Origin: Candidatus Hydrogenedentes bacterium ADurb.Bin170
GTDB lineage: Bacteria > Hydrogenedentota > Hydrogenedentia > Hydrogenedentales > CAITNO01
Direction of reading: 5' to 3'
DNA length: 64,000 bases
Assembly (NCBI GenBank): GCA_002070275.1
Contig: MWCY01000003.1
Location: forward strand, 1 to 64,000
Below, piece by piece: positions 1 to 64,000 of the stretch (position 1 is its first letter; the number at the start of each line of letters is the position of its first letter). The translations under genes were made by a program, and so were the position numbers. The notes beneath the pieces were generated by a model that saw only the letters and a program-made list of their open reading frames with translations, had not been told where the DNA came from and did no database searches.

Positions 1-1818
1 TGGGTAAGCACCAACCTGATAACTTTCCGGTGCCTGGTTATTTTCCTTAATCAGGACTCTTCCTCTTACCAGGGCGGACTGTTTCATCAAAATTTTGGTC
101 TCTTCATTGAGCCGTGCCCGCCTGACTGTCGTTGGAGAATAACCGTCCTTGGAAGCAATGATGGTATATTGCCCTGCGCTGATGCCGGTAAAACGGAACT
201 TGCCGTTACCGGCTGTGGTTTCTGTCCGCTGCGTTCCTTCCAGCCCGCCCAAGGTAACTCCGGAAAGCGTCAGATTGACGCCATCCAGTCCCTGTCCTCT
301 GTCATCGACAACAGTACCGAAAATCTCATGATCCCCCTGTTCTGCACTATTGAGTGTCAGCACCACATTCGTGAGGTCGCTGTACCCGTCCGGATGAATA
401 GGAAAACCGAGAGGACTGACCTTGTACGCCTTTTTCTGTGCGAAGATCTGGTATTCGCCCCCCGGAAGTTCATTGATCATAAACTGGCCGTTAGCGTCAC
501 TACTTGTGTGCCTGAACGCCTGCGGAGTTTTAAGATTGCTGAAGAAAGTGGAATAGGCGGGAAGACAAGTTACCTGTGCACCAGGGAGCGGTTTCCCCTG
601 GCTGTCGACGACGGTTCCATACACATTGCTTCCTGCAAAAAGGAATATATCCACCCGCACATTACGCTGCGTTTTAGTCAGAATAATCGGATCGCTCAGC
701 TGCGGGGCAAACTCATCGCTGCTGGCATGTACATGCCATTCTTCGTTGAAGGGAACGCCTGTCAACTCATAATAACCGTCTGCTCCGCTTTGACCTGTGA
801 CCGGTGGGGTTTTCTTTGCGATTTGGCTTAAGGCCTGTGAAAGGACACTTTGAGAGGAGGCGAGCACCAGATTCGTTCCGCTGATGGGCTCCTGTTTCGG
901 AGAAAGCACATATCCCCAGATAACACCGGCAGCCTCCACGGTGAAATCAATATTTTTTACTTCCTGATCAGCACTGCTTATGGCTACTTTCTGGTAAGGA
1001 AGGCTTTTTCCGCTCATATAAGGCGTGCCACGGAGGTCAATGGTGACCCCTATCAGTCCAGGCGTCAGCCCACGCAGCTCGTAATTGCCCGTTTTGTCGG
1101 TTATAGCGTAGTTTCCGGAAAAACCGTCTGCCTGTACGGTAAGGCCGCCAACACCTTCTCCTGTCTCAGCCACTGTAACACGACCTGCAATGCTGGCCCC
1201 GGTAGAAAGAGCGAGACTGATTTTCACTTCTGCAGCAGAGTCACTCAACGCTGGAGACAATAGTGTTCCTTTTGCATATCCTACAGCAGTGACTTCCACT
1301 TCGTACTGTCCGGGAAATTCCAAAGGCACTTTAAATTCGCCTGCGCGGTTTGAATTCGAAAACTGTTGTTCTTTTGCCCGCTGTCGAAGTGTTTTTTCAT
1401 CTTCTCCTGAAAAAGACGCGAAAAGCACCTCATCTTCTGCAGACGTTTTCCGCTGTACGCGCACACGGGCGCCTGCAATGGGCTTCGATGTTTTTTGGTC
1501 TACCACTGTACCGAGGAGATGAAAAGGCAGCTCTTTTTCAGGTTCCGCAGGCTTTTCTTCGATGACTTTTTTTTCTGAAATTTTCTGGGGTTCAGTAATT
1601 GGGGCAGGCTCATTACTTTCTATTGACGGAACAGGTGAATAGTTTTTCTTCTGACTTTCCGGACGTTCCTCATAACTGACTCTGGAAACAGGCGGTGCAA
1701 CAGGCTTGCGCGGGATCAGCATAAAAGCGATGCCGATCATTGCTATCAGTACCAGCGTCACCATAAGAATGATCTGTAAAACCGATACAGATGAAGAGGA
1801 ACGTTTCTTTCCGGACAT
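1..1818 (-). CDS. Membrane-anchored protein with repeated carboxypeptidase-regulatory-like (Ig-like) domains, partial
   Basis: The frame is open from an ATG at 1818 to the window edge, giving 606 codons without a stop, so the C-terminus is missing. The first residues are short and polar (MSGKKRSSSS), then comes one hydrophobic helix at about residues 12-35, then a Pro/Glu-rich linker. From about residue 100 there are roughly five copies of a beta-sandwich unit with the signature G-x-V-x-D...G-x-P-[IL]-x-G-A-x-V and later D-x-x-G-x-[YF]-x-[IL]-x-x-L, typical of CarboxypepD_reg/CnaB-like folds. These domains are usually extracytoplasmic and structural or adhesive. No catalytic domain is visible. 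Long open frames on the opposite strand here are antisense shadows. The family fold is well supported; the role is unknown. Confidence 0.8.
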   Translation of the reverse strand, partial: MSGKKRSSSSVSVLQIILMVTLVLIAMIGIAFMLIPRKPVAPPVSRVSYEERPESQKKNYSPVPSIESNEPAPITEPQKISEKKVIEEKPAEPEKELPFHLLGTVVDQKTSKPIAGARVRVQRKTSAEDEVLFASFSGEDEKTLRQRAKEQQFSNSNRAGEFKVPLEFPGQYEVEVTAVGYAKGTLLSPALSDSAAEVKISLALSTGASIAGRVTVAETGEGVGGLTVQADGFSGNYAITDKTGNYELRGLTPGLIGVTIDLRGTPYMSGKSLPYQKVAISSADQEVKNIDFTVEAAGVIWGYVLSPKQEPISGTNLVLASSQSVLSQALSQIAKKTPPVTGQSGADGYYELTGVPFNEEWHVHASSDEFAPQLSDPIILTKTQRNVRVDIFLFAGSNVYGTVVDSQGKPLPGAQVTCLPAYSTFFSNLKTPQAFRHTSSDANGQFMINELPGGEYQIFAQKKAYKVSPLGFPIHPDGYSDLTNVVLTLNSAEQGDHEIFGTVVDDRGQGLDGVNLTLSGVTLGGLEGTQRTETTAGNGKFRFTGISAGQYTIIASKDGYSPTTVRRARLNEETKILMKQSALVRGRVLIKENNQAPESYQVGAYP

Positions 1819-1914
1819 ATAGCTTCCCTTGCACTTAATAATGAGGAGGAATTCGACTCTATAACGAAAAAGCGCAATTATAAGTATACAGCGCGCAGTT
1901 TGCTGTGAAAGTCG

Positions 1915-4038
1915 TCATGGCGTAAGTACATATTCCTTAGTGTCGAAATCAACAAACACCGAAGCACCGTTCGCATACACAGCCCTTTGTTTTCTGAAAT
2001 CACCGCCGACAAATTCATGTGATTGCATCTCTGAAAAAGCGCATCTTTCCGACCATGCTGCGGCTTCCAGTGTTCTTTCTATCACCTCTGCCTCCGCCGA
2101 CGGATCCAGGTAAGGCAAACCCGCGTGGAGCAGACAATAGAGTCTGCCGGCGTCGCCGTCGGGTATGCCCCACCCGCCGTCTTCGCCAAAATCCCAGGGC
2201 ACAAGCAGCGCATCATGATACACAAGATTAAAAAGCGGTACCGGAATACCGCAAGCTTCCCCACCCCCTATATTGGGATAGGTGGGGTAGGGTGCGTGAT
2301 GCACCAGATCCAGAGAATTCACCGCGTACTCAACAGGCTCTTCAGAGCTGACCACATAGCCTCTGGCACGAAGCAGTTCAAAACATTCAAGACGATAGCG
2401 GGCGCATTCGGCACGTGACATGGGATGGGCCGGCCGGGCGCTTTCTTCCAAAGGCACCACGGAGAAAACATCCAGATAGGCACCTTTTACTGAAATACCA
2501 TGTTCTTTAAAAAGATCATGGTTTTTCCGCACATAGTCCGGCGCAAAACGTGCATTGAGAATAGTCTGCGGGCCTCCGCACCAGACACTGCATTCGTCTT
2601 TTGTACCATCCGCCCGCAGAATTGCCAGGCGTTCATCAAAAGAAGCTGCGTTTTTATAAAAATCCCTGTATTGATCATGAACAGCAAAGAGATAGTTTAT
2701 CGCAGCGCAGGAATCCGCTAGCCGTTTTAGACCGTCCCAGCCTCCCTGCAGAGCACCGACAGGCAACGGGTCAGGGTGGGCATTGTCATATCCGTAATAG
2801 CCCCAACCGTCCAGATGCACATAGGCTGCCGATACTCCTTTACGGGAAAGGGCCTCCAACTTTTCTCTGATAACATCGAAAGTCTGAAGGGAATGATTAT
2901 TTTCCACACGGTTTTTGTTGAAAAGTTGCGCCTGCGGCACAAAATGATATAAAGCGCCGACGTGGATCACCGGCTTGCCGATAACCATGCGCAGGTTTGG
3001 TGTTCTCAGCAGTTTCTCAGCAAGGCTGGTCCATCTCCCCCGCTCCTGCACAAACTTCCGGTACCGCTTCGCCATGGTCACATAATCGGACTCATCATCA
3101 AAAACCATCCGCACGGTTCGGAGATAATTAAACCTGCCTAAAGAAGCATGCCAGCGCGTCCATATCCGCGTAGGACCGCCCGCAGGATGATCAATCACAG
3201 CACCAACATCATCGGTCGTTTCAAGGATAATCTGTACGCCGCATCCCTCACGCACATGACCCCACCAGGGCATGTACAAGGTTCGTGAATGGACGAGTTC
3301 CTCCTGATGGAGCGCATGACTCCAGTTACCCGGAAGCAGCATTCCCTGCATACGCGGAACCACAGACCAGATCTTCTCTTCAGGTTCAAGAGTCACTTCA
3401 GGAGGCCAATTAAGAGCGGAAAAGCCAGTCTCCGGCTCATTCATCACAAGATCCATCACGATCTCGCTGCCGATCAGCAGCAATGTAATATGAATTTCCA
3501 GGTCTGGAGCCGCCTCATATCCTTTCAATAGAAGCGTCATACCGGTTCCGTAGCCTGTCTGAAAGGCTTCGGCTGTTTTAAGAGCAGCGGCAGCCAAAGG
3601 AAATGATCCCGATTGAAGCTTCAGATCAGTTTCACGGGAAGGAGCAAAACGCCAGCACTGTTTTGCTGTATTAACAGTCATGGCAAGGTTGCTCTTTTCC
3701 AGGCGGAGGGTGAGTAACTCATTTCCGACGCGCCAGCAGTCTTCTTCTTCCTGAAAATTATTGTGGGGCTTTCGGGGTCTGTCAGCAGCGTGATTCCACA
3801 GCCATTGCCTGCAAAGATCCAAGCGGTAATAAAGTGCATCAAATGATTCATCGGTTGAAGGACTGGCTTCGATTAATTGCCTCACTTCCTCGAGCAGAGA
3901 CTTTCCTGCAAGAACGGAGCCCTCTTCAACTTGAATGGATTCCATCTGCGCAACCTGGTCTTTGAGGATTGCAAATCGGTCGGCAAATACGTCAGGAAGC
4001 TGAAGGAAACTACAGCAAAGCATCATGAAAACAGTCAC
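1915..4038 (-). CDS. Predicted TIM-barrel glycoside hydrolase (DUF5696-like)
   Basis: This 707-residue protein starts at a GTG at 4038, nine bases after an AAGGAG ribosome site. The N-terminus is hydrophobic and Cys-rich (MTVFMMLCCSFL) and could be a short signal sequence. Residues 90-330 look like a beta-sandwich. The following part has barrel-type motifs: VHLDGWGYYGYDNAHPD near residue 410, a KGAYLDVFSV strand near 530 and SSEEPVEYAV near 580. The GWG-x-x-GYD-x-x-HPD pattern resembles DUF5696 proteins, which are distant relatives of GH101-type glycosidases. The acidic residues on these strands are the likely catalytic ones. It shares strand and direction with the thioredoxin gene upstream. 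Substrate and catalytic pair are not established; the family call is from memory of the motif. Confidence 0.6.
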   Translation of the reverse strand: MTVFMMLCCSFLQLPDVFADRFAILKDQVAQMESIQVEEGSVLAGKSLLEEVRQLIEASPSTDESFDALYYRLDLCRQWLWNHAADRPRKPHNNFQEEEDCWRVGNELLTLRLEKSNLAMTVNTAKQCWRFAPSRETDLKLQSGSFPLAAAALKTAEAFQTGYGTGMTLLLKGYEAAPDLEIHITLLLIGSEIVMDLVMNEPETGFSALNWPPEVTLEPEEKIWSVVPRMQGMLLPGNWSHALHQEELVHSRTLYMPWWGHVREGCGVQIILETTDDVGAVIDHPAGGPTRIWTRWHASLGRFNYLRTVRMVFDDESDYVTMAKRYRKFVQERGRWTSLAEKLLRTPNLRMVIGKPVIHVGALYHFVPQAQLFNKNRVENNHSLQTFDVIREKLEALSRKGVSAAYVHLDGWGYYGYDNAHPDPLPVGALQGGWDGLKRLADSCAAINYLFAVHDQYRDFYKNAASFDERLAILRADGTKDECSVWCGGPQTILNARFAPDYVRKNHDLFKEHGISVKGAYLDVFSVVPLEESARPAHPMSRAECARYRLECFELLRARGYVVSSEEPVEYAVNSLDLVHHAPYPTYPNIGGGEACGIPVPLFNLVYHDALLVPWDFGEDGGWGIPDGDAGRLYCLLHAGLPYLDPSAEAEVIERTLEAAAWSERCAFSEMQSHEFVGGDFRKQRAVYANGASVFVDFDTKEYVLTP

Positions 4039-4110
4039 TATACAGATCTCCTTTAGTTTTTAACATTGTACTTCCTGACAGCCTGGTGCGACCTGTCAAA
4101 ACCGCCTGTC

Positions 4111-5052
4111 TCAGTCCGTTTCCTGCATCTCCTGCAGACCTTCGAGCAACATCTCTTTCACTTCTTCATTGTCTGCAAGATCGATTGCTTTCTTTTGCAG
4201 TTCAATCGCCTCTTTTCTTTTTCCTTGTGCAAAAAGAACCTTTGCACGGCTGTCCAGGATATCAGGATCCTTATATTCGGTGAGGCTGCATGCCTTTTCT
4301 GAAAGAATATCTGCAAACTCCAGATTTCTGTAGCGCAAAGAATCATTTTCAGCAATATGCCAGGCAAGAATACCCATCATCTCCGGGAACGCCGTGCCTT
4401 TCTCCAGGATACGAACACCTAAAGCATCGGCACTTGCCCTGTCTCTTCCGAAATTAGCATAGACCAGATATTCCTGCATCCAAAGTTCAAGAAGCTGCGC
4501 AATCTCTTCACTGAGGCGCGCTTCTTCTCTGTTTTTTTGTGCTTCTTCCGCAGAATAAGACCCTGCAACCATGTCGCGGATTACTTTTTCAAGATTGTCA
4601 AAGGGGCTGCCTTCCCACCAGAGTTTGCCGTTACGTACGAGAAAAGCATGAGGAATCCCATTTACGCCGGAAGATTCAGCATAATTTTTCCAGCAATATG
4701 AGTCCTGATCCAGCGCAACGGTATATTTCATTTCCTGTTCTTTGAGAAAATTCTGTACCGTTTCTTCCTCTTCCTGAGTAATTCCGATGATCACGACATT
4801 CTGTGCACTGTATTTATCATGCAATGCGTTCAATTCAGGGATACTGCGCCGGCAGGGCGGACACCAGGTAGCCCAGAATTCGATGACATAAAGCCGGTCG
4901 TCCTGTGCCGTTACATCCACAGGTGCACCCTGTAACCATTTTGCAATGCGTAAGGCAGGAGACGCATCAAGCAGTTCCAGGGCAAACGTATCAACAGAGC
5001 CTGTCAGAAGCAGTATTACACAAAGCGGGAACAGAAAAAAGAATTTGCGCAT
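4111..5052 (-). CDS. Secreted TlpA-like thioredoxin with C-terminal helical repeats
   Basis: A 313-residue protein with an N-terminal signal peptide (hydrophobic run at 7-20). A thioredoxin-fold domain spans about 40-165 with a perfect WCPPC redox centre (Cys64 and Cys67) and the cis-Pro strand GIPHAF. The family (TlpA/ResA-type) reduces or exchanges disulfides in the periplasm. The C-terminal 140 residues are alpha-helical and end in a TPR-like repeat (SRAKVLFAQGKRKEAIELQ), probably for protein contact. The ATG at 5052 is preferred over a GTG one codon earlier because AAAGGG lies seven bases upstream. It is followed on the same strand by the predicted glycosidase gene after 72 bases. The redox call is firm; the partner is unknown. 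Confidence 0.87.
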   Translation of the reverse strand: MRKFFFLFPLCVILLLTGSVDTFALELLDASPALRIAKWLQGAPVDVTAQDDRLYVIEFWATWCPPCRRSIPELNALHDKYSAQNVVIIGITQEEEETVQNFLKEQEMKYTVALDQDSYCWKNYAESSGVNGIPHAFLVRNGKLWWEGSPFDNLEKVIRDMVAGSYSAEEAQKNREEARLSEEIAQLLELWMQEYLVYANFGRDRASADALGVRILEKGTAFPEMMGILAWHIAENDSLRYRNLEFADILSEKACSLTEYKDPDILDSRAKVLFAQGKRKEAIELQKKAIDLADNEEVKEMLLEGLQEMQETD

Positions 5053-5204
5053 CACACACCCTTTCGCAGCGGTTCAAGAGGATACTTACATACATAGCCT
5101 TACCGGGCACTTATGGCTGAAACAAACTGCCTTTGCCGCACATTCCAACGCAACCGAAACGTCCGCAAGACAACGAACACACTATGCCAAGGGTAAGCGC
5201 TCTT

Positions 5205-6323
5205 TTAATGATGAGAGAAACACCGCTCAAGCGTAAACAACATGGCGGCATTGCTTTCATTGCAGGCAACAATAGCATCATAATCATTAACGCTTCCGCC
5301 GGGCTGCGCCAACGCTGTGATTCCTGCCTCGGTGGCGGCATCAACGGCATCACGGAAGGGGAAGAATCCGTCTGAAGCCATGACAGCGCCTTCAAGCGAG
5401 TTACTGCCTTTGTATTTTGTCTGAGCCTTGTGAATGGCCTGCTGCACTGCGCCCACCCGATCCTGCTCACCTGTTCCCACCGCAAGGGTCTGGCCGTTGC
5501 GCACGATCACAACGCCATTGGAACGGACATGCAGGTTTACATACCAGGCAAAAAGCAAGTCATTCAGTTCTCTTGAGGTTGCCTGCCTGCCAATGTCGAT
5601 ACGGCCCTTCTTCGGATGATCGTTGTATGCGGGAACAAAATCCTCAATAGACTTCATCCGGGAAAGATACGGTTGCGCCACGACCAGTGACCCGTCATCA
5701 AATATTTTAATTTCCCAGGAATTGACAGCATCACTCAGATATTTTGGCAGTTGATTCAGAGGGGGGATCTGAACAACACGGATGTCTTTATTTTTCTTGA
5801 ACCGATCAAAGTCATGAAAGCAACTAAGCGCCCCTTCGCTGAACGAAGGCGCAACAACGCCTTCCACAATGGTGCCCATGATTTCTGCTGCTGTATCTTC
5901 ATCCACTTCTGTATTGAAGGCGACCACGCTGCCGAAAGCGGCCTGACTGTCTGCATCACGGGCACGCTCATAGATTTCGGCAAGACTGCTCCCGTCCCAC
6001 TCAATCGCCACACCGGAGGGATTGCAGTGTTTCATGACGGCACAGGCAGGGCGTTCCATATATTTCAGCATGCCCAAAGCATGTTGCATATCTTCAAGAT
6101 TCGTCTGAGACAAACCACTTTTTCCGGTTTTAAGCATCTTGTAGGCACCAAGTACCAGCGAGGCACCTTCAGAGGGGCGATAAAAAGCGGCAGGCTGATG
6201 CGGATTGGTTCCGTATCTCAGATCCTCGACTTTCGTATAGGAGCGACCCAGCAGTTCCAGCACTTCGGGGAAACTGCCTTCTGTGCGGGTTCGATACATT
6301 GCTTTCAGATCTTTTTCAGCCAT
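5205..6323 (-). CDS. purH: Stand-alone AICAR transformylase (PurH C-terminal domain)
   Basis: This protein formylates AICAR with 10-formyl-tetrahydrofolate, the ninth step of purine synthesis. It has 372 residues from the ATG at 6323, which follows AAGGA by about ten bases; an open frame extends further upstream but has no good start. The conserved LRYGTNPHQ lies at 35-43 and the catalytic Lys98-His99 in KHCNPSG. DGFFPFRD and the PGGSVND segment are also present. Ordinary PurH is about 520 residues with an N-terminal IMP cyclohydrolase (MGS-like) domain; that domain is absent, not truncated by a visible frameshift. A cyclohydrolase or a full-length PurH must be encoded elsewhere. The leader carries a terminator-like hairpin. 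Confidence 0.9.
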   Translation of the reverse strand: MAEKDLKAMYRTRTEGSFPEVLELLGRSYTKVEDLRYGTNPHQPAAFYRPSEGASLVLGAYKMLKTGKSGLSQTNLEDMQHALGMLKYMERPACAVMKHCNPSGVAIEWDGSSLAEIYERARDADSQAAFGSVVAFNTEVDEDTAAEIMGTIVEGVVAPSFSEGALSCFHDFDRFKKNKDIRVVQIPPLNQLPKYLSDAVNSWEIKIFDDGSLVVAQPYLSRMKSIEDFVPAYNDHPKKGRIDIGRQATSRELNDLLFAWYVNLHVRSNGVVIVRNGQTLAVGTGEQDRVGAVQQAIHKAQTKYKGSNSLEGAVMASDGFFPFRDAVDAATEAGITALAQPGGSVNDYDAIVACNESNAAMLFTLERCFSHH

Positions 6324-6363
6324 TCCTGTGTTTCCTTCTTTCAGAGTAAATCTTTCAGTTAAC

Positions 6364-6402
6364 AAAAAAAGCTGTTGCACCTGAAACAGTAACTGCGACA
6401 GC
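6364..6402 (-). terminator. Intrinsic terminator-like hairpin in the purH leader (candidate attenuator)
   Basis: Read on the minus strand, GCTGTCGCA (6402-6394) pairs with TGCAACAGC (6379-6371) with a single internal mismatch and a 14-base loop, and seven T residues follow directly. It lies 41 bases upstream of the purH start codon. No minus-strand gene lies upstream that would need it, because the neighbour is divergent. That leaves transcription attenuation of purH as the simplest reading. Confidence 0.5.
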
Positions 6403-6416
6403 CTGAACATCCTTAT

Positions 6417-6422
6417 TTTATA
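6417..6422 (-). promoter_or_regulatory. Candidate -10 box for purH
   Basis: TATAAA on the minus strand, with TTGTCT 15 bases upstream as a possible -35. Transcription would start near 6410, just before the hairpin at 6402-6364. The spacer is short, so this is tentative. Confidence 0.3.
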
Positions 6423-6585
6423 CGAGCCATGTGCGGAAGACAAAATAACTGCAAGACCGTTCTTAAGAAATTATGACGCGTCCTTTTCTTCATCTTTACA
6501 CTGGAAGCAGGCAGTCGCCTTAGGCCATAATATGAACATATATATAAGGTGCGGTCGTCATCTTAACATCAGGGAGCGCAGCGCT

Positions 6586-9051
6586 ATGGCAAGTGAAAAA
6601 CTTACTGCTGATTTTACACTCCACATGATCGGGCACGGGCATATCGATCCTGTATGGTTATGGCGCTGGACAGAAGGGTACAGTGAAGTCCGCACCACTT
6701 TTGCAAGTGCGCTCCAACGCATGCAGGAAACTTCAGAGTTTGTTTTTACAGCGAGCAGCGCCTGTTTTTATCAATGGGTAAAAGAAAGTGATCCGGCGCT
6801 CTTCGAACAGATCAGAGAGCGGGTGGCTGAAGGACGCTGGGAAATTGCCGGCGGCTTCTGGGTCGAACCGGACTGCAATATTCCCTGTGGCGAGTCCTTT
6901 GTACGACACGGCCTTTATTCACAGCGCTTTTTTCAACGGGAATTCGGTAAACGGGTTAAAGTGGGCTTCAATCCCGACAGCTTCGGCCACGCCGGCAACC
7001 TTCCGCAGATCCTCAAAAAACTAGGGATGGACTGCTACTGCTATATGCGCCCGCAGCCTGAAATGGGCGAAAAGGACTATCCCGACGGCACCCTCTTCTT
7101 ATGGCAGAGTAAAGACGGCTCTTCTGTAGTCACGGCACAACTGCCCTTCTGTTACACCGGGCAAGTGGAAGACATTAAGAAACGAGCCGCTCTCCTTCCC
7201 GCCAGTCCGCGGCTTCATCCGCAGCAGAAACACGCATTATGCTTTTACGGTGTAGGTGATCATGGCGGAGGCCCGACCAGAGAAGCGGTGCAATTCATTC
7301 ACGATTGGGAAAAAGAAACGCTCCTCCCCGGCGTGCATCTTCAATTTTCATCTTTGGAAGATTTCTTCAACGCCGTTAAATCAGAAATTCCTGAATCAGC
7401 CATGCCGGTGCTCCAGGAAGAGCTGCAGCATCACGCCCGAGGATGTTACAGTGTTCATTCAGAAATAAAACGACTCAACAGAAAAGTTGAGCATGCTCTG
7501 ATGACAGCCGAACGTTTTGCCACTGCCGCATGGCTTTTAGGTGCGCTGGACTATCCTCAGGACGCTTTTGAAAAATGCTGGAAAGACCTGCTCTTCAACC
7601 AGTTTCACGACCTGCTGGGCGGTACCAGTCTGCAAAGTGCCTACGAAGATGCAAGAGACCAGCTCGGCGCAGCGAGACACAGAGCCGATGTTATCCTGAA
7701 CCAGTCTGTTCAGTCCATTGCCCGCGATGTGGACACCTCAGCAGAAGGAAATCCCTTCCTTGCAATTAACCCGCTGCCCTGGCCTGTGTGGGCTGCCATT
7801 ACGTTACCCCCTGCCGTTCGGACCAATTTAACAGATGAGTTTCATGTCGTCAATGAATTCGATGATGCTGTGCCTATACAGGCCGTCCGGGGTGAACGGA
7901 TCGGGCACACAAACCACCGTTTCGTTGCCCATTTGCCTGCCTTAGGCTATCAGGTCTTCCATGCCCGCAGTGGCGCAAAAAAATACAAGCACACCCTTCC
8001 TTTGGAGAGCGGGAACGATTTTCTTGAAAACTACTGGTGGCGGATTGAATTTTGTGAACGCACCGGAGAAATAAAAAGACTGTTCGACAAGCTCCACAGA
8101 ATTGAAGTGCTGGAGCGGGGCGGCATATTAAGCGCTCTGGTTGATTCCGGCGATACCTGGGGACACAGCATAGACGCATTCAGGATTGAAGCGGGACGCT
8201 TCGGACAGGCGGAATTGAAAATAGTAGAGGCAGGGGATGTTTTTGTGACGATGCGCTGCCGTGCTTTTTACGACTGTTCCGAAGCAATCACAGAATATAC
8301 CTTATGCCGCACAACAGATCACATCACTGTGAACATGAGGGTCAATTGGCAACAAAAGCACCAGGCATTGAAATTCGGCTTTATCACAAATGTTCAGGAG
8401 GGGCGTGCCGTCTGGGAAGCACCCTATGGCTACCAGGAAAGACAAGCCGACGGTATGGAAGAGCCGGGCGGTCAGTGGATGGATCTTACTGGCACATGCG
8501 AAGGACGCACCTATGGCTTTGCACTGCTCAACGACTGTAAGTACGGCTCCGACATCCTGAAAAACACAATGCGCATTACTCTTTTGAGAAGCCCTTTATA
8601 TGCTCACCATGACCCCGAGCGCAGCCAACCGGAAGAACTTTGGCAACAGATGGATCAGGGCTGGCATACCATGCGTTTTGCCTTGATGCCCCATACGGAA
8701 AATTGGCGCGACGCACGCATCGTAAAACGTGCCTGGGAACTCAATGCTCCCGCATTCGTGCATATGGAAGCAAGGCACCCCGGTAAATTCAAAAAACAGG
8801 CGGGGCTGCTCGGTACTGAATCAGATCATGTGTTGCTCACTGTAATAAAATGCAGCGAGGACGGCGAAGAAGTTGTTATACGAGGTTTTGAAACAGCGGG
8901 CAAAGCAGCGCAAACCCGGCTGCATCTTCCCTATTTTGATAAGGCATTTTGCCTGAGCTTTGAACCGCATGAAATCAAGACCATACGGATTAATAAGGAC
9001 AACTGGACGTATCAGCAAGTAAACCTTCTTGAAGAAAAAACAGACTCTTGA
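6586..9051 (+). CDS. GH38 alpha-mannosidase
   Basis: A retaining zinc-dependent alpha-mannosidase of 821 residues. The start is the ATG at 6586, nine bases after GGGAG; an upstream in-frame ATG has no ribosome site. The zinc ligands His17 and Asp21 sit in GHGHIDPVW and the catalytic nucleophile is Asp131 in NPDSFGH. The helical middle domain (about 280-380) and the long C-terminal beta-sandwich of the family follow. A GVGDHGGGPT loop near 225 matches the substrate site. No signal peptide is visible, so it probably acts in the cytoplasm on imported mannosides. It is divergent from purH and is followed after 33 bases by a small gene on the same strand, which may be co-transcribed. Confidence 0.92.
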   Translation: MASEKLTADFTLHMIGHGHIDPVWLWRWTEGYSEVRTTFASALQRMQETSEFVFTASSACFYQWVKESDPALFEQIRERVAEGRWEIAGGFWVEPDCNIPCGESFVRHGLYSQRFFQREFGKRVKVGFNPDSFGHAGNLPQILKKLGMDCYCYMRPQPEMGEKDYPDGTLFLWQSKDGSSVVTAQLPFCYTGQVEDIKKRAALLPASPRLHPQQKHALCFYGVGDHGGGPTREAVQFIHDWEKETLLPGVHLQFSSLEDFFNAVKSEIPESAMPVLQEELQHHARGCYSVHSEIKRLNRKVEHALMTAERFATAAWLLGALDYPQDAFEKCWKDLLFNQFHDLLGGTSLQSAYEDARDQLGAARHRADVILNQSVQSIARDVDTSAEGNPFLAINPLPWPVWAAITLPPAVRTNLTDEFHVVNEFDDAVPIQAVRGERIGHTNHRFVAHLPALGYQVFHARSGAKKYKHTLPLESGNDFLENYWWRIEFCERTGEIKRLFDKLHRIEVLERGGILSALVDSGDTWGHSIDAFRIEAGRFGQAELKIVEAGDVFVTMRCRAFYDCSEAITEYTLCRTTDHITVNMRVNWQQKHQALKFGFITNVQEGRAVWEAPYGYQERQADGMEEPGGQWMDLTGTCEGRTYGFALLNDCKYGSDILKNTMRITLLRSPLYAHHDPERSQPEELWQQMDQGWHTMRFALMPHTENWRDARIVKRAWELNAPAFVHMEARHPGKFKKQAGLLGTESDHVLLTVIKCSEDGEEVVIRGFETAGKAAQTRLHLPYFDKAFCLSFEPHEIKTIRINKDNWTYQQVNLLEEKTDS

Positions 9052-9084
9052 GCTCCTTTCAAGGCGCACTCTCTGGAAAGAAAT

Positions 9085-9558
9085 ATGTCACTGGAAGCAC
9101 TGCAGGAAATTTGTCTCGATTATTTGAGCCAGTCGGAGAACCCACTGGTTCCTCTCCCCCATCTTTATGCCCACTGCATTGAAACAACTCAAGGAACTTG
9201 CGCCGTCACTCCCGAAGAGCTGCTTTCTTTTCTGAGAAAACACAATGATGTGCTTGTTCTCGAAAATCCGGCAGGACAGCTGGCAATTAATGAGGATCAG
9301 TTTTTAGAGTCAGGTATCCTCATGGGAACCCGCGCTATTTTAAAAACACGGATGCCCTCTGAAAAAGAGTTGAAAGATGTCTTCAAACTGCAGCTGCTTG
9401 AAATGCAGCAGCAGCTGGAGCGGGCACTGTCACACGCAACTGAACAAGGCGATTCCGATCGGGCAGCGGAAATTCAGAAAAAAATCAACCAGAGCCAAAC
9501 ACTCCTGAAGAGATTTGCCGCGTTGTGCGCGTGCCGCAACGAAGATCTTAGGCTTTAA
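9085..9558 (+). CDS. Small hypothetical protein with C-terminal coiled coil
   Basis: A 157-residue soluble protein starting at an ATG six bases after a GGAAAG ribosome site. Residues 1-70 are mixed alpha/beta and could form a winged-helix-like domain (EELLSFLRKHNDVLVLENPAG). Residues 95-145 are a charged heptad-rich helix (LLEMQQQLERALSHATEQGD) likely to be a coiled coil. I do not recognise the family. Its closeness to the mannosidase gene suggests the same transcript, but gives no function. Confidence 0.65.
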   Translation: MSLEALQEICLDYLSQSENPLVPLPHLYAHCIETTQGTCAVTPEELLSFLRKHNDVLVLENPAGQLAINEDQFLESGILMGTRAILKTRMPSEKELKDVFKLQLLEMQQQLERALSHATEQGDSDRAAEIQKKINQSQTLLKRFAALCACRNEDLRL

Positions 9559-9951
9559 ATGATTAAATACCGGCCGTTCTTATAGAAGAGCAGAAATATA
9601 CATTTAGACTGTGTTTCTGTGATACACGCTGTAGTACAAAAGGAGCTGAAAGATGTTTGCTCTCTTTGCACCTCTGAATCGCAGGGATGTAAGAACGACG
9701 CCTTTTGGGGCTGCACCCACGATCTTGTTCCGATTGCTATCGGAGTCGTGGTTATGATCCTGATGCTGCATGTTCGTCCTAATAACGCCCTCGATTGGCA
9801 AAGTGTCTTGTCCCTAAGTCAGAGTGAGGTGTTGACATTTATGCCATGCTGGTCTATACCGATTATTGGAAAGTAGAATATCATTTTTTTAATCTTGTTT
9901 TTCGACAGTAAATTTTTGTCCAAGGAAGGATATTGAAGATGTTTTCTATTT
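9559..9951. other. Gene-poor stretch
   Basis: These 393 bases contain only the small open frame at 9652-9756 with a ribosome site. An 85-codon frame at 9619 begins with an unsupported GTG and encodes one hydrophobic stretch; it is probably not a gene. The second half is AT-rich with no recognised element. Confidence 0.5.
9652..9756 (+). CDS. Possible small protein (34 residues)
   Basis: The ATG at 9652 follows AAAAGGAG with a seven-base spacer, which is an excellent ribosome site. The reading frame (MFALFAPLNRRDVRTTPFG...) closes at a TGA at 9754-9756. The peptide has an amphipathic, Arg-containing composition and no recognised motif. The region around it holds relics, so the site may also be the start of a decayed longer gene. 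Confidence 0.3.
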
Positions 9952-10215
9952 TTGTCACATCGAATCGTCCGGGGGGAGGGGGGCGACCACCTGGGCACAG
10001 TGCGGCAATGGCGCTTTGCAACCAAGAACAGCGCCCGCGCCATCGAATATGACCCCTACGGCAATATCTACGGCCAGAACGGTTTTGTCAACATGCCCCG
10101 CATCTTCGCCCTCCACGAATTCGACTCCGCCCTGAAACAATACCGCGCCCTCTTCCGCCACTACCGCCCCGCCATGGCCCTGTCAAGCCCCCATTCTTTG
10201 GTCCAGTCGTTATGA
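9952..10215 (+). pseudogene. Rhs/YD-repeat C-terminal core relic
   Basis: The frame encodes DHLGTVRQW, then EYDPYGNIY about 20 residues on, then a segment resembling the core closing strand (YRALFRHYRPAMA). This is the order seen at the Rhs core boundary, where DHLG-x-x-R, YDPYG and FRYYxPxxGR motifs precede the toxin tip. Everything N-terminal of DHLG is missing, the expected Trp-Arg-Asp-Pro after PAMA is replaced by unrelated sequence, and no ribosome site precedes it. Third codon positions are strongly GC-rich (GCC, CGC, ATC) compared with the flanking DNA, so the piece has a different origin from its surroundings. The nearby run of G residues at about 9969-9987 marks the upstream junction. 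Confidence 0.65.
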
Positions 10216-10285
10216 GAGTTTCGTTGTTTCATGATTGCACCTTCTGGCAGGATTGCATGGGCGTTTGGCAAGGGAGTATTCAGGA

Positions 10286-10949
10286 ATGCGTTATATAAAA
10301 GTTATTGCAGTAGTCTATTTACTTGGTTTGCATGCTTTTCTTCTTCAAAACATTTTCCGCAAACGAACTGTTTACGCTCAAAAAAGAAGACGTTCTGTTC
10401 AATGGAGGCATCCTTATTTTAAGCCTTTTCCTTGCGTTCTTTTATGCCGCGCAATCGGATCGGCTCCGGGCTCATATGCGGTCGGTTTTATCAGAATGGA
10501 AGGTCAATATGAGCAAGGAAGAAGTACTTGCCAGACTTACTGAGATTCCTTCTGTCTCTCCAGTCGAATTGCGCTTCGGTCCTCAGGAGGAGGGCACGGA
10601 GCGTATTTGTGTAACCTGGCCCTTTACTATACGGCCTATGGGTTATCTCGAAATTACTTTTAAAGACAATCAAATAATTGCTATTTATATGCAGGATGCT
10701 GACAAGGGTATCCGCTGGGAGCTGCCCAGCAATCCGATGGAAGAGCTAAGAAATTATACGAGTCCCGGCTATACGGTAGATATCTTTAATGTAATCCAGG
10801 TTTTTTTCAATTGGCAGGTGATTGCCGGAATTCCACGTATATTAATCGATTTAATTACAAAGAGAAGGCATCTGACATCTGGCTATTATATAAGATACTT
10901 TATGTATTTTCTTGGTGCATTATGCTTGTCGGGCTACCACTTCGGATAA
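10286..10949 (+). pseudogene. Hypothetical membrane protein, probably frameshifted near its N-terminus
   Basis: The only well-placed start is the ATG at 10286 (GGGAG nine bases upstream). It opens a hydrophobic helix (MRYIKVIAVVYLLGLHAFLL) in one frame, but that frame then loses character. The continuing protein is in another frame from about 10332 (ILILSLFLAFFYAAQ, then the soluble segment SKEEVLARLTEIPSVSPVEL, then two hydrophobic segments and a stop at 10947-10949). The simplest explanation is an indel between about 10345 and 10390, either true decay or a sequence error. If the second frame stands alone, it starts at a TTG at 10323 or at an ATG at 10509 with GGAAGG before it. No family recognised. 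Confidence 0.45.
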
Positions 10950-11176
10950 AGAGCCTCATAGAAAGATGAGGGATGAGCCCCAAGAGAACGCCCGTTTACA
11001 CATTGGCAAACAGGGTGTGTTGGCGCGATTGGTTAGTTGACTTGGCTGCTGCGTGAAGTCTGTATCTCTCTTTCTCTTCTTCCTGAGCCTTCGTGCTCTT
11101 CGTGGTTAGTTTTCTTCTCCTGTTTCTCTGTGCCAAGTGTGGGAAAAAATTCTGCATCCCTGCCCATTCTTTTCGT
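10950..11176. other. Non-coding stretch with dispersed-repeat-like debris
   Basis: No credible gene. A small hairpin (CCTCAT/ATGAGG) sits at 10954-10971 without a T-run. Positions 11085-11109 hold two near copies of TTCGTGCTC/TTCGTGGTT. On the minus strand this reads as the Asn-His-Glu-Glu-His-type coding debris that is widely scattered in bacterial genomes, often ahead of GxxExxY-family genes; no such gene is present here. Confidence 0.4.
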
Positions 11177-11206
11177 TTGCTTTAGCACTGCTCTTTTTGT
11201 TATCAT
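11177..11206 (+). promoter_or_regulatory. Promoter of tRNA-Pro
   Basis: TTGCTT at 11177-11182 and TATCAT at 11201-11206 are 18 bases apart. The predicted start, near 11213, lies about 19 bases before the tRNA. Confidence 0.5.
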
Positions 11207-11231
11207 TTGGGCACTGCAAATTTCAGCATGT

Positions 11232-11309
11232 CGGGGCGTGGCCTAGCCCGGATAAGGCGCTTGACTGGGGGTCAAGAGATCGTTGGTTCAAATCCAATCG
11301 CCCCGACCA
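11232..11309 (+). tRNA. tRNA-Pro (anticodon GGG), CCA encoded
   Basis: A seven-base-pair acceptor (CGGGGCG with CGCCCCG) ends in discriminator A11306 and an encoded CCA (11307-11309). The D arm is GCCT/AGGC. The anticodon stem CTTGA/TCAAG holds the seven-base loop CTGGGGG, so the anticodon is GGG, reading the proline codon CCC (and CCU by wobble). The T arm is GTTGG-TTCAAAT-CCAAT. All arms are intact. The gene stands alone at the edge of a relic-rich stretch, but the relics lie on its 5' side, not at the 3' end where integrases usually act. Confidence 0.97.
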
Positions 11310-11387
11310 TTTCTTTTTTATTCGATGTCCCGCTCTAATCTGTGGTTGTTAGCGCCGACAGCTGAAGTGCTGTAAGGCAACTGCATG

Positions 11388-11410
11388 AAGCCCGCTCCGG
11401 GCTTTTTTTT
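11388..11410 (+). terminator. Intrinsic terminator after tRNA-Pro
   Basis: AGCCCG and CGGGCT form a GC-rich stem with a three-base CTC loop, followed by a run of T residues. It lies about 80 bases after the tRNA and ends just before the speD promoter. Confidence 0.85.
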
Positions 11411-11448
11411 CACCAAAAATCCAGGCGGAAAAATACTGTCTTTTTTAC

Positions 11449-11477
11449 TTGATTTTGAATTTGGATTGTTGTAATAT
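11449..11477 (+). promoter_or_regulatory. Promoter of speD
   Basis: TTGATT (11449-11454) and TAATAT (11472-11477) are separated by exactly 17 bases, a near-consensus sigma-70 promoter. Transcription would begin near 11484 and leave a leader of about 125 bases before speD. Confidence 0.75.
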
Positions 11478-11530
11478 ACCGCAACTTTTCAATGCGTGTT
11501 TTGGAGTAATCTTTTATCTTGTCAATCAGG

Positions 11531-11570
11531 CTGGAGTTGTGTATGTGCCGCATTGCGGGCACTTCTCCAG
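11531..11570 (+). promoter_or_regulatory. Two-tier hairpin in the speD leader
   Basis: CTGGAG (11531-11536) pairs with CTCCAG (11565-11570), and inside it GTGCC pairs with GGCAC. The two stems are separated by an asymmetric internal loop of eight and two bases. It ends 25 bases before the ribosome site and could regulate translation. No known riboswitch class was recognised. Confidence 0.4.
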
Positions 11571-11605
11571 TTCCTTTTCCAGAACCCTCAACATTAGGAG
11601 GATTT

Positions 11606-11635
11606 ATGAGTTGCACAAGGGTAGACATCTATTAA
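11606..11635 (+). CDS. Possible nine-residue leader peptide overlapping the speD start
   Basis: An ATG at 11606, four bases after the perfect AGGAGG, opens MSCTRVDIY and stops. It overlaps the proposed TTG start of speD at 11611 in another frame. The spacer is too short for efficient initiation, so it may be chance or may compete with speD. Confidence 0.2.
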   Translation: MSCTRVDIY

Positions 11636-12021
11636 TTGACTGTCGCAATGTTGCTCGCGAGCTTTGTCTTGATGACAAGCGCGTGCTGAACGTGATGGCA
11701 CGTGCAGCCGAAAAGGCGGGCGCAACCGTGGTATCTCAGATCCGCTACAAATTCGGTGCTGATTCCCCTCCGGGATTCACCTGTGTTGTAGTGCTTGATG
11801 AGAGCCATTGCTCAGCGCACACCTACGCCGATCTGGGTTTGATTGCCATGGACGTATTTACGTGCGGCAATACCCATCCGCGCGATGTACTGCGCTATAT
11901 CCAGGAGGAACTTGATCTCGGTGATGTTACAGTCACCGAAGTCGGCCGCTTCAGTACTCCCGGAACTCGTGAATATGTGGAGACGTATCTGGACCAGGAA
12001 CCGGCGCTTGCCATGTCCTGA
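11611..12021 (+). CDS. speD: S-adenosylmethionine decarboxylase proenzyme
   Basis: Makes decarboxylated SAM, the aminopropyl donor for spermidine. The protein self-cleaves to create its pyruvoyl cofactor. The 136-residue length fits the bacterial class represented by Thermotoga and Bacillus. The cleavage site is Glu64-Ser65 in DESH, with His70 and Cys85 at the same +5 and +20 spacing as the catalytic His and Cys of that class. I chose the TTG at 11611 because AGGAGG ends nine bases before it and the protein then begins with the family's usual GRHLL strand. An upstream extension in frame is leader sequence. The gene is a single-gene unit with its own promoter, structured leader and terminator. 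No spermidine synthase gene is near. Confidence 0.93.
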   Translation: MHKGRHLLIDCRNVARELCLDDKRVLNVMARAAEKAGATVVSQIRYKFGADSPPGFTCVVVLDESHCSAHTYADLGLIAMDVFTCGNTHPRDVLRYIQEELDLGDVTVTEVGRFSTPGTREYVETYLDQEPALAMS

Positions 12022-12038
12022 CGATATTCTGGAAGTTC

Positions 12039-12081
12039 GACCGGGCAATTGCGATTGATGCAGTTGTCCGGTCTTTTTTTT
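12039..12081 (+). terminator. Intrinsic terminator of speD
   Basis: A 14-pair stem starting GACCGG and ending CCGGTC (two G-U pairs) with a seven-base loop, followed by eight T residues. It begins 17 bases after the speD stop. Confidence 0.95.
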
Positions 12082-12089
12082 GCTGCTCT

Positions 12090-15000
12090 TCAGGGGCGCT
12101 GAAAATAACTGTCCAAAAGATCACCCAAAAGCGCTTCCAGGTTAATCCCTTCCCCCTTCAACCTGTGTATTTCTTCAAGGACTGCACTTTTATTTTTATC
12201 TTTGAAGAGCGCCGTAAAAAAAACTCCGAACTGCGCTGTATAAGTGGCATCCCCGGCAAGTGCTTTAAAGGCGCACTTGGCTGCATCACCTTCTCTGCCG
12301 GCTGCAAGATGCAGCAGCGACATCAGCCCGTAGGCGCCTGATACGGGAGTATCCGCTACGGAAAAATAGTGTGTTAATATTTCCTCTGCCTCGGCATATT
12401 TTTTTTGCATGACCAGCAGAAAAGTCAAAGACGTATAGGCTTCCGTCATTGTACTGTCCATGAACAGCGCTTCCTTCAAGGCTTTTTCGGCAGCATCAAG
12501 CTCCCCGCGACTTTGCGCCAGGATTCCACGCCTGTAGGCACGAACGGCAGCGATGTGCTTTTCAGGTGCTTGCCCTGTCTCAAGAGCCTGAATAACTTCG
12601 GCAAGAAAGCGGGCGTAATCAGGGTCAGCATCAGCAGCAGAAATCAAAGCAGTGAGCGCCTCGTCATAAGCCCCTTTTTCTGCAAGGAGAAGCCCCCATT
12701 CCAGAAGCGCCAGTGTATTAGTTGAATCAAGACGGGCAGCGTCGCCGAATAGATCCCCTGCCGCTTCATTATCACCTGCAGCCATCACTTCATAGGCGTT
12801 CCACATTGCACGGATAGAGGCAGCTGCCTGTCTGGAATTTTTTCCATCTGAACACGCCTTATGCAGGCTTCTATATATTTTTTGAGTATCCGGATCTGCC
12901 TGAAACAAGGTGTCCAGTGTTTTTTTGCACAGATCTGGATGGAAGTTTTCTGCCTGCAGCAATGCCAAATGAGCGTATGCCTCAGTGATGCTTTTTCCTG
13001 TTAATGCCGCGTAGCCTTCCATCATTTCCTGCACCCTCTGTCCTTCTTCATACACGCTGCGGATATATGCCAGAAGAAGCTGTGAGAGAGCAAGTGCCGG
13101 ATCAAGAGAAAGCGATTCTTCCAGAAGGTGTTTTGCTCCGGCGGTATCTCCCTGTTCTACTGCAAGCGATGCTTCTCTATAGGATTTTACCGCTTCGTAA
13201 CACTCAAAAATGTGCTTCCCCGAATTGAGTGCCTGCAGGAGATTTTTTGTTATTTCCCGGTAACTTCCTGGCTGTGCCTGTGCTTTTGTTAAAGCCGATG
13301 CAGCTGACTCATAGTCCCGTTGGGGAATTCTTTCCAGTGCCTCCTCCAGGTGAGCCAGCCCGGATGCGGAATCTTTTTGTGCTGCTTTTGAAAAACAGTA
13401 AATCGCATAGGCTGTCTGGCTGTTGTTTCGGGCCCCATAGCCTTTCCAAAGCCAGCGCACCGCTTCAATACGTTTTAAAAAGAACTCATCCCGCTGCAGT
13501 GCCGAAACTACACTGCTGTAGATCTCTTTTGCAAAACTGCTTTCCTGCATCAAAGCCTCAAAAATTGCGCATGCCTCTTCCCTGCTGCCCTGGACTGCCA
13601 ATTCAAGGGCCAGATCACCAACAGATTCAATCTCCCTGTGGGTCAGTGCCTTTTCTCTCTCCTCTCCTCCAAAAGAACGATCCAGAGAAAAACACTCCTC
13701 CAGAGAAAGAGCGTTTTCCGATTTTCTTTCAGCAGCGATCTTATAAATGTAAATATCTCTGATCGCACTTAAGCAAAAGCGTTCGAACGAAAGACCCGCT
13801 TCAGAAAGCCAACTCTCGAAGTCTGCGGGGGGAGAAAAATCAAAGTAATCCCGAGGAATAACAGCCCATACAACGCTCTCCGCTTTTCCTTGCCGCGACA
13901 GGCAAAAAGCAGCCTCGGCGGCAAGAAGTTTCTGATCGGCAACGGCTGCCACCGGCAGGGCTAATACAACCTGAGCCGCCCACCGGGCATTGTGCTGGAG
14001 CACATCACGCCATAAAAACTCCTCCACCAGCACGACATCTTCCCGTTTGCTTTGCTCCTGAAGAAAGAGAGCAGTCTGTCGCCATTGCGTTCGTTGGGGC
14101 CCGGGTAACGTCCACACCCATTGGAGGCCTGTGCCCGCCAGAAGAACCAGCGCGGCAAACGACACCAGGAGTTTATTCCTGCTTATGCCTGCTCCGGCGG
14201 CAACCAGCAGGTAAAGAGGAATCAGGCAATGAACCGTATACCTGGGAAACATGCAGGGGCGCAGAAGCCACGACGCACAGAACAACGCCAGCGGCGGCAG
14301 GATCAGCCATGGCAGAATGCAATAAAGTACGAGCTGCTGTTTTGTTTCTTTTCTTTTTTTCCAGGCAAAGAGAAACGCGGCAATAAGAAAAAAAACAATT
14401 GCGAGGGCAAGCAACCAATCGGAGGCACTGCGGAACAACACGAGTTTTTGTGCATATTCCCCCAGGCGCAGCTGCCAATGAAAGGAAATGATATCATCGA
14501 AAAAGAGATCGGCAATTAATTCAGTAAAGGTAGGTCTGGCAAACCAGGCGGCCGTGGTATTTTGCGGCCAGAACCGCACCTTTGCAAGATAAAAGGCCTG
14601 GGGTATGAAAATTGTTCCCTGAAGAAGAAACCAGATCAAAAGAAGGCGCAATTGCTTATGCCGGGTGAAAAGCATATATGTAACAGGACCAGCCAGCACT
14701 AGAACGGCAAAAGGATGCGTCCAGCATAGAGCAAAAGAAAAAACGCCATGCAGCAAAATCGATGACAGATTCCGGCGCTCCAGAAAACCAAGAAAACTCC
14801 ACATGACACCAAGAGCAAGAAAGACCAGAAGCCCGTACATGCGGATACTCTGCGAATGATGGATATGCACCGGCGACAGGGCAAGCAGCCATACAGAAAG
14901 CAGAGCAACTCTTCTGCTCAGGTACTTATCGGCAAAAGCGTATAACAAAAGCAGCGTTGCCAGTCCAATTGCGATGCTCTCCAAACGCAAAGAAAAAAGG

Positions 15001-15254
15001 GACGGGCTGACCCATTTAGCCCAAAAATATTCCGGAACCAGATAGCCGGGCAATGCCAGAGGATCAAGGGTGCGCACAAGATCATAAAATTCGCTGAACG
15101 AAGAGGCATCAAGATGCGCATGGCTTGCATATTCATCCCACCATATCGATTCATTCTGTATATGCAGGAGGCGCAGCCCGCAACCTGCTGCCAGTGCAAC
15201 CAGAAGCAGGCACAGTACCAGACTGTTTTTTGTAGTAACGACATTCATTTTCAT
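12090..15254 (-). CDS. PMT/ArnT-type glycosyltransferase fused to a long TPR tail
   Basis: The N-terminal half (about residues 10-500) is an integral membrane glycosyltransferase with around ten helices. The first periplasmic loop carries the family's catalytic acidic pair Asp40-Glu41 in WWDE, and HSQSIRMYGL near 130 matches the GT39/GT83-like superfamily that uses lipid-linked sugars. The C-terminal half (about 530-1054) is repeated TPR-like helical hairpins (for example AYTSLTFLLVMQKKYAEAEE). The reported start is the ATG at 15254, which places a signal-anchor helix at 11-30; a GTG at 15317 lacks a ribosome site. It may transfer sugars to proteins or lipids at the outer face while the TPR tail recruits partners. 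Donor and acceptor are unknown. Confidence 0.82.
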   Translation of the reverse strand: MKMNVVTTKNSLVLCLLLVALAAGCGLRLLHIQNESIWWDEYASHAHLDASSFSEFYDLVRTLDPLALPGYLVPEYFWAKWVSPSLFSLRLESIAIGLATLLLLYAFADKYLSRRVALLSVWLLALSPVHIHHSQSIRMYGLLVFLALGVMWSFLGFLERRNLSSILLHGVFSFALCWTHPFAVLVLAGPVTYMLFTRHKQLRLLLIWFLLQGTIFIPQAFYLAKVRFWPQNTTAAWFARPTFTELIADLFFDDIISFHWQLRLGEYAQKLVLFRSASDWLLALAIVFFLIAAFLFAWKKRKETKQQLVLYCILPWLILPPLALFCASWLLRPCMFPRYTVHCLIPLYLLVAAGAGISRNKLLVSFAALVLLAGTGLQWVWTLPGPQRTQWRQTALFLQEQSKREDVVLVEEFLWRDVLQHNARWAAQVVLALPVAAVADQKLLAAEAAFCLSRQGKAESVVWAVIPRDYFDFSPPADFESWLSEAGLSFERFCLSAIRDIYIYKIAAERKSENALSLEECFSLDRSFGGEEREKALTHREIESVGDLALELAVQGSREEACAIFEALMQESSFAKEIYSSVVSALQRDEFFLKRIEAVRWLWKGYGARNNSQTAYAIYCFSKAAQKDSASGLAHLEEALERIPQRDYESAASALTKAQAQPGSYREITKNLLQALNSGKHIFECYEAVKSYREASLAVEQGDTAGAKHLLEESLSLDPALALSQLLLAYIRSVYEEGQRVQEMMEGYAALTGKSITEAYAHLALLQAENFHPDLCKKTLDTLFQADPDTQKIYRSLHKACSDGKNSRQAAASIRAMWNAYEVMAAGDNEAAGDLFGDAARLDSTNTLALLEWGLLLAEKGAYDEALTALISAADADPDYARFLAEVIQALETGQAPEKHIAAVRAYRRGILAQSRGELDAAEKALKEALFMDSTMTEAYTSLTFLLVMQKKYAEAEEILTHYFSVADTPVSGAYGLMSLLHLAAGREGDAAKCAFKALAGDATYTAQFGVFFTALFKDKNKSAVLEEIHRLKGEGINLEALLGDLLDSYFQRP

Positions 15255-15409
15255 CGGCTCATCATAAAGAAAAAAGGGGTACTGAAGCGAAAAAAGAGCC
15301 GTCTCTTTGCATTTCACCGTAAATAGTTAGTAGTCTTTATGTGGAAGTTTGTCTTGCTGTAGTGTTTCCGTGGTTCCCCCGACGGGATACACCGGAATTG
15401 TATGATTTC

Positions 15410-15423
15410 AGAGAAATTTCTCT
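15410..15423. promoter_or_regulatory. Perfect 14-bp palindrome upstream of the sugar isomerase gene
   Basis: AGAGAAATTTCTCT is fully self-complementary and sits 16 bases before the ATG at 15440, overlapping the leader. It may be an operator. It lacks the central CG of LacI-family sites. Confidence 0.35.
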
Positions 15424-15439
15424 TACAGAAGGGATGGCT

Positions 15440-16255
15440 ATGCTTACCGGTGTAAATCAATGGGCTTTTCCTGCTGATATGCCAGCACTTGATGCAATGG
15501 AATTGGCTGCACGTCTGGGTTTTCAGTCTTTTGAATTATGCGTGGGCGAAGATGGCCCGTTGCCGCTCAGCACCACGCAAAGCGAAGCGGCGGTACTCCG
15601 GAAAAAGGCTGAGGAATTAGGGCTTGTTCTGCCGAGTCTGGGTACAGGAATCGGTTGGAAGTACCCTCTTACAACACCTGACGAAACGCTCGCAAAAAAA
15701 GGTATAGAACAAACTGCGCAGGCTCTCCAGCTGGCACAATGGCTCGGTGCGCAGTCCGTGCTGGTAGTACCAGGCAGCGTTACTTCTGATCTCAGCTATG
15801 ATGATGCCTATGAGAATGCTCTGGATAATCTTCTGGCACTTGTACCACAGGCGGAAACGACAGGCGTTACTCTGGGGATAGAAAATGTCTGGAACAAATT
15901 CCTGCTAAGCCCTCTTGAAATGCGCGACTTCATCGATGAATGCGACAGCGAACATGTGGGCGCCTATGTGGATACAGGCAATATTATTCTGTACGGCTAC
16001 CCGGAGCAGCATTTGCGTATTCTGGGACACAGAGTCTGTGCCGTACATGCCAAAGATTTCCGTGCTTCCGCTGGGAATTTCGATGGTTTTGTGATGCTGA
16101 TGGAAGGCGATGTAAACTGGCCTGAAGTGATGGCAGCGCTGAAAGAAATCGGTTTTGACGGTGCTTTGACCGCCGAGTACGGCCCTTACCAGCATAGCAC
16201 GGAAGTCATGCTCCGTCATGTTCGCACTTCTCTGGAGGCAATTATTTCGCTATAG
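15440..16255 (+). CDS. Sugar phosphate isomerase/epimerase-like TIM barrel protein
   Basis: A 271-residue AP-endonuclease-2-fold (xylose isomerase-like) protein. Metal and substrate residues are visible: Glu148 in IENVWN, Asp178 in YVDTGN, His203 in VHAKDF, and a late Glu in LTAEYGPY. Members interconvert ketoses, epimerise sugars or act on keto-inositols. The ATG at 15440 is preferred because AGAAGGG lies six bases upstream; an earlier in-frame start lacks one. Two Gfo/Idh/MocA dehydrogenase genes follow on the same strand at 68 and 15 bases, the common partners for oxidation-isomerisation routes of inositol-like or 3-keto sugars. The substrate is not shown by the sequence. Confidence 0.85.
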   Translation: MLTGVNQWAFPADMPALDAMELAARLGFQSFELCVGEDGPLPLSTTQSEAAVLRKKAEELGLVLPSLGTGIGWKYPLTTPDETLAKKGIEQTAQALQLAQWLGAQSVLVVPGSVTSDLSYDDAYENALDNLLALVPQAETTGVTLGIENVWNKFLLSPLEMRDFIDECDSEHVGAYVDTGNIILYGYPEQHLRILGHRVCAVHAKDFRASAGNFDGFVMLMEGDVNWPEVMAALKEIGFDGALTAEYGPYQHSTEVMLRHVRTSLEAIISL

Positions 16256-16322
16256 TGCCTTTATTCGGCTTCTCAGATAGTGTACAGTTTCTCTTTAACC
16301 CTTAACTGAAGGAGAACAATTT

Positions 16323-17297
16323 ATGAACGTTGCAATTCTCGGCTGTGGCGGCATGGGTCGGCTCCATGCGCAAATGGCCACTAACTGCGGACTCCGCATT
16401 TCTTATTGCGCTGATGCGGTCAGAAAAGCGGCAAAGGGGCTGGCAGACGATTTCGGCGCCAAAGCGGTTGTTGACCCCATGAAAGCGATTGAAGCGAAAG
16501 ACACCGATATCGTAGTGATTACGACACCGACGCCCTCCCATGAAACTTTTGTCTCGGCGGCAGCGGCGGCAGGTAAACATATTTTTTGTGAAAAGCCTTT
16601 CGGTCGCAGTTCTGAAGAATGCAAGCGGGCGATACGTGCCGCCGAAAAAGCAGGCGTAACCCTGTTTGTCGGGCATGTCGTTCGTTATTTCCAGGAATTC
16701 GAGCTGATGCGTGAACGCATCCAGAAAGGCAGTATCGGAAAAACGGGCTGGGTAAAATTGTTCCGTGGCGGCATTTTCCCCGGTGCGCCCGGCAGCTGGT
16801 TCAGGGACTACAAGCAAAGCGGTGGCGTCACCTTCGACTGCATGATTCACGATCTGGACTGGGTTCGGTATGTATTCGGTGAACCGGAACGGATCTTCTG
16901 CCAGACCATTATGCGCACCGAACCGACGCAGCTCGATTACTCACAGGTCACCATGCGCATGAAAAGTGGTGTCATTGCCACCATTATCAACACCTGGGCT
17001 GCCCCTTCAGGCTTTAAAGTGAAGGCGGAAATATGCGGCAGCAAAGGCATGATTCAGTTTGACAGCACGGAAACGCCCCTTGGGGCAGAACCCCGGCAAA
17101 CCGGCTCGGGCCCGACCATGTTTGTCCCCATGAGTCCCGTTGCCGTCAGCCCGTATCAGCTTGAATGGCAGGATTTCATAGCAACCATAGGAAGCGGTCA
17201 CACCCCCCGGGTCACGCCGCTCGATGCTTTGCGCGCTGTCGAGATGGCGGAGGCCGCCTTGAAATCCAATTCCTCCAAAGAACCGGTTAAATTCTAG
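16323..17297 (+). CDS. Gfo/Idh/MocA family NAD(P)-dependent oxidoreductase
   Basis: A 324-residue cytoplasmic dehydrogenase. The Rossmann fold opens with GCGGMG at 7-12; the catalytic-type lysine is Lys91 in CEKP; the C-terminal alpha/beta half carries GGVTFDCMIHDLD, whose Asp-His pattern is typical of the family's substrate site. AAGGAG stands eight bases before the ATG. It is the first of two adjacent dehydrogenases downstream of a sugar isomerase, a layout that suggests reversible oxidation of a polyol or sugar ring with NAD. Which sugar is unknown. The next gene starts 15 bases on, so they are almost certainly one transcript. Confidence 0.92.
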   Translation: MNVAILGCGGMGRLHAQMATNCGLRISYCADAVRKAAKGLADDFGAKAVVDPMKAIEAKDTDIVVITTPTPSHETFVSAAAAAGKHIFCEKPFGRSSEECKRAIRAAEKAGVTLFVGHVVRYFQEFELMRERIQKGSIGKTGWVKLFRGGIFPGAPGSWFRDYKQSGGVTFDCMIHDLDWVRYVFGEPERIFCQTIMRTEPTQLDYSQVTMRMKSGVIATIINTWAAPSGFKVKAEICGSKGMIQFDSTETPLGAEPRQTGSGPTMFVPMSPVAVSPYQLEWQDFIATIGSGHTPRVTPLDALRAVEMAEAALKSNSSKEPVKF

Positions 17298-17312
17298 GAA
17301 AGGCTTTTAATC

Positions 17313-18296
17313 ATGGTTAAAATAGGTATTATGAGTTTTGCGCATCTCCACGCCAATAGCTATGCCGCCTGTCTTAAAGCGCTTCCGGGAGTTTCCCTGT
17401 CCGCCATTTGGGATGACAATGCCAGCCGCGGCAAAAAAATGGCAAAGGAATTCAAGACAAACTTCGTAAAAGATATGAATGAATTTCTTGCATCCGACAT
17501 CGAAGGGGTGATTATCACATCGGAGAATTCCAAGCACCGTGCCATGGTAGAAGCAGCTGCCCGGGCTAAAAAATGGATTCTCTGCGAAAAGCCTCTGGCA
17601 CCCACAATGAAAGATGCTCAGTCCATCGTCACTACCTGCCGTAAAGCAGGCGTCGGACTGGGTACAGCTTTCCCCTGCCGCTTCTCCACACCCCTCATTG
17701 AAGCAAAATCTATGCTCAATTCCGGTAAGTTTGGTGCTGTTTATGCTATTACCTGCACCAACCACGGTCAGTACCCGGGCGGCTGGTTCTCCGATCCCGC
17801 TTTAAGCGGCGGTGGCGCCACCATGGATCACACCGTGCACGTGGTAGATCTTCTTCGCTGGATGCTTGGCAAGGAATTTAAATCGGTTTATTGCGAACTT
17901 GGCAACCAGCTGCACAATAAATCTTTTCCGACTGACGATCTCGGCAGCCTCCATCTTGAAATGGAAGGCGGTATCCAGGTGTCGCATCTTGCGAGCTGGA
18001 GCCGTCCGAAAAGTTTTCCGACCTGGGGCGATGTTACGCTTGAGTTTGTGTGCGAAGGCGGATTGATTACAGTAGACGCTTTTAACCAGAAAGTTACTGT
18101 CTTCGACGATGGCAACCAGCAGGTAAGATACGATGCCTGGGGAGACAATCCGGATATGGCATTGGTCAAAAACTTTGTTGATGCTGTCCAGTCCCGCTGC
18201 GATTGCGCCAGCACAGGTATGGACGGCTTTGCTGCCACTGCTGTAACAGAAGCGGCATACAGATCTGCAAAAACAGGCAGAACAATTAAGATCTGA
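17313..18296 (+). CDS. Gfo/Idh/MocA family oxidoreductase with an altered nucleotide loop
   Basis: A 327-residue relative of the preceding gene. It keeps Lys93 in CEKP and the substrate-site motif GGATMDHTVHVVDLLRW. The N-terminal dinucleotide loop is unusual: in place of G-x-G-x-x-G it reads MSFAHLHA, so cofactor binding may differ from the standard fold. This variant loop recurs in some family members and does not itself imply loss of function. The two dehydrogenases differ too much to be a recent duplication. A strong terminator closes the unit 26 bases later. Confidence 0.9.
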   Translation: MVKIGIMSFAHLHANSYAACLKALPGVSLSAIWDDNASRGKKMAKEFKTNFVKDMNEFLASDIEGVIITSENSKHRAMVEAAARAKKWILCEKPLAPTMKDAQSIVTTCRKAGVGLGTAFPCRFSTPLIEAKSMLNSGKFGAVYAITCTNHGQYPGGWFSDPALSGGGATMDHTVHVVDLLRWMLGKEFKSVYCELGNQLHNKSFPTDDLGSLHLEMEGGIQVSHLASWSRPKSFPTWGDVTLEFVCEGGLITVDAFNQKVTVFDDGNQQVRYDAWGDNPDMALVKNFVDAVQSRCDCASTGMDGFAATAVTEAAYRSAKTGRTIKI

Positions 18297-18322
18297 TCCA
18301 CCTGGATCCCTCTGAAATAATC

Positions 18323-18366
18323 AGGGACTGATGAGCGCCCGAAGTTTTCATCAGTCCCTTTCTTTT
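18323..18366 (+). terminator. Intrinsic terminator closing the isomerase/dehydrogenase unit
   Basis: AGGGACTGATGA pairs perfectly with TCATCAGTCCCT around a 13-base loop, then a T-rich tail (TTCTTTTC). It separates the unit from the convergent barrel gene. Confidence 0.9.
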
Positions 18367-18383
18367 CCTCTATCCGGATTAAA

Positions 18384-19910
18384 TTAAAACGCCACCCTTG
18401 CCCCTGCATACACATTTGTATTGTCTTCGAATTGCCCGAAGAACGTGTGGCGCTGGCGACCCATAAAGATGTTGCCTCCGAAATCAACTGTCCAGTTGTC
18501 ATTGATTTTGTAACTGACATTGGGGCGCAGATAGCTGTCGCTGTCTGAAGGGCTTGCGTAAGCAAACAAGGAGAGAATCAGGTTCTGCTGAAGAAGTTGT
18601 TTGGTCAGGCGCAGCGTGATCAGATGTCTGTCCCGATCTCTTGCTTTCATGAAAAAAGGAAGCGTTTTTTTATAGGCTTTATACTGCTGCATGTATTCAA
18701 GATAGTACTGGATTCCGGCAGTAAATTCATGGCCGATCTCACGTTCATAGCCAGCTAAAAAACGGATCTCACTGTTGTTTATAAAGGGGCTGGAGCCGGA
18801 ACGGTCCTGATAGGAGTCATAATAGCCAAATTCCAGGTTGGCAATCCCTTTCCCGAGGGCGCCTCTGATGCTGGCACCATAGACCCTCAATTTCGGAAAA
18901 ATGGCTCTGGACGGGAAGAGCTGCATGCCGCCCGGGCTTTTCCAGTAGCCTGAGTAGCCGTATAAAGCAAGCTGTGCACTGCCAAGATTTCTGTACAGGC
19001 GGACAGCGATCTCATCGTTGTCAAACCAGTCATCAGGTTCTATGGTGTGCACCTGTTGTTTTCTGCCTACTGTTTTTCCGTGCATAGGACTGAAATAGCT
19101 GAAACGCTTTCCAGTGATATACCTGTCTGGATTGAAGCGGGGCGTGTAAACCACTTCAACATTCATTATTTCATTGAACCAACCTATACGGGCCGCATTG
19201 GACGGCGCTTTGAGATACTCCACGTCTCTGCCACTGAAATAAGAACGCCAGTCTTTCGGAAACAGGTCATTGATGAAGAGCATGTCGCCTGTTCCCCAGG
19301 TTAACACCTGCCGCCCTATTCTTATGTCAAGCGATTCAACAGGTGTCCAGGTGAGGCGCAGCTGTCGGAGGTCGATGCGTGCCCGTTCTTCAATCGCATC
19401 AAAAAGAGCATCGCCCGTAAATTCAATAAACACCCGATCCCAGTCTTTATCGGTTTTGAGCTGCAGGCGCATTTCGCCGAGTGTCGCGTCTTTAGCCTGT
19501 GCCGGATCTGATGTTATTCTGCTGCCTGCACGAACATCCCAGAATCCATGAAACTGAAGCGGCGATTCCTTGCGTAGAGCTGAGGCGGAGTCGTTTTCTT
19601 CATTAAAAGGTGCAGCTCCCAGCCCTTCCGGCAAAGCAGGCTCCAGTCCCGATGGGAGAGCAGGCTCCTGGGTGCGCTCGCCGACAGAATCCAACCCGGC
19701 AGGCAAGGAAGGTTCCAGTCCCACAGGCAATGCGGGTTCTACGGTTGGTGCGCTGGCAGATTCAAGCCCGGCTGGCAGAGCGGGTTCTGAACTGCTTTTC
19801 CCGACAGGCTCCAGCCCGGCCGGCAAAGCAGGCTCTTCAGCCTGAGCAACCACGCTCACGATCATGAGCACAATCAGAAATGACACCCAAAAGGCATATC
19901 CGGGACGCAT
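18384..19910 (-). CDS. Outer-membrane beta-barrel protein with PALPxGL repeat leader
   Basis: A 508-residue exported protein. The signal peptide ends near residue 24 (VVAQA). A Pro-rich tract at 27-97 holds six PALPxGL units. From about 115 on, the protein alternates hydrophobic and polar residues in many short strands, rich in aromatic residues, and ends in ARVAF with a C-terminal Phe, the BAM recognition end. The pattern resembles DUF1302-like or alginate-export-like barrels. It is the last gene of a minus-strand unit with a lipoprotein-sorting-like protein and an RND permease, so it probably provides the outer-membrane end of an export route. The cargo is unknown; a lipid is my inference. 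Confidence 0.8.
   Translation of the reverse strand: MRPGYAFWVSFLIVLMIVSVVAQAEEPALPAGLEPVGKSSSEPALPAGLESASAPTVEPALPVGLEPSLPAGLDSVGERTQEPALPSGLEPALPEGLGAAPFNEENDSASALRKESPLQFHGFWDVRAGSRITSDPAQAKDATLGEMRLQLKTDKDWDRVFIEFTGDALFDAIEERARIDLRQLRLTWTPVESLDIRIGRQVLTWGTGDMLFINDLFPKDWRSYFSGRDVEYLKAPSNAARIGWFNEIMNVEVVYTPRFNPDRYITGKRFSYFSPMHGKTVGRKQQVHTIEPDDWFDNDEIAVRLYRNLGSAQLALYGYSGYWKSPGGMQLFPSRAIFPKLRVYGASIRGALGKGIANLEFGYYDSYQDRSGSSPFINNSEIRFLAGYEREIGHEFTAGIQYYLEYMQQYKAYKKTLPFFMKARDRDRHLITLRLTKQLLQQNLILSLFAYASPSDSDSYLRPNVSYKINDNWTVDFGGNIFMGRQRHTFFGQFEDNTNVYAGARVAF
19619..19832 (-). repeat. Six PALPxGL peptide repeats in the barrel protein
   Basis: The units begin at residues 27, 43, 59, 67, 83 and 91. 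Spacings alternate between about 16 and 8 residues, suggesting growth by internal duplication. The fourth unit reads PSLPAGL. The repeats lie between signal peptide and barrel, so they would be a periplasmic extension. Confidence 0.9.
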
Positions 19911-19962
19911 GCAGACCCCTTTCTAGACAGTTCAGGCGGTAACGGAAAAGTCGCTGTTTTTA

Positions 19963-20760
19963 TCAGTTCAGATATTGTCGTGGTGCACGGCGCATAAACC
20001 GTTCTGTGTAGATATTTTCCGGGATTCCCACGTTGTAATCCACCTTCAGGTATTCTATCGTGGTTTCACTTCCTGAATTCAGATCCTTCATTACATTTTT
20101 CGTGACTGTCGGAAAGCCGTCGATTGTATCCACTTTTTGCGCCTCGCCAACACGATAAATGTTACCGCCTTTTTCATATTCTACTTTAACAGGGATAAAA
20201 GTTGTCTTGTGAATATAAACCTTATAAGAATCGAATTCAACCGAACCCGGATTCTTAGGTACATTTTTGATCACATAGAAATTGTCGGTAGTTTCTACCA
20301 GTTCGTGCACGTCTTCTTCAATACTGCGTCCGGAGACATCTTCATAAAAGAAAGTGGAGCCGACAAAACTGGTTCTTTTGTCTGTGGCAGCAATCTGACG
20401 GACAGCATCCAGAGCAGGGAGATAGAGCCAGCGGTCATCATCTTTTCCCACATGTTTCCAGACCATAAAAACCATTTCGCGCACATCGGCCGGGCTGTTG
20501 AAATAGACATAAAACTGCTGTTCTTCATCTTTATCATCAGCGTTGCGGCGCAGGATAAAAAACTCTCTTTCCCGCACATTGCCCTGCTTATCCTTAATGC
20601 TCATTTTCACTTTTGCCCTGCCATCGCTCCCCTGATAATAAGCAGCATGGTTGGCTTTTTTAATGATTTCATCCACTGACGGGGCATCCTGTGCCAGTGC
20701 ACTACAGGTCAAAGTAATCAGACAAGTAGCCAGCAGCATCATTTTTGCGTGTTTAATCAT
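19963..20760 (-). CDS. Periplasmic outer-membrane lipoprotein-sorting-like protein
   Basis: A 265-residue protein with a clear signal peptide (cleavage near residue 24, SALAQ). The mature part has the LolA/LppX-like curved sheet signature of the sorting family often named after TP_0789: YQGSDGRAKVKMSIKDKQG, then LRRNADDKDEEQQFYVYF, then WLYLPALDAVRQIAATDKRTSFVGSTFFYED. Members have a hydrophobic pocket and ferry lipids or lipoproteins through the periplasm. It lies between the RND permease gene (36 bases upstream) and the barrel gene (52 bases downstream), which fits a periplasmic shuttle between an inner-membrane pump and an outer-membrane barrel. Confidence 0.87.
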   Translation of the reverse strand: MIKHAKMMLLATCLITLTCSALAQDAPSVDEIIKKANHAAYYQGSDGRAKVKMSIKDKQGNVREREFFILRRNADDKDEEQQFYVYFNSPADVREMVFMVWKHVGKDDDRWLYLPALDAVRQIAATDKRTSFVGSTFFYEDVSGRSIEEDVHELVETTDNFYVIKNVPKNPGSVEFDSYKVYIHKTTFIPVKVEYEKGGNIYRVGEAQKVDTIDGFPTVTKNVMKDLNSGSETTIEYLKVDYNVGIPENIYTERFMRRAPRQYLN

Positions 20761-20796
20761 GATTCATTCTCCTTTTTTCTGCAAGGTACGCAACGC

Positions 20797-23712
20797 TTAT
20801 TTTTCATCTGAAACAGTTTTACAGGATTCACGGCGGGACATAAAGAAACAAACTGTCCCGGAAGCCAGGACAACAACCAGACTCACAAGTGACAAACCTG
20901 TCCAGGTCATATCAAGGAACTGCTGCACATTTAGCGCTACAGTTGCTGTTGCAATGACAGCGGTCACCACACAGGTTCCGCAGCGGCAGGTAATCCGGCA
21001 GATTTTATCCTGCGGGAAAAGCAGTTTCTCCAAAACTTTAATCAAAGCCGGAAGAAAGAACAAGGTGGATAATCCAGCACACGCAAGAATGCCTGCCATA
21101 AAAAAACCGACTGTATTGTAAGGTACCAGCGGAGCAGCCAGTAGCGGGGTAAAGCCGATAGCAACTGCAATCACATTTCTGGTAATTGCCCGGACAGGTT
21201 CTCCGTATACAAGCGGATAGGCACCCTCCCAGTTTCCTTTCAAGTCGTGGTACTCACGGCTTCTTGAAAGGAAATGAATTGCAAAGTCAACGGCAAGCCC
21301 AAGTGTAAGGGAGGACAGTACAGCAACAGGCATATCATAGTCCTTGCCCATAAGACCGACCACACCGTAAATAAGTGCGATGGTGACTGTCAGCGGGATC
21401 ATGGAAATAAGTCCCCACAGCCCTGAACGAAACAGGACAGTCATCATGAGCAGGACAATGAGAAAACTTCCCAAGAAGGCATTGAGCATGCCTATCACCA
21501 TTTTCTCCTGCCAGACCACGTTGATGTATGTCAGCCCGAACCAATGGTGCTTTAAACCGAAAGGCGGCGGGTTCTCGGCGATGAAAGCGTCCATGACTTC
21601 TGTCACATATTTCATATCCTGATTATTGCCACTCTTCAGCTGCACCCATAGACTCGTTTCTCTGAAGTCATGAGAAACAAAATGACCCAGATCCTGAGGG
21701 CGATGACTGCTTTCAAAGGTAATAAGGCACTGGGCAACAGCACGCGCCGTTTCGGGAATAGTAAAATAGTCAGCGTTTCCTTCCATCAGTTCTCTATAAA
21801 CCGTTTTAACAATATCAGTAAGAGAGTTCGATTTTCCGACAACGTTGGTTTCAAGCAGCTTATTCTGGAGTTTTTCTAAGTAAGCAAGCGCTTCCGGCTG
21901 CTTGAATATTTCATTGCGCTGCTCTTCCATATCGAGGAAAAGGAGCAGGTCTTCCCAGGCTTCAACAAGAGATTCAGCCACACTGTCTTCGGGATCCGCA
22001 GTCATCAGTGCTTCCGACGCCGCATTCAGCCTGTCATCGGCTTCCTTATGCAGCATCTGACGCAACTCCTGAATCGTTTGCGTTTCTGCTCCCTTTTCGT
22101 GAAGAAGAGAGGCAATAGCAAGCAAGGCATTTTTCGGCTCCTCGTCGAGATTCATTTCGTCAACTGTCCGACGCAGCCGTGCCTCCAAATCCACTGCATA
22201 TTCGCCCAGTTCAGGACCGGTGCTTTCAGGCTGCAAAGCGAGATATGCCATATATGTGCCGCCAAAATGTTCATTTAAAACCCTGTCGGCAACACGAATA
22301 GGGTGGCTGTGCTTAAACCAGCGGGTAGGATTGTCGTTTACCTGTATTTTACTGATACCATAGGCAGCCACTACGCCCAGCAGAACAGCACCGACAAGAA
22401 CGATGCGCGCATGTCTGAAAGTAAAAACACCTGCACCTGCCAGAAGGCGGCCCAACCTGGTAGAAGTGTCAGGACCTGAGTCATCTTCTTCACTGATCAT
22501 GCTGCCGAATCGTGCGAGCGTGCGTTCCGGCAGAAGCATGATGTAAGCGGGTATGAAAGTCATGGTAAAGAACCAGGCAATCATAATCCCGATTGCAACG
22601 TAAATGCCGAAAATTTGCACGGGTGGAATGGGTGTAATGGCGAGAGAGGCAAAGCCGGCAGCAGAGGTAAGGGATGTATAGAGCATGGCGGAAAATAAAG
22701 TATCCATTACATGCTCAATGGCTTTGCGCCGGTCTTTAAATTTCTGGTATCTGTCGAAGAAAAAGCTGAGAATGTGTATGGAGTCAAGTATGGAAATGGG
22801 CATGATAAAAATGGGAATCATGGAACTCATGATATGGATTGTATTGCCCGTAACAATGAGCAAACCCATGTTGACTACAACGACATACACAGCGAGAAGC
22901 ATGGGTGCCAGAATGAGCACAAATTTTCTGAAAAAATACAACATCAACAGAAAAATGACGAGCATTGCCAGCGGCGCGGAAATCGCCATCTGTATAAACA
23001 TTTCCACACCAAAAGTATCATTGGCAACAGGCAAGCCTGTGATGTGCCATTGTTCAGCTCCCGGAAATTCGGCGATTTTTTTCTGCAGTTTGGAATAAAT
23101 CCGGTAACTCAGATCTTTCGAAGTGATCGGCAGATAAATCGCCAGCGCTTTTCCTGATTCGGAAACAAGTGTGCCCTGTAGAAAGGGAATTTTTGCTGCC
23201 CTGTCCCGGACGGCAAGTGCTTCTTCTTCTGTCGCGGGCGGCTCTTTCATGAGCCACTCAAATTTAACTTCGCCCGGACCGCCCTGTTCAATGTTGTCCA
23301 CGGTGGAAGGTGCAATAATATCCATCGGGACAACACCCGCCATTGGATCGTCCAGGCCGATCACTTCTCCGCGCAAGGTCTTTGCATATTCGGTTAATTC
23401 ATAAACCTGCCGCAATGTTTCCGGATTAAAAACCCCTTCCGGGTGACTGTCATTCACTACCCCAACTACGATAATTTCGTTGAGGTCAAAGACCTTTTTC
23501 ATGGAATCATGGTATAAACGTACCGGTTCGGTTCTGCTGAGCATATTCTCCGGATCCGTGTCCACCCGAACGGGAGGCAGGGGAAGTGAACCGGGTAATA
23601 GAGTCGGGATTGCTACAGCGGCTATCAGCAAAAGAGCACTGATAACCATAGATGCAGTAATCGCCCGGGGATGACGTATACCTAAAGCAACAACACGCTG
23701 GCTAAAAGGCAT
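20797..23712 (-). CDS. RND/MMPL-superfamily permease
   Basis: A 971-residue inner-membrane protein. The ATG at 23712 follows a perfect AGGAGG by eight bases; a 103-codon upstream extension of the frame is not coding and was removed. It has the two-fold RND plan: a helix at 16-38, a large periplasmic domain (about 40-260), five to six helices with a sterol-sensing-like block, a second helix and periplasmic domain (about 440-750), then a second block (GLAVDFAIHFLSRSREY near 850). The family exports lipids, hopanoids or siderophores using proton force. With the two following genes it forms a three-part envelope unit. It is divergent from a sulfotransferase gene. Confidence 0.9.
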   Translation of the reverse strand: MPFSQRVVALGIRHPRAITASMVISALLLIAAVAIPTLLPGSLPLPPVRVDTDPENMLSRTEPVRLYHDSMKKVFDLNEIIVVGVVNDSHPEGVFNPETLRQVYELTEYAKTLRGEVIGLDDPMAGVVPMDIIAPSTVDNIEQGGPGEVKFEWLMKEPPATEEEALAVRDRAAKIPFLQGTLVSESGKALAIYLPITSKDLSYRIYSKLQKKIAEFPGAEQWHITGLPVANDTFGVEMFIQMAISAPLAMLVIFLLMLYFFRKFVLILAPMLLAVYVVVVNMGLLIVTGNTIHIMSSMIPIFIMPISILDSIHILSFFFDRYQKFKDRRKAIEHVMDTLFSAMLYTSLTSAAGFASLAITPIPPVQIFGIYVAIGIMIAWFFTMTFIPAYIMLLPERTLARFGSMISEEDDSGPDTSTRLGRLLAGAGVFTFRHARIVLVGAVLLGVVAAYGISKIQVNDNPTRWFKHSHPIRVADRVLNEHFGGTYMAYLALQPESTGPELGEYAVDLEARLRRTVDEMNLDEEPKNALLAIASLLHEKGAETQTIQELRQMLHKEADDRLNAASEALMTADPEDSVAESLVEAWEDLLLFLDMEEQRNEIFKQPEALAYLEKLQNKLLETNVVGKSNSLTDIVKTVYRELMEGNADYFTIPETARAVAQCLITFESSHRPQDLGHFVSHDFRETSLWVQLKSGNNQDMKYVTEVMDAFIAENPPPFGLKHHWFGLTYINVVWQEKMVIGMLNAFLGSFLIVLLMMTVLFRSGLWGLISMIPLTVTIALIYGVVGLMGKDYDMPVAVLSSLTLGLAVDFAIHFLSRSREYHDLKGNWEGAYPLVYGEPVRAITRNVIAVAIGFTPLLAAPLVPYNTVGFFMAGILACAGLSTLFFLPALIKVLEKLLFPQDKICRITCRCGTCVVTAVIATATVALNVQQFLDMTWTGLSLVSLVVVLASGTVCFFMSRRESCKTVSDEK

Positions 23713-23733
23713 AAGAGATTCCTCCTGATCGTT

Positions 23734-23764
23734 ATATTCCGCAAAACGACAATTCACGGAATAT
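23734..23764. promoter_or_regulatory. Inverted repeat upstream of the RND cassette
   Basis: ATATTCCG and CGGAATAT are perfect eight-base arms separated by 15 bases, 22 bases before the permease start codon, in the 157-base divergent gap. It could be an operator or a leader stem. Confidence 0.4.
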
Positions 23765-23869
23765 TCATCACACCACAACAACGCACATGTATCAAAGAAC
23801 AGTATATCATTTAATTTTGTTCCTTGATATGCTAGGATATCCCCTGATGCCCTACCGGAGACAAACTGA

Positions 23870-24898
23870 ATGGAACTTACGCCTAAAATGATTTTTGTTA
23901 TCGGAGCGCCGCGCTCCGGGACGACCATGTTGGAACGCATTATTTCATCGCATTCCGCAGTGCAGGGCGGTCCGGAACCGCACATTATCACTCCTCTTGC
24001 CCATACAGGCGTATGGGACAAAGTCGATAAGGCCCCTTACGACCACATTCTGGCAGCAGAAGCGCAAAAATTCTTTGTGTCACAACTTCCGGAAGGGGAA
24101 AACGATTATTATGCGGCGTGTCGTGCCTATTGCGACGTACTGTACGGGCGTTTTCTCCAAGCCAAGGGCACGAAACTGTACTGTCTCGATAAAACGCCTG
24201 CTTATGCGCTTGTACTCCCCTTTCTTTCCCGAGTCTATCCGGATGCGGCCTATATCGTGCTTACCCGTCATCCGCTGGCAATATTTTCTTCTTTTGCGAA
24301 TTCTTTCTTCGATGGCAGCTATCAGGAAGCCCATGCCTATAACCCTGTACTGGAGCGATATATCCCTGCCATGGCTGCCTTTCTCCGCAATCCGTCCACA
24401 AGGAAATTGCACGTACGCTATGAAGATCTGGTTAAAGCACCTGAAGAATGGTTCGAAAAGATCTGCAATCATATAGGAATTCCTTTTGAGGCAGAAGCCG
24501 TCAATTACGGGGAGCACCGTGACAAACAACAGACGGGAGGTCTTGGTGATCCTATCGGCGTTTCTCAACATTCCCGGCCGACTACAGCCAGCGTCAAGAA
24601 GTGGGCTGCTGAAATTCACGCTGATCCCCTGAAATTAACTCTGGCAAAAAAAATGATTGCTGCTTTGAATCCGGAAGATCTCGCCCTGTGCGGCTACCCG
24701 CTTGAAAATCTGTGGCAGCCTCTTGTCCAAATCGAGGGCACCACACTGCGCAAACCGCCCCGCTCAAAATTAACCCGTTATAGCCTGGAAAGGAAACTAA
24801 TCCTGTTTTTCCGCCGGCGTGCACAAAAAAACAAATTGTTTCGTAAACTCCTGTTGAAAATTCGGTTGATTGCCGATGTTTTTTTAAGAGAAGTTTAG
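23870..24898 (+). CDS. PAPS-dependent sulfotransferase
   Basis: A 342-residue enzyme that moves sulfate from PAPS to a hydroxyl or amine. The 5'-phosphosulfate loop is GAPRSGTT at residues 12-19, and the 3'-phosphate site is YIVLTRHPLAIFSS near 124-137, with RYEDLV near 184. The C-terminal 60 residues are basic and helical, perhaps for membrane contact. GGAG stands about nine bases ahead of the ATG. It lies 4 kb from a sulfate uptake operon and next to glycan-related genes, so a sulfated glycan or lipid product is plausible. No acceptor can be read from the sequence. Confidence 0.9.
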   Translation: MELTPKMIFVIGAPRSGTTMLERIISSHSAVQGGPEPHIITPLAHTGVWDKVDKAPYDHILAAEAQKFFVSQLPEGENDYYAACRAYCDVLYGRFLQAKGTKLYCLDKTPAYALVLPFLSRVYPDAAYIVLTRHPLAIFSSFANSFFDGSYQEAHAYNPVLERYIPAMAAFLRNPSTRKLHVRYEDLVKAPEEWFEKICNHIGIPFEAEAVNYGEHRDKQQTGGLGDPIGVSQHSRPTTASVKKWAAEIHADPLKLTLAKKMIAALNPEDLALCGYPLENLWQPLVQIEGTTLRKPPRSKLTRYSLERKLILFFRRRAQKNKLFRKLLLKIRLIADVFLREV

Positions 24899-24942
24899 GC
24901 GAGCCGCATTTTTTTAATTGGATAAAGGTAGAGGTTGCAACA

Positions 24943-25917
24943 ATGAAAGGTAAAGTTTTTCTCCCGTTTTTTTTACTGATCCTGACTGTGGCTGTCCATA
25001 CGAACTCCACCGCTGAGGGTTCAAGCGAAGGGCTGCAGCGATTTCTCCAGCGCTACCCGGACGCGGATCTTGATGGCGATGGCATTTTAAGCCGCGAAGA
25101 AGCCCGGGCATTTCGCTCGAAACTATGGCAGTCAGACACAGAAAGCGGGCAATCCATCCCGTTGGAAGAAAACACTGAATCACGACCTGTCATTCTGGGA
25201 ACCCCTAGTTATCAGGGATTGCTTTACGGAAAGGAAGCCGGGCAGAGCTTTGATCTTTGGCTTCCTCAGGGGCATCCCCTGCCGTGTCCTGCTGTATTTT
25301 TTTTAAAGAAAACAGCATCCGATGCTTTTCCTGCACTTTTTTTCAAAAACTGTTTGCGCCAGGGCTGGGCTGTCGTTGCCATCTCGCTGCAGCGTGACGT
25401 TCCTGCAGAGTTACTTCAAGAGTCAACAGAAAACCAAGAGCCGACAAATTTATTGGATAATCTTAAAACAGCCCTGCATTTTTTCTCTGAACAATCGGTT
25501 GCCCATGGAATCAGACCTGACCGCATTTTCCTTGTAGCTTTCGACGAACTGGCGCCCTATGCTTTATACGGAAATTGTTTTGAAGCCAATTCAGAGCGGC
25601 CTGAAACAAAAATAAATGCCTGCGCGCTCATTCTCTCCAAAAACATCCAAACTGAACGGGAGATACAGGAATCATTAGATGAACTTTTGGCAGAAAATCA
25701 CTCTATCGAAAATGTAAATATCTTTTTTGCAGGCAGCAACTTTTTGGAATGGCTTGAAACGCTGCTGGCAGATCATTTTTCTTCTTTATCGCAACACTTG
25801 CTGGCAGAAGGCATCAAAGATGCACAGATCAGCGAATTACTTATTTCAACTTTTCAGAAAAGGATAAAAGAGTCTTCTGCTCAGAAAAAAAAACCGGACT
25901 CTTCCAATTCTGATTGA
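24943..25917 (+). CDS. Exported EF-hand protein with a hydrolase-like domain lacking the catalytic serine
   Basis: A 324-residue protein with a signal peptide (hydrophobic run at 6-19). A canonical calcium loop follows at 42-53 (Asp42, Asp44, Asp46, Glu53). Residues 85-290 follow the order of an alpha/beta hydrolase (YGKEAGQSFDLWLP, CPAVFFLKK, GWAVVAISLQRD, HGIRPDRIFLVAFDELA). Where esterases of this type carry G-x-S-x-G, this protein reads LVAFDELA, so the nucleophile is absent. It may bind a ligand without hydrolysing it. It lies 34 bases before a GH20 lipoprotein gene, probably in the same operon. The tail is Lys/Ser-rich. Confidence 0.7.
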   Translation: MKGKVFLPFFLLILTVAVHTNSTAEGSSEGLQRFLQRYPDADLDGDGILSREEARAFRSKLWQSDTESGQSIPLEENTESRPVILGTPSYQGLLYGKEAGQSFDLWLPQGHPLPCPAVFFLKKTASDAFPALFFKNCLRQGWAVVAISLQRDVPAELLQESTENQEPTNLLDNLKTALHFFSEQSVAHGIRPDRIFLVAFDELAPYALYGNCFEANSERPETKINACALILSKNIQTEREIQESLDELLAENHSIENVNIFFAGSNFLEWLETLLADHFSSLSQHLLAEGIKDAQISELLISTFQKRIKESSAQKKKPDSSNSD

Positions 25918-25950
25918 TTTTTCCGCTGGCTCATCTAAAGGACTTTTACG

Positions 25951-27828
25951 ATGAAATATTTTCTCCAGTCTGTGCTCTCTGTTTCGATGCTTGTGTTTCT
26001 GTCGGCCTGCAGCACCTTACCGGAAGAAGAGGAGGAGGTTTTTGTTATGCGAACAGAAACCACAAGAATCCCGGTAGATATTAATGCAACAGCTGTTGTA
26101 AAAGACCGAAAACCACCTGAACCGGGAAGTCTTGTTCTTCTGCCACAGCCACGTCTTATCCGTTCTTTGAATGGCTCTAACCTGTTTCCCGCAAAGGAAC
26201 CTGCTGTCCGTTTTGACGCAAAGACACTTAAGCAGCAAGGCTATACGCTTGATATTTCCGAAAAAGATATTACGATCATTGCCGCAGATGAACCCGGATT
26301 ATTTTATGCAAGACAAACCCTCGCCCAGATCCAACGGCTTTACGCCGGATCCGGTCGCATTCCCTGCCTGCACATTGAAGACTGGCCCGACTTCCCGAAC
26401 CGCGGTGTTCTGCTTGATATTGCCCGGGATAAAGTGCCTACGATGCAGACCCTTTACGAATATGTGGATTTGCTTGCCCACTTGAAATTCAATCAGCTCC
26501 AACTTTACACAGAACACAGTTTTGCTTATCCCGGTCATGAAGTCGTCTGGAAAAACGCCTCGCCTGTAACACCGGATGAAATTAGAGAATTGGACCGTTA
26601 TTGTGCCGCCCGCTACATAGAACTGGTCCCCAACCAGAACTCTTTTGGTCATATGGAGCGGTGGCTTGCCCACCCTGAATACAGTTCTCTTGCGGAAATT
26701 CCCGGCAGATCTGATCTTTGCCCTACCAATCCCGGAAGTATTGCCCTGCTGAAAAGCATGTATGACAGCCTTCTCCCCTGCTTTTCTAGCAGCCAGGTCA
26801 ATGTCGGCTGCGACGAAACTTTTACGCTTGGCGAAGGAGCAAGCAAAGCAGAGGCGGAACGTCTTGGAAAAGGACGTGTTTACCTGAACTTTCTGGCCCA
26901 AATCTATGATCTTGTCCAGGGACATGGAAAAAAGATGCAATTTTGGGGGGACATCATTCTTAATCATCCTGAGCTAATTCCGGAACTTCCCAAAAACATT
27001 ATTGCCATGGAATGGGGATACGAGGCGAAACATCCTTTCGACGAAAGATGCGCACAATTTGCCCGGTCAGGTATTCCTTTTTATGTTTGTCCGGGCACTT
27101 CCAGCTGGAATTCTCTGCTTGGAAGGACAGACAATGCACTTGCAAATCTTGAACGGGCGGCACGCAACGGTCTTAATCAGGGCGCAATCGGCTATCTTAT
27201 CACCGACTGGGGCGACAGCGGGCACTGGCAGTTTCCGCCTGTTTCCTACCTTCCCTTTGCGCAGGGTGCCGCTCTGAGTTGGGCTTATGATGCCAATCGC
27301 TCATTGGATCTGGTTAAAGCGGCAGATCTGCATATCTTTGAAGATGCTTCCGGATTGCTGGCGCGATCTGCCTTTGATCTTGGAAATGCTTATCTACAGA
27401 CAGGCACTTCCCGGGACAATGCCGCTGTATATTACGGATGGCTGCTTTATGCACCTGAAGGAGACCCGAAAAGCGGTTTCTTTTCCGGCATCACAGCACA
27501 GGGGATTGAAAAAGCCGCCTCAGCAATTCAAAGTGCACTGGAGCGCCTGGCAAAGTCCGATCCCCGCAGAAAAGACGGAACCTTGATTAAGAAAGAGTTC
27601 ACTCTCAATGCACGCATGGCGCTTCTGTCTCTTTCCATAGGCAAAGCGCGCCTGGAAAATAACTGCGCCACATCAGGGCTGCCTGCCCAACAGCGTCAGG
27701 AGTTTTCACGAGTGCTTGATTCTATTTTGGCGGACTATGAACAACTTTGGCTTGCCCGCAACCGCTCAGGCGGTCTTTCAGACAGCCTTGAAAAGATGAA
27801 AAGGCTTGCTAAGCTCTTAGAGCAATAA
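25951..27828 (+). CDS. GH20-family beta-N-acetylhexosaminidase-like lipoprotein
   Basis: A 625-residue lipoprotein (lipobox LSAC, Cys20), so it is anchored on a membrane facing the periplasm or outside. An N-terminal alpha/beta domain (about 70-140, ending YARQTLAQIQR) is the GH20b helper domain. The barrel starts at FPNRGVLLDIARDK and carries the catalytic Asp288-Glu289 pair in VGCDETF, the Asp stabilising the N-acetyl group and the Glu acting as acid. A QFWGDIILNHP strand and ITDWGDSGHWQF loop complete the site. Family members release terminal GlcNAc or GalNAc. Two genes upstream and downstream on the same strand suggest a small glycan-handling operon. Confidence 0.88.
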   Translation: MKYFLQSVLSVSMLVFLSACSTLPEEEEEVFVMRTETTRIPVDINATAVVKDRKPPEPGSLVLLPQPRLIRSLNGSNLFPAKEPAVRFDAKTLKQQGYTLDISEKDITIIAADEPGLFYARQTLAQIQRLYAGSGRIPCLHIEDWPDFPNRGVLLDIARDKVPTMQTLYEYVDLLAHLKFNQLQLYTEHSFAYPGHEVVWKNASPVTPDEIRELDRYCAARYIELVPNQNSFGHMERWLAHPEYSSLAEIPGRSDLCPTNPGSIALLKSMYDSLLPCFSSSQVNVGCDETFTLGEGASKAEAERLGKGRVYLNFLAQIYDLVQGHGKKMQFWGDIILNHPELIPELPKNIIAMEWGYEAKHPFDERCAQFARSGIPFYVCPGTSSWNSLLGRTDNALANLERAARNGLNQGAIGYLITDWGDSGHWQFPPVSYLPFAQGAALSWAYDANRSLDLVKAADLHIFEDASGLLARSAFDLGNAYLQTGTSRDNAAVYYGWLLYAPEGDPKSGFFSGITAQGIEKAASAIQSALERLAKSDPRRKDGTLIKKEFTLNARMALLSLSIGKARLENNCATSGLPAQQRQEFSRVLDSILADYEQLWLARNRSGGLSDSLEKMKRLAKLLEQ

Positions 27829-27858
27829 AGAAATTTTCCATCAGACAGGTTCAATTGT

Positions 27859-28350
27859 ATGGCTTGTGTGCTATTAAACATTACGAGCGTGCCCCTTCGG
27901 ATTACGCTCGAAGTTATGCTCCATCTGGAAGGCCATACGCTTTCGGAAATTGCAGGCGACGCCGCTGTAACCGATTCTCTGCCGCATGCGGCTGATCTTG
28001 CCGGGCAATATCCTGTGCTTCTTCTCGTGCCGGCAGCACAGGTTGCTGATGCTGTCGGTCTCATGCGAAAAGGCGTCCATGATTATGCACTTCTGCCTTT
28101 GCAGCCGGGAGAAGTCCCCTTCAAAATTGAACGGATTCTTGCCAGCCTGTCTGCCCCTGCACATGACGGCGTGATAGAGACCGGGCAGGAATTGAAAAGC
28201 CTTGCGGCTATGGAAGAGGCGCATATACGCCTGGCATTGCGGCACTGCAAAGGGAACCAGCTGCAGGCAGCAAAACTGCTGGGTATCGGAAGAAATACGC
28301 TGTGGCGCAAACTAAGACGGTATGCCGCGCAGCAGTCTGACGACCGTTAA
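27859..28350 (+). CDS. Fis-type DNA-binding regulator with a degenerate receiver domain
   Basis: A 163-residue protein. Residues 1-95 have receiver-like alternation (VLLLVP, VHDYALLPLQPGEVPFKIERILA), but the usual phospho-acceptor Asp at the end of beta-3 is replaced by the LLLVP stretch, so it cannot be phosphorylated in the normal way. Residues 118-155 are a Fis/NtrC C-terminal helix-turn-helix (IRLALRHCKGNQLQAAKLLGIGRNTLWRKLRRY). No AAA+ domain is present. It begins 31 bases after the GH20 gene and is likely co-transcribed, perhaps sensing a ligand or partner instead of a kinase. It ends five bases from the convergent cysA. Confidence 0.8.
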   Translation: MACVLLNITSVPLRITLEVMLHLEGHTLSEIAGDAAVTDSLPHAADLAGQYPVLLLVPAAQVADAVGLMRKGVHDYALLPLQPGEVPFKIERILASLSAPAHDGVIETGQELKSLAAMEEAHIRLALRHCKGNQLQAAKLLGIGRNTLWRKLRRYAAQQSDDR

Positions 28351-28355
28351 TGTAC

Positions 28356-29432
28356 TTATATGGTGTAGTCTTCGGTAAAAACCCGAACGTTTTTTAAACT
28401 TACCGCTACTTTCTCGCCCACCAAAGGCTTAAGACTCTCATGCCGTTCATGAGACATTTCCGCGATGATGTTCTCTCCGCTCTCATGTTCAAGTTCAATC
28501 TTCACGTAAGGACCGGCAGACTGAATCCGCCGAATCACCGCATTGCTTCCGTGGGCGGGGTCTCCTTCCCGGACAATGGTCATGTCGTAGGGTCTAACAA
28601 AAAGCCGTGCAGGCGTTCCTTCCTCTTTGCCAGCCTCCGGGCCGCTCACTTTCCAGGAGCCAAAAACTGCTTTGCCTCGCTCGATCCTTCCGTGAAATAA
28701 GTTGACGCTTCCCAGAAATTTCATAACAAATTCTGTTCGGGGAGAATGAAAAACCTCTTCCGGTGTCCCGATCTGTTCGATGCGCCCTTCATTCATAACA
28801 ACGACTCTGTCCGCCAGTTCCAGCGCTTCTTCCTGATCGTGCGTTACAAAAAGTGTAGTAATCTGAATTTCTTTATGAAGGCGGCGAAGCCACCGTCGAA
28901 GATCTTCCCTTACACGTGCATCCAGGGCGCCGAAAGGTTCGTCCAGCAAGAGTACCTTTGGTTCTATTGCCAGCGCCCGCGCAAGAGCGACCCTCTGGCG
29001 CTGTCCTCCCGACAGTTGCAGCGGGTAACGGTTTCCCATATTATCCAGTTGAATTAAATGCAGAAGCTGCTCTACCTTATTTTTAATCTCCGCTTTGGAC
29101 GGCCTTTCTTTTTTTCGCCGCATCCGCATGCCAAAAGCAATATTGTCAAAAACAGTCATATGCCGAAAAAGCGCATAATGTTGAAAGACGAAGCCCACTC
29201 GCCTGTTGCCAGCACTGGTACTGATCATGTCTTCATTATTCATGATCACTTTAGCCAGCGGGTTCACATCAGGTCTGTCCAATCCGGAAATGATACGCAA
29301 CAGACTGGTTTTTCCAGAGCCTGAAGGCCCGAGCAAAGCCATAAGCTCTCCCGATTTCACTCGTAAAGAAACATCTTTAAGGGCATGAAAGGAACCGAAA
29401 CTCTTCGAAATATGTTGTACTTCAATGCTCAT
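28356..29432 (-). CDS. cysA: Sulfate/thiosulfate ABC transporter ATPase
   Basis: Couples ATP hydrolysis to sulfate import. Walker A is GPSGSGKT at 35-42, the signature is LSGGQRQR near 141-148, Walker B is LLLDEP, and the H-loop is THDQ. A C-terminal TOBE-like domain (about 240-358) fits CysA. Its start overlaps the end of the cysW gene by four bases (ATGA). It is the last gene of the rrf2-sbp-cysT-cysW-cysA operon. Confidence 0.95.
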
Positions 29433-30304
29433 AAGTCTGGTGTCTCAGGCGATTCCAAAAAACCGCCGGTTGGTCGTGTCTGTTTTTTGCCGGAACGCCA
29501 GTACACGATTTCTTTGACAACAAGCGTGCTCATAGCCAGGGTAACCAGCAAAGAGGAAACCGCAAAAGCTGCTGTAAAATTGTATTCGTTATAGAGTATT
29601 TCTATATGAAGGGGCAGTGTAATTGTCTTTCCCCGAATATGACCGGACACAACGGAAACAGCTCCGAATTCTCCCATAGCTCGGGCGGTGCTCAGAATAA
29701 TTCCGTAAAAGAGTGCCCACTTGATATTTGGAAGTGTGACATGGAAAAAAGTCTGGAAGGCACTGGCACCCAGCGACACAGCCGCCTGCTCTTCGTCGAC
29801 ACCCTGCTCCTGCATCAGAGGAACAAGTTCACGCGCGACAAACGGGAAAGTCACAAACAAGGTCGCAACGATAACGGCAGGGGCGGCAAAAATAATCTGC
29901 GTATCGAGTTTTTCAAGCAGAAAGCCCAAAGTCCCATGTCGCCCAAGAAAAAGAATCAGGATAAAGCCTGCAATTACGGGAGGCACTGAAAAAGGAAGAT
30001 CAATCAGAGCGGACAAAACACTTTTGCCTCTGAATTCGTATTTAGTCAATGTCCAAGCCGCTGCGATGCCGAAAAGGATATTTAGAGGCAGGATGATAAA
30101 GAGGGTACATATAGTCAAAGTGAGCGCCTGCAACGTTTCCTGATGTGTGACAGCCCGGAAAAACACGCTCATCCCTTCGCCCGTCGCTTCACTCAAAATC
30201 ACATACAAGGGGAGCACCAGAAAAAGCACAACAAAAGTGATTGTAATGCACCGCATAAAAAATTGAATAAGCCTCTGCATGGAGCTGCGCATATCGGTAT
30301 CCAT
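29429..30304 (-). CDS. cysW: Sulfate ABC transporter permease CysW
   Basis: A 291-residue inner-membrane permease with six helices and the EAA loop [11 protein letters not shown] for the ATPase. The ATG at 30304 lies four bases after the cysT stop; a longer in-frame extension overlapping cysT is rejected. CysW pairs with CysT to form the channel. The C-terminus carries a charged tail ([14 protein letters not shown]). Confidence 0.93.
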
Positions 30305-30308
30305 TTGC

Positions 30309-31148
30309 CTACCCTGTCTGCTGAACTTTGCGGCTGTAATGCCATTGTGTAAGGTTGATGGCAAGAAGAATGAGAAAAGAGGCAAGAAGGGTTATTGCGG
30401 CCAGCGCCGTTGCCCCTTCATAATCAAAACGCTCCATTTTCCCTACGATCAGCAGGGAAACAATCTCCGTTTTCATAGGCATATTGCCTGAGATAAAAAC
30501 TACGGACCCATACTCACCAAGCGCCCGGGCAAAAGCCAGGGAAAATCCTGTGAGCATTGCCGGCCGGATGGAAGGGAAAATAACGGACGCAAAAACACGA
30601 AACGGAGAAGCACCCAAACTGATTGCCGCCTCTTCATATTCTTTGTCTATATCCTGCAATGCAGGCTGCAGCGTTCGCACGACAAAGGGAAGACCGATAA
30701 AAGTAAGGGCAATGATCACGCCTAAAGGAGCAAAAGCTGCCTGTACACCGTAGGGTTCCAGATATCTGCCGAGCAGCCCTGTTCTTACATAAAGAGATGT
30801 CAGAGCAATGCCTGACACAGCCGTGGGAAGCGCAAAAGGCAAATCAATAAGAGCATCGATCAGCCGACTTCCGGGAAAGGGAAGGCGCACAAGTGTCCAG
30901 GCAACAATAAACCCAAAAACCAGATTAATCCCGGCAGCAACAAGCGAAGAGAGAAAGGTCAGTTTTATTGCAGCATATGTTCTCGGGTCGATTAAAAGAG
31001 AGCGGTAGACTGTCCAGTCAAGGCTCAGTGACTTTACCGCAAGAATACTGAGCGGAATGAGCACAAGTAATGAAAGGTAGGACAAGGTAAACCCTAATCC
31101 AATGCCGAATCCTGGTAAAAAATGCTTTTGTTTTATCTGCCGAATCAT
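30309..31148 (-). CDS. cysT: Sulfate ABC transporter permease CysT
   Basis: A 279-residue permease with six helices and the EAA loop YEEAAISLGASPFRVF. Its ATG overlaps the stop of the binding-protein gene in ATGA, which indicates coupled translation. It forms the membrane channel together with CysW. The ALGEYGSVVFISGN segment is highly typical of CysT/CysU. Confidence 0.94.
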   Translation of the reverse strand: MIRQIKQKHFLPGFGIGLGFTLSYLSLLVLIPLSILAVKSLSLDWTVYRSLLIDPRTYAAIKLTFLSSLVAAGINLVFGFIVAWTLVRLPFPGSRLIDALIDLPFALPTAVSGIALTSLYVRTGLLGRYLEPYGVQAAFAPLGVIIALTFIGLPFVVRTLQPALQDIDKEYEEAAISLGASPFRVFASVIFPSIRPAMLTGFSLAFARALGEYGSVVFISGNMPMKTEIVSLLIVGKMERFDYEGATALAAITLLASFLILLAINLTQWHYSRKVQQTG

Positions 31149-32230
31149 TGGTTCTCCAGAGAATAAAGGCTTTGATAGATTTTGTTGAAGCTGCCTGTTT
31201 CGCTGAAATGGTTTTTATGGGCTGTTTGCCAGTCGGTAAAAAGTTCTTCCAAAGTAAAAAGGTGCAAATCAGGAAATTGGTTTTTATCTTCTGCATTGAC
31301 AAATTCCATATGCCGAGGCCTGAAATGATGCCGGGCTGCCATTGCCTGACCTTCCGGGCTGTACAGCATTTCAAGATAACTTTGTGCCAATGCATCTGTT
31401 TGTCGTCGTGCCGTTACTTCATCTACTTTGGCGACAACTGGTTCTGTCAAAATGCTTATGGATGGTGTAATAATTTCAAGTGCTTTGCCGGGAAGAGATT
31501 TCATGGCAAGCAACGCTTCGTTTTCCCAGGTAACAAGCGCATCTCCAATTCCCCGGCGGGCAAAGGTGGTCGTCGCTGCCCGCGCACCTGAATCAAGCAC
31601 AGGAACATTGCGAAATAGCGCCGAAACAAAGGAAAAAGCATCCTCATCTGCCTGTCTTCGTTCGTCTTCTGTGATAGCAGAGAGAATGACTCCGCGTTTC
31701 TCCAGCGAAATCAGCCAGGCATATCCCCAGGCGGCCAGATAATTCCACCGCGCTCCACCGGAGGTCATGGGACTGGGCGTGATGACCTGTACCCCGGGTT
31801 TGATTAAATCATTCCAATCCTGAATATTCCGTGGATTCCCTTTACGGACAAGAAAAACAATGGTGGAGGTGTATGGTGCACTCGCAAAGGGAAGACGTGT
31901 CTGCCAATCCTTGCTTAAACTGCCGCTTTTTTGTGCTATTGCATCGATATCGTAAGCCAGCGCAAGGGTAACAACGTGCGCTTCCAGCCCGTCAATGACA
32001 AACCGCGCCTGCTTACCTGAAGCGCCGTGGGATTGCAGAATACGCACGTGTTTGCCGGTTCTTTCAAACGCCTTCTTTTCGAACCAGGCATTATACTCCC
32101 GGTAAAACTCACGGGTCGGATCATAAGACACATTCAAAATCTCAACAGCCGTGTCTTTCCCGCTGTAACTGAAACAACCGCTTAAAAAGAGCAGGAAGAG
32201 ACACAAAGAAATTAAGCGCACGAATGGCAT
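31145..32230 (-). CDS. sbp: Sulfate-binding lipoprotein
   Basis: A periplasmic solute-binding protein of 361 residues from the ATG at 32230; a TTG five codons earlier overlaps the rrf2 end and is less likely. Lipobox LSGC places the lipid on Cys19. The sulfate-binding segments are recognisable: LNVSYDPTREFYREYN, HGASGKQARFVIDGLEAHVVTLALAYD, and TPSPMTSGGARWNYLAAWGYAW. It delivers sulfate to CysTW. Most Gram-negative relatives are soluble; here it is lipid-anchored. Confidence 0.93.
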   Translation of the reverse strand: MPFVRLISLCLFLLFLSGCFSYSGKDTAVEILNVSYDPTREFYREYNAWFEKKAFERTGKHVRILQSHGASGKQARFVIDGLEAHVVTLALAYDIDAIAQKSGSLSKDWQTRLPFASAPYTSTIVFLVRKGNPRNIQDWNDLIKPGVQVITPSPMTSGGARWNYLAAWGYAWLISLEKRGVILSAITEDERRQADEDAFSFVSALFRNVPVLDSGARAATTTFARRGIGDALVTWENEALLAMKSLPGKALEIITPSISILTEPVVAKVDEVTARRQTDALAQSYLEMLYSPEGQAMAARHHFRPRHMEFVNAEDKNQFPDLHLFTLEELFTDWQTAHKNHFSETGSFNKIYQSLYSLENQ

Positions 32231-32241
32231 TGTATTCTCTT

Positions 32242-32706
32242 TCAAATCCCTGCACCGTCTTTAAATTGAACACCAAACACTTCTTCCTGCGACAGAGGAA
32301 CACAGAAAGTCAGATCGTGTAAGGTAGTCTTGTCCATACGCTGAGCGGTGTGGTTTCTTATTTCGAGAAAAGTTCGCCGGAATTTACAGTATGCTTCCTG
32401 ACTGCATGCTTCATTTTGCGTGATTGACACACAGGCAATGGGAGCCAAAACACCATCAAAGCACCGCACTACCTCACCCATCGTTATTTCCCGGGGCTCT
32501 TTCGCAAGTTGGATACCACCCTCCCGGCCCGGAAGCGTCATGATCCATCCCTGCTCCTTCATATCGAGAACAATCTGCTGCAAAAAACGGTAGGGAATGT
32601 CATGGAGCCTTGCCAGGGTACGGATTGAAACCGGACGTGCCCCGATTTTTTCAGCCAGATAGACGAGCACCCTTAAAGCATAGTCTGATTTTTTTGATAC
32701 TCTCAT
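32242..32706 (-). CDS. Rrf2-family regulator with three Fe-S-type cysteines
   Basis: A 154-residue winged-helix repressor. Residues 1-65 bind DNA (SDYALRVLVYLAE, RTLARLHDIPYRFLQQIVLDM). Cys92, Cys101 and Cys107 are spaced like the cluster ligands of IscR/RsrR-type proteins, with a nine-residue gap in place of six. Its position as first gene of the sulfate operon suggests it controls sulfate uptake, in the way CymR controls cysteine genes. AAGGAG lies five bases before the ATG. It may sense an Fe-S cluster or cysteine supply; the sequence does not decide. Confidence 0.9.
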   Translation of the reverse strand: MRVSKKSDYALRVLVYLAEKIGARPVSIRTLARLHDIPYRFLQQIVLDMKEQGWIMTLPGREGGIQLAKEPREITMGEVVRCFDGVLAPIACVSITQNEACSQEAYCKFRRTFLEIRNHTAQRMDKTTLHDLTFCVPLSQEEVFGVQFKDGAGI

Positions 32707-32734
32707 TCCTGCTCCTTATTATACACGACCTGTT

Positions 32735-32767
32735 AAGTATTATATTACTTTGTCTACTAAAAAACAA
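32735..32767 (-). promoter_or_regulatory. Promoter and near-palindromic operator of the sulfate operon
   Basis: On the minus strand, TTGTTT (32767-32762) and TATAAT (32744-32739) are 17 bases apart. The -10 box lies inside AAGTATTATATTACTT (plus strand 32735-32750), a palindrome with one mismatched pair. A repressor bound there would block transcription; the Rrf2 protein encoded first is the obvious candidate. Confidence 0.65.
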
Positions 32768-32784
32768 TTTCCGCAAGTGTGCAT

Positions 32785-32805
32785 ATGTCCGCTGTTACAG
32801 GACAT
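32785..32805. promoter_or_regulatory. Six-base inverted repeat in the intergenic region
   Basis: ATGTCC and GGACAT are exact complements with a nine-base gap. It lies between the two divergent genes and could be an operator for either. Short arms make chance possible. Confidence 0.25.
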
Positions 32806-32898
32806 TCTTCACTAAGTGCTATACTTAGCGTCATGCTGGTTTTTTTTAGTAAAATAAGGCTGATTATGCAAAAACAGGATTGAACGAAGCAGGTGTTT

Positions 32899-32977
32899 CC
32901 GGAGTTTCTTTTTCTCCGGTTTCTCGTAGGTAGTTTTTAGTGTCGGGCCTCTTTTCAAAATCTATATTTCTCCGGAG
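32899..32977 (+). promoter_or_regulatory. Leader with mutually exclusive CCGGAG/CTCCGG pairings
   Basis: CCGGAG (32899-32904) can pair with CTCCGG (32914-32919) over a nine-base pyrimidine loop. The same CTCCGG can instead pair with CCGGAG at 32972-32977, which is the ribosome site of the next gene, 11 bases before the ATG. Two exclusive structures could open or close translation. Confidence 0.35.
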
Positions 32978-32988
32978 TGTTCCTTACC

Positions 32989-35178
32989 ATGCGACTTTTA
33001 ATCACAGGCGGCGGCGGATACCTGGGCTACTGGGTAGTTCGCGAGGCTCTTTCAAAGGGTCATGTGGTACGCGTATTTGACCGTTTTTCCTTCCTTCCCG
33101 AAGGAATGACTCCGGAAACGCTTTTCGCGGAAAACAACTTCGGACGGAATCTGGAAATCATACCCGGCGATACCCGCCGGTTGCAGGAGCAACAAAACCT
33201 GTTATATGGCATTGAGGGGGTAATCCATCTTGCCGGTCTTTCCAGCGATCCGACATGTGCTCTGGATCCTGAAATTGCCTATGAAGTCAATGTCGAGTGT
33301 ACCAGAGAGTTGGCGCGTCAATGCATCCAAAGCGGTATACGACCTTTTGTCTTTGCATCGACATGCGCTGTGTACGGGCAGGGCGTCTTCCCTATTCTTG
33401 ATGAAGAAAGCCCTGTAAATCCCGTATCTGTTTTTGCGGAAACCAAAATAGAAGCAGAAAAAGCGCTTTTGGACATGTCTTCAGCTCAGTTTACGCCACG
33501 GGTTGCGCGCATGGGCACGCTTTTCGGCATTTCCGGCCGTATGCGTTTTGATCTTGCTGTAAACCACATGACTGCCTCAGCTGTCCGCAACAGGTCTATT
33601 CTGGTCAAAGGCGGTGGAAACCAATGGCGCCCTTTCATTCATGTTAGAAATGCGGCACAAATCCTTGTGTCTCTTGCTTCCGACACAGATCTGTCGGGCA
33701 AGTCCGGTATTTTCAATGTGGGCTGGGATACCCAGAATTGTACTATCGCTGCTCTTGCTGAAAAAGTGGCAGCCCGATGTTCTCAAGTCCCTGTGACGAC
33801 TGCGCGGGATGATGATGACCAGCGCAACTATAAAGTTCGTTTTTCAAAAATTGCCGAAACTGTTCCTCTCCCCGAGCAGATTTCCTTTGAGGAAGGGATT
33901 GACGAATTAAAGGTATATCTGGATAATCCGGACATCAATCCATTCTCTGAAGCATTTTTCAATGTTGAACGGATGAAAAAACTCAGGGCAACGCCAGTTG
34001 ATGCAGGCGGAGAGCCGGTAGCAGCTCGGTTCATTGCTCTTAGCAAGCCTAACCTGGGTGAAGATGAAGAGCGTGCGGTGCTGCAGGTTCTTCGCAGCGG
34101 CTGGCTGACATCAGGTCCCCAGATCACTTTTTTTGAAAAAAGTTTTGCTGAAAAAGTGAACGCACCTTACGCCGTTTCCGTTTCATCCTGCACTGCGGCA
34201 CTGCACCTATGCCTGGCGGCGCTCGCTATAAAACCGGGCGACGAAGTAATTACGAGTCCGATCACCTGGGCGTCTACAGGCAACACTATTTTAACAATGG
34301 GTGCAACCGTCCGTTTTGTGGATGTGGATCCGCATACTCTGAATATGGATCCTTTGCAGCTGGAAGCAACAATCACGGAAAAAACGCGCGCCATTATTCC
34401 TGTTCATATGGCAGGGCTTTCCTGCAACATGGATCCGATTCGTGCGATTGCGAAAAGGCACGGTATTCCTGTCATAGAAGATGCGGCACACGCTTTCGGA
34501 AGTGAATACAGGAAGAAGCCTGTGGGCGCTGAAGGTCTCGCCTGCTTCAGCTTTTATGCCACCAAAAATATCACCACCATGGAAGGAGGCATGATCACCA
34601 CGGATGATGAATCGCTGGCACACCGCCTTCGCCGTCTGGCGGGCAACGGGATGGGCAGCTCTGCCTGGGACCGTTACGGCCGAAGCGCTGTCTCAGGTCC
34701 TGCTGAAGTGCTGGAACCCGGCTACAAATATGCATTAAGCAACGTCTCTGCCGCTCTCGGCGTAGAGCAGCTGAAAAAGTTCGAACAATTCAGAGCTGCA
34801 CGCAAGCGTATTGCAGAATTATATTTGTCTGTACTCTCAGATGTTCCTGAATTGGAAATGCCTCCCGATGCTGAGGACGGGCGCCATGCGTGGCATCTGT
34901 TTATCATCAAAATCAGGCCCAATACTCTTTCTGTTTCACGAAACAGTGTAATAGAAGCTTTGCGCCGGGAAAACATAGGCACCGGCATCCATTTTTACGG
35001 ACTTCATCTTCATCAATACTACAGAGAAGTGCTCGGGATGCGGCCTGAAGATTTTCCTCAGGCAACAGATGTTTCCGACCGCATTATTTCCCTTCCGCTG
35101 CATCCCGGTTTAAATGACCGCCATGTACAGGAAGTTGTATCCGCACTAAAGAAAGTGATCTCTTACCACCGGCTTTAA
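32989..35178 (+). CDS. Fusion of a nucleotide-sugar epimerase and a DegT-type PLP aminotransferase
   Basis: A 729-residue cytoplasmic protein. Residues 1-310 are an extended SDR: GGGGYLG at the NAD site, HLAG, and the ASTCAVYG strand. The usual Tyr-x-x-x-Lys is Phe-x-x-x-Lys (VFAETK), so the catalytic Tyr may be lost or replaced by another residue. Residues 345-729 are a DegT/DnrJ/EryC1 sugar aminotransferase; the PLP lysine is Lys526 in FYATKN, with EDAAHAFGS before it. Together they could make a keto-sugar and aminate it, as in bacillosamine- or perosamine-type pathways. The two halves are usually separate genes. The ATG at 32989 follows CCGGAG; four earlier codons are ignored. Confidence 0.9.
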   Translation: MRLLITGGGGYLGYWVVREALSKGHVVRVFDRFSFLPEGMTPETLFAENNFGRNLEIIPGDTRRLQEQQNLLYGIEGVIHLAGLSSDPTCALDPEIAYEVNVECTRELARQCIQSGIRPFVFASTCAVYGQGVFPILDEESPVNPVSVFAETKIEAEKALLDMSSAQFTPRVARMGTLFGISGRMRFDLAVNHMTASAVRNRSILVKGGGNQWRPFIHVRNAAQILVSLASDTDLSGKSGIFNVGWDTQNCTIAALAEKVAARCSQVPVTTARDDDDQRNYKVRFSKIAETVPLPEQISFEEGIDELKVYLDNPDINPFSEAFFNVERMKKLRATPVDAGGEPVAARFIALSKPNLGEDEERAVLQVLRSGWLTSGPQITFFEKSFAEKVNAPYAVSVSSCTAALHLCLAALAIKPGDEVITSPITWASTGNTILTMGATVRFVDVDPHTLNMDPLQLEATITEKTRAIIPVHMAGLSCNMDPIRAIAKRHGIPVIEDAAHAFGSEYRKKPVGAEGLACFSFYATKNITTMEGGMITTDDESLAHRLRRLAGNGMGSSAWDRYGRSAVSGPAEVLEPGYKYALSNVSAALGVEQLKKFEQFRAARKRIAELYLSVLSDVPELEMPPDAEDGRHAWHLFIIKIRPNTLSVSRNSVIEALRRENIGTGIHFYGLHLHQYYREVLGMRPEDFPQATDVSDRIISLPLHPGLNDRHVQEVVSALKKVISYHRL

Positions 35179-35207
35179 CCGTCGCCCTGAAGACGCAGGA
35201 ATAAACA

Positions 35208-37646
35208 ATGAAAAACCGATGTCCCCTTTCTATCCCTTTCAGGCTGTTTCGACTTAAGGTAAACTTTCTTTCCCGAGGAACAGCTCTGTATTTCGCCGCT
35301 TTCCTTTTTATTCTCCTATCGGCCGTACAAAGTTGGGCACTTGAAGCAGGGTCTGCCAAAATCGACATCACACCGCCTGTAGGCACGCCCTTAAACGGTT
35401 ACGGCGACCGCATGGGACGCAATTCTACGAGCGTTCATGATCCGTTGTGGGCACGCACCGTTTTTCTGGATGACGGCGAAACACGCTTTTTTCTGGTCAG
35501 CCTGGATCTTGTCGCTGTTAATCCCGAATTGCGTCAGCGTGTTCTTGAACTGTATTCCGGGCCTGTACCTAAAGAACATGTGCTGCTCACAGCAACCCAT
35601 ACGCATAACGGCCACGGCGGCATGTGCCAAAAACTGATGATCCGCAATGTTTCCGGACGCTTTATTCCCGCCGTTCTGGAGGCGACTGCTGAAAAAATTA
35701 TTGAATCCATGCACAAAGCCTATAACGGCCGGAGGCGTGCAGCACTCGGATATGCCGTCGGCAGTAATCAGGGCCTGTCTGTTAACAGACGTTTTTCCGC
35801 TGGCCCTGCCGAAAGCCAGATAGGCGTGGTAAAAATTGAAGACTCGGACGGTGCCGCCATTGCTGTCATTACCAATTTCACCGGTCATCCGACTTCTGTC
35901 GGTGGGCAGGATAAGTACTCTTTTTCTGCAGACTACCCCGGTTACTATTACCTGGAAATGGAGGCGCTTGCGGGAGAATCCTGCGTTCCTCTGTTTTTAA
36001 ACGGTGCGCAGGGGAATCAGACCATCGCCGCACCAAAAGGTAAAAGCGGCTGGGACCGCACGGAAGCCGTCGGCAGGCAGGTAGCGCAAATTGCCGATGC
36101 GCTGTCCAAAAACATGTCTTTCGGAGATGCCGTCTTTAAATTAAGCCATACGAAGGCACTCCTGCCACTTACGCTTGCTGAGAACTTGCAGCCCAAAGAA
36201 GTGGACTTATATTCACTTGAAATCAATGATTTACTGATCTCTTTTTTCCCGGGGGAACCCTGCGTTGAAATCGGGTTGAATCTAAGAGAACGGGCGCTTG
36301 CCCGTGGATATGACGCCCATTGGTCTGTGGGACTTGCCAATGATTACCTGATGTACTTTGTGCCTCGTGCTCTTTATCCATTTGCCAATTACGAATCTTT
36401 TATGAATTTTTTCGGACCGGGCATGGAAGACTGGCTTTATTCCCAGTTTGAAAGCCTGATGTCGCGAAAAACACTGGTCGAATCCATTGTTGATTTGCCG
36501 GACGAAGAGGCGCAGGAGTCCCAGCAATCCGAAGGTGATGCAAGTTTTCCTTTGCTTACTTTGCATGGGTCCAGCCACGACATTGGGTTGGCGCGGGGCA
36601 GTTTTTTTCATAATGCCATCCAGAACAAATATAAAACAAAAGTGCTGGATCCCGTGGATACCGGGCAGTGGTATCCTACGGGCAGTTGGTGGACGGCGAT
36701 GCCGTCTTTTCTGAATTTGACGCCCCTGGCAATGACAGCACTAGGGATGGGATCACGTTCTCTGCTGCAGGGATTGTCTGAAAGCTATATCCGTGAAATG
36801 GAAGGCATGGCTGAAGGGGCAGGACTTCCCTTTGACGGACTTTGGCTGCTCCAGCACGCCAGGCTCTACAGCCTTGCCAAAGATCAGTCTTCCCTTTTCT
36901 CTCTCCCGCTCTGCACCATGGTGGCTTTAACAAACGAATACACAGGAACGAAAGATATTCTTCTCGGCCGAAATCTGGACTGGAAAGGCGACGAAAATGA
37001 TTATGTCATCCGCATGCTGCCTGAAGAAGGGCTGCCTTCTATTCAAGTAGGCTTTGACTGGAACGCCGGTCTGATGACCGGGCTAAACCGGGACAGGCTT
37101 TTCCTGTGTCTGGAATATGTCCCCTACGTCGATACTGTTCTTCCGGAGAAAGCGCCGTTGGAGTTTTTATTGGGTCAATTGCTGCGCAGCTGTTCTTCCT
37201 TCAGCGAAGCGCTGAAAGTCCTTTCCGCCGCTGAGTATATTAAGAACTATCATGTCCTTATTGCCGGGTATGATGGCGAGAAAGCAGACGCGGCGGTCGT
37301 TGAATACGGACAAAGCATTTCTGTCCGAAAGGCGGTGAAAGGCATACTCACCGGAGTCAATCCTGACACACAGGGAATCCCGGATGAAACACGGGAGCGC
37401 TATCAGGCACTGATAGAAACTTTGAAAAACCAACCGGTCAAAAACAGAGAATCCCTGGGTACTCTGCTGACCGCTTCCCCTATGGAAAGTGACGGCGGTA
37501 TGCAGCATATATGGAATCACGCCTCCCGGCATTGCGTGGTGTTACAACTATCCCAGCCCGAAATAATGTGTGCTTTCAAACAACCGGACGGCAAGGCAGG
37601 CAGTTTTGCAACGTTGACCGTATCGGAGATATCCAGCCATGAGTAA
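35208..37646 (+). CDS. Neutral ceramidase-like domain fused to a C45 Ntn-hydrolase domain
   Basis: An exported 812-residue protein (hydrophobic run at 23-42, then SWALEAGSAKIDITPP). Residues 45-400 match neutral/alkaline ceramidase-type hydrolases: the opening KIDITPPVG, the zinc-type TATHTHNGHGG, and FTGHPTSVGG. Residues 445-810 match C45/acyltransferase Ntn-hydrolases: the GMAEGAGLPFDGL helix, the nucleophile Cys569 in LPLCTMVALTNE, and GRNLDW with the family Arg and Asp. Ntn enzymes need self-cleavage before the Cys, so maturation would split the protein. Both domains cut or form amide bonds of acylated amines. The downstream gene starts inside its end. The natural substrate is unknown. 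Confidence 0.83.
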   Translation: MKNRCPLSIPFRLFRLKVNFLSRGTALYFAAFLFILLSAVQSWALEAGSAKIDITPPVGTPLNGYGDRMGRNSTSVHDPLWARTVFLDDGETRFFLVSLDLVAVNPELRQRVLELYSGPVPKEHVLLTATHTHNGHGGMCQKLMIRNVSGRFIPAVLEATAEKIIESMHKAYNGRRRAALGYAVGSNQGLSVNRRFSAGPAESQIGVVKIEDSDGAAIAVITNFTGHPTSVGGQDKYSFSADYPGYYYLEMEALAGESCVPLFLNGAQGNQTIAAPKGKSGWDRTEAVGRQVAQIADALSKNMSFGDAVFKLSHTKALLPLTLAENLQPKEVDLYSLEINDLLISFFPGEPCVEIGLNLRERALARGYDAHWSVGLANDYLMYFVPRALYPFANYESFMNFFGPGMEDWLYSQFESLMSRKTLVESIVDLPDEEAQESQQSEGDASFPLLTLHGSSHDIGLARGSFFHNAIQNKYKTKVLDPVDTGQWYPTGSWWTAMPSFLNLTPLAMTALGMGSRSLLQGLSESYIREMEGMAEGAGLPFDGLWLLQHARLYSLAKDQSSLFSLPLCTMVALTNEYTGTKDILLGRNLDWKGDENDYVIRMLPEEGLPSIQVGFDWNAGLMTGLNRDRLFLCLEYVPYVDTVLPEKAPLEFLLGQLLRSCSSFSEALKVLSAAEYIKNYHVLIAGYDGEKADAAVVEYGQSISVRKAVKGILTGVNPDTQGIPDETRERYQALIETLKNQPVKNRESLGTLLTASPMESDGGMQHIWNHASRHCVVLQLSQPEIMCAFKQPDGKAGSFATLTVSEISSHE

Positions 37647-39276
37647 TTCAGTTCAATTGACTTCCTGGGGCGGTACCGCAAGCAAGCCTAAAATTCAACG
37701 TTCGTCCTCAGGCAAGCCTTTCCTGTTCATTATTTTTGTTCTTATTGTGCTTGCGAGTGTGTGGTTTTTCATACCGGCACGCCATGCAGCGGAAATGGAA
37801 TCTTTCATTCCCGCCAGTCACAGCATCGAAGTATACGTTTACGACCCTGCCACCAAGCGCAATGAGTTGTTGAAAAGCCCGATTCTGCACACGATTCCGG
37901 AAGATACAGCAGCAGCTGCTTATCTTCACCTGTTAACGCGTAAATTACCTGTCCCCGATTGGTTACTGAATAATGTCAGCAGCGGTCTTTTCCATATCTC
38001 TGTCGAAGACAGCAATCGTCCGGACAGTTTGCTCGTAATTACGCGAATGACCCGTATAGGCCTGCTATCAGAGAAATTCTTTTCGCTGTCCGGTAACGTA
38101 TCGCGAGAACGCGCCGGCGGACTTGATCTGAAAAAAGTAATAAATGCTGAAATATTTTACTCTGTCAGAAACAAATATCTTCTGGTCAGCTCTTCAAGAG
38201 ATGCCCTGATCCAGGCTTTGACGCTTCCACCGGAGGAAGCCATTGAAAAAAACAAATTTGAAGCGGCACAGCAGAAGGCAAAAGAGGCAGACCTGTTTTG
38301 CCGTCTGGACGGGAAGGCTTTTTTGCAATCCCCCGCTCTTTTCAAGGATCTGTCTTTTTCTGTGCGCCTGAATCAGTCCATGCCGCGCCTTTCGATTACA
38401 GGTTCTTTTTCCGATGAAATACTGGCAAGATACGGAACACTTTTACCGCAGAATACTAAAGACGATTCTCTGGATATGCCGCTTGACGGAATAGCCTCTC
38501 TTTCAGTGAATCTCGGGGCACCCCTGCCCCAATGGTATGCAAAGCTGGCAGAAACCAATGAAGGCTGGGAGAAGGTCTCTTCATGGATAACCCTCTCCGA
38601 GTCACTGCCTGAAAATGCTTCTGCCACTGAACTGCTCCAGTATCTTATCGCCAGTTTTTTCCATTCTTCCGGAGAAAAGATTCGGCTTGCCTGGTTTGGT
38701 TTTGATCCTCTGGAAGTAGTTCCTGCGCCACTTTTGGCTGGAACAGCACAGGGAAAAACAGACGCACTTCACGCCGCTTTTGATCTCGTACCTCCTCCAC
38801 CCTTTTCTGACGATATGATTGTCCTGAATCCTTCTGTTAACAGTGAGCTGCTCCTGGCAACTGTACCCTTCATAGGCGGAGAAAACCTGACTCCTTCTCT
38901 CGCCATTTATCCTCAAGGCGCACTCTTTGCCACAAGCGAAACCCTTATCCGCAAACTAATGCAGAGCGAGGCCCTCACCGCTCAGCTGGGGCAAAAAGCA
39001 AACCTCTATTTCCATCTGCGCCCGGCTCAAGCGTGGGAGGCAGCCGTGCCTGCCCTTAATGAGTTTGCCGCATCCGGACTTTTGCGCGGGCATACGGAAA
39101 GTTCCTTTGCAGAAGCAGCAACGAAAATTAGCAAACAAATTTCCACACTGCAGGAATTTACTGTGCTTGGAATTGTTTCAGACAAGGCTTTCCATCTGGA
39201 AGCAAAAGTCACGATAGGTCTATCCGATCAGGCCGATAACAATGCCATACAAATTGCGCAGCGGGGGCAACGATGA
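37639..39276 (+). CDS. Unknown membrane-anchored protein
   Basis: A 545-residue protein with a cytoplasmic tail, one helix at about 27-46 (FLFIIFVLIVLASVWFF), and a large exported domain. Its beta-rich repeats (GGLDLKKVINAEIFYSVRNKYLLVSS, ADLFCRLDGKAFLQ) remind me of DUF3352-like proteins, but I cannot confirm it. The start overlaps the preceding gene by eight bases and the end overlaps smpB by four, so it is translated in the same unit. It may act with the ceramidase-C45 protein at the cell surface. Confidence 0.75.
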   Translation: MSNSVQLTSWGGTASKPKIQRSSSGKPFLFIIFVLIVLASVWFFIPARHAAEMESFIPASHSIEVYVYDPATKRNELLKSPILHTIPEDTAAAAYLHLLTRKLPVPDWLLNNVSSGLFHISVEDSNRPDSLLVITRMTRIGLLSEKFFSLSGNVSRERAGGLDLKKVINAEIFYSVRNKYLLVSSSRDALIQALTLPPEEAIEKNKFEAAQQKAKEADLFCRLDGKAFLQSPALFKDLSFSVRLNQSMPRLSITGSFSDEILARYGTLLPQNTKDDSLDMPLDGIASLSVNLGAPLPQWYAKLAETNEGWEKVSSWITLSESLPENASATELLQYLIASFFHSSGEKIRLAWFGFDPLEVVPAPLLAGTAQGKTDALHAAFDLVPPPPFSDDMIVLNPSVNSELLLATVPFIGGENLTPSLAIYPQGALFATSETLIRKLMQSEALTAQLGQKANLYFHLRPAQAWEAAVPALNEFAASGLLRGHTESSFAEAATKISKQISTLQEFTVLGIVSDKAFHLEAKVTIGLSDQADNNAIQIAQRGQR

Positions 39277-39737
39277 AAGAGGGCAAAAAATTCATTACAA
39301 AAAACAGGCATGCTTTTCATGAATACACGGTCCTTGATAGTTTTGAGGCAGGTATCGTTCTTGAAGGCACCGAAGTCAAATCCATTCGTATGCATAACAC
39401 ATTTTCACTGAAGGAGGCATATGTGGATTTTACAGAAAACGAGGCATGGCTTGTCGGCTCCAGAATAAGCCCCTATGACAAAGGCAACAGAAACAATCAC
39501 GAACCGGTAAGAAGACGGAAGCTGCTGCTAAAAAAAATGGAAATCAACCGCCTGATAAAACGGGTAGAAGAAAAAGGACTTACGGTTATTCCTCTTTCCG
39601 CCTATTTTAAACAGGGAAAAGTAAAAGTAGAAATCGGTTTGTGCCGTGGAAAACGCCTTTATGATAAACGGGAATCCATCAAGCAGAGAGAGACAGACCG
39701 GGAAATAGAACGTGCGGTCAAGCGTTACAAGACTTGA
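39273..39737 (+). CDS. smpB: tmRNA-binding protein SmpB
   Basis: Binds tmRNA and brings it to stalled ribosomes for trans-translation. The 154-residue length and the OB fold are typical: ITKNRHAFHEYTVLDSFEAGIVL, GTEVKSIR, YDKGNRNNHEPVRRRKLLL, and the basic C-terminal tail (ERAVKRYKT). It overlaps the preceding gene by four bases, an unusual operon for smpB. No tmRNA gene was recognised in the window; the convergent heme gene begins ten bases further on. Confidence 0.97.
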   Translation: MKEGKKFITKNRHAFHEYTVLDSFEAGIVLEGTEVKSIRMHNTFSLKEAYVDFTENEAWLVGSRISPYDKGNRNNHEPVRRRKLLLKKMEINRLIKRVEEKGLTVIPLSAYFKQGKVKVEIGLCRGKRLYDKRESIKQRETDREIERAVKRYKT

Positions 39738-39746
39738 GCAGCCTGA

Positions 39747-41429
39747 TTAGTGCAGCCCTTCATAATAAGCGCACAAAGCATCACACAAGCCTGTACCGGA
39801 CTGAAGAAAGCTTTCAAGTACAGGAGTGCAGTTTCTCCGCTGAAGCTCCTGCGTTGTTGTGGGTCCAATAGACGCATATAGAGGAGCACATTGTACTTTC
39901 TGCAGGTTTTCCGGAATTCCATTCTGCATCATACTTTCCACCGCTGTCGGGCTGAAAGTGGTGATTACATCGGGCCGGAAGTTGATTATCGCTTGTTTTT
40001 CCCCCTCTGTCAGCCGGGCAATAACGGTGCGATAACAAACGGGTGTTTCTACCGTCCACCCCTGGTGCACGAGCAATTCCGATAATTCAGGGAGGGCTTT
40101 ATCTCCGCATGGAATGACCGCTTTTGTTATCCCGGACATTTTTTTCTTCGCTGTCAGTTCATTGGCAAATACTTTCGCTGTTCCTTTTTGCGGAATATAC
40201 GGTGTCGTCACGCCATATTCAGACAAAGCCTCTGCTGTGCCGGTACCAATCGCTCCAATCAGCAGATCCCTTTCAAAGCGGCAGGAAGCGGGATCTGTTC
40301 CCTCCGGATTTACGAAGTGATGCACAGCATTTGCACTGGTGAAGATCAGCCAGCTGTCCTTAAGTGACGGTTTTTCAAAAGCGACTCCCTGAATACTGAT
40401 GAAGGGCAGCTCCAACACTTCTGCGCCGTGGGTACGTAAAATATCACAAAAAGGTTTGCTCTGGTGGTGTGCCCTGGTTACGAGAATCTTTTTATCCGAA
40501 AGAGCATCTTCCGGAGTTTTGTGCGCCGATTCGGTTCGGACTGACACCGATTGAAGCATCTGCCCCAACGCATCCCCCTCTTCTGTGACAGTATTCCAGG
40601 AAGACAGCGCTTTATGAAAGAAGAAATAACGATTTCGGCTCTCTGCCACAAAAGACTGAAATTCCAGCCCGGATGCATGCGGAGCTGCGTGTATTGCCAG
40701 CGGCGACCTGCATCCGCCTCCGAAGGAGCGAAGGGCGCTGCGTTCAAATTGGACACAGGCAGCAGTCTGTTCATCGTTCAGTGGCAGCAAAAGATCCCGA
40801 AGAAGGTTGTCGGATTTGCGGATCTCAATTGCGATGGCACCTTGCCCGGGAGCAGGAATCATCATGGTTACAGGAATGATATATAAACCTTTTTCCTGGA
40901 GCAACGCCAGCCTGGATAATCCGGCACGGGCAAGAAGAATTGCGTCATATTCATGTCGCCGCAGTTTATCTATGCGTGTTTGGACATTTCCGCGAATATC
41001 TTTTATGCAGAGATCGGGGCGAAAACGGCGCAGCTGCACTTCGCGTCGCAGGCTGGACGTACCCACCTCAGACCCTGAAGGCAGCGTATCAAGCGTAAAG
41101 TCTTCATTGGTCAGCAGGACATCTTCTACTGGTGCCCGCGCTGCAACCGCCACAATAGTCAGGGGCTCCGGCTGTTCAGTAGGAAGGTCTTTAAGGCTGT
41201 GCACAGCCGCATCAATTGTACCGGCAATCAGTTCTTTTTCAAGTTCTCTGGTAAATGCGCCCCAGCCTCCCAGCGACGATAGCGAAGAATGCTGATCCCG
41301 ATCCCCTGACGTTTTAATAATCTTCATTTCCGCTTCCACAGCCGGATGCAAAGCGGAAAACAACGCCATAATCTGTTCTGTCTGCGCCAGCGCAAGCGCA
41401 CTGCCCCGCGTACCGAAAATAATTTTCAT
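39747..41429 (-). CDS. hemC: Fused porphobilinogen deaminase and uroporphyrinogen-III synthase (HemC-HemD)
   Basis: Makes uroporphyrinogen III from four porphobilinogens in one polypeptide. Residues 1-300 are HemC: TRGSALALAQ, HSLKDLPT, GTSSLRR, and dipyrromethane-binding Cys240 in GGGCRSP. Residues 315-560 are HemD: ILVTRAHHQSKPF, IFTSANAVHHF, TTFSPTAVESM. HemD sequences are poorly conserved but the order and the Thr-Phe-Ser-Pro-Thr-Ala motif are typical. The start overlaps the stop of hemA in ATGA. HemC-HemD fusions are known in a few groups and are a useful lineage marker. Confidence 0.95.
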   Translation of the reverse strand: MKIIFGTRGSALALAQTEQIMALFSALHPAVEAEMKIIKTSGDRDQHSSLSSLGGWGAFTRELEKELIAGTIDAAVHSLKDLPTEQPEPLTIVAVAARAPVEDVLLTNEDFTLDTLPSGSEVGTSSLRREVQLRRFRPDLCIKDIRGNVQTRIDKLRRHEYDAILLARAGLSRLALLQEKGLYIIPVTMMIPAPGQGAIAIEIRKSDNLLRDLLLPLNDEQTAACVQFERSALRSFGGGCRSPLAIHAAPHASGLEFQSFVAESRNRYFFFHKALSSWNTVTEEGDALGQMLQSVSVRTESAHKTPEDALSDKKILVTRAHHQSKPFCDILRTHGAEVLELPFISIQGVAFEKPSLKDSWLIFTSANAVHHFVNPEGTDPASCRFERDLLIGAIGTGTAEALSEYGVTTPYIPQKGTAKVFANELTAKKKMSGITKAVIPCGDKALPELSELLVHQGWTVETPVCYRTVIARLTEGEKQAIINFRPDVITTFSPTAVESMMQNGIPENLQKVQCAPLYASIGPTTTQELQRRNCTPVLESFLQSGTGLCDALCAYYEGLH

Positions 41430-42709
41430 TCTACTTTGGCGTCTCCCCAGCCAAACACCGTTTGGATATGCTCCACCAGTAATTCGTGCTCCGGCATTTG
41501 TGAAAATTCTTTAATGGCACGCAAAGGCATACGCAGCATTGTGTTTGTAATTCGTTTTGAAAACTGCTCCAGTTTTTCCCGTTCTTTTTCTGACAGTCCG
41601 GGAAGTTCGGATAAAGTGCGTGCCAGCTCCTTCTCACGGATTGCATTGAAAGACTGCGTAAGCGATTTGATTAAGGGATCGGATGAAAGGCGACGCTGCC
41701 ACTGAAGAAAGGAGAGGCTTTCCTTGTCAACGATTTCAAGGCATGCAGGAATTTCGTCCTGCCTTTTTCGTAAATTCCGTTCCGCCACACCCTCCAAATC
41801 GTCCATGTCGTAGCAATAGACGTTATCGATACGACCTGCTTCTTTTTCAATATCCCGCGGGACAGCAATGTCGATGACGAACATGGGCGCACGTCCTCGT
41901 TTTTCGATAGCACGCTGAAAATCGACGGCTCTTAAAATAATATCAGACGCACCCGTCGAGCTGATCACAATATCGGCTCTATGCAGGTGGCAGGGCAAAG
42001 CCTGCAGAATAAGCGCTTCTCCCTGATACCTGCTCGCAAGTTCTTCGGCATGCGCTAAGGTGCGATTTAAAACAAGTACTCTCTCGACACCGCGCTCTAC
42101 AAGACTTTTAAGAGCCAGCTCACTTACCTGCCCCGAGCCAACAATCAAAGCGGTTTTGCCCGTTAGCTGCTTGAGTTTTGCTTCCGCCAGATCCACTGCC
42201 ACAGAAGCTACAGACACTTTTCCTTTGCCCATCGCTGTTTCCGTGCGCACTCTTTTCCCGCATTTCAAGGAACGTTGGATAAGCATGGAAAGTTGGCGGT
42301 TCAGTGTCTTCGCCTCGGAAGCAAGATCATGTGCCCGCTGAATCTGCCCCATAATTTCGTTTTCACCCACTACCATGCTATCCAGACTGGCGGCAACGGA
42401 AAATAAATGTTTTACGGCTGCTTCATTGCTGTAATGGTAAAGGAAATCGGAAAATTCTGATTCTTCAAGCCGTGTCGCTTTTCCGAGAAAAGCGGTTATC
42501 TCCCGGTGTATCGCCTCCGTATTTTGTCTTGCGTGCACATAGACTTCCAAACGATTACAGGTGGCAAGAATAAAACAGCCACTGTCGGCTCCAAACCGCG
42601 CATTGAAATCCTGCAGCATCGCCGGGATGCGCTCCACGGGCAATGCCATGCGCTCACGCAAGGCTAACGGGCTTGTATGGTGGCTAAGGCCTGTGATGGC
42701 AATGGTCAT
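41426..42709 (-). CDS. hemA: Glutamyl-tRNA reductase
   Basis: Starts tetrapyrrole synthesis by reducing glutamyl-tRNA to glutamate semialdehyde. The catalytic cysteine is Cys51 in LATCNRLEVY. GLSHHTSP opens the fold, GENEIMGQI is present near 117, the NADPH domain carries VGSGQVSELAL, and a dimerisation helix closes the 427 residues. AGGGG stands about five bases ahead of the ATG. It is first in a two-gene unit with hemC-hemD and is divergent from parA. Confidence 0.97.
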   Translation of the reverse strand: MTIAITGLSHHTSPLALRERMALPVERIPAMLQDFNARFGADSGCFILATCNRLEVYVHARQNTEAIHREITAFLGKATRLEESEFSDFLYHYSNEAAVKHLFSVAASLDSMVVGENEIMGQIQRAHDLASEAKTLNRQLSMLIQRSLKCGKRVRTETAMGKGKVSVASVAVDLAEAKLKQLTGKTALIVGSGQVSELALKSLVERGVERVLVLNRTLAHAEELASRYQGEALILQALPCHLHRADIVISSTGASDIILRAVDFQRAIEKRGRAPMFVIDIAVPRDIEKEAGRIDNVYCYDMDDLEGVAERNLRKRQDEIPACLEIVDKESLSFLQWQRRLSSDPLIKSLTQSFNAIREKELARTLSELPGLSEKEREKLEQFSKRITNTMLRMPLRAIKEFSQMPEHELLVEHIQTVFGWGDAKVE

Positions 42710-42887
42710 GAAAACCCCTGACTATTGGAACAGATTGGCGAAAATACACTCGGTGTCCGGAAATTAGGCTGCTTCAACAGGCTGAAACACAATTGTATGA
42801 ACAATGGATTCCCGGAACAGGGTGAAGATGAGAAAATATAGGCTTTGTTTTTTCTTATTTGGACATTTTGACCGGTTCAGAGGGACT

Positions 42888-42917
42888 TTGACTTAGATAC
42901 GCTCCTAACCGTATTAT
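42888..42917 (+). promoter_or_regulatory. Promoter of the parA unit
   Basis: TTGACT (42888-42893) and TATTAT (42912-42917) are 18 bases apart. The start would be near 42924, leaving a leader of about 38 bases before parA. Confidence 0.65.
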
Positions 42918-42961
42918 TATCGTTCTTCAGGCTTTAATTCCACAAAACCGGAAATTATTGT

Positions 42962-43720
42962 ATGACACGCATTATAGCTGTGGCAAATCAAAAAGGCGGT
43001 GTCGGAAAAACAACCACTGCCGTCAACCTTGCCGCCTGTCTGGCAGAGCTGGGATCCAACGTTCTTCTCATCGATCTGGATCCTCAGGGAAATGCCAGTC
43101 AGGCCTCCGGAATTAATAAAAGCACGGTTCCCGCCACAATTTATCAGGCATTAACGGGACATGTTCCCATCGATAATGCCATTGTGCAGACTCCTTATAA
43201 GAATTTATCTCTGGTTGCTTCTACGACTGATCTGGTAGGAGCTGAAATCGAACTGGCACAGCTGGAAAATCGTGGCTTTTACCTTGCCAATACCCTTCGC
43301 CCTGCTGTCAGCCGTTTTGACTGGATTTTTATTGACAGCCCGCCTTCATTGGGCGTACTAACGTTGAACGCCATGACTGCTGCCCACGGCATTCTGGCGC
43401 CTCTGCAATGTGAATATTTTGCGCTGGAAGGGCTTTCCGAGCTGCTGCAAACTATCATTAATGTCAAGAACACTCTCAACAGCCATTTGAATGTTTTCGG
43501 CGTGCTTCTCACCATGTACCAGCACACCGTGCTGTCCCGGGATGTTGAAGCCGATGTGCGCAACCATTTTATGGGCAAGGTATTTAAAACCGTTATACCG
43601 CGCAATGTGGCGCTGAGCGAAGCGCCCAGCTTCGGGATGCCTATCAATCATTACTCGCCGAAATCAACAGGCGCTCAGGCCTATGGCGCCCTTGCAAAAG
43701 AGGTTTTGATCCGTGACTGA
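42962..43720 (+). CDS. parA: Chromosome-partitioning ATPase ParA (Soj)
   Basis: A 252-residue deviant-Walker ATPase that positions ParB-bound origins. The KGGVGKTT loop at 11-18 includes the signature lysine, LLIDLDPQGNASQ and IDSPPSLGVLTLNAM follow. There is no N-terminal DNA-binding extension, as in chromosomal Soj proteins. It overlaps parB by eight bases. The replication origin is often near such a pair, but no DnaA-box cluster or canonical parS was found here. Confidence 0.97.
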   Translation: MTRIIAVANQKGGVGKTTTAVNLAACLAELGSNVLLIDLDPQGNASQASGINKSTVPATIYQALTGHVPIDNAIVQTPYKNLSLVASTTDLVGAEIELAQLENRGFYLANTLRPAVSRFDWIFIDSPPSLGVLTLNAMTAAHGILAPLQCEYFALEGLSELLQTIINVKNTLNSHLNVFGVLLTMYQHTVLSRDVEADVRNHFMGKVFKTVIPRNVALSEAPSFGMPINHYSPKSTGAQAYGALAKEVLIRD

Positions 43721-44639
43721 TGCTCCAAAGAAAAAAACGACCAAAGGGCTGGGACGCGGGCTGAATGCTCTTCTTCCAAGTAATGTCATGGAAAATCCTA
43801 TCCCGCCTGAACAGGGAATATCCGATGTCCGCAGAGAAAACTTTTCCGGGCCTGCCAGCGGCGTACTGATGCACCTCAATCCGGAAGAGATTAAGCCTAA
43901 TCCCAGACAGCCGCGAAAGCATTTTAACGAAGAATCTCTTGGTGAGCTTGCAGAATCCATCAAAAACGACGGCGTTCAGGAGCCTTTGATCGTCCGTTTT
44001 AATAACGGGTCCTATGAGATTGTCTGCGGTGAACGCCGCTGCCGGGCAGCTGTCATGGCAGGACTGCAGAAAGTGCCCGTGATCTGCCGTGATATTTCCG
44101 ACCAGGAAATGCTTAAGTTCGGCATTATCGAAAACATTCAGCGGGAAGACCTGAATGCTATTGAGCTGGCACAGGCCTATAAAGACCTGATGGAAGAATA
44201 TGGGTGGACACAGGAGCAGTTGTCGGTTGAAGTCGGCAAAAAACGTGCGACCGTAACCAATACGCTTCGCCTCCTGCAATTGTCCGATGGATTGCAGCAA
44301 CTGGTCGCCGACGGTTCCTTATCCATGGGGCACGCCAGGGCGCTGCTCTCCCTTTCCACCGCCTCCGCGCAGCAGGCGGCAGCGCAAAAGATTATTTCTC
44401 AGGGACTGTCAGTTCGCCAGACGGAGCAGATGGTTGCCAAATTCGGCGAAAAAAAGACGCAAAGCGTGCGGAAAAAAAATGAAAAAGAACCCTACATGCA
44501 GGAGCTCGAAGAGCGACTCAGACGGGGGCTGGGCACAAAAGTCAATTTAAAACCTGTCGATAACAGCAGGGGCACCATTGAAATCGCTTATTTTTCTCTG
44601 GATGAACTGGATCGCCTGCTGGAACACATGATCAGATAG
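43713..44639 (+). CDS. parB: Chromosome-partitioning protein ParB (Spo0J)
   Basis: A 308-residue CTP-dependent clamp that loads at parS. The N-terminal GLGRGLNALLP is the ParA-activating motif. The CTPase core carries RQPRKHFNEESLGELAESI and GERRCRAAVMAG. The helix-turn-helix block is EQLSVEVGKKRATVTNTLRLLQL, and the C-terminal dimer domain ends at LLEHMIR. The GERR motif is present in place of the more usual GERR/GEPR variants and is normal. It is co-translated with parA and followed by serS after 14 bases. Confidence 0.97.
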   Translation: MTDAPKKKTTKGLGRGLNALLPSNVMENPIPPEQGISDVRRENFSGPASGVLMHLNPEEIKPNPRQPRKHFNEESLGELAESIKNDGVQEPLIVRFNNGSYEIVCGERRCRAAVMAGLQKVPVICRDISDQEMLKFGIIENIQREDLNAIELAQAYKDLMEEYGWTQEQLSVEVGKKRATVTNTLRLLQLSDGLQQLVADGSLSMGHARALLSLSTASAQQAAAQKIISQGLSVRQTEQMVAKFGEKKTQSVRKKNEKEPYMQELEERLRRGLGTKVNLKPVDNSRGTIEIAYFSLDELDRLLEHMIR

Positions 44640-44653
44640 CAAAGGAATAGTGC

Positions 44654-45928
44654 ATGTTCGATATCAGACTCATCAGGAGCAATCCCGAACTGGTGCGCGC
44701 CGCCATGGAAAAGCGCAATGCGCCTGTTGATCTTGACACCATTTTGGCTGTGGATGCCCGAAGACGCTCGGCTGTTTATGAAATGGAGCAGCTGCGTGCA
44801 CGCCAGAATAAAGCAAGCGAAACTATAGCGCAACGTAAAAAGAACAACGAAAACGCAGATGATGTCATCGCCGAGATGAAGCAGATCAAAGAAGAATCGG
44901 CGAACCTCGATCTGATTGCCAAACAGGCAGAAGAAGACCTGGAGGAGATTCTCCTATCCCTGCCGAACCTTCCGGATGAATCCGTTCCAGCCGGGAAAAA
45001 CGAAGCGGATAACCAGGAAATCCGCCGCTGGGGTGAAATTCCCTCATTTAATTTTGAAGTCCGTGATCATGTGGATATTGCTGAGAAACTCGGCATTGTT
45101 GACTTCAGCCGTGGCGCAAAAATTTCAGGTGCCCGTTTTACACTGAGCCTGGGCTACGGTGCCCGGCTTGAGAGAGCCTTAATTAACTTTATGCTGGATA
45201 TTCATACGCAGAAACATGGATATCAGGAAGCGCTTCCGCCCTTTCTAGTAAATACGGCGAGTGTACAAGGCACTGGACAACTGCCGAAATTTTCAGCTGA
45301 CCTTTTTAAAATTGATAATACGGATTATTGGCTGATCCCTACGGCGGAAGTGCCGGTTACCAATATCCACCGTGACGAGATTCTGAGCCTTGAAGATCTG
45401 CCGAAATACTATGTCGCCCATACCCCCTGCTTCAGAAGCGAAGCCGGCTCCTACGGAAAAGACACACGGGGCATGATCCGAGTACACCAGTTTAACAAGG
45501 TTGAACTTGTAAAATTCACCACGCCGGAGAGTTCCTGGGAAGAGTTGGAAAAACTTACGGCCAATGCCGAATATATTCTGCAACAGTTAGGGCTTGCCTA
45601 CAGGGTTGTGTGCCTTTGCGGCGGAGATCTCGGGTTTTCAGCAGCCAAAACATACGATTTGGAAGTCTGGGTTCCCGCACAAAACACCTACAGAGAAATC
45701 AGTTCTTGCTCCAATTTCACGGATTTTCAGGCGCGCCGTGCAAACATCCGCTTCAAACGGGACAAAAAGCCGGAATTTGTTCATACGCTCAATGGCTCCG
45801 GTCTCGCTGTGGGCAGAACAGTAGTTGCTATTCTGGAAAACTATCAGCAGGAAGACGGAAGTGTCATTATACCGGAGGCATTGCGCCCTTATATGGGCGG
45901 TCTTTCGGTTATTCCTGCTCAGACATAA
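44654..45928 (+). CDS. serS: Seryl-tRNA synthetase
   Basis: Charges tRNA-Ser. The 424 residues hold the N-terminal coiled-coil arm (about 27-105, rich in [19 protein letters not shown]-type sequence), class II motif 2 ([20 protein letters not shown]) and motif 3 ([19 protein letters not shown]). AAAGGA precedes the ATG by eight bases. It sits in a run with parAB upstream and a sirtuin gene downstream, all on the plus strand. Length and motifs are fully standard. Confidence 0.98.
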
Positions 45929-45978
45929 AACACCGGCCGGCGCATTGCCCGGCTCAGCATTAGGAGTCCTGCACTTAC

Positions 45979-46737
45979 ATGTCGAATCTTGAGGCTGTTG
46001 TAAAGGAAGCGGCACGTGCCATCTTTCAGACTACCAATGCAGTTGCAGTAACTGGCGCAGGCATCTCCGTAGAAAGCGGTATAGAAGATTTTCGCAGCCC
46101 GGGCGGTCTCTGGACACGGTACCCGCCTCAGGAATATGCGACGCTGGACGCCTTTTACGACAACCCTGATAAAGTCTGGGAAATGTGGTATGACCTCGGC
46201 GAGACGCTCAAAAAAGCAAAGCCCAACCCGGCTCACCTGACCCTTGCAGAACTCGAGGATATGGGGCATCTTAAAGCGGTTATCACACAGAATATCGACG
46301 GCCTGCACCACGAAGCCGGCAACCGCACTGTAATTGAATATCACGGTAACGCAGCTCAGATCATGTGTCCCGCCTGCACCCGACGCAGGCCTATGGACTT
46401 AAGTCAGCGCGTTCTCGGAGCGCCCCGCTGTGAGTGCGGCGGTTATATGAAGCCGGACATCGTTCTCTTCGGCGAGATCATTCCCGAATATGCACTGAAG
46501 ACGTCGGAAATGCTAGCCAAAGGCTGCAGCGTCATGATTGTAGTCGGCACATCTGCGCAGGTGTACCCTGCCGCCAGTTTGCCCTATATGGCAAAAGAAG
46601 GCGGAGCGGTTGTCATCGAATGCAATATTGAAAAAACAGCCTTTTCCGATGTCGTTGTGGATCATTTTATTCAGGGCCCCGCCGGAAAGACGCTGCCGCT
46701 TCTTATGGCGGAAATACATGCCCTTTCTCAAGGCTGA
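45979..46737 (+). CDS. cobB: NAD-dependent protein deacylase (sirtuin)
   Basis: Removes acyl groups from lysines using NAD. GAGIS at 26-30 and TQNIDGLH near 103-110 form the NAD site. His122 is the catalytic base in YHGNA. Cys130, Cys133, Cys151 and Cys153 bind structural zinc, with a CxC second pair. The residues that mark desuccinylase-type sirtuins (Tyr-x-x-Arg) are not clear, so substrate class stays open. The C-terminus overlaps the convergent ccsA end by ten bases. Confidence 0.94.
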   Translation: MSNLEAVVKEAARAIFQTTNAVAVTGAGISVESGIEDFRSPGGLWTRYPPQEYATLDAFYDNPDKVWEMWYDLGETLKKAKPNPAHLTLAELEDMGHLKAVITQNIDGLHHEAGNRTVIEYHGNAAQIMCPACTRRRPMDLSQRVLGAPRCECGGYMKPDIVLFGEIIPEYALKTSEMLAKGCSVMIVVGTSAQVYPAASLPYMAKEGGAVVIECNIEKTAFSDVVVDHFIQGPAGKTLPLLMAEIHALSQG

Positions 46738-48704
46738 GCACTTCCCTTCTGCACGGGCATCTCTTTTCGTGGAAAGAGCACGCTGATGCCTATTGCCGCA
46801 GCAATAAAAAATGTTTCCACGATCCAGAAAACGCCCAGGCTTTTCCAGATGCCGGTGGTAAATCCGTAGCTGTGAAGCCCCACGCCCAAAGCATTGACGC
46901 CCCACCAGGCAAAGACAACGATCATGCCCAGGATCAGTGCGCTGACAGCAGTGCCGCGCGCCTTAATGTAAGAACCACGACGCGCATGCAGCACCGCCAG
47001 AATCCAAAGGACAATCATAAGCGCTCCATTTTCTTTTGGATCCCAGCCCCAGAAGCGGCCCCAGCTCTGCGCTGCCCAGACTCCGCCTAAGATGGTGCCT
47101 ATCAGTGTGAACACAAGAGAAAAAGCCATAACCCCGTAAATCGAGGTAGCCAATGTCTGCATGGCGGCAGAGTCTTTTTCTTTCCAAAGCGGAAGATGCA
47201 GGACAAAATAAACATGCGCCAGCGCAGCAGCGAAAAGTCCTGCACCATAACCGGCAATAATAGTTGTTACATGCGTAGCCAGCCAGAAATTGGTGTCAAG
47301 AACCGCAATGACTGCAGGCATGGTGTCCACGCCTTCGCTTGCCTCATATCTCCAGGCGAAAAACATTCCGATTGTGCCCAGCAACGCCGACACCGAAACA
47401 GCGATCTTGTTTTTAGAAATAAATTCAAGGAAAAAACCGATAGCAACAGCAACAAAGGTTGTGAAGAGAACGGTTTCATAAAGGGTGGTCACTGGCGGTC
47501 TGCCCCGTATAATGCATCGGAGGGTAATACTGATACCCAGCAGAATGAGAGGGGGCAATATGGAGAAGGACAGAACGCGTGCGAGTCTGCTGTCCGGCGA
47601 ACGGGTCCAGGAAAAAGCCATCAGGAAAAAAGACAGTACAAAAAGCCATTGGCTGAAAAAAAGATAGCGGGCATCATAAAAATGCACTTCAAGGGGAATA
47701 TGTTTGTACTCACCTCGCGCTTGTGCCTCCTGGGTAATGCGGCCGTGCAAACGTTTCACGGCACTCACAAAGGCGCCCGAATCAGGCGCCGCATCTGCCA
47801 GTGTTTCAAAAAGCGCAATATCACCGCTGACCGTATCTGCCGGCATGCCAATAAAGGCGGATTCCAGATACTTTGCAGGAGTCATCCACTCTTTTTCCTC
47901 CCGGGAAAGAGGAGGAAACAGGGCAAGCATCTGCCCCGATGCACTGACCTCATCCAAACGCTGGAACACTGCCTCAAGATCTTTGGCGATTTCCCGTTTT
48001 CTTTCCTCGTCCATATCGGCGGCCTGATCGACCAGGCTTTTTAATTGGTCGGGCAATTTCTCCACTACTTTGCTTAAAGGAACCTCGTGATCCTCCGGGA
48101 AAAGAAGCGTCAGAAGTGCGCTTTTCGCAACGTCAAAGCGAAGGCGTGCAAAATCCATGAAATGGGTCAGTTCATCAAAAAGCAAAACATTGTTTGCAAG
48201 GGCAATCAGCTGTTCGTCAAGAAGACTGCGTATGTTTTCCGGGCGGGCGGAAACTTCATGAGCAAGAGCAAACAAAGTATCCAGCGCAGGCTCCAATTCA
48301 GAGTAGGAATAGCGATCTCTTTTTTTTCCGTGTGGCGTAAGCCCGATCGCCGTAATCAGCTCATAAGAATCCACAGAGAAATGTGCGTATTCCCGGGCTG
48401 CCTCAGGGTGAAATAGGCAGTCAAGAAGCCATTCTGTTGCTGAAAGCGAAATATTTTTGCCGCCCTGATTCACACTGACGGTTCTTTTTCCATTCATCCG
48501 CAGCAACATGAACCGCGCTGCTGTATCCAGAGGCTTTATACGACCGCTTTCCTGAACAGGTAAGGTCTTGAAAAGATACACAAGATCTTTATTCCAGGAG
48601 GAGGCACCTGCTTCCTGAGAGAAAAAAACAGAACCCGCAAAAGCACTCACCATAACCAGGAAAATTAAAGAACGGGAAAATAGAGTAAAATGCGGCATCA
48701 GCAT
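46728..48704 (-). CDS. ccsA: Cytochrome c assembly protein CcsA with a large N-terminal periplasmic domain
   Basis: A 658-residue protein of System II heme delivery. After a signal-like helix, about 330 residues are periplasmic and mostly helical. The C-terminal half has about eight helices and the heme-handling WWD-type motif WGRFWGWDPKENGALM near 550, with periplasmic His ligands (TLATSIYG region, VGLHSYGF). The extra N-terminal domain resembles that of ResC-type proteins found in non-proteobacterial Gram-negatives. Its start overlaps the resB end by seven bases. It works with ResB to attach heme to apocytochromes. Confidence 0.93.
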   Translation of the reverse strand: MLMPHFTLFSRSLIFLVMVSAFAGSVFFSQEAGASSWNKDLVYLFKTLPVQESGRIKPLDTAARFMLLRMNGKRTVSVNQGGKNISLSATEWLLDCLFHPEAAREYAHFSVDSYELITAIGLTPHGKKRDRYSYSELEPALDTLFALAHEVSARPENIRSLLDEQLIALANNVLLFDELTHFMDFARLRFDVAKSALLTLLFPEDHEVPLSKVVEKLPDQLKSLVDQAADMDEERKREIAKDLEAVFQRLDEVSASGQMLALFPPLSREEKEWMTPAKYLESAFIGMPADTVSGDIALFETLADAAPDSGAFVSAVKRLHGRITQEAQARGEYKHIPLEVHFYDARYLFFSQWLFVLSFFLMAFSWTRSPDSRLARVLSFSILPPLILLGISITLRCIIRGRPPVTTLYETVLFTTFVAVAIGFFLEFISKNKIAVSVSALLGTIGMFFAWRYEASEGVDTMPAVIAVLDTNFWLATHVTTIIAGYGAGLFAAALAHVYFVLHLPLWKEKDSAAMQTLATSIYGVMAFSLVFTLIGTILGGVWAAQSWGRFWGWDPKENGALMIVLWILAVLHARRGSYIKARGTAVSALILGMIVVFAWWGVNALGVGLHSYGFTTGIWKSLGVFWIVETFFIAAAIGISVLFPRKEMPVQKGSAQP

Positions 48705-49843
48705 GTCCCCTTCTCACCTGAAAGACGGGAACGCCGTTTCAGATAGCGCAGTAAAACCTGCAGATAATGAATAAGTAGCCCCGCAGAAATGATGCATGAT
48801 GCATAGACAGGCCATTGCCCGGCAGGGTTTTTAACTACAGCCAGAACAGAATACAGCGGGTCACCCTCTTTTCCGTCCGACGGACCCCAGGATGCCTGGT
48901 AAAATGTATAGCCTCTGTGACGGAGGGGTTCATTCATCTGAATCAGTGATTCCCGCGGCAGTCCCTCATCTTTGACCGAAACACGACTGCTGAAGTGGCT
49001 GGGTGTGCTGGTTCCGGGATGCCATTCATGATTAAATTTCTGAAGAGTGACCGTGAAGGGCAATTCCCAGCGGCGACGTGTGAAGTCAAAAGAAAATTGT
49101 TTTCCGTCGGCTTCAACAATCCAGGGCCCCCGCTGCATCCCCCACAAAATCCCTTTTTCACTTATGTCACCTTCCAGCGTGATCAGCATACCGGGAATAT
49201 TCGCTTCGGCCGATTGATTCTCAGACAGTTCTTTCAGTGCCGCCCCGTCTATTGCATGAGCAGAGTTATCTTCAACTGCCATGGAATTTTTATAGTACCT
49301 ATCTATCTTCACAATAAAGGGAAGTTCTTCTGCATAAAAAAAGGCACCCGGGTGCGCCAACGATTCCTGCGGAACAACATACTGTTGACCGCTCCCATCG
49401 GCTCCGCCTACCGTAATGAATAAGTCCCAGTCAAAATAACTTTGAAAATAAGATGCGCTCCTTCCTTCAAATAAAGGGAGGTTACCTGAAAGCGCATACT
49501 TATGTGCTACAAAACCGGCGAGAACAAGGTACAGGATACCAAGATGAACAATGAGAAGTCCCGGTCTGCTCCATCTTTTAGGGGCGCGGATTATCCCCCC
49601 CAGAAGCGTATTGAAAAAAAGCAAAGCAAGAAGCAGATAGCCACCGGGGAGCGGTAAAGGAACAACCCCGCCAATATAATGAATCAGGAAAAAAGAATTA
49701 AAATATTTTTGCTGTGCCGCAAAGAGGCCTATCCGTGCCTGTTCTATTGTTCCGAAGAAAACAAGCAGCAACAGCAACAGCAGCAGCACTGCAGCAACAC
49801 CATAGGATGCACAGAAGTCCAGAATCTTTTTCAGTGTTTTCAT
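48698..49843 (-). CDS. resB: Cytochrome c biogenesis protein ResB
   Basis: A 381-residue membrane protein with four helices (about 12-32, 60-80, 95-112 and 345-365) around a periplasmic beta-rich domain. GGIIRAPKRWSRPGLLIVHLGILYLV and RHRGYTFYQASWGP are typical of ResB/Ccs1. It forms the heme transfer complex with CcsA, encoded next. The start overlaps the upstream lipoprotein gene (ATGA). The short length and lack of extra domains resemble compact ResB forms in PVC-like bacteria. Confidence 0.93.
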   Translation of the reverse strand: MKTLKKILDFCASYGVAAVLLLLLLLLVFFGTIEQARIGLFAAQQKYFNSFFLIHYIGGVVPLPLPGGYLLLALLFFNTLLGGIIRAPKRWSRPGLLIVHLGILYLVLAGFVAHKYALSGNLPLFEGRSASYFQSYFDWDLFITVGGADGSGQQYVVPQESLAHPGAFFYAEELPFIVKIDRYYKNSMAVEDNSAHAIDGAALKELSENQSAEANIPGMLITLEGDISEKGILWGMQRGPWIVEADGKQFSFDFTRRRWELPFTVTLQKFNHEWHPGTSTPSHFSSRVSVKDEGLPRESLIQMNEPLRHRGYTFYQASWGPSDGKEGDPLYSVLAVVKNPAGQWPVYASCIISAGLLIHYLQVLLRYLKRRSRLSGEKGTC

Positions 49844-50502
49844 TCTGTTTCATCCTCATCGGAGTACAGTGAATCTGCAAAAGAATGGAAATTCTCTTTT
49901 TCGTTTTGCATTTCATCGACAGGGCCGGTCATTTTTATAAACAATGTGGACTCCTCATAAGGACAGACCAGACCGTAGATCATTGAAGGCACCTTCTCTC
50001 CCTTCCCATTGGTCAAAACACCGGACATTTCAACAAGCACCGCTTCATTGTTTAAAAGGGCAAGACGCGGGAGAGCGGCAATTTCTTCATCGGACAAAGG
50101 CGGCTGGGCAACTTGAGAGCGCCACCTGTTGATATTTGCCTCAAGACCGCCTGCAGGTCCGCTCAGGATAAAAATGGAGCACTCTGATGATACGCTGCCC
50201 TTCGGAGCATAAGTGACCAGTCGCATGGCCTGTGCAGGGCGCTTTTCCCAGGAAACCGGCGCCTCCCATTTGAGTTGGTGCTCACTTTCGCCTTCCGGCT
50301 CTTCTGATTGCATCATCATGGGATGATGTTGTGCGGAGTCACCAAGCCCCAGCCGCTCCCGTGTGCTAAGGGCAGGCGGAAAAATACGCTCTTCAGGGGG
50401 CACCTTATGAAGAGAATGTATTTCATTTTTAAATGTCTTTTCATTGCATGCTGCCAGAAACAGGGCAGTCCAGCAACAGACTGCTGTCAGAAAATACTTC
50501 AA
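49840..50502 (-). CDS. Lipoprotein encoded with resB and ccsA
   Basis: A 220-residue lipoprotein (LAAC, Cys19). The mature part starts with a low-complexity segment including a His/Met-rich patch (QHHPMMMQSEEPEGE) that could bind metal, then a compact alpha/beta domain (LKWEAPVSWEKRP, SIFILSGPAGGLEANINRWRSQ). I do not recognise a named family. It overlaps resB, so it is translated in the same unit. A role in apocytochrome or copper handling is an inference from place and the His/Met patch. Confidence 0.72.
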   Translation of the reverse strand: MKYFLTAVCCWTALFLAACNEKTFKNEIHSLHKVPPEERIFPPALSTRERLGLGDSAQHHPMMMQSEEPEGESEHQLKWEAPVSWEKRPAQAMRLVTYAPKGSVSSECSIFILSGPAGGLEANINRWRSQVAQPPLSDEEIAALPRLALLNNEAVLVEMSGVLTNGKGEKVPSMIYGLVCPYEESTLFIKMTGPVDEMQNEKENFHSFADSLYSDEDETE

Positions 50503-50661
50503 GATTGTTAATCCTTCAAATTATGACGTAACTGCATGAAGAACTTTCACCGGACATCCAAAATTCCCGAAATGTTCTGCAACTATGAGATTCGGAGAAG
50601 TATACCAGTTTTTATATAAGTCACTGAAAGAAATATAGATGATGCACAGACTGTTAAATAT

Positions 50662-50691
50662 TTTACATTCTTTAAACCAATCGTTTATACT
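50662..50691 (+). promoter_or_regulatory. Promoter of the marR gene
   Basis: TTTACA (50662-50667) and TATACT (50686-50691) with an 18-base spacer, in the divergent gap. It would give a leader of about 34 bases with GGAGG before the ATG at 50732. Confidence 0.55.
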
Positions 50692-50731
50692 ATGTTTGTA
50701 AGAAGTCAATACTTGTGTAAGCGGAGGTACT

Positions 50732-51199
50732 ATGAGCGCATCAATTAACAAAGAATTGGAACTGGAAACCCCTATTGAGGATATTAAACATGAGCTTGTG
50801 CTCAATGTGGTGCGTACTGCCACGACGATTGCAACACGGGGCGCCACTTTATTCCGTCAGTTTGGCCTTACCGAAGCACAGTTTAATGTTCTTTTTGCCC
50901 TGAAATACAAAAAGAAAGACTGGACGCAATCGGAATTGGGCAGACGACTCGTAGTAACCCGGGCAAGTATAACTTCGGTTCTGGATAAACTTGAAAGCAA
51001 AGATCTGGTTCGCCGCAATGAAGTCTCCGGGAACAGGCGTATTTATCATGTATCACTTACGACAAAAGGCAGGAGGCTGATCAATGAGGTTGAGCCTGTT
51101 TACCGCGCTGAAATTCATAAAGTCCTTCGTGATTTTGATGAAGAACAATGCCGCAGACTTATAGATCTTCTGGAAGAAATCCGCGTTTCTTCCACCTGA
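50732..51199 (+). CDS. MarR-family transcriptional regulator
   Basis: A 155-residue winged-helix dimer. LTEAQFNVLFALKYK opens the core; WTQSELGRRLVVTRASITSVLDKLESKDLVRR is the DNA-binding helix-turn-helix; YHVSLTTKGRRL is the wing. The long N-terminal helix is typical. GGAGG lies five bases before the ATG. It is 175 bases upstream of the phospholipid-repair fusion gene on the same strand and may control it, for example in response to fatty acids or lipophilic compounds. The inducer is not deducible. Confidence 0.93.
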   Translation: MSASINKELELETPIEDIKHELVLNVVRTATTIATRGATLFRQFGLTEAQFNVLFALKYKKKDWTQSELGRRLVVTRASITSVLDKLESKDLVRRNEVSGNRRIYHVSLTTKGRRLINEVEPVYRAEIHKVLRDFDEEQCRRLIDLLEEIRVSST

Positions 51200-51335
51200 C
51201 AATTTCATCCGCGTTTTTTTTCACAAAAGTCTTTCTTCTGGTCGCAATGCTGAGTTTCTGTTCGGAGAATCCTCGGCATTTATGGACAAAGGCAGAGGCG
51301 TCAATTTTCTAATTCCGCTTTTTCTGCAAGCACCG

Positions 51336-51352
51336 GGCTCATTCTATGAGCC
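51336..51352 (+). promoter_or_regulatory. Tight hairpin in the leader of the LplT-PlsC-ligase gene
   Basis: GGCTCAT and ATGAGCC are perfect seven-base arms with a three-base loop, 22 bases before the ATG at 51375. It could affect initiation or mark an operator. Confidence 0.35.
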
Positions 51353-51374
51353 GTAGGTACGAGAGGCTGCCGTT

Positions 51375-54300
51375 ATGGCATACAAATTGAGCACACCCGC
51401 CCCCGAAAAGACCTTCCAACCCAAAGGTTTCTGGGCACTTATGGCAACCCAGTTTCAGGGTGCTTTTAATGACAATGTTTATCAGTGGGTTATTACCTTC
51501 TATCTGCTCGCTCTGTTGCAGCCATCAGGCCCCGGCACGGACAGCAGTCTGTTTTTCGGCAAATTCTCCGCCGATACCTTTGTACCTGCCTTTGCTACAT
51601 TCCTTTTTTCATTGCCTTTTATCATTTTCCCGGCTCTATTTGGCGCTCTTGCCGATCGTTTCAGCAAACAACGTGTTGCTGTAGCAGCGAAATGGCTTGA
51701 AATTTTTATAATGCTCGCCGGTGGTATCGCTTTTTTGCTCGGCTGGACACCCTTAATCTGGTTCCTTCTTTTTATGATGGCGACACAAAGCGCTCTCTTC
51801 GGCCCGGCAAAATATGGCATTCTTCCGGAAATCCTGCCAGCAGAACGCCTTTCCTGGGGCAATGGCGTAATCCAGATGGGCACGATGCTTGCCATCATTA
51901 TGGGTACCGGTCTTGCCGGTCCCCTGTTTTTGCTGACAAAAGGCAAAGTCTACCTTGTGTCTGTACTCCTCGTATTCCTGTCTATAGCCGGTACCTGTTT
52001 TTCCTATTTCATTACACGCCCGCCTGCTGCCAACCCTGCCCAGCCCATTCCTAAGAATCCCTTTCTTCCCTGGCAAGGCATGCTCAAATATTTCAAAGCC
52101 ATCCGCAAAGACAAAATCCTTTTTTATGCAGTGGTCGGCTATACCTACTTTTGGTTTATCGGCGCTCTGGCACGGCAGAACTTGATTAAGTTTTCGCAAA
52201 CAGATCTTCTTATAAGTGAAGATAAAATTTCCTATCTTCTGGCAGCCATTGCCATCGGCATAGGGATCGGTGCTCTGGCTGCCGGATATCTTTCGCGGGG
52301 CAAGGTCGAAATTGGGCTTATTCCGATAGGTGCCTTAGGCACGATGTTCTTCTCCCTGCTTCTTTCGTTACCCTACAGCGTTCACCGAACCGTCGTCGCG
52401 GAGCCGCTGATTCGCTTTGCCGCCTTTATGAAGCCCGGGGGCAGCTGCCCCGTAATCGGCACTCTGCATTCTTTGGGCGGTCACTACCTGACCGTAATGC
52501 TGCTCTTTCTTTTTCTAGGCATTTTTGCCGGCCTCTACGGCGTACCGCTTGCAGCGGCTATTCAGCAGCGCGCCCCTCACGGTATGAAAGGCGGCGTAAT
52601 TGCCGCTGTCAATATGCTTACCTGGATTGGCATTGCCCTTTCATCTGTCGTATTTTTATTGCTGAATCTTTTTGGGTTGACGGCTTACCATATTTTTATT
52701 TTTATGGGTGTCAGCGCCCTCGGCATCGGCCTGCTGCAGTGCTGGAGATCGCCCGTAATGGCGCTGCGGATGCTTTGGTGGTGTCTGGATGGCACTCTGG
52801 TACGCCTGCATGTTACAGGGCGTTCGCATATTCCTGAGGACCAGGGCGCACTGCTTCTATCGACCCATGAGAGTTTTATAGATCTGATGGCTATTCAGGC
52901 CGCTCTCGACCGTGAGATTTATTTTGTAATCGGCAAAGATGCGCTGGAAGTACCGTGGATCAGACGCCTGTCCCGTTCCATGTACTTAATCCCCGTCGAT
53001 CCGCACGCTGAAGACGATATGGCAGCCGCTGTAGTGAAGATGCGTACACTTCTGGCACAAGGAAATCTGGTATGTGTAAACCGCGCCAGGTCCCTTGCCC
53101 CCGACGGAGTTTCCCTTCCCTGGTTTTCTGATTATTCAATCATTACGGAAGGAACCGGCGCACCAACAATTCCCCTGGCCTTAGGTCGCATCTGCGAAAT
53201 TCTCTATGCCTATGAAAACAGGAAAGTGCGTTTGTTCTTTTCTGAATTTCGCAGTCCCATTTACCTGAATGTAGGCGAAGCGATGCCGGAAGGCATCACT
53301 GCTGTGAAAAAACGCTATTTCGTTCAAAAGGCGACAGCCGAGGGCTTTAGTCCGCGCCGGTTCCGGGACTCTGTCCTGCAGTACGGTTTCATCCGTTTCG
53401 CACGGCGTTATCCCTGGCGACCCTGTTATGCAGATCAGTTATCCGGGCAAATCAGTTATTTTAAAGCACTTGTTGGTGTGATCGTTTTGGCACGCAAGCT
53501 TAAACCATTATGCGGGAGCCGGAAAACAATTGGGGTATTGATGCCTTCCACCGTCGCCGGTGCTCTGGCAAATATTGCGCTTCAGGTAATGGGTAAAATC
53601 CCGGTCAATCTCAATTACACAGCTTCTTCGGAAATTATCGCCGATTGCGCGCAGCGCTGCGACATCACGCATACCGTCACTGCGAAAGCGTTTCTTTCCC
53701 GTGTTCCCGTCACCCCGCCGGGCGTGCCGGTCTATCTGGATGACATCAAAGACACGGTCACTGCGTCCGATCGCATCATTGCCATGCTTCTGGCGCTGCT
53801 GATGCCGCGACCGCTCCTTACCCGTTTTCTCGGAGCAGCACCGTGCAGCGAACACGATATTGCTACCATTATTTTTTCCAGTGGCAGTGAAGGCATCCCA
53901 AAAGGAGTGATGCTAACCCACCGTAATATCATTACGATGATGCACGGGTTGCGCGAAATGGTGCCTCATGATAAGCACACCTGCCTTGTAGGATTTCTTC
54001 CATTCTTTCATTCTTTCGGCTATGCCGTTGCCCTTTGGACGCCATTACTGGAAGGCATTCAGGGAGTGCTGCATCCCAACCCTCTCGAACCGAAGGCAAT
54101 TGGTCAACTGGTACAGAAATACAAGGGTACCTTTATGATTGCAACGCCCACCTTTCTGCAGGGATTTATCCGGCGCTGCGAGCCCGAACAGCTTTCAAGT
54201 CTGCGGTGCGTGATTGCCGGTGCGGAAAAACTTCCTGAAAGGATCCAAAAAGCCTTTCTGGAAAAATTTTCTATAGAACCTCAGGAAGGATATGGCACAA

Positions 54301-54947
54301 CAGAGTGCGCCCCTGTTGTTTCTGTCAATATGCCCGCTGAAGAGTCACCGGGGTTTTACTGTGAACACAGCAGGCGCGGCTCTATCGGAAAAGCATTCCC
54401 CTATCAGCAGGTCATGGTTGTAGATCCGGACACAGGAGAAGAACTGCCTCCCGGTGAAGCCGGAATGCTGCTGGTTAAAGGAGCTAATGTTATGCTGGGC
54501 TATCTGCATGATGAAAAACGGACACAGGCGGCAATACAGGATGGATGGTACAGAACCGGCGATATCGCCTCCATTGATGAAGAAGGCTTTATTTTTATCA
54601 CCGACCGCCTGGCACGATTCAGTAAAATTGGCGGTGAAATGATCCCTCATATCCGCATTGAGGAATCTTTGCATCAGCTGTTAAATCTTACCGAACAGGC
54701 GATCGCCGTTACAGGAGTCCCGGACGAAGGCCGTGGCGAGAAACTGGTTGTACTGCATACGCTCGATGAAGAGCAGATTGCTCTTCTGAAAGAACGGATC
54801 AACGGGAGTACACTGCCGAATCTGTGGCGTCCCCGTGCCGGTGATTACTACCAGATTGCTGAAATTCCTGTATTGGGAACAGGCAAAATCGATATAAGAC
54901 AGCTTAAAAACATGGCGCTAATGCTGACCGAAAAAAGAAGCGGATAA
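51375..54947 (+). CDS. aas: LplT-like transporter, PlsC-type acyltransferase and acyl-ACP/CoA ligase in one chain
   Basis: A 1190-residue inner-membrane protein for lysophospholipid repair. Residues 15-455 are a 12-helix MFS transporter of the LplT type (FWALMATQFQGAFNDNVYQW). Residues 470-650 are a PlsC-type acyltransferase with the HxxxxD motif His498-Asp503. Residues 665-1190 are an AMP-forming ligase: IIFSSGSEGIPKGVMLTH near 832, YGTTECAPV, and WYRTGDIASIDEEGFIFI. In E. coli LplT and Aas (acyltransferase plus ligase) are separate proteins; the three-part form occurs in other phyla. It takes up lysophospholipid, activates a fatty acid and re-acylates. No strong ribosome site precedes the ATG. 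Confidence 0.94.
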   Translation: MAYKLSTPAPEKTFQPKGFWALMATQFQGAFNDNVYQWVITFYLLALLQPSGPGTDSSLFFGKFSADTFVPAFATFLFSLPFIIFPALFGALADRFSKQRVAVAAKWLEIFIMLAGGIAFLLGWTPLIWFLLFMMATQSALFGPAKYGILPEILPAERLSWGNGVIQMGTMLAIIMGTGLAGPLFLLTKGKVYLVSVLLVFLSIAGTCFSYFITRPPAANPAQPIPKNPFLPWQGMLKYFKAIRKDKILFYAVVGYTYFWFIGALARQNLIKFSQTDLLISEDKISYLLAAIAIGIGIGALAAGYLSRGKVEIGLIPIGALGTMFFSLLLSLPYSVHRTVVAEPLIRFAAFMKPGGSCPVIGTLHSLGGHYLTVMLLFLFLGIFAGLYGVPLAAAIQQRAPHGMKGGVIAAVNMLTWIGIALSSVVFLLLNLFGLTAYHIFIFMGVSALGIGLLQCWRSPVMALRMLWWCLDGTLVRLHVTGRSHIPEDQGALLLSTHESFIDLMAIQAALDREIYFVIGKDALEVPWIRRLSRSMYLIPVDPHAEDDMAAAVVKMRTLLAQGNLVCVNRARSLAPDGVSLPWFSDYSIITEGTGAPTIPLALGRICEILYAYENRKVRLFFSEFRSPIYLNVGEAMPEGITAVKKRYFVQKATAEGFSPRRFRDSVLQYGFIRFARRYPWRPCYADQLSGQISYFKALVGVIVLARKLKPLCGSRKTIGVLMPSTVAGALANIALQVMGKIPVNLNYTASSEIIADCAQRCDITHTVTAKAFLSRVPVTPPGVPVYLDDIKDTVTASDRIIAMLLALLMPRPLLTRFLGAAPCSEHDIATIIFSSGSEGIPKGVMLTHRNIITMMHGLREMVPHDKHTCLVGFLPFFHSFGYAVALWTPLLEGIQGVLHPNPLEPKAIGQLVQKYKGTFMIATPTFLQGFIRRCEPEQLSSLRCVIAGAEKLPERIQKAFLEKFSIEPQEGYGTTECAPVVSVNMPAEESPGFYCEHSRRGSIGKAFPYQQVMVVDPDTGEELPPGEAGMLLVKGANVMLGYLHDEKRTQAAIQDGWYRTGDIASIDEEGFIFITDRLARFSKIGGEMIPHIRIEESLHQLLNLTEQAIAVTGVPDEGRGEKLVVLHTLDEEQIALLKERINGSTLPNLWRPRAGDYYQIAEIPVLGTGKIDIRQLKNMALMLTEKRSG

Positions 54948-55036
54948 GATCTTAAAAGTAGCCTTTAGCCCCTTTTGCTGTGTTATGATTCCGTAAGTGC
55001 ATTTTAAACCCCTGAGACACGAGTTTCGGAATCGAT

Positions 55037-56143
55037 ATGGCACAGGTTTCTCTACATAATCTCAGCAAATCCTTCGCCGGCAACATTCAGGCGCTGCAGC
55101 CATGCACTCTTCATATAGAGGACGGTGCGTTTGTTGTTCTGGTGGGTCCATCGGGCTGCGGGAAATCAACCCTGCTCCGGCTTATTGCGGGTCTGGAAGA
55201 AAGCACCTCAGGCGATATATTCATCGACGGTGCGCGCATGAACGGAGTTCCTCCAAAATCCCGGGATATTGCCATGGTTTTCCAGAACTACGCTCTATAT
55301 CCTCATATGAGCGTTTACAAAAATCTGGCTTTCGGTCTTACCATGCGCAGTATTCCGAAAAATATCATCGATGAGCGGGTTCGTGAGGCGGCATCCATCC
55401 TCGGCATCAGTGACGTTCTGGATCGCAAACCGGCGGCATTATCAGGAGGACAGCGGCAGCGGGTTGCCTTGGGTCGTGCCCTTGTCCGGAATCCCAAAGT
55501 ATTTCTCTTTGACGAGCCTCTTTCCAACCTGGATGCGAAACTGAGGGTTCAAATGCGAACCGAAATCATGCGTCTCCATGGCCGCCTCAAATCCACCATG
55601 GTATATGTTACCCATGACCAGACAGAGGCCATGACCATGGGCGACCGAATAGTGGTGATGCATCAGGGAAAAATTCTTCAGGATGACACGCCCTTGACCA
55701 TTTATCAGCAGCCGGCGAATCGATTTGTGGCGGAATTCATCGGCTCTCCGGCAATCAACTTTTTCCCCGGCACTCTGGAAATTTCCGGGAGCGCCCTCGT
55801 TTTTAAAAGCGATCATTTTTTAAATAATATTCACTTGCCGGAAAGTGCCAAAGGGGCGTTTTTCTCTTCAGCTTCAAATTCCGCTCTGCTGGGCATACGT
55901 CCTGAGCACTTACATGTCCCCACAGAGGCGACTGCAGAAAAAGAATGCTTTGTACAAGGCACCATAGATCTGGTCGAAATGCTCGGCCCCGAATCTATTC
56001 TCCATCTTGATACGGGAAAACAGATGATCCGTGCCAGAGTGCCCTCATCGTGCAATTATTCTTCCGGATCTTCTGTTTGTTTTTCTTTCCAAGTTTCGGA
56101 TGCGTTTTTTTTTGACGGCGTTCACTTTAACAGGCTCTTTTAA
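55037..56143 (+). CDS. Orphan ABC transporter ATPase of the MsmK/UgpC type
   Basis: A 368-residue carbohydrate-type importer ATPase: GPSGCGKST at about 38-46, FQNYALYPHMSV as Q-loop, [15 protein letters not shown] as signature, FLFDEPLSNLDA as Walker B. The C-terminal OB/TOBE part begins near 240 (FIGSPAINFF). Such ATPases can serve several sugar importers. No permease or binding protein is adjacent, so it may energise importers encoded elsewhere. The downstream secreted protein starts 27 bases on. Confidence 0.9.
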   Translation: MAQVSLHNLSKSFAGNIQALQPCTLHIEDGAFVVLVGPSGCGKSTLLRLIAGLEESTSGDIFIDGARMNGVPPKSRDIAMVFQNYALYPHMSVYKNLAFGLTMRSIPKNIIDERVREAASILGISDVLDRKPAALSGGQRQRVALGRALVRNPKVFLFDEPLSNLDAKLRVQMRTEIMRLHGRLKSTMVYVTHDQTEAMTMGDRIVVMHQGKILQDDTPLTIYQQPANRFVAEFIGSPAINFFPGTLEISGSALVFKSDHFLNNIHLPESAKGAFFSSASNSALLGIRPEHLHVPTEATAEKECFVQGTIDLVEMLGPESILHLDTGKQMIRARVPSSCNYSSGSSVCFSFQVSDAFFFDGVHFNRLF

Positions 56144-56170
56144 GCCGACTTCTTTGTCAGGGTCACTACG

Positions 56171-58612
56171 ATGCGCATAGTCAAGTCCTTCTCTTTTTTG
56201 CTTTGTATTCTTTTTGCAACATTCCTTCTTCTTTCCGATACAGAGGAAAGATGTGTGCCCGCTATCATCGCTTTTTCTCCGGATCACTTTTCCGCAGGTT
56301 CATCCCTGTCACAAAAACCAGACATCACTGACACACCTGTCTTTGTACATAACGCTTCAGAACAAAGCCAGGTTCGTGCTTTGCCAAAACGCACACCCCT
56401 CCAGCAAAGTCGCGATGCTTTTTTTTCAGACGCTATCCCCTGTAATGCTGATCAATTACGGGCCTTTGCACAGAACAGAGCGGAAACAGTTGCTTTCGTC
56501 CAAGATGCCCTTGCCTCCGGAGACACAGAGCAGCAATTTCAGGCATTAAGGCTCATGCAGGATTTCCCTCTGCAAGAAATGCAGTCAGTGCTGGAAAACA
56601 TGGCATTAAACGAAGAAAATGACGCTGCGCTGCGCATGGCTGCCTGCTATGGACTGAAACATTTCACACTGGGTACAGAAACCGTTCACGCCCTTTTTCA
56701 AACAGCACTTGCGACTGAAAACGTCCTCCTTTCCAGAAGTGCGCTCATCGCCTTGGCTGGCTCCCCAGTTTCTGAAAACACATCTTCTCTTTCCACGCTG
56801 CTGACCCATCCTGACCCATTAACCTGTATTTATGCGCTGAGGCTTTCTCTGTCAGACACTAACGACTTCCCCTTCAGCTCTTTTGACACATTGGGAAAGA
56901 CGGAATCTCCTTCGGTGCGATGCGAATTTTACGAAGCTGTCGGTTCAGCCGGAACGAAGGAAGCACTGGCTTACCTGAAAACTAAAGCGGAAGAGGAAAC
57001 TGAAGAGGCGGCTCTCTCCGTTATTTCCAGCGAAATACAGTTCCTGGAAACGAAAATGTCCGCCAAAGACGAAGCACTGATACGGCTCCTGGCGGATAAA
57101 GCAGCTTCGCTTTCTATCGCGGATCAACACTGGGCGTACGATAAACTGATGGATATGTTTTCTGTTGAGCCCATGCTGTACCGCTTCATTTCGTGGTTTC
57201 CACCTTTGTGGCAGCAATGGATTGCGGCATTACAATCTCGGTCTGTAGCTTTAGACGCCCCTGCATCGGAAACCACCCTCACCGCAAAACACAATGAACC
57301 GGTGCACTACGCTTTTTCTGACTATCTTCTCAACACATACTCCGATTTAAATCCCGCTAAGGCTCCCGACGAAATTGAGCACGCTGCTTTTCTGCGTGCG
57401 AATCTGGAAGAGGATAAAGGAGCGACGCCTCTCACCCACGCTTTCAACCCCCTCACCGGAAGAGGTTTTCTCTGGAAGCACGGTTTTGGCGGCTCGGCGC
57501 TTGAATACGGAAAAGGCATTGCCAAAGAGATGCAGGGGCAGAGTGGGCCCCTATTGTGGGCTTCTGCAGGCAGAATTTTTCACCTGCTGCAGGATATGAC
57601 AAGCCCCTGTCATGTTCATTCCATATGGCATCCTTTTAATATCAGTCTTTATGAGGCTTATTGGACAGATTTTCAGGAACAAGTAACAGACCTCCTGGTT
57701 GCTGCACCTGCTGAAAGCCTCCTGCCCGACCAATGTGCCCTTACCGAAGACTGGCATCTTGACGCCTTCACGGAAGCGCGCCTCCTTGCCCGAATCAGTG
57801 CTCTGCCTGTAAGTGTCGAGGGCTTCATAAAAAGCCTTGCCTGGCATGCGTATTATGCCAGCAGTTATTGGGGCGCCCTTCAATTTTCCGACAATGCAGC
57901 GCCTCCCGAAATACCGCCGCTTCAATCCTCGGATGGAAGCACTGAACAGTCGGACAATGCCCTCAGAACCGCCTTTAATGGAAGCATTGAATTGTGCACA
58001 TCCTGGCATGGCGGTTATTTTAAAATAAGAGACCGCAAAGGAAAGGCTTTTTACTGGAATAAGTGTTTTATTCTGGATACTTTTCGACCCTGCGCCAACA
58101 ACGGAAGCAAATCCATGGACGGACATCAGTGGCTTTGCAAAAAGAATGCACCGGAAGGTATCACAACAATTGCGGGGCGTTTTGTGTTTATGCAACGGGG
58201 ATTCTTTGCCGAACATTGCTATCCTCCCAAGTATGCAGACGGAACCCCTATGGAAAAACACCTGTCTAAATACCATGGAGACATTCTTATTCCCGCATGC
58301 CTGCGGTATGGTCTTGGATTCCTTGACCAATTTACAAGTGAGCATCAGCCTGCTGATCAGTATTCCCTTTCCGGTGCAACCCTCGAGCAAACTCAAAAGA
58401 ATTCACCTCTTCCATATACGTCACCGGGCAATGTAGATCTGTTGCCCTTTACGGAAGTACGGCGGCCGTCCACCTTCGACCGTTTGCCCGTAAATACACC
58501 TGCCTTCGACAGAAATACCGATCCAGACAAACTGGAACCTTTTCGGAATGCTGTAGGGAGAGCGCTCGGATTTATAGGTAGGGGCTGTATTCCTCAAGCC
58601 TCCGGAGATTGA
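56171..58612 (+). CDS. Secreted HEAT-repeat protein with a zinc phospholipase C/P1-nuclease-like domain
   Basis: A 813-residue exported protein (signal helix at 8-22). Residues 80-350 are helical HEAT-like repeats (RMAACYGLKHFTLGTETV). Residues 390-720 resemble zinc-dependent phospholipase C/P1 nuclease folds: His471, Asp475 and His481 in FHLLQDMTSPCHVHS keep the 4 and 6 residue spacings of the zinc ligands His118, Asp122 and His128 of Bacillus cereus PLC, and YEAYW follows. Full zinc geometry cannot be confirmed. The N-terminal HEAT part is unusual in this family. It starts 27 bases after the ABC ATPase and may hydrolyse a phosphodiester in the envelope. Confidence 0.7.
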   Translation: MRIVKSFSFLLCILFATFLLLSDTEERCVPAIIAFSPDHFSAGSSLSQKPDITDTPVFVHNASEQSQVRALPKRTPLQQSRDAFFSDAIPCNADQLRAFAQNRAETVAFVQDALASGDTEQQFQALRLMQDFPLQEMQSVLENMALNEENDAALRMAACYGLKHFTLGTETVHALFQTALATENVLLSRSALIALAGSPVSENTSSLSTLLTHPDPLTCIYALRLSLSDTNDFPFSSFDTLGKTESPSVRCEFYEAVGSAGTKEALAYLKTKAEEETEEAALSVISSEIQFLETKMSAKDEALIRLLADKAASLSIADQHWAYDKLMDMFSVEPMLYRFISWFPPLWQQWIAALQSRSVALDAPASETTLTAKHNEPVHYAFSDYLLNTYSDLNPAKAPDEIEHAAFLRANLEEDKGATPLTHAFNPLTGRGFLWKHGFGGSALEYGKGIAKEMQGQSGPLLWASAGRIFHLLQDMTSPCHVHSIWHPFNISLYEAYWTDFQEQVTDLLVAAPAESLLPDQCALTEDWHLDAFTEARLLARISALPVSVEGFIKSLAWHAYYASSYWGALQFSDNAAPPEIPPLQSSDGSTEQSDNALRTAFNGSIELCTSWHGGYFKIRDRKGKAFYWNKCFILDTFRPCANNGSKSMDGHQWLCKKNAPEGITTIAGRFVFMQRGFFAEHCYPPKYADGTPMEKHLSKYHGDILIPACLRYGLGFLDQFTSEHQPADQYSLSGATLEQTQKNSPLPYTSPGNVDLLPFTEVRRPSTFDRLPVNTPAFDRNTDPDKLEPFRNAVGRALGFIGRGCIPQASGD

Positions 58613-58716
58613 CATCTTGTACGGACGCTCTCCAAGTTGATTCACTGTGCAGTAAAGGCTGAAAATAGCATAAGTCGTTGAAATAAAAAGATTGGACGCT
58701 ACACAAAGGAGCCGTT

Positions 58717-60081
58717 ATGATTTCTCGCAGAAACTTTTTGAAAACAGCCGCTGTTGCCCCTCTGGTTCTTTCTTCCAGAGTTCGGGGACAAAGCACACCG
58801 GGGCCCAACAGTCAAATTAACGTCGCCGTCGTGGGTCTGGGCGGGCGCGCTCAGGAAATAGTGGCGACTTGTCTGGGTATTCCGGAACTGCGTGTTGCTG
58901 CTGTGTGCGACTGCTTTGCTCCCCGCCTGAATTCCTCCCTGAAAGCACTGGCGGATAAAGACATTACTTGCGCCGGCTACCTTGACTATCAGGAGATGCT
59001 GGAAAAAGAACGCCTCGATGGAATTATGGCAATAACGACTACGCACGCCCGCGCCTGGGTCAGCTGCCTTGCCATGGTTGCCGGGCTGGACGTGTATATT
59101 GAAAAGCCCATGTGCCTCACCATTGCAGAAGGCAGAGAAATGGTGAAACTTGCACGACATTATAAATGCGTGACACAGGTCGGCACACAGCAGCGCTCCA
59201 TGCCCTTAAATAACTGGGCGAGCGATCTTGTAAAAAACGGTGCCATCGGCAAACTGAAAGCGGCACACGTTCCCGACTTTATCAGTCCGCTGACCTGGCA
59301 GCCCAAACCGGCAGAGCCCCTGCCTGATGGCGGAAGAGCGGATTGGTGGGATGTGTGGCTGAACCAGACGCCACTTCTCCCCTATCACAGTGAACTGCAC
59401 CGCGGCTGGGCACAATGGGATGCCTATGACGGTGGTGGTATTTCTTTCGGTGTCACCGGCTGGGGCACGCATAGCTATGATCAGCTTCAAAGAGGTCTGG
59501 GAACGGATCTTACCGGTCCGGTAGAAATTACTTTGGAAGAAGAGGTACAGGATCGCCCTGCCTGCCCTGATAAAACCCGTCAGCCCGGAGAAAATGAAAC
59601 CGGTGCGCCTTATTATGGAATGGTATTGAACACAACCGGCCCCCGTGCACGTGTCTCCATGCGTTTTGCTAACGGCACCCCCGTGTACTTTACCTTCGAC
59701 GGCAACAACGGCCCCGGTCTTGGAGCGGTTTTTGAAGGCGAAGACGGCATTATAGAAATCAATCGAGACCGGATCTACAGCACCCGGCAGGATCTGATCG
59801 CTGACCGTTCCAATCCGGGTCCTCTTTCTGTACCTGAGACACAGCCTCACATCGAAAACTGGCTGCAGTGCATGAAGACCCGAGAAAAATGTAATGCCGA
59901 CGTGGAAATCGGGCAGCGCAGCACGACCCTTTGCTACCTCATTAACATCGTCAGAAAAATCGGCCTCGTCAATAAGCCGCTTCATTGGGACCCGGAAACG
60001 GAAAAATTTACGGATTGCGATGAGGCAAATGCTTTTCTCGCCCGGGAGAGACGTCCAGCTTACGAATTGCCAACAATCTGA
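58717..60081 (+). CDS. Tat-exported Gfo/Idh/MocA family oxidoreductase
   Basis: A 454-residue protein with a twin-arginine leader (MISRRNFLKTAAVAPLVL) that sends the folded, cofactor-loaded enzyme to the periplasm. The Rossmann domain follows (VAVVGLGGRAQEIV), with IEKPMCLTIAEG carrying the family lysine and GGGISFGVTGWGTHSYDQL the substrate site. AAAGGAG stands five bases before the ATG. It is followed within three bases or so by a DUF1080 protein. This pair is common in Planctomycetota-like genomes and fits oxidation of a glycoside to a 3-keto form, then cleavage. Confidence 0.93.
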   Translation: MISRRNFLKTAAVAPLVLSSRVRGQSTPGPNSQINVAVVGLGGRAQEIVATCLGIPELRVAAVCDCFAPRLNSSLKALADKDITCAGYLDYQEMLEKERLDGIMAITTTHARAWVSCLAMVAGLDVYIEKPMCLTIAEGREMVKLARHYKCVTQVGTQQRSMPLNNWASDLVKNGAIGKLKAAHVPDFISPLTWQPKPAEPLPDGGRADWWDVWLNQTPLLPYHSELHRGWAQWDAYDGGGISFGVTGWGTHSYDQLQRGLGTDLTGPVEITLEEEVQDRPACPDKTRQPGENETGAPYYGMVLNTTGPRARVSMRFANGTPVYFTFDGNNGPGLGAVFEGEDGIIEINRDRIYSTRQDLIADRSNPGPLSVPETQPHIENWLQCMKTREKCNADVEIGQRSTTLCYLINIVRKIGLVNKPLHWDPETEKFTDCDEANAFLARERRPAYELPTI

Positions 60082-60107
60082 ATATGATAGGCCACGAAAG
60101 ACAGAGT

Positions 60108-60800
60108 ATGAAACAAGTTTTTTATATGGTTTTACCGGTCCTTGCCTTCTGCATCCTTGCCTTTTCGTCAACAGCGGAAGAAACGGGCTTTGTATCCATA
60201 TTTGACGGCGTGTCTCTTGACGGTTGGGAAGGGAAAGACGGTGAGTGGCGTGTTGAGGACGGCGCCATTACCGCAGAAAGCACACCGGAACACCCCTGCC
60301 CTGCGGCACATTACCTTTATTGGAAGGGCGGTGAGCCTCAGGATTTTATTCTCCGCTTTGCTTATAAAATTCAGGGAGAAGGTGGCAATTCCGGTGTCCA
60401 TTTCCGCAGTGAGACCCGTCCTGCCTGGGATATATGGGGCTACCAGGCAGACATTGAAAAAGGGAAAGAATGGACAGGTTGCCTCTTTCAGCATGACCGT
60501 GGCGGAGTCGTTATGCGCGGTTTCAAGTCATATATAGACGAAGAGGGCAGGAAAACTGAAACGGTGCTGGATGATCCTGCCAAACTTCTGGAAGCAGTCC
60601 ATCAGGATGACTGGAACACGTATGAAATTTGTGCAAGAGGCACTTCCATCACCCTTTCCATTAATGGACAGATCATGTGTTCGGTTGAAGATCATGACAA
60701 GGTTTTTTCCCGGCAAAAAGGGCATATAGCCTTACAAATGCATCCCGGACCACCTATGAAAATCCAGTTCAAAGACCTTCGTATAAAAATTTTAGAGTAA
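60108..60800 (+). CDS. DUF1080 (3-keto-disaccharide hydrolase-type) protein
   Basis: A 230-residue exported protein; the ATG at 60108 gives a proper signal peptide (VFYMVLPVLAFCILAFS), whereas the ATG at 60084 adds eight hydrophilic residues. The laminin-G-like sheet typical of DUF1080 is clear: FVSIFDGVSLDGWEGKDGEW, GNSGVHFRS, WGYQADI, and HQDDWNTYEICARGTSITLSING. Some family members hydrolyse 3-keto-glucosides made by Gfo/Idh/MocA enzymes. The preceding oxidoreductase gene is the natural partner. The activity is not shown by the sequence. Confidence 0.9.
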   Translation: MKQVFYMVLPVLAFCILAFSSTAEETGFVSIFDGVSLDGWEGKDGEWRVEDGAITAESTPEHPCPAAHYLYWKGGEPQDFILRFAYKIQGEGGNSGVHFRSETRPAWDIWGYQADIEKGKEWTGCLFQHDRGGVVMRGFKSYIDEEGRKTETVLDDPAKLLEAVHQDDWNTYEICARGTSITLSINGQIMCSVEDHDKVFSRQKGHIALQMHPGPPMKIQFKDLRIKILE

Positions 60801-60859
60801 CGCAAATACTTCGTAACCGAACAGAGTAATCTGCAGCCGATTCGCCCGTGAGAAATGTC

Positions 60860-62464
60860 ATGTTGTCACAATTGCTTGAAACACTTCATAAAATTTCCGC
60901 CGCATTCCAGCGGGGCAGGCAGTTTATTACACATGACATCTGGAGAATCGGGAGGCCCGGCGAAAAAGTGCCCAGCGGGCTGATCATAAAACAGATCCGT
61001 GCCGCCATTCTTCTTGTGCGTGGGTTGATGGAAGAAACACTCCTCCTGCGTGCCTCCGCTCTCACCTTTGCCACCCTTCTTTTTCTAGTACCCTTTCTCG
61101 CCCTGATGTTTTACTTTATACAAACTTTCAACCTCGGCGATCAGATCTATGAAAAAATGGATGAAAGGCTGTCCAAAGCCGTCGTTGCTTTGCGCCACAT
61201 AGGCGATACGGAAGAAGAAGGAGAAGAAGAAACGAAAAGACAGGAAGAATTAGATGAGCTTTTCCCTGTCGCCGATGAGAATGCAGATGACAATACCGCT
61301 GTCCTTGGCGTGCATCCCGAAAACTTTTCCGGAAGCGACGAACAATTAAAACGGCATTTAATTACTACGCTCTTCCCTATCCTTGCAGAGAAAGACGGTA
61401 TCACCAATGACCCTCTGTATCAGAACCCGGTAAAATATCTTGTAAGTTTCGCCGATGAAGCGGCTCGAAGTCCAAGAGCGCTGGGTGTATCGGGGCTCCT
61501 CTTCATCCTCACTACTGTCTTCGGTTTCATGCGGAACGTTGAATATACCTTCAACAGAATATGGGGGGTTAGCAGGCAGAGAAATCCCTTGCGCGTGATC
61601 GGGCATTATATGCTCCTTACTTTCATGCTGCCTTTTGTTGCCGCCTTCATCATGGGTATCAGCGCCGCACTGGAAAACTCCTATGTACTGGAAATACTGG
61701 GGCCTGCAGCGTTATTGCTGCGGAGCGCCCAGTTCCTCGTACTGAGTCTTTCTTTTACGCTGGTTTATTTCTTTGTCCCCAACACCAAGGTTCAGTTTCG
61801 GTATGCGCTGATCGGCGGATTGGTCGCCGCCAGTCTCTACATGCTCAACTCCTGGATCTACATTAAATTTCAATACGGGCTCATCAACTACACAAATTTC
61901 TTTTTTGCCTTTGCCCTGTTTCCTGTGCTGCTGATGTATATTTATTTCAGCTGGCTTCTTCTTCTTTTCGGCGCTCTAGTTTCTTTCGCCTATCAGAATG
62001 AAAAGACATTTGCTCTGGAACGGCTTGCCGCGGAAACCACAACGGCATACAAAGAATCTCTGGCTGTCCGCACGATGCTGGAACTCAGTTTTCGGTTTAA
62101 AAACAGTCTCGAGCCCCTTCAAATCAAGGAAGCTGCGGAATTGTGGAATGTGCCTACAAGATTGCTGCAGGAAACTTTGGATATCCTCAAAGATAACAGG
62201 ATGGTTATCGCCACGGATTCGATTCCAAGCAGTTTTCACCTCGCACGTTCCGCACACAGTATTTCCGTACTTGAAGTTGTCAATGCCATCCGTAATACTG
62301 GCAGAGATCCTTCGCTTCTCCGTGAAGAAGCGGACTACAAAGTCGTTTATGAAGGTTTGGACACGGCAGATCCCCAAGTGCTTACCCAATCAATTCAGAG
62401 TCTGTCAGATCAGATTCTGGATAAGAAAGATTTTTCTGCCGGAGGGAGTTCCGCCATTCCATGA
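60860..62464 (+). CDS. YihY/BrkB family inner-membrane protein with winged-helix tail
   Basis: A 534-residue protein. The YihY core has six helices (first at about 56-85, SALTFATLLFLVPFLALMFY; then GVSGLLFILTTVFGFMRNVEYTFNRIW and onwards). A large, very acidic insert (about 95-165, EEEGEEETKRQEELDEL) lies between the first and second helices. The C-terminal 120 residues are a winged-helix-like domain (EAAELWNVPTRLLQETLDILKDNRMVIAT). It has no proven function in the family. A GTG at 60848 is an alternative start. The following gene overlaps by four bases. Confidence 0.85.
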   Translation: MLSQLLETLHKISAAFQRGRQFITHDIWRIGRPGEKVPSGLIIKQIRAAILLVRGLMEETLLLRASALTFATLLFLVPFLALMFYFIQTFNLGDQIYEKMDERLSKAVVALRHIGDTEEEGEEETKRQEELDELFPVADENADDNTAVLGVHPENFSGSDEQLKRHLITTLFPILAEKDGITNDPLYQNPVKYLVSFADEAARSPRALGVSGLLFILTTVFGFMRNVEYTFNRIWGVSRQRNPLRVIGHYMLLTFMLPFVAAFIMGISAALENSYVLEILGPAALLLRSAQFLVLSLSFTLVYFFVPNTKVQFRYALIGGLVAASLYMLNSWIYIKFQYGLINYTNFFFAFALFPVLLMYIYFSWLLLLFGALVSFAYQNEKTFALERLAAETTTAYKESLAVRTMLELSFRFKNSLEPLQIKEAAELWNVPTRLLQETLDILKDNRMVIATDSIPSSFHLARSAHSISVLEVVNAIRNTGRDPSLLREEADYKVVYEGLDTADPQVLTQSIQSLSDQILDKKDFSAGGSSAIP

Positions 62465-63180
62465 CACAGCGGAAAACAGCATTGGTTACCGGGGCGGGCA
62501 GAGGCATAGGAAGAGCTGTAGCCCTTGCCCTGGCAGGTATCGGTTATGAAATTGCTTTGACGGCACGGACGGAAAGTGAACTGGCCGATGCTGCAGCGGC
62601 TATCCGGTCGAAGGGCGGTATTGCCGAGGTCTTTCCCTGCGATCTTACTGAACAAGGCGCCATCAAGCAGCTTGCCAACGCTGTACAGGAGAAATTTTCT
62701 CCTCTGGATCTGCTTGTAAACAATGCCGGATCTGCAGTCTTCAAGCCTGTATGGGAATTAAGTGCTGAAGACTGGCTTCATTCTCTCACTATAAATCTGA
62801 CCGCTGCTTTTCTGCTGACGCGCGCTTTTCTTCCTCAAATGATGACACGCCGACAGGGACGCATTATCAACATTTCAAGCGTTACAGGATTAAAAGCCAT
62901 TGACGGGCAGGCTGCTTACTGTGCAGCCAAACATGGGCTCAACGGTTTCACGAAAAGTCTTGCACTGGAATTGCGCCCTTACAATATTGCTGTCCATGCT
63001 GTTTGTCCGGGAGGCGTGGATACGCAGATGTCCCGGGATGCAATGCCGCATCGGGACAAAACCGGCTGGATGACACCTGAAGATGTTGCACAGACAGTGC
63101 TATACTTAGTTTCATTAAGTCCTCGTACAGCCATTGACTTTGTGACCATGCGCCGTTTTGACAGTGAGCCTCTTGCATGA
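62461..63180 (+). CDS. Classical short-chain dehydrogenase/reductase
   Basis: A 239-residue NAD(P)-dependent oxidoreductase. TGAGRGIG at 10-17 binds the cofactor, NNAG near 87, Ser139 in NISS and the catalytic Tyr-x-x-x-Lys in YCAAKHG. The C-terminus VCPGGVDTQM supports a FabG-like reductase fold. It overlaps the YihY gene and recD2 by four bases each, so it is translated with them. Substrate unknown; a role in fatty acid or sugar metabolism is possible. Confidence 0.93.
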   Translation: MTQRKTALVTGAGRGIGRAVALALAGIGYEIALTARTESELADAAAAIRSKGGIAEVFPCDLTEQGAIKQLANAVQEKFSPLDLLVNNAGSAVFKPVWELSAEDWLHSLTINLTAAFLLTRAFLPQMMTRRQGRIINISSVTGLKAIDGQAAYCAAKHGLNGFTKSLALELRPYNIAVHAVCPGGVDTQMSRDAMPHRDKTGWMTPEDVAQTVLYLVSLSPRTAIDFVTMRRFDSEPLA

Positions 63181-64000
63181 CAGATTCCATCCACGCAGAT
63201 TCCTCTTCCGTAGAAAGCACCCATGCCGGTCAGGAGATGTCTGCTCATCCTGGCGGGGCTATCTCTGTGGAAGGCGTGATTGATAAGATTGTTTATGAAA
63301 ACGTGGAAAGCGGCTTTTTAGTCGGCAGACTGCTAACCGGTGACGGTTCGGCACTTACTTTTATTGGAAATCTGGCAGCCGTTTCAGCAGGGGAAACCGT
63401 GCGCCTGCGGGGGCACTGGGTCGATAATCTCAAGTTCGGCAGGCAATTTAAACTTTCTTCTTACGAAATCATACAGCCTACGTCCCGGGAAGGGATTCAA
63501 CGGTATCTGGGCTCCGGGCTCATTGACGGCATCGGTCCTGTTTATGCCAAGCGAATTGTAGACCACTTCGGCCTGCAAAGCCTTAAAATAATTGCGGACA
63601 GCCCGGAGCGACTGAAAGAGGTGCCGGGCATCGGGAAAAAGCGTGCCGGACAAATAAAAAAAGCCTGGGCAGCACAAAATGCCGCCCGCTCTGTGATGCT
63701 TTTCCTGCAAAGCTATAATATTCCGCAGGGTCTCTCTATCCGCATTTATAAACAGTACGGCGAATCTGCAGCGGCACAGCTGCGTGCCAATCCTTATAAG
63801 CTTTCGACAGAACTCACCGGTGTCGGATTTCTTACTGCAGATAAAATAGCGCATCAGATGGGGATTGCCAAAGACTCCGCTTTTCGCATAGAAGCAGGAT
63901 TTCTGTTCGTGCTGGAGGAACAGTCTGAAAAAGGGCATGTTTTTTTTCCAATCGATCAATTGAGAGAATGTACCGGAGAACTTCTTAAACTTTCCGCAGA
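63177..64000 (+). CDS. recD2: RecD2-type SF1 DNA helicase, N-terminal part
   Basis: The first 274 residues of a RecD-like helicase, cut by the window edge. After about 35 variable residues an OB-like domain starts (GVIDKIVYENVESGFLVGRLL). Two helix-hairpin-helix units follow (IDGIGPVYAKRIVDHFG, VPGIGKKRAGQIKKAW), which mark RecD2, not RecBCD RecD. The ATPase core lies beyond the window. It begins in the ATGA overlap with the SDR gene. RecD2 acts in DNA repair and mismatch-linked processing. Confidence 0.93.
   Translation, partial: MTDSIHADSSSVESTHAGQEMSAHPGGAISVEGVIDKIVYENVESGFLVGRLLTGDGSALTFIGNLAAVSAGETVRLRGHWVDNLKFGRQFKLSSYEIIQPTSREGIQRYLGSGLIDGIGPVYAKRIVDHFGLQSLKIIADSPERLKEVPGIGKKRAGQIKKAWAAQNAARSVMLFLQSYNIPQGLSIRIYKQYGESAAAQLRANPYKLSTELTGVGFLTADKIAHQMGIAKDSAFRIEAGFLFVLEEQSEKGHVFFPIDQLRECTGELLKLSA

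Follow-up and report, generated by a model that had tools for sequence, protein, structure and literature searches.

Organization of the gene cassette

The window, which is the whole 64,000-nucleotide stretch of DNA that was analyzed, carries three consecutive genes on its minus strand; they encode an RND-type permease (ATG at position 23712, stop at 20797; 971 amino acids), a periplasmic protein with a LolA-type fold to which we refer as the shuttle (20760-19963; 265 amino acids), and an outer-membrane β-barrel (19910-18384; 508 amino acids). The permease and shuttle genes are separated by 36 bases and the shuttle and barrel genes by 52 bases, and all three ATG codons are preceded by purine-rich stretches resembling ribosome sites. 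These ORF coordinates agree with the gene order, common strand and spacing set out in the original prediction for this DNA, and the six-fold PALPxGL tract that it had noted in the barrel was located as six copies between residues 27 and 97. The features of the cassette are:

20797..23712, minus strand: HAE3-like RND/MMPL permease of the inner membrane (Pfam MMPL; TIGR00921 below its cut-off; hydropathy; solved relatives)
19963..20760, minus strand: LolA-fold periplasmic shuttle with signal peptide (PF17131 and DUF1329; AlphaFold; Foldseek; co-variation)
18384..19910, minus strand: outer-membrane β-barrel of 18 strands (AlphaFold; Foldseek; hhalign to DUF1302)
19620..19832, minus strand: disordered N-terminal barrel tail with six PxLPxGL copies, residues 27-97, the proposed docking motif for the shuttle (pLDDT; cross-phylum conservation)

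The genome of the window belongs to Candidatus Hydrogenedentota; its nearest named relative is a Candidatus Hydrogenedens MAG, whose permease is 82% identical. A sulfotransferase gene (23870-24898) is oriented divergently from the cassette; since its neighborhood is kept only in a sister genome (L031/L091), it probably does not belong to the route discussed below. Downstream on the same strand, positions 12090-15245 encode a single protein in which a membrane mannosyltransferase-like domain is followed by TPR repeats; it is found there within the genus only.

Occurrence of the cassette in bacterial genomes

Among the 99 permease loci with enough contig downstream, the shuttle gene directly follows the permease gene in 92, and a barrel gene follows the shuttle gene in 88. 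The cassette is present in at least eight phyla: relatives of the permease occur in Hydrogenedentota, Planctomycetota, Thermodesulfobacteriota, Pseudomonadota (alpha and gamma), Myxococcota, Nitrospirota and Fibrobacterota, and in Fusobacteriota the genes are plasmid-borne in the order shuttle, unnamed protein, permease. Cross-phylum identities amount to about 48-58% for the permease and mostly to 43-52% for the barrel. Six Hydrogenedentota genomes lack the barrel gene in the operon; all six carry it elsewhere, with three to five motif copies. When neighboring genes were clustered across phyla, no other gene or enzyme recurred beside the type-A cassette, and this gave no clue to the substrate. 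Because the gene order is conserved across phyla, stray barrels are found elsewhere in the same genomes and no further neighbor recurs, the three genes are a unit that persists as a whole. A grouping by chance is not supported, as the three families stand together, in the same order, in many phyla.

Aestuariicella hydrocarbonica and Porticoccus are likewise carriers. A cassette close to that of a gammaproteobacterium (L170) was found in a record titled Halobacteria archaeon (L166), which is probably a mis-binned contig. Within 7 kb of some diverged, mostly type-B cassettes (L048, L067, L068, L069 and L079) lies a gene for an AMP-binding enzyme (DIP2/FAAL-like; Pfam-checked in L048), and this may hint at an acyl-lipid cargo at those diverged loci.

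The three components

The permease matches the Pfam MMPL family (PF03176; 4.7e-32), and its top NCBIfam match is TIGR00921 (HAE3; E 1.1e-49) with 169 bits against a cut-off of 352. Its solved relatives are Dispatched, MmpL4 and HpnN. It is neither HpnN as judged by NCBIfam (TIGR03480, 64.5 bits against 752; NF052374, 23.3 against 1100) nor an MmpL protein of the actII type (TIGR00833, 128 bits against 875). The second periplasmic domain contains a large helical insert (about residues 500-600). At its C-terminus the protein is extended (window positions 20797-20993) by a stretch that, judging from hydropathy, adds two hydrophobic segments and that also carries a cysteine cluster (CRITCRCGTC ... 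RRESC). This extension, which may be a metal site, is kept in Hydrogenedentota and is shorter in Planctomycetota; it is not present in the one proteobacterial relative compared. Two permeases of equal length and close relationship, those of L166 (4312-8016; 1235 amino acids) and L170 (7161-10871), were also noted, the former with two cyclic-nucleotide-binding domains at its N-terminus. Six other loci, including that of Emcibacter, have a putative cNMP-type regulator gene upstream on the same strand, and these domains and regulators near the pump are hinting at its control by a ligand.

The shuttle belongs to the LolA_like family PF17131 (2.8e-52; 177.5 bits, with a Pfam gathering score of 30) and has a partial match to DUF1329 over residues 37-143 (9.5e-8; 32.1 bits against a cut-off of 23.1), which recurs at E<=0.01 in 62 of 71 relatives. 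Its AlphaFold model (mean pLDDT 93.9) has as top Foldseek match LolA3 of Porphyromonas gingivalis (PDB 9tp6; TM 0.82/0.90; 28% identity) and also resembles the DUF1329 protein 4z48 and 3bk5; the fit to LolA proper is much poorer (TM about 0.39). Despite this closest fold, the protein falls outside the NCBIfam LolA3 family NF053579 (13.1 bits against a cut-off of 83), and the LolA_3 profile PF19574, which is the wrong family, has no match in the genome of the window. The shuttle is thus closer to DUF1329 and LolA3 than to LolA. PF17131 shuttles also occur at loci with no RND pump in view (L087, 9484-10917; L042, L075, L081 and L084). Neighbors recurring there include an FtsX/MacB-type ABC permease (Pfam-checked in L087), in some cases together with a distant barrel, so that two kinds of pump seem to serve as partners of this shuttle family.

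The barrel is a distant relative of DUF1302: its own match is weak (2.6e-4; 20.6 bits against a Pfam cut-off of 23.2), the family is recognized at E<=0.01 in 36 of 69 relatives, and hhalign aligns the barrel to two DUF1302 barrels with 95% probability. In the AlphaFold model (mean pLDDT 86.7), the chain forms 18 long strands, ends with a phenylalanine and is disordered at about residues 39-85, with pLDDT values below 50 at residues 39-42 and 47-85. A sequence search for solved relatives returned none; the best solved Foldseek matches are the 18-stranded AlgE and porins, with modest TM-scores.

The PxLPxGL motif

The motif tract begins directly after the signal peptide of the barrel. Its six PxLPxGL copies (residues 27-33, 43-49, 59-65, 67-73, 83-89 and 91-97) differ in synonymous codons. 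When the whole genome was scanned for the motif as a DNA pattern, 49 matches emerged, six of them in the barrel tail, as compared with 41 for the reversed pattern, and no second motif cluster was detected. The motif is present in 45 of 85 related barrels, ahead of the barrel domain, in one (Emcibacter) to six copies. Its density is 18 per 1000 amino acids in barrel tails against 0.07 per 1000 in the other ORFs of the same loci, none of which contains three copies. The core remains constant and the spacers vary in length and composition, also among genomes of differing base composition; judged from these sequences, the tract would be a linear binding motif by its appearance rather than a simple tandem repeat. 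Because about half of the cassettes do without it, the motif is not essential to the route.

Ten permeases from Hydrogenedentota, Planctomycetota and Nitrospirota carry one to four copies of the same motif, although the permease of the window has none. This tract sits in the insert of the second periplasmic domain, flanked by the conserved sequences YMAYL and FKxPEVLRY, and either replaces the helical insert (Hydrogenedentota and one Nitrospirota) or adds to it (two Planctomycetota). In all seven cassettes with a permease tract and a barrel in view, the barrel is motif-bearing; in L066 and L070, the permease has the tract and a motif-bearing barrel lies elsewhere in the genome. Matches to LPxG[LMI] in type-B permeases (YEMSLPxGxxLN) were interpreted as an ordered segment within the porter domain and were not counted as a tract.

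Co-variation of the motif with shuttle residue 184

If the shuttle binds the motif, the shuttles of cassettes without it are expected to differ at the binding site. In a first set of loci, residue 184 was histidine in 41 of 43 shuttles from motif-bearing cassettes and in none of 39 from motif-less ones, where it is mostly aspartate; it also follows all three isolated losses of the motif. This rule was then used as a prediction and tested on newly fetched genomes, whose loci were taken with 1.5 kb flanks and yielded 100 further cassettes in which the shuttle could be read. The raw counts were 28 with motif and His184, three with the motif and another residue, none with His184 and no motif, and 69 with neither. 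Two of the exceptions, L213 and L214, proved to be false motif matches at the barrel junction; with these corrected, His184 is present in 28 of 29 motif-bearing and in 0 of 71 motif-less new cassettes. The pooled and cleaned data give 65 of 68 and 0 of 107, respectively, the motif-bearing cassettes without His184 being L056, L060 and L292. In six further genomes with unlinked barrels, the shuttle has the histidine and the barrel the motif, as predicted.

For tree-based contrasts, the tree was built from shuttle and barrel with the region of residue 184 removed. Among the 640 columns of shuttle and barrel, column 184 takes first rank, three contrasts speaking for it and none against it, and ranks two to five (columns 160, 201, 191 and 181) are all shuttle residues within 160-201, a region that forms successive strands and strand ends in the AlphaFold model. 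Since the trees contain four independent changes of the motif, a sign test is unable to reach significance; the phylogenetically independent contrasts number three to four. Permease columns that track the motif were dropped, as most of them mark a single clade and do not follow the three isolated losses.

A proposed route and its alternatives

RND proteins are energized by the proton gradient, and HAE3 and MmpL proteins transport outward. For most phyla it has yet to be explained how hydrophobic molecules pass through the periplasm on their way to the outer membrane. The data reported here lend themselves to a trans-envelope route for a hydrophobic molecule, probably lipid-like, in which the shuttle docks via the PxLPxGL tail in the region around His184, and we consider this reading reasonably probable. 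The RND permease, driven in analogy to other RND proteins by the proton motive force, would extract the molecule from the inner membrane, the LolA-fold shuttle would ferry it through the periplasm, and the 18-stranded barrel would take it at the outer membrane; export appears likelier than uptake. The disordered tail would serve as a tether whose multiple docking sites, bound by the shuttle around His184, hold the shuttle near its acceptor; direct binding of the motif by the shuttle is suggested by the co-variation of their sequences. Where the pump of a lineage bears a tract as well, the same shuttle site would also serve loading, so that one peptide would mark both donor and acceptor. That a single site at His184 reads docking arrays of variable copy number on both pump and barrel is a more tentative proposal, to which we would give not quite an even chance; to our knowledge, no periplasmic lipid carrier has been described that docks at the two membranes through a shared motif.

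The same route could operate with a tail that is just a flexible spacer, or a site for some other partner, His184 and the motif being linked by common ancestry and not by contact. That the motif changed independently so few times on the tree, and that many cassettes have no motif, speaks for this explanation, yet it leaves unaccounted for a motif core that is kept amid variable spacers and across base compositions, a permease tract that is seen only alongside a barrel tract, and the first rank of column 184 among 640 columns together with the success of the rule in new genomes. We regard it as rather unlikely. Less probable still, in our opinion, is a role in uptake or hydrocarbon handling, in which the barrel would admit hydrophobic compounds from outside and the shuttle and permease would move or expel them. 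Most carriers (Phycisphaerae, Desulfobulbia, Hydrogenedentota and Nitrospirota) are not known as hydrocarbon degraders, and degradation genes do not recur next to the cassette. Experimental findings on similar gene sets nevertheless speak for this idea: deletion of ameABCD reduces monoterpene tolerance (PMC6394551), TOL_3187/3188 are induced on a C28 alkane (PMC6304351) and PP_0765/0766 are required on Tween 20 (PMC10866462). Among the carriers of the cassette, moreover, are Aestuariicella hydrocarbonica and Porticoccus.

The original prediction had also considered a lipoprotein route. A Lol-type sorting pathway in which an RND pump substitutes for LolCDE would suit the annotation of the shuttle as a lipoprotein-sorting protein and its LolA-type fold, but the shuttle is nearer to DUF1329 and LolA3, P. 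gingivalis LolA3 barely binds LolB (PMC13103446), and Flavobacterium johnsoniae does not need its LolA3 counterpart for gliding or secretion (PMC11885536). This makes lipoprotein sorting highly improbable. The cassette is widespread and compact; if the docking route via the PxLPxGL tail is true, the PF17131/DUF1329 shuttles, now annotated as lipoprotein-sorting proteins, gain a mechanism and a sequence-based means of partner recognition.

Comparison with known systems

The original prediction held that no such three-part route had been named. This holds in part: AmeABCD and a set of Pseudomonas putida follow the same overall plan, which has received little study, and the cassette described here is a diverged variant without a YCF48 gene. 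No experimentally studied close member was found. The AmeABCD system of Castellaniella defragrans, which serves the efflux of apolar monoterpenes, consists of a DUF1302 outer-membrane protein, a DUF1329 protein of the LolA superfamily, a YCF48-like (COG4447) protein and an HAE3 pump (PMC6394551). The cassette resembles it in combining, in one gene set, an RND permease closest to HAE3, a LolA-superfamily periplasmic protein and an outer-membrane barrel with weak DUF1302 similarity, and profile comparisons support distant homology of its barrel and shuttle to their counterparts in DUF1302/DUF1329 sets. It differs in the absence of the YCF48 protein (AmeC), in a shuttle of family PF17131 with partial DUF1329 similarity, in barrels mostly below the DUF1302 cut-off, in its gene order permease-shuttle-barrel and in the PxLPxGL tail. 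Neither a fourth gene for a YCF48/COG4447 protein in the window cassette nor such a recurring neighbor across the related loci was detected.

A set of the same kind, PP_0765/PP_0766/PP_2018/PP_2019, has been modeled in P. putida; the DUF1302 barrel is predicted to bind the DUF1329 protein, for which contacts with a periplasmic protein and an RND-type pump are predicted in turn, and the set is, unlike the cassette, split over two loci (PMC10866462). The passages considered make no mention of a PxLPxGL motif (PMC10866462). A DUF1302/DUF1329-type set is also expressed in a benzene-degrading consortium (PMC13101534), and annotated plasmid clusters have the orders YCF48-MMPL-DUF1302-DUF1329 (Aromatoleum) and DUF1302-MMPL-LolA_like (Haliovirga). 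In Thalassolituus oleivorans, TOL_3187/TOL_3188, which by their description combine MMPL and LolA-like domains beside a predicted porin and so look like a further set of this plan, differ from the cassette in that the MMPL and LolA parts are fused in one protein; the induction cited above is the sole information on them (PMC6304351).

The cassette does not fit a Lol system, given that the best family of its shuttle is PF17131/DUF1329 and its partner is an RND pump rather than LolCDE. P. gingivalis LolA3, which has a hydrophobic groove and interacts weakly with LolB (PMC13103446), shares its fold (9tp6) with the shuttle, which nevertheless scores below the NCBIfam LolA3 cut-off. Nor is the cassette of the AcrAB-TolC type (HAE1), as a LolA-type fold and an 18-stranded barrel take the place of a membrane fusion protein and a TolC-type channel. 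HpnN and BstABC resemble the proposed route in that an RND pump supplies lipid to the outer membrane, and Bst has been proposed as a set spanning inner membrane, periplasm and outer membrane (PMC10942540). The periplasmic parts of Bst are, however, PhnD-like and TRAP T-component-like and not of the LolA and barrel kind, and HpnN has no known partners of the shuttle or barrel type. The literature searched contained no description of the PxLPxGL motif or of its co-variation with a shuttle. Compared with these systems, what is new in the cassette is a tail motif shared across phyla, the presence of the same motif on a periplasmic loop of some permeases, and its tracking by His184 of the shuttle.
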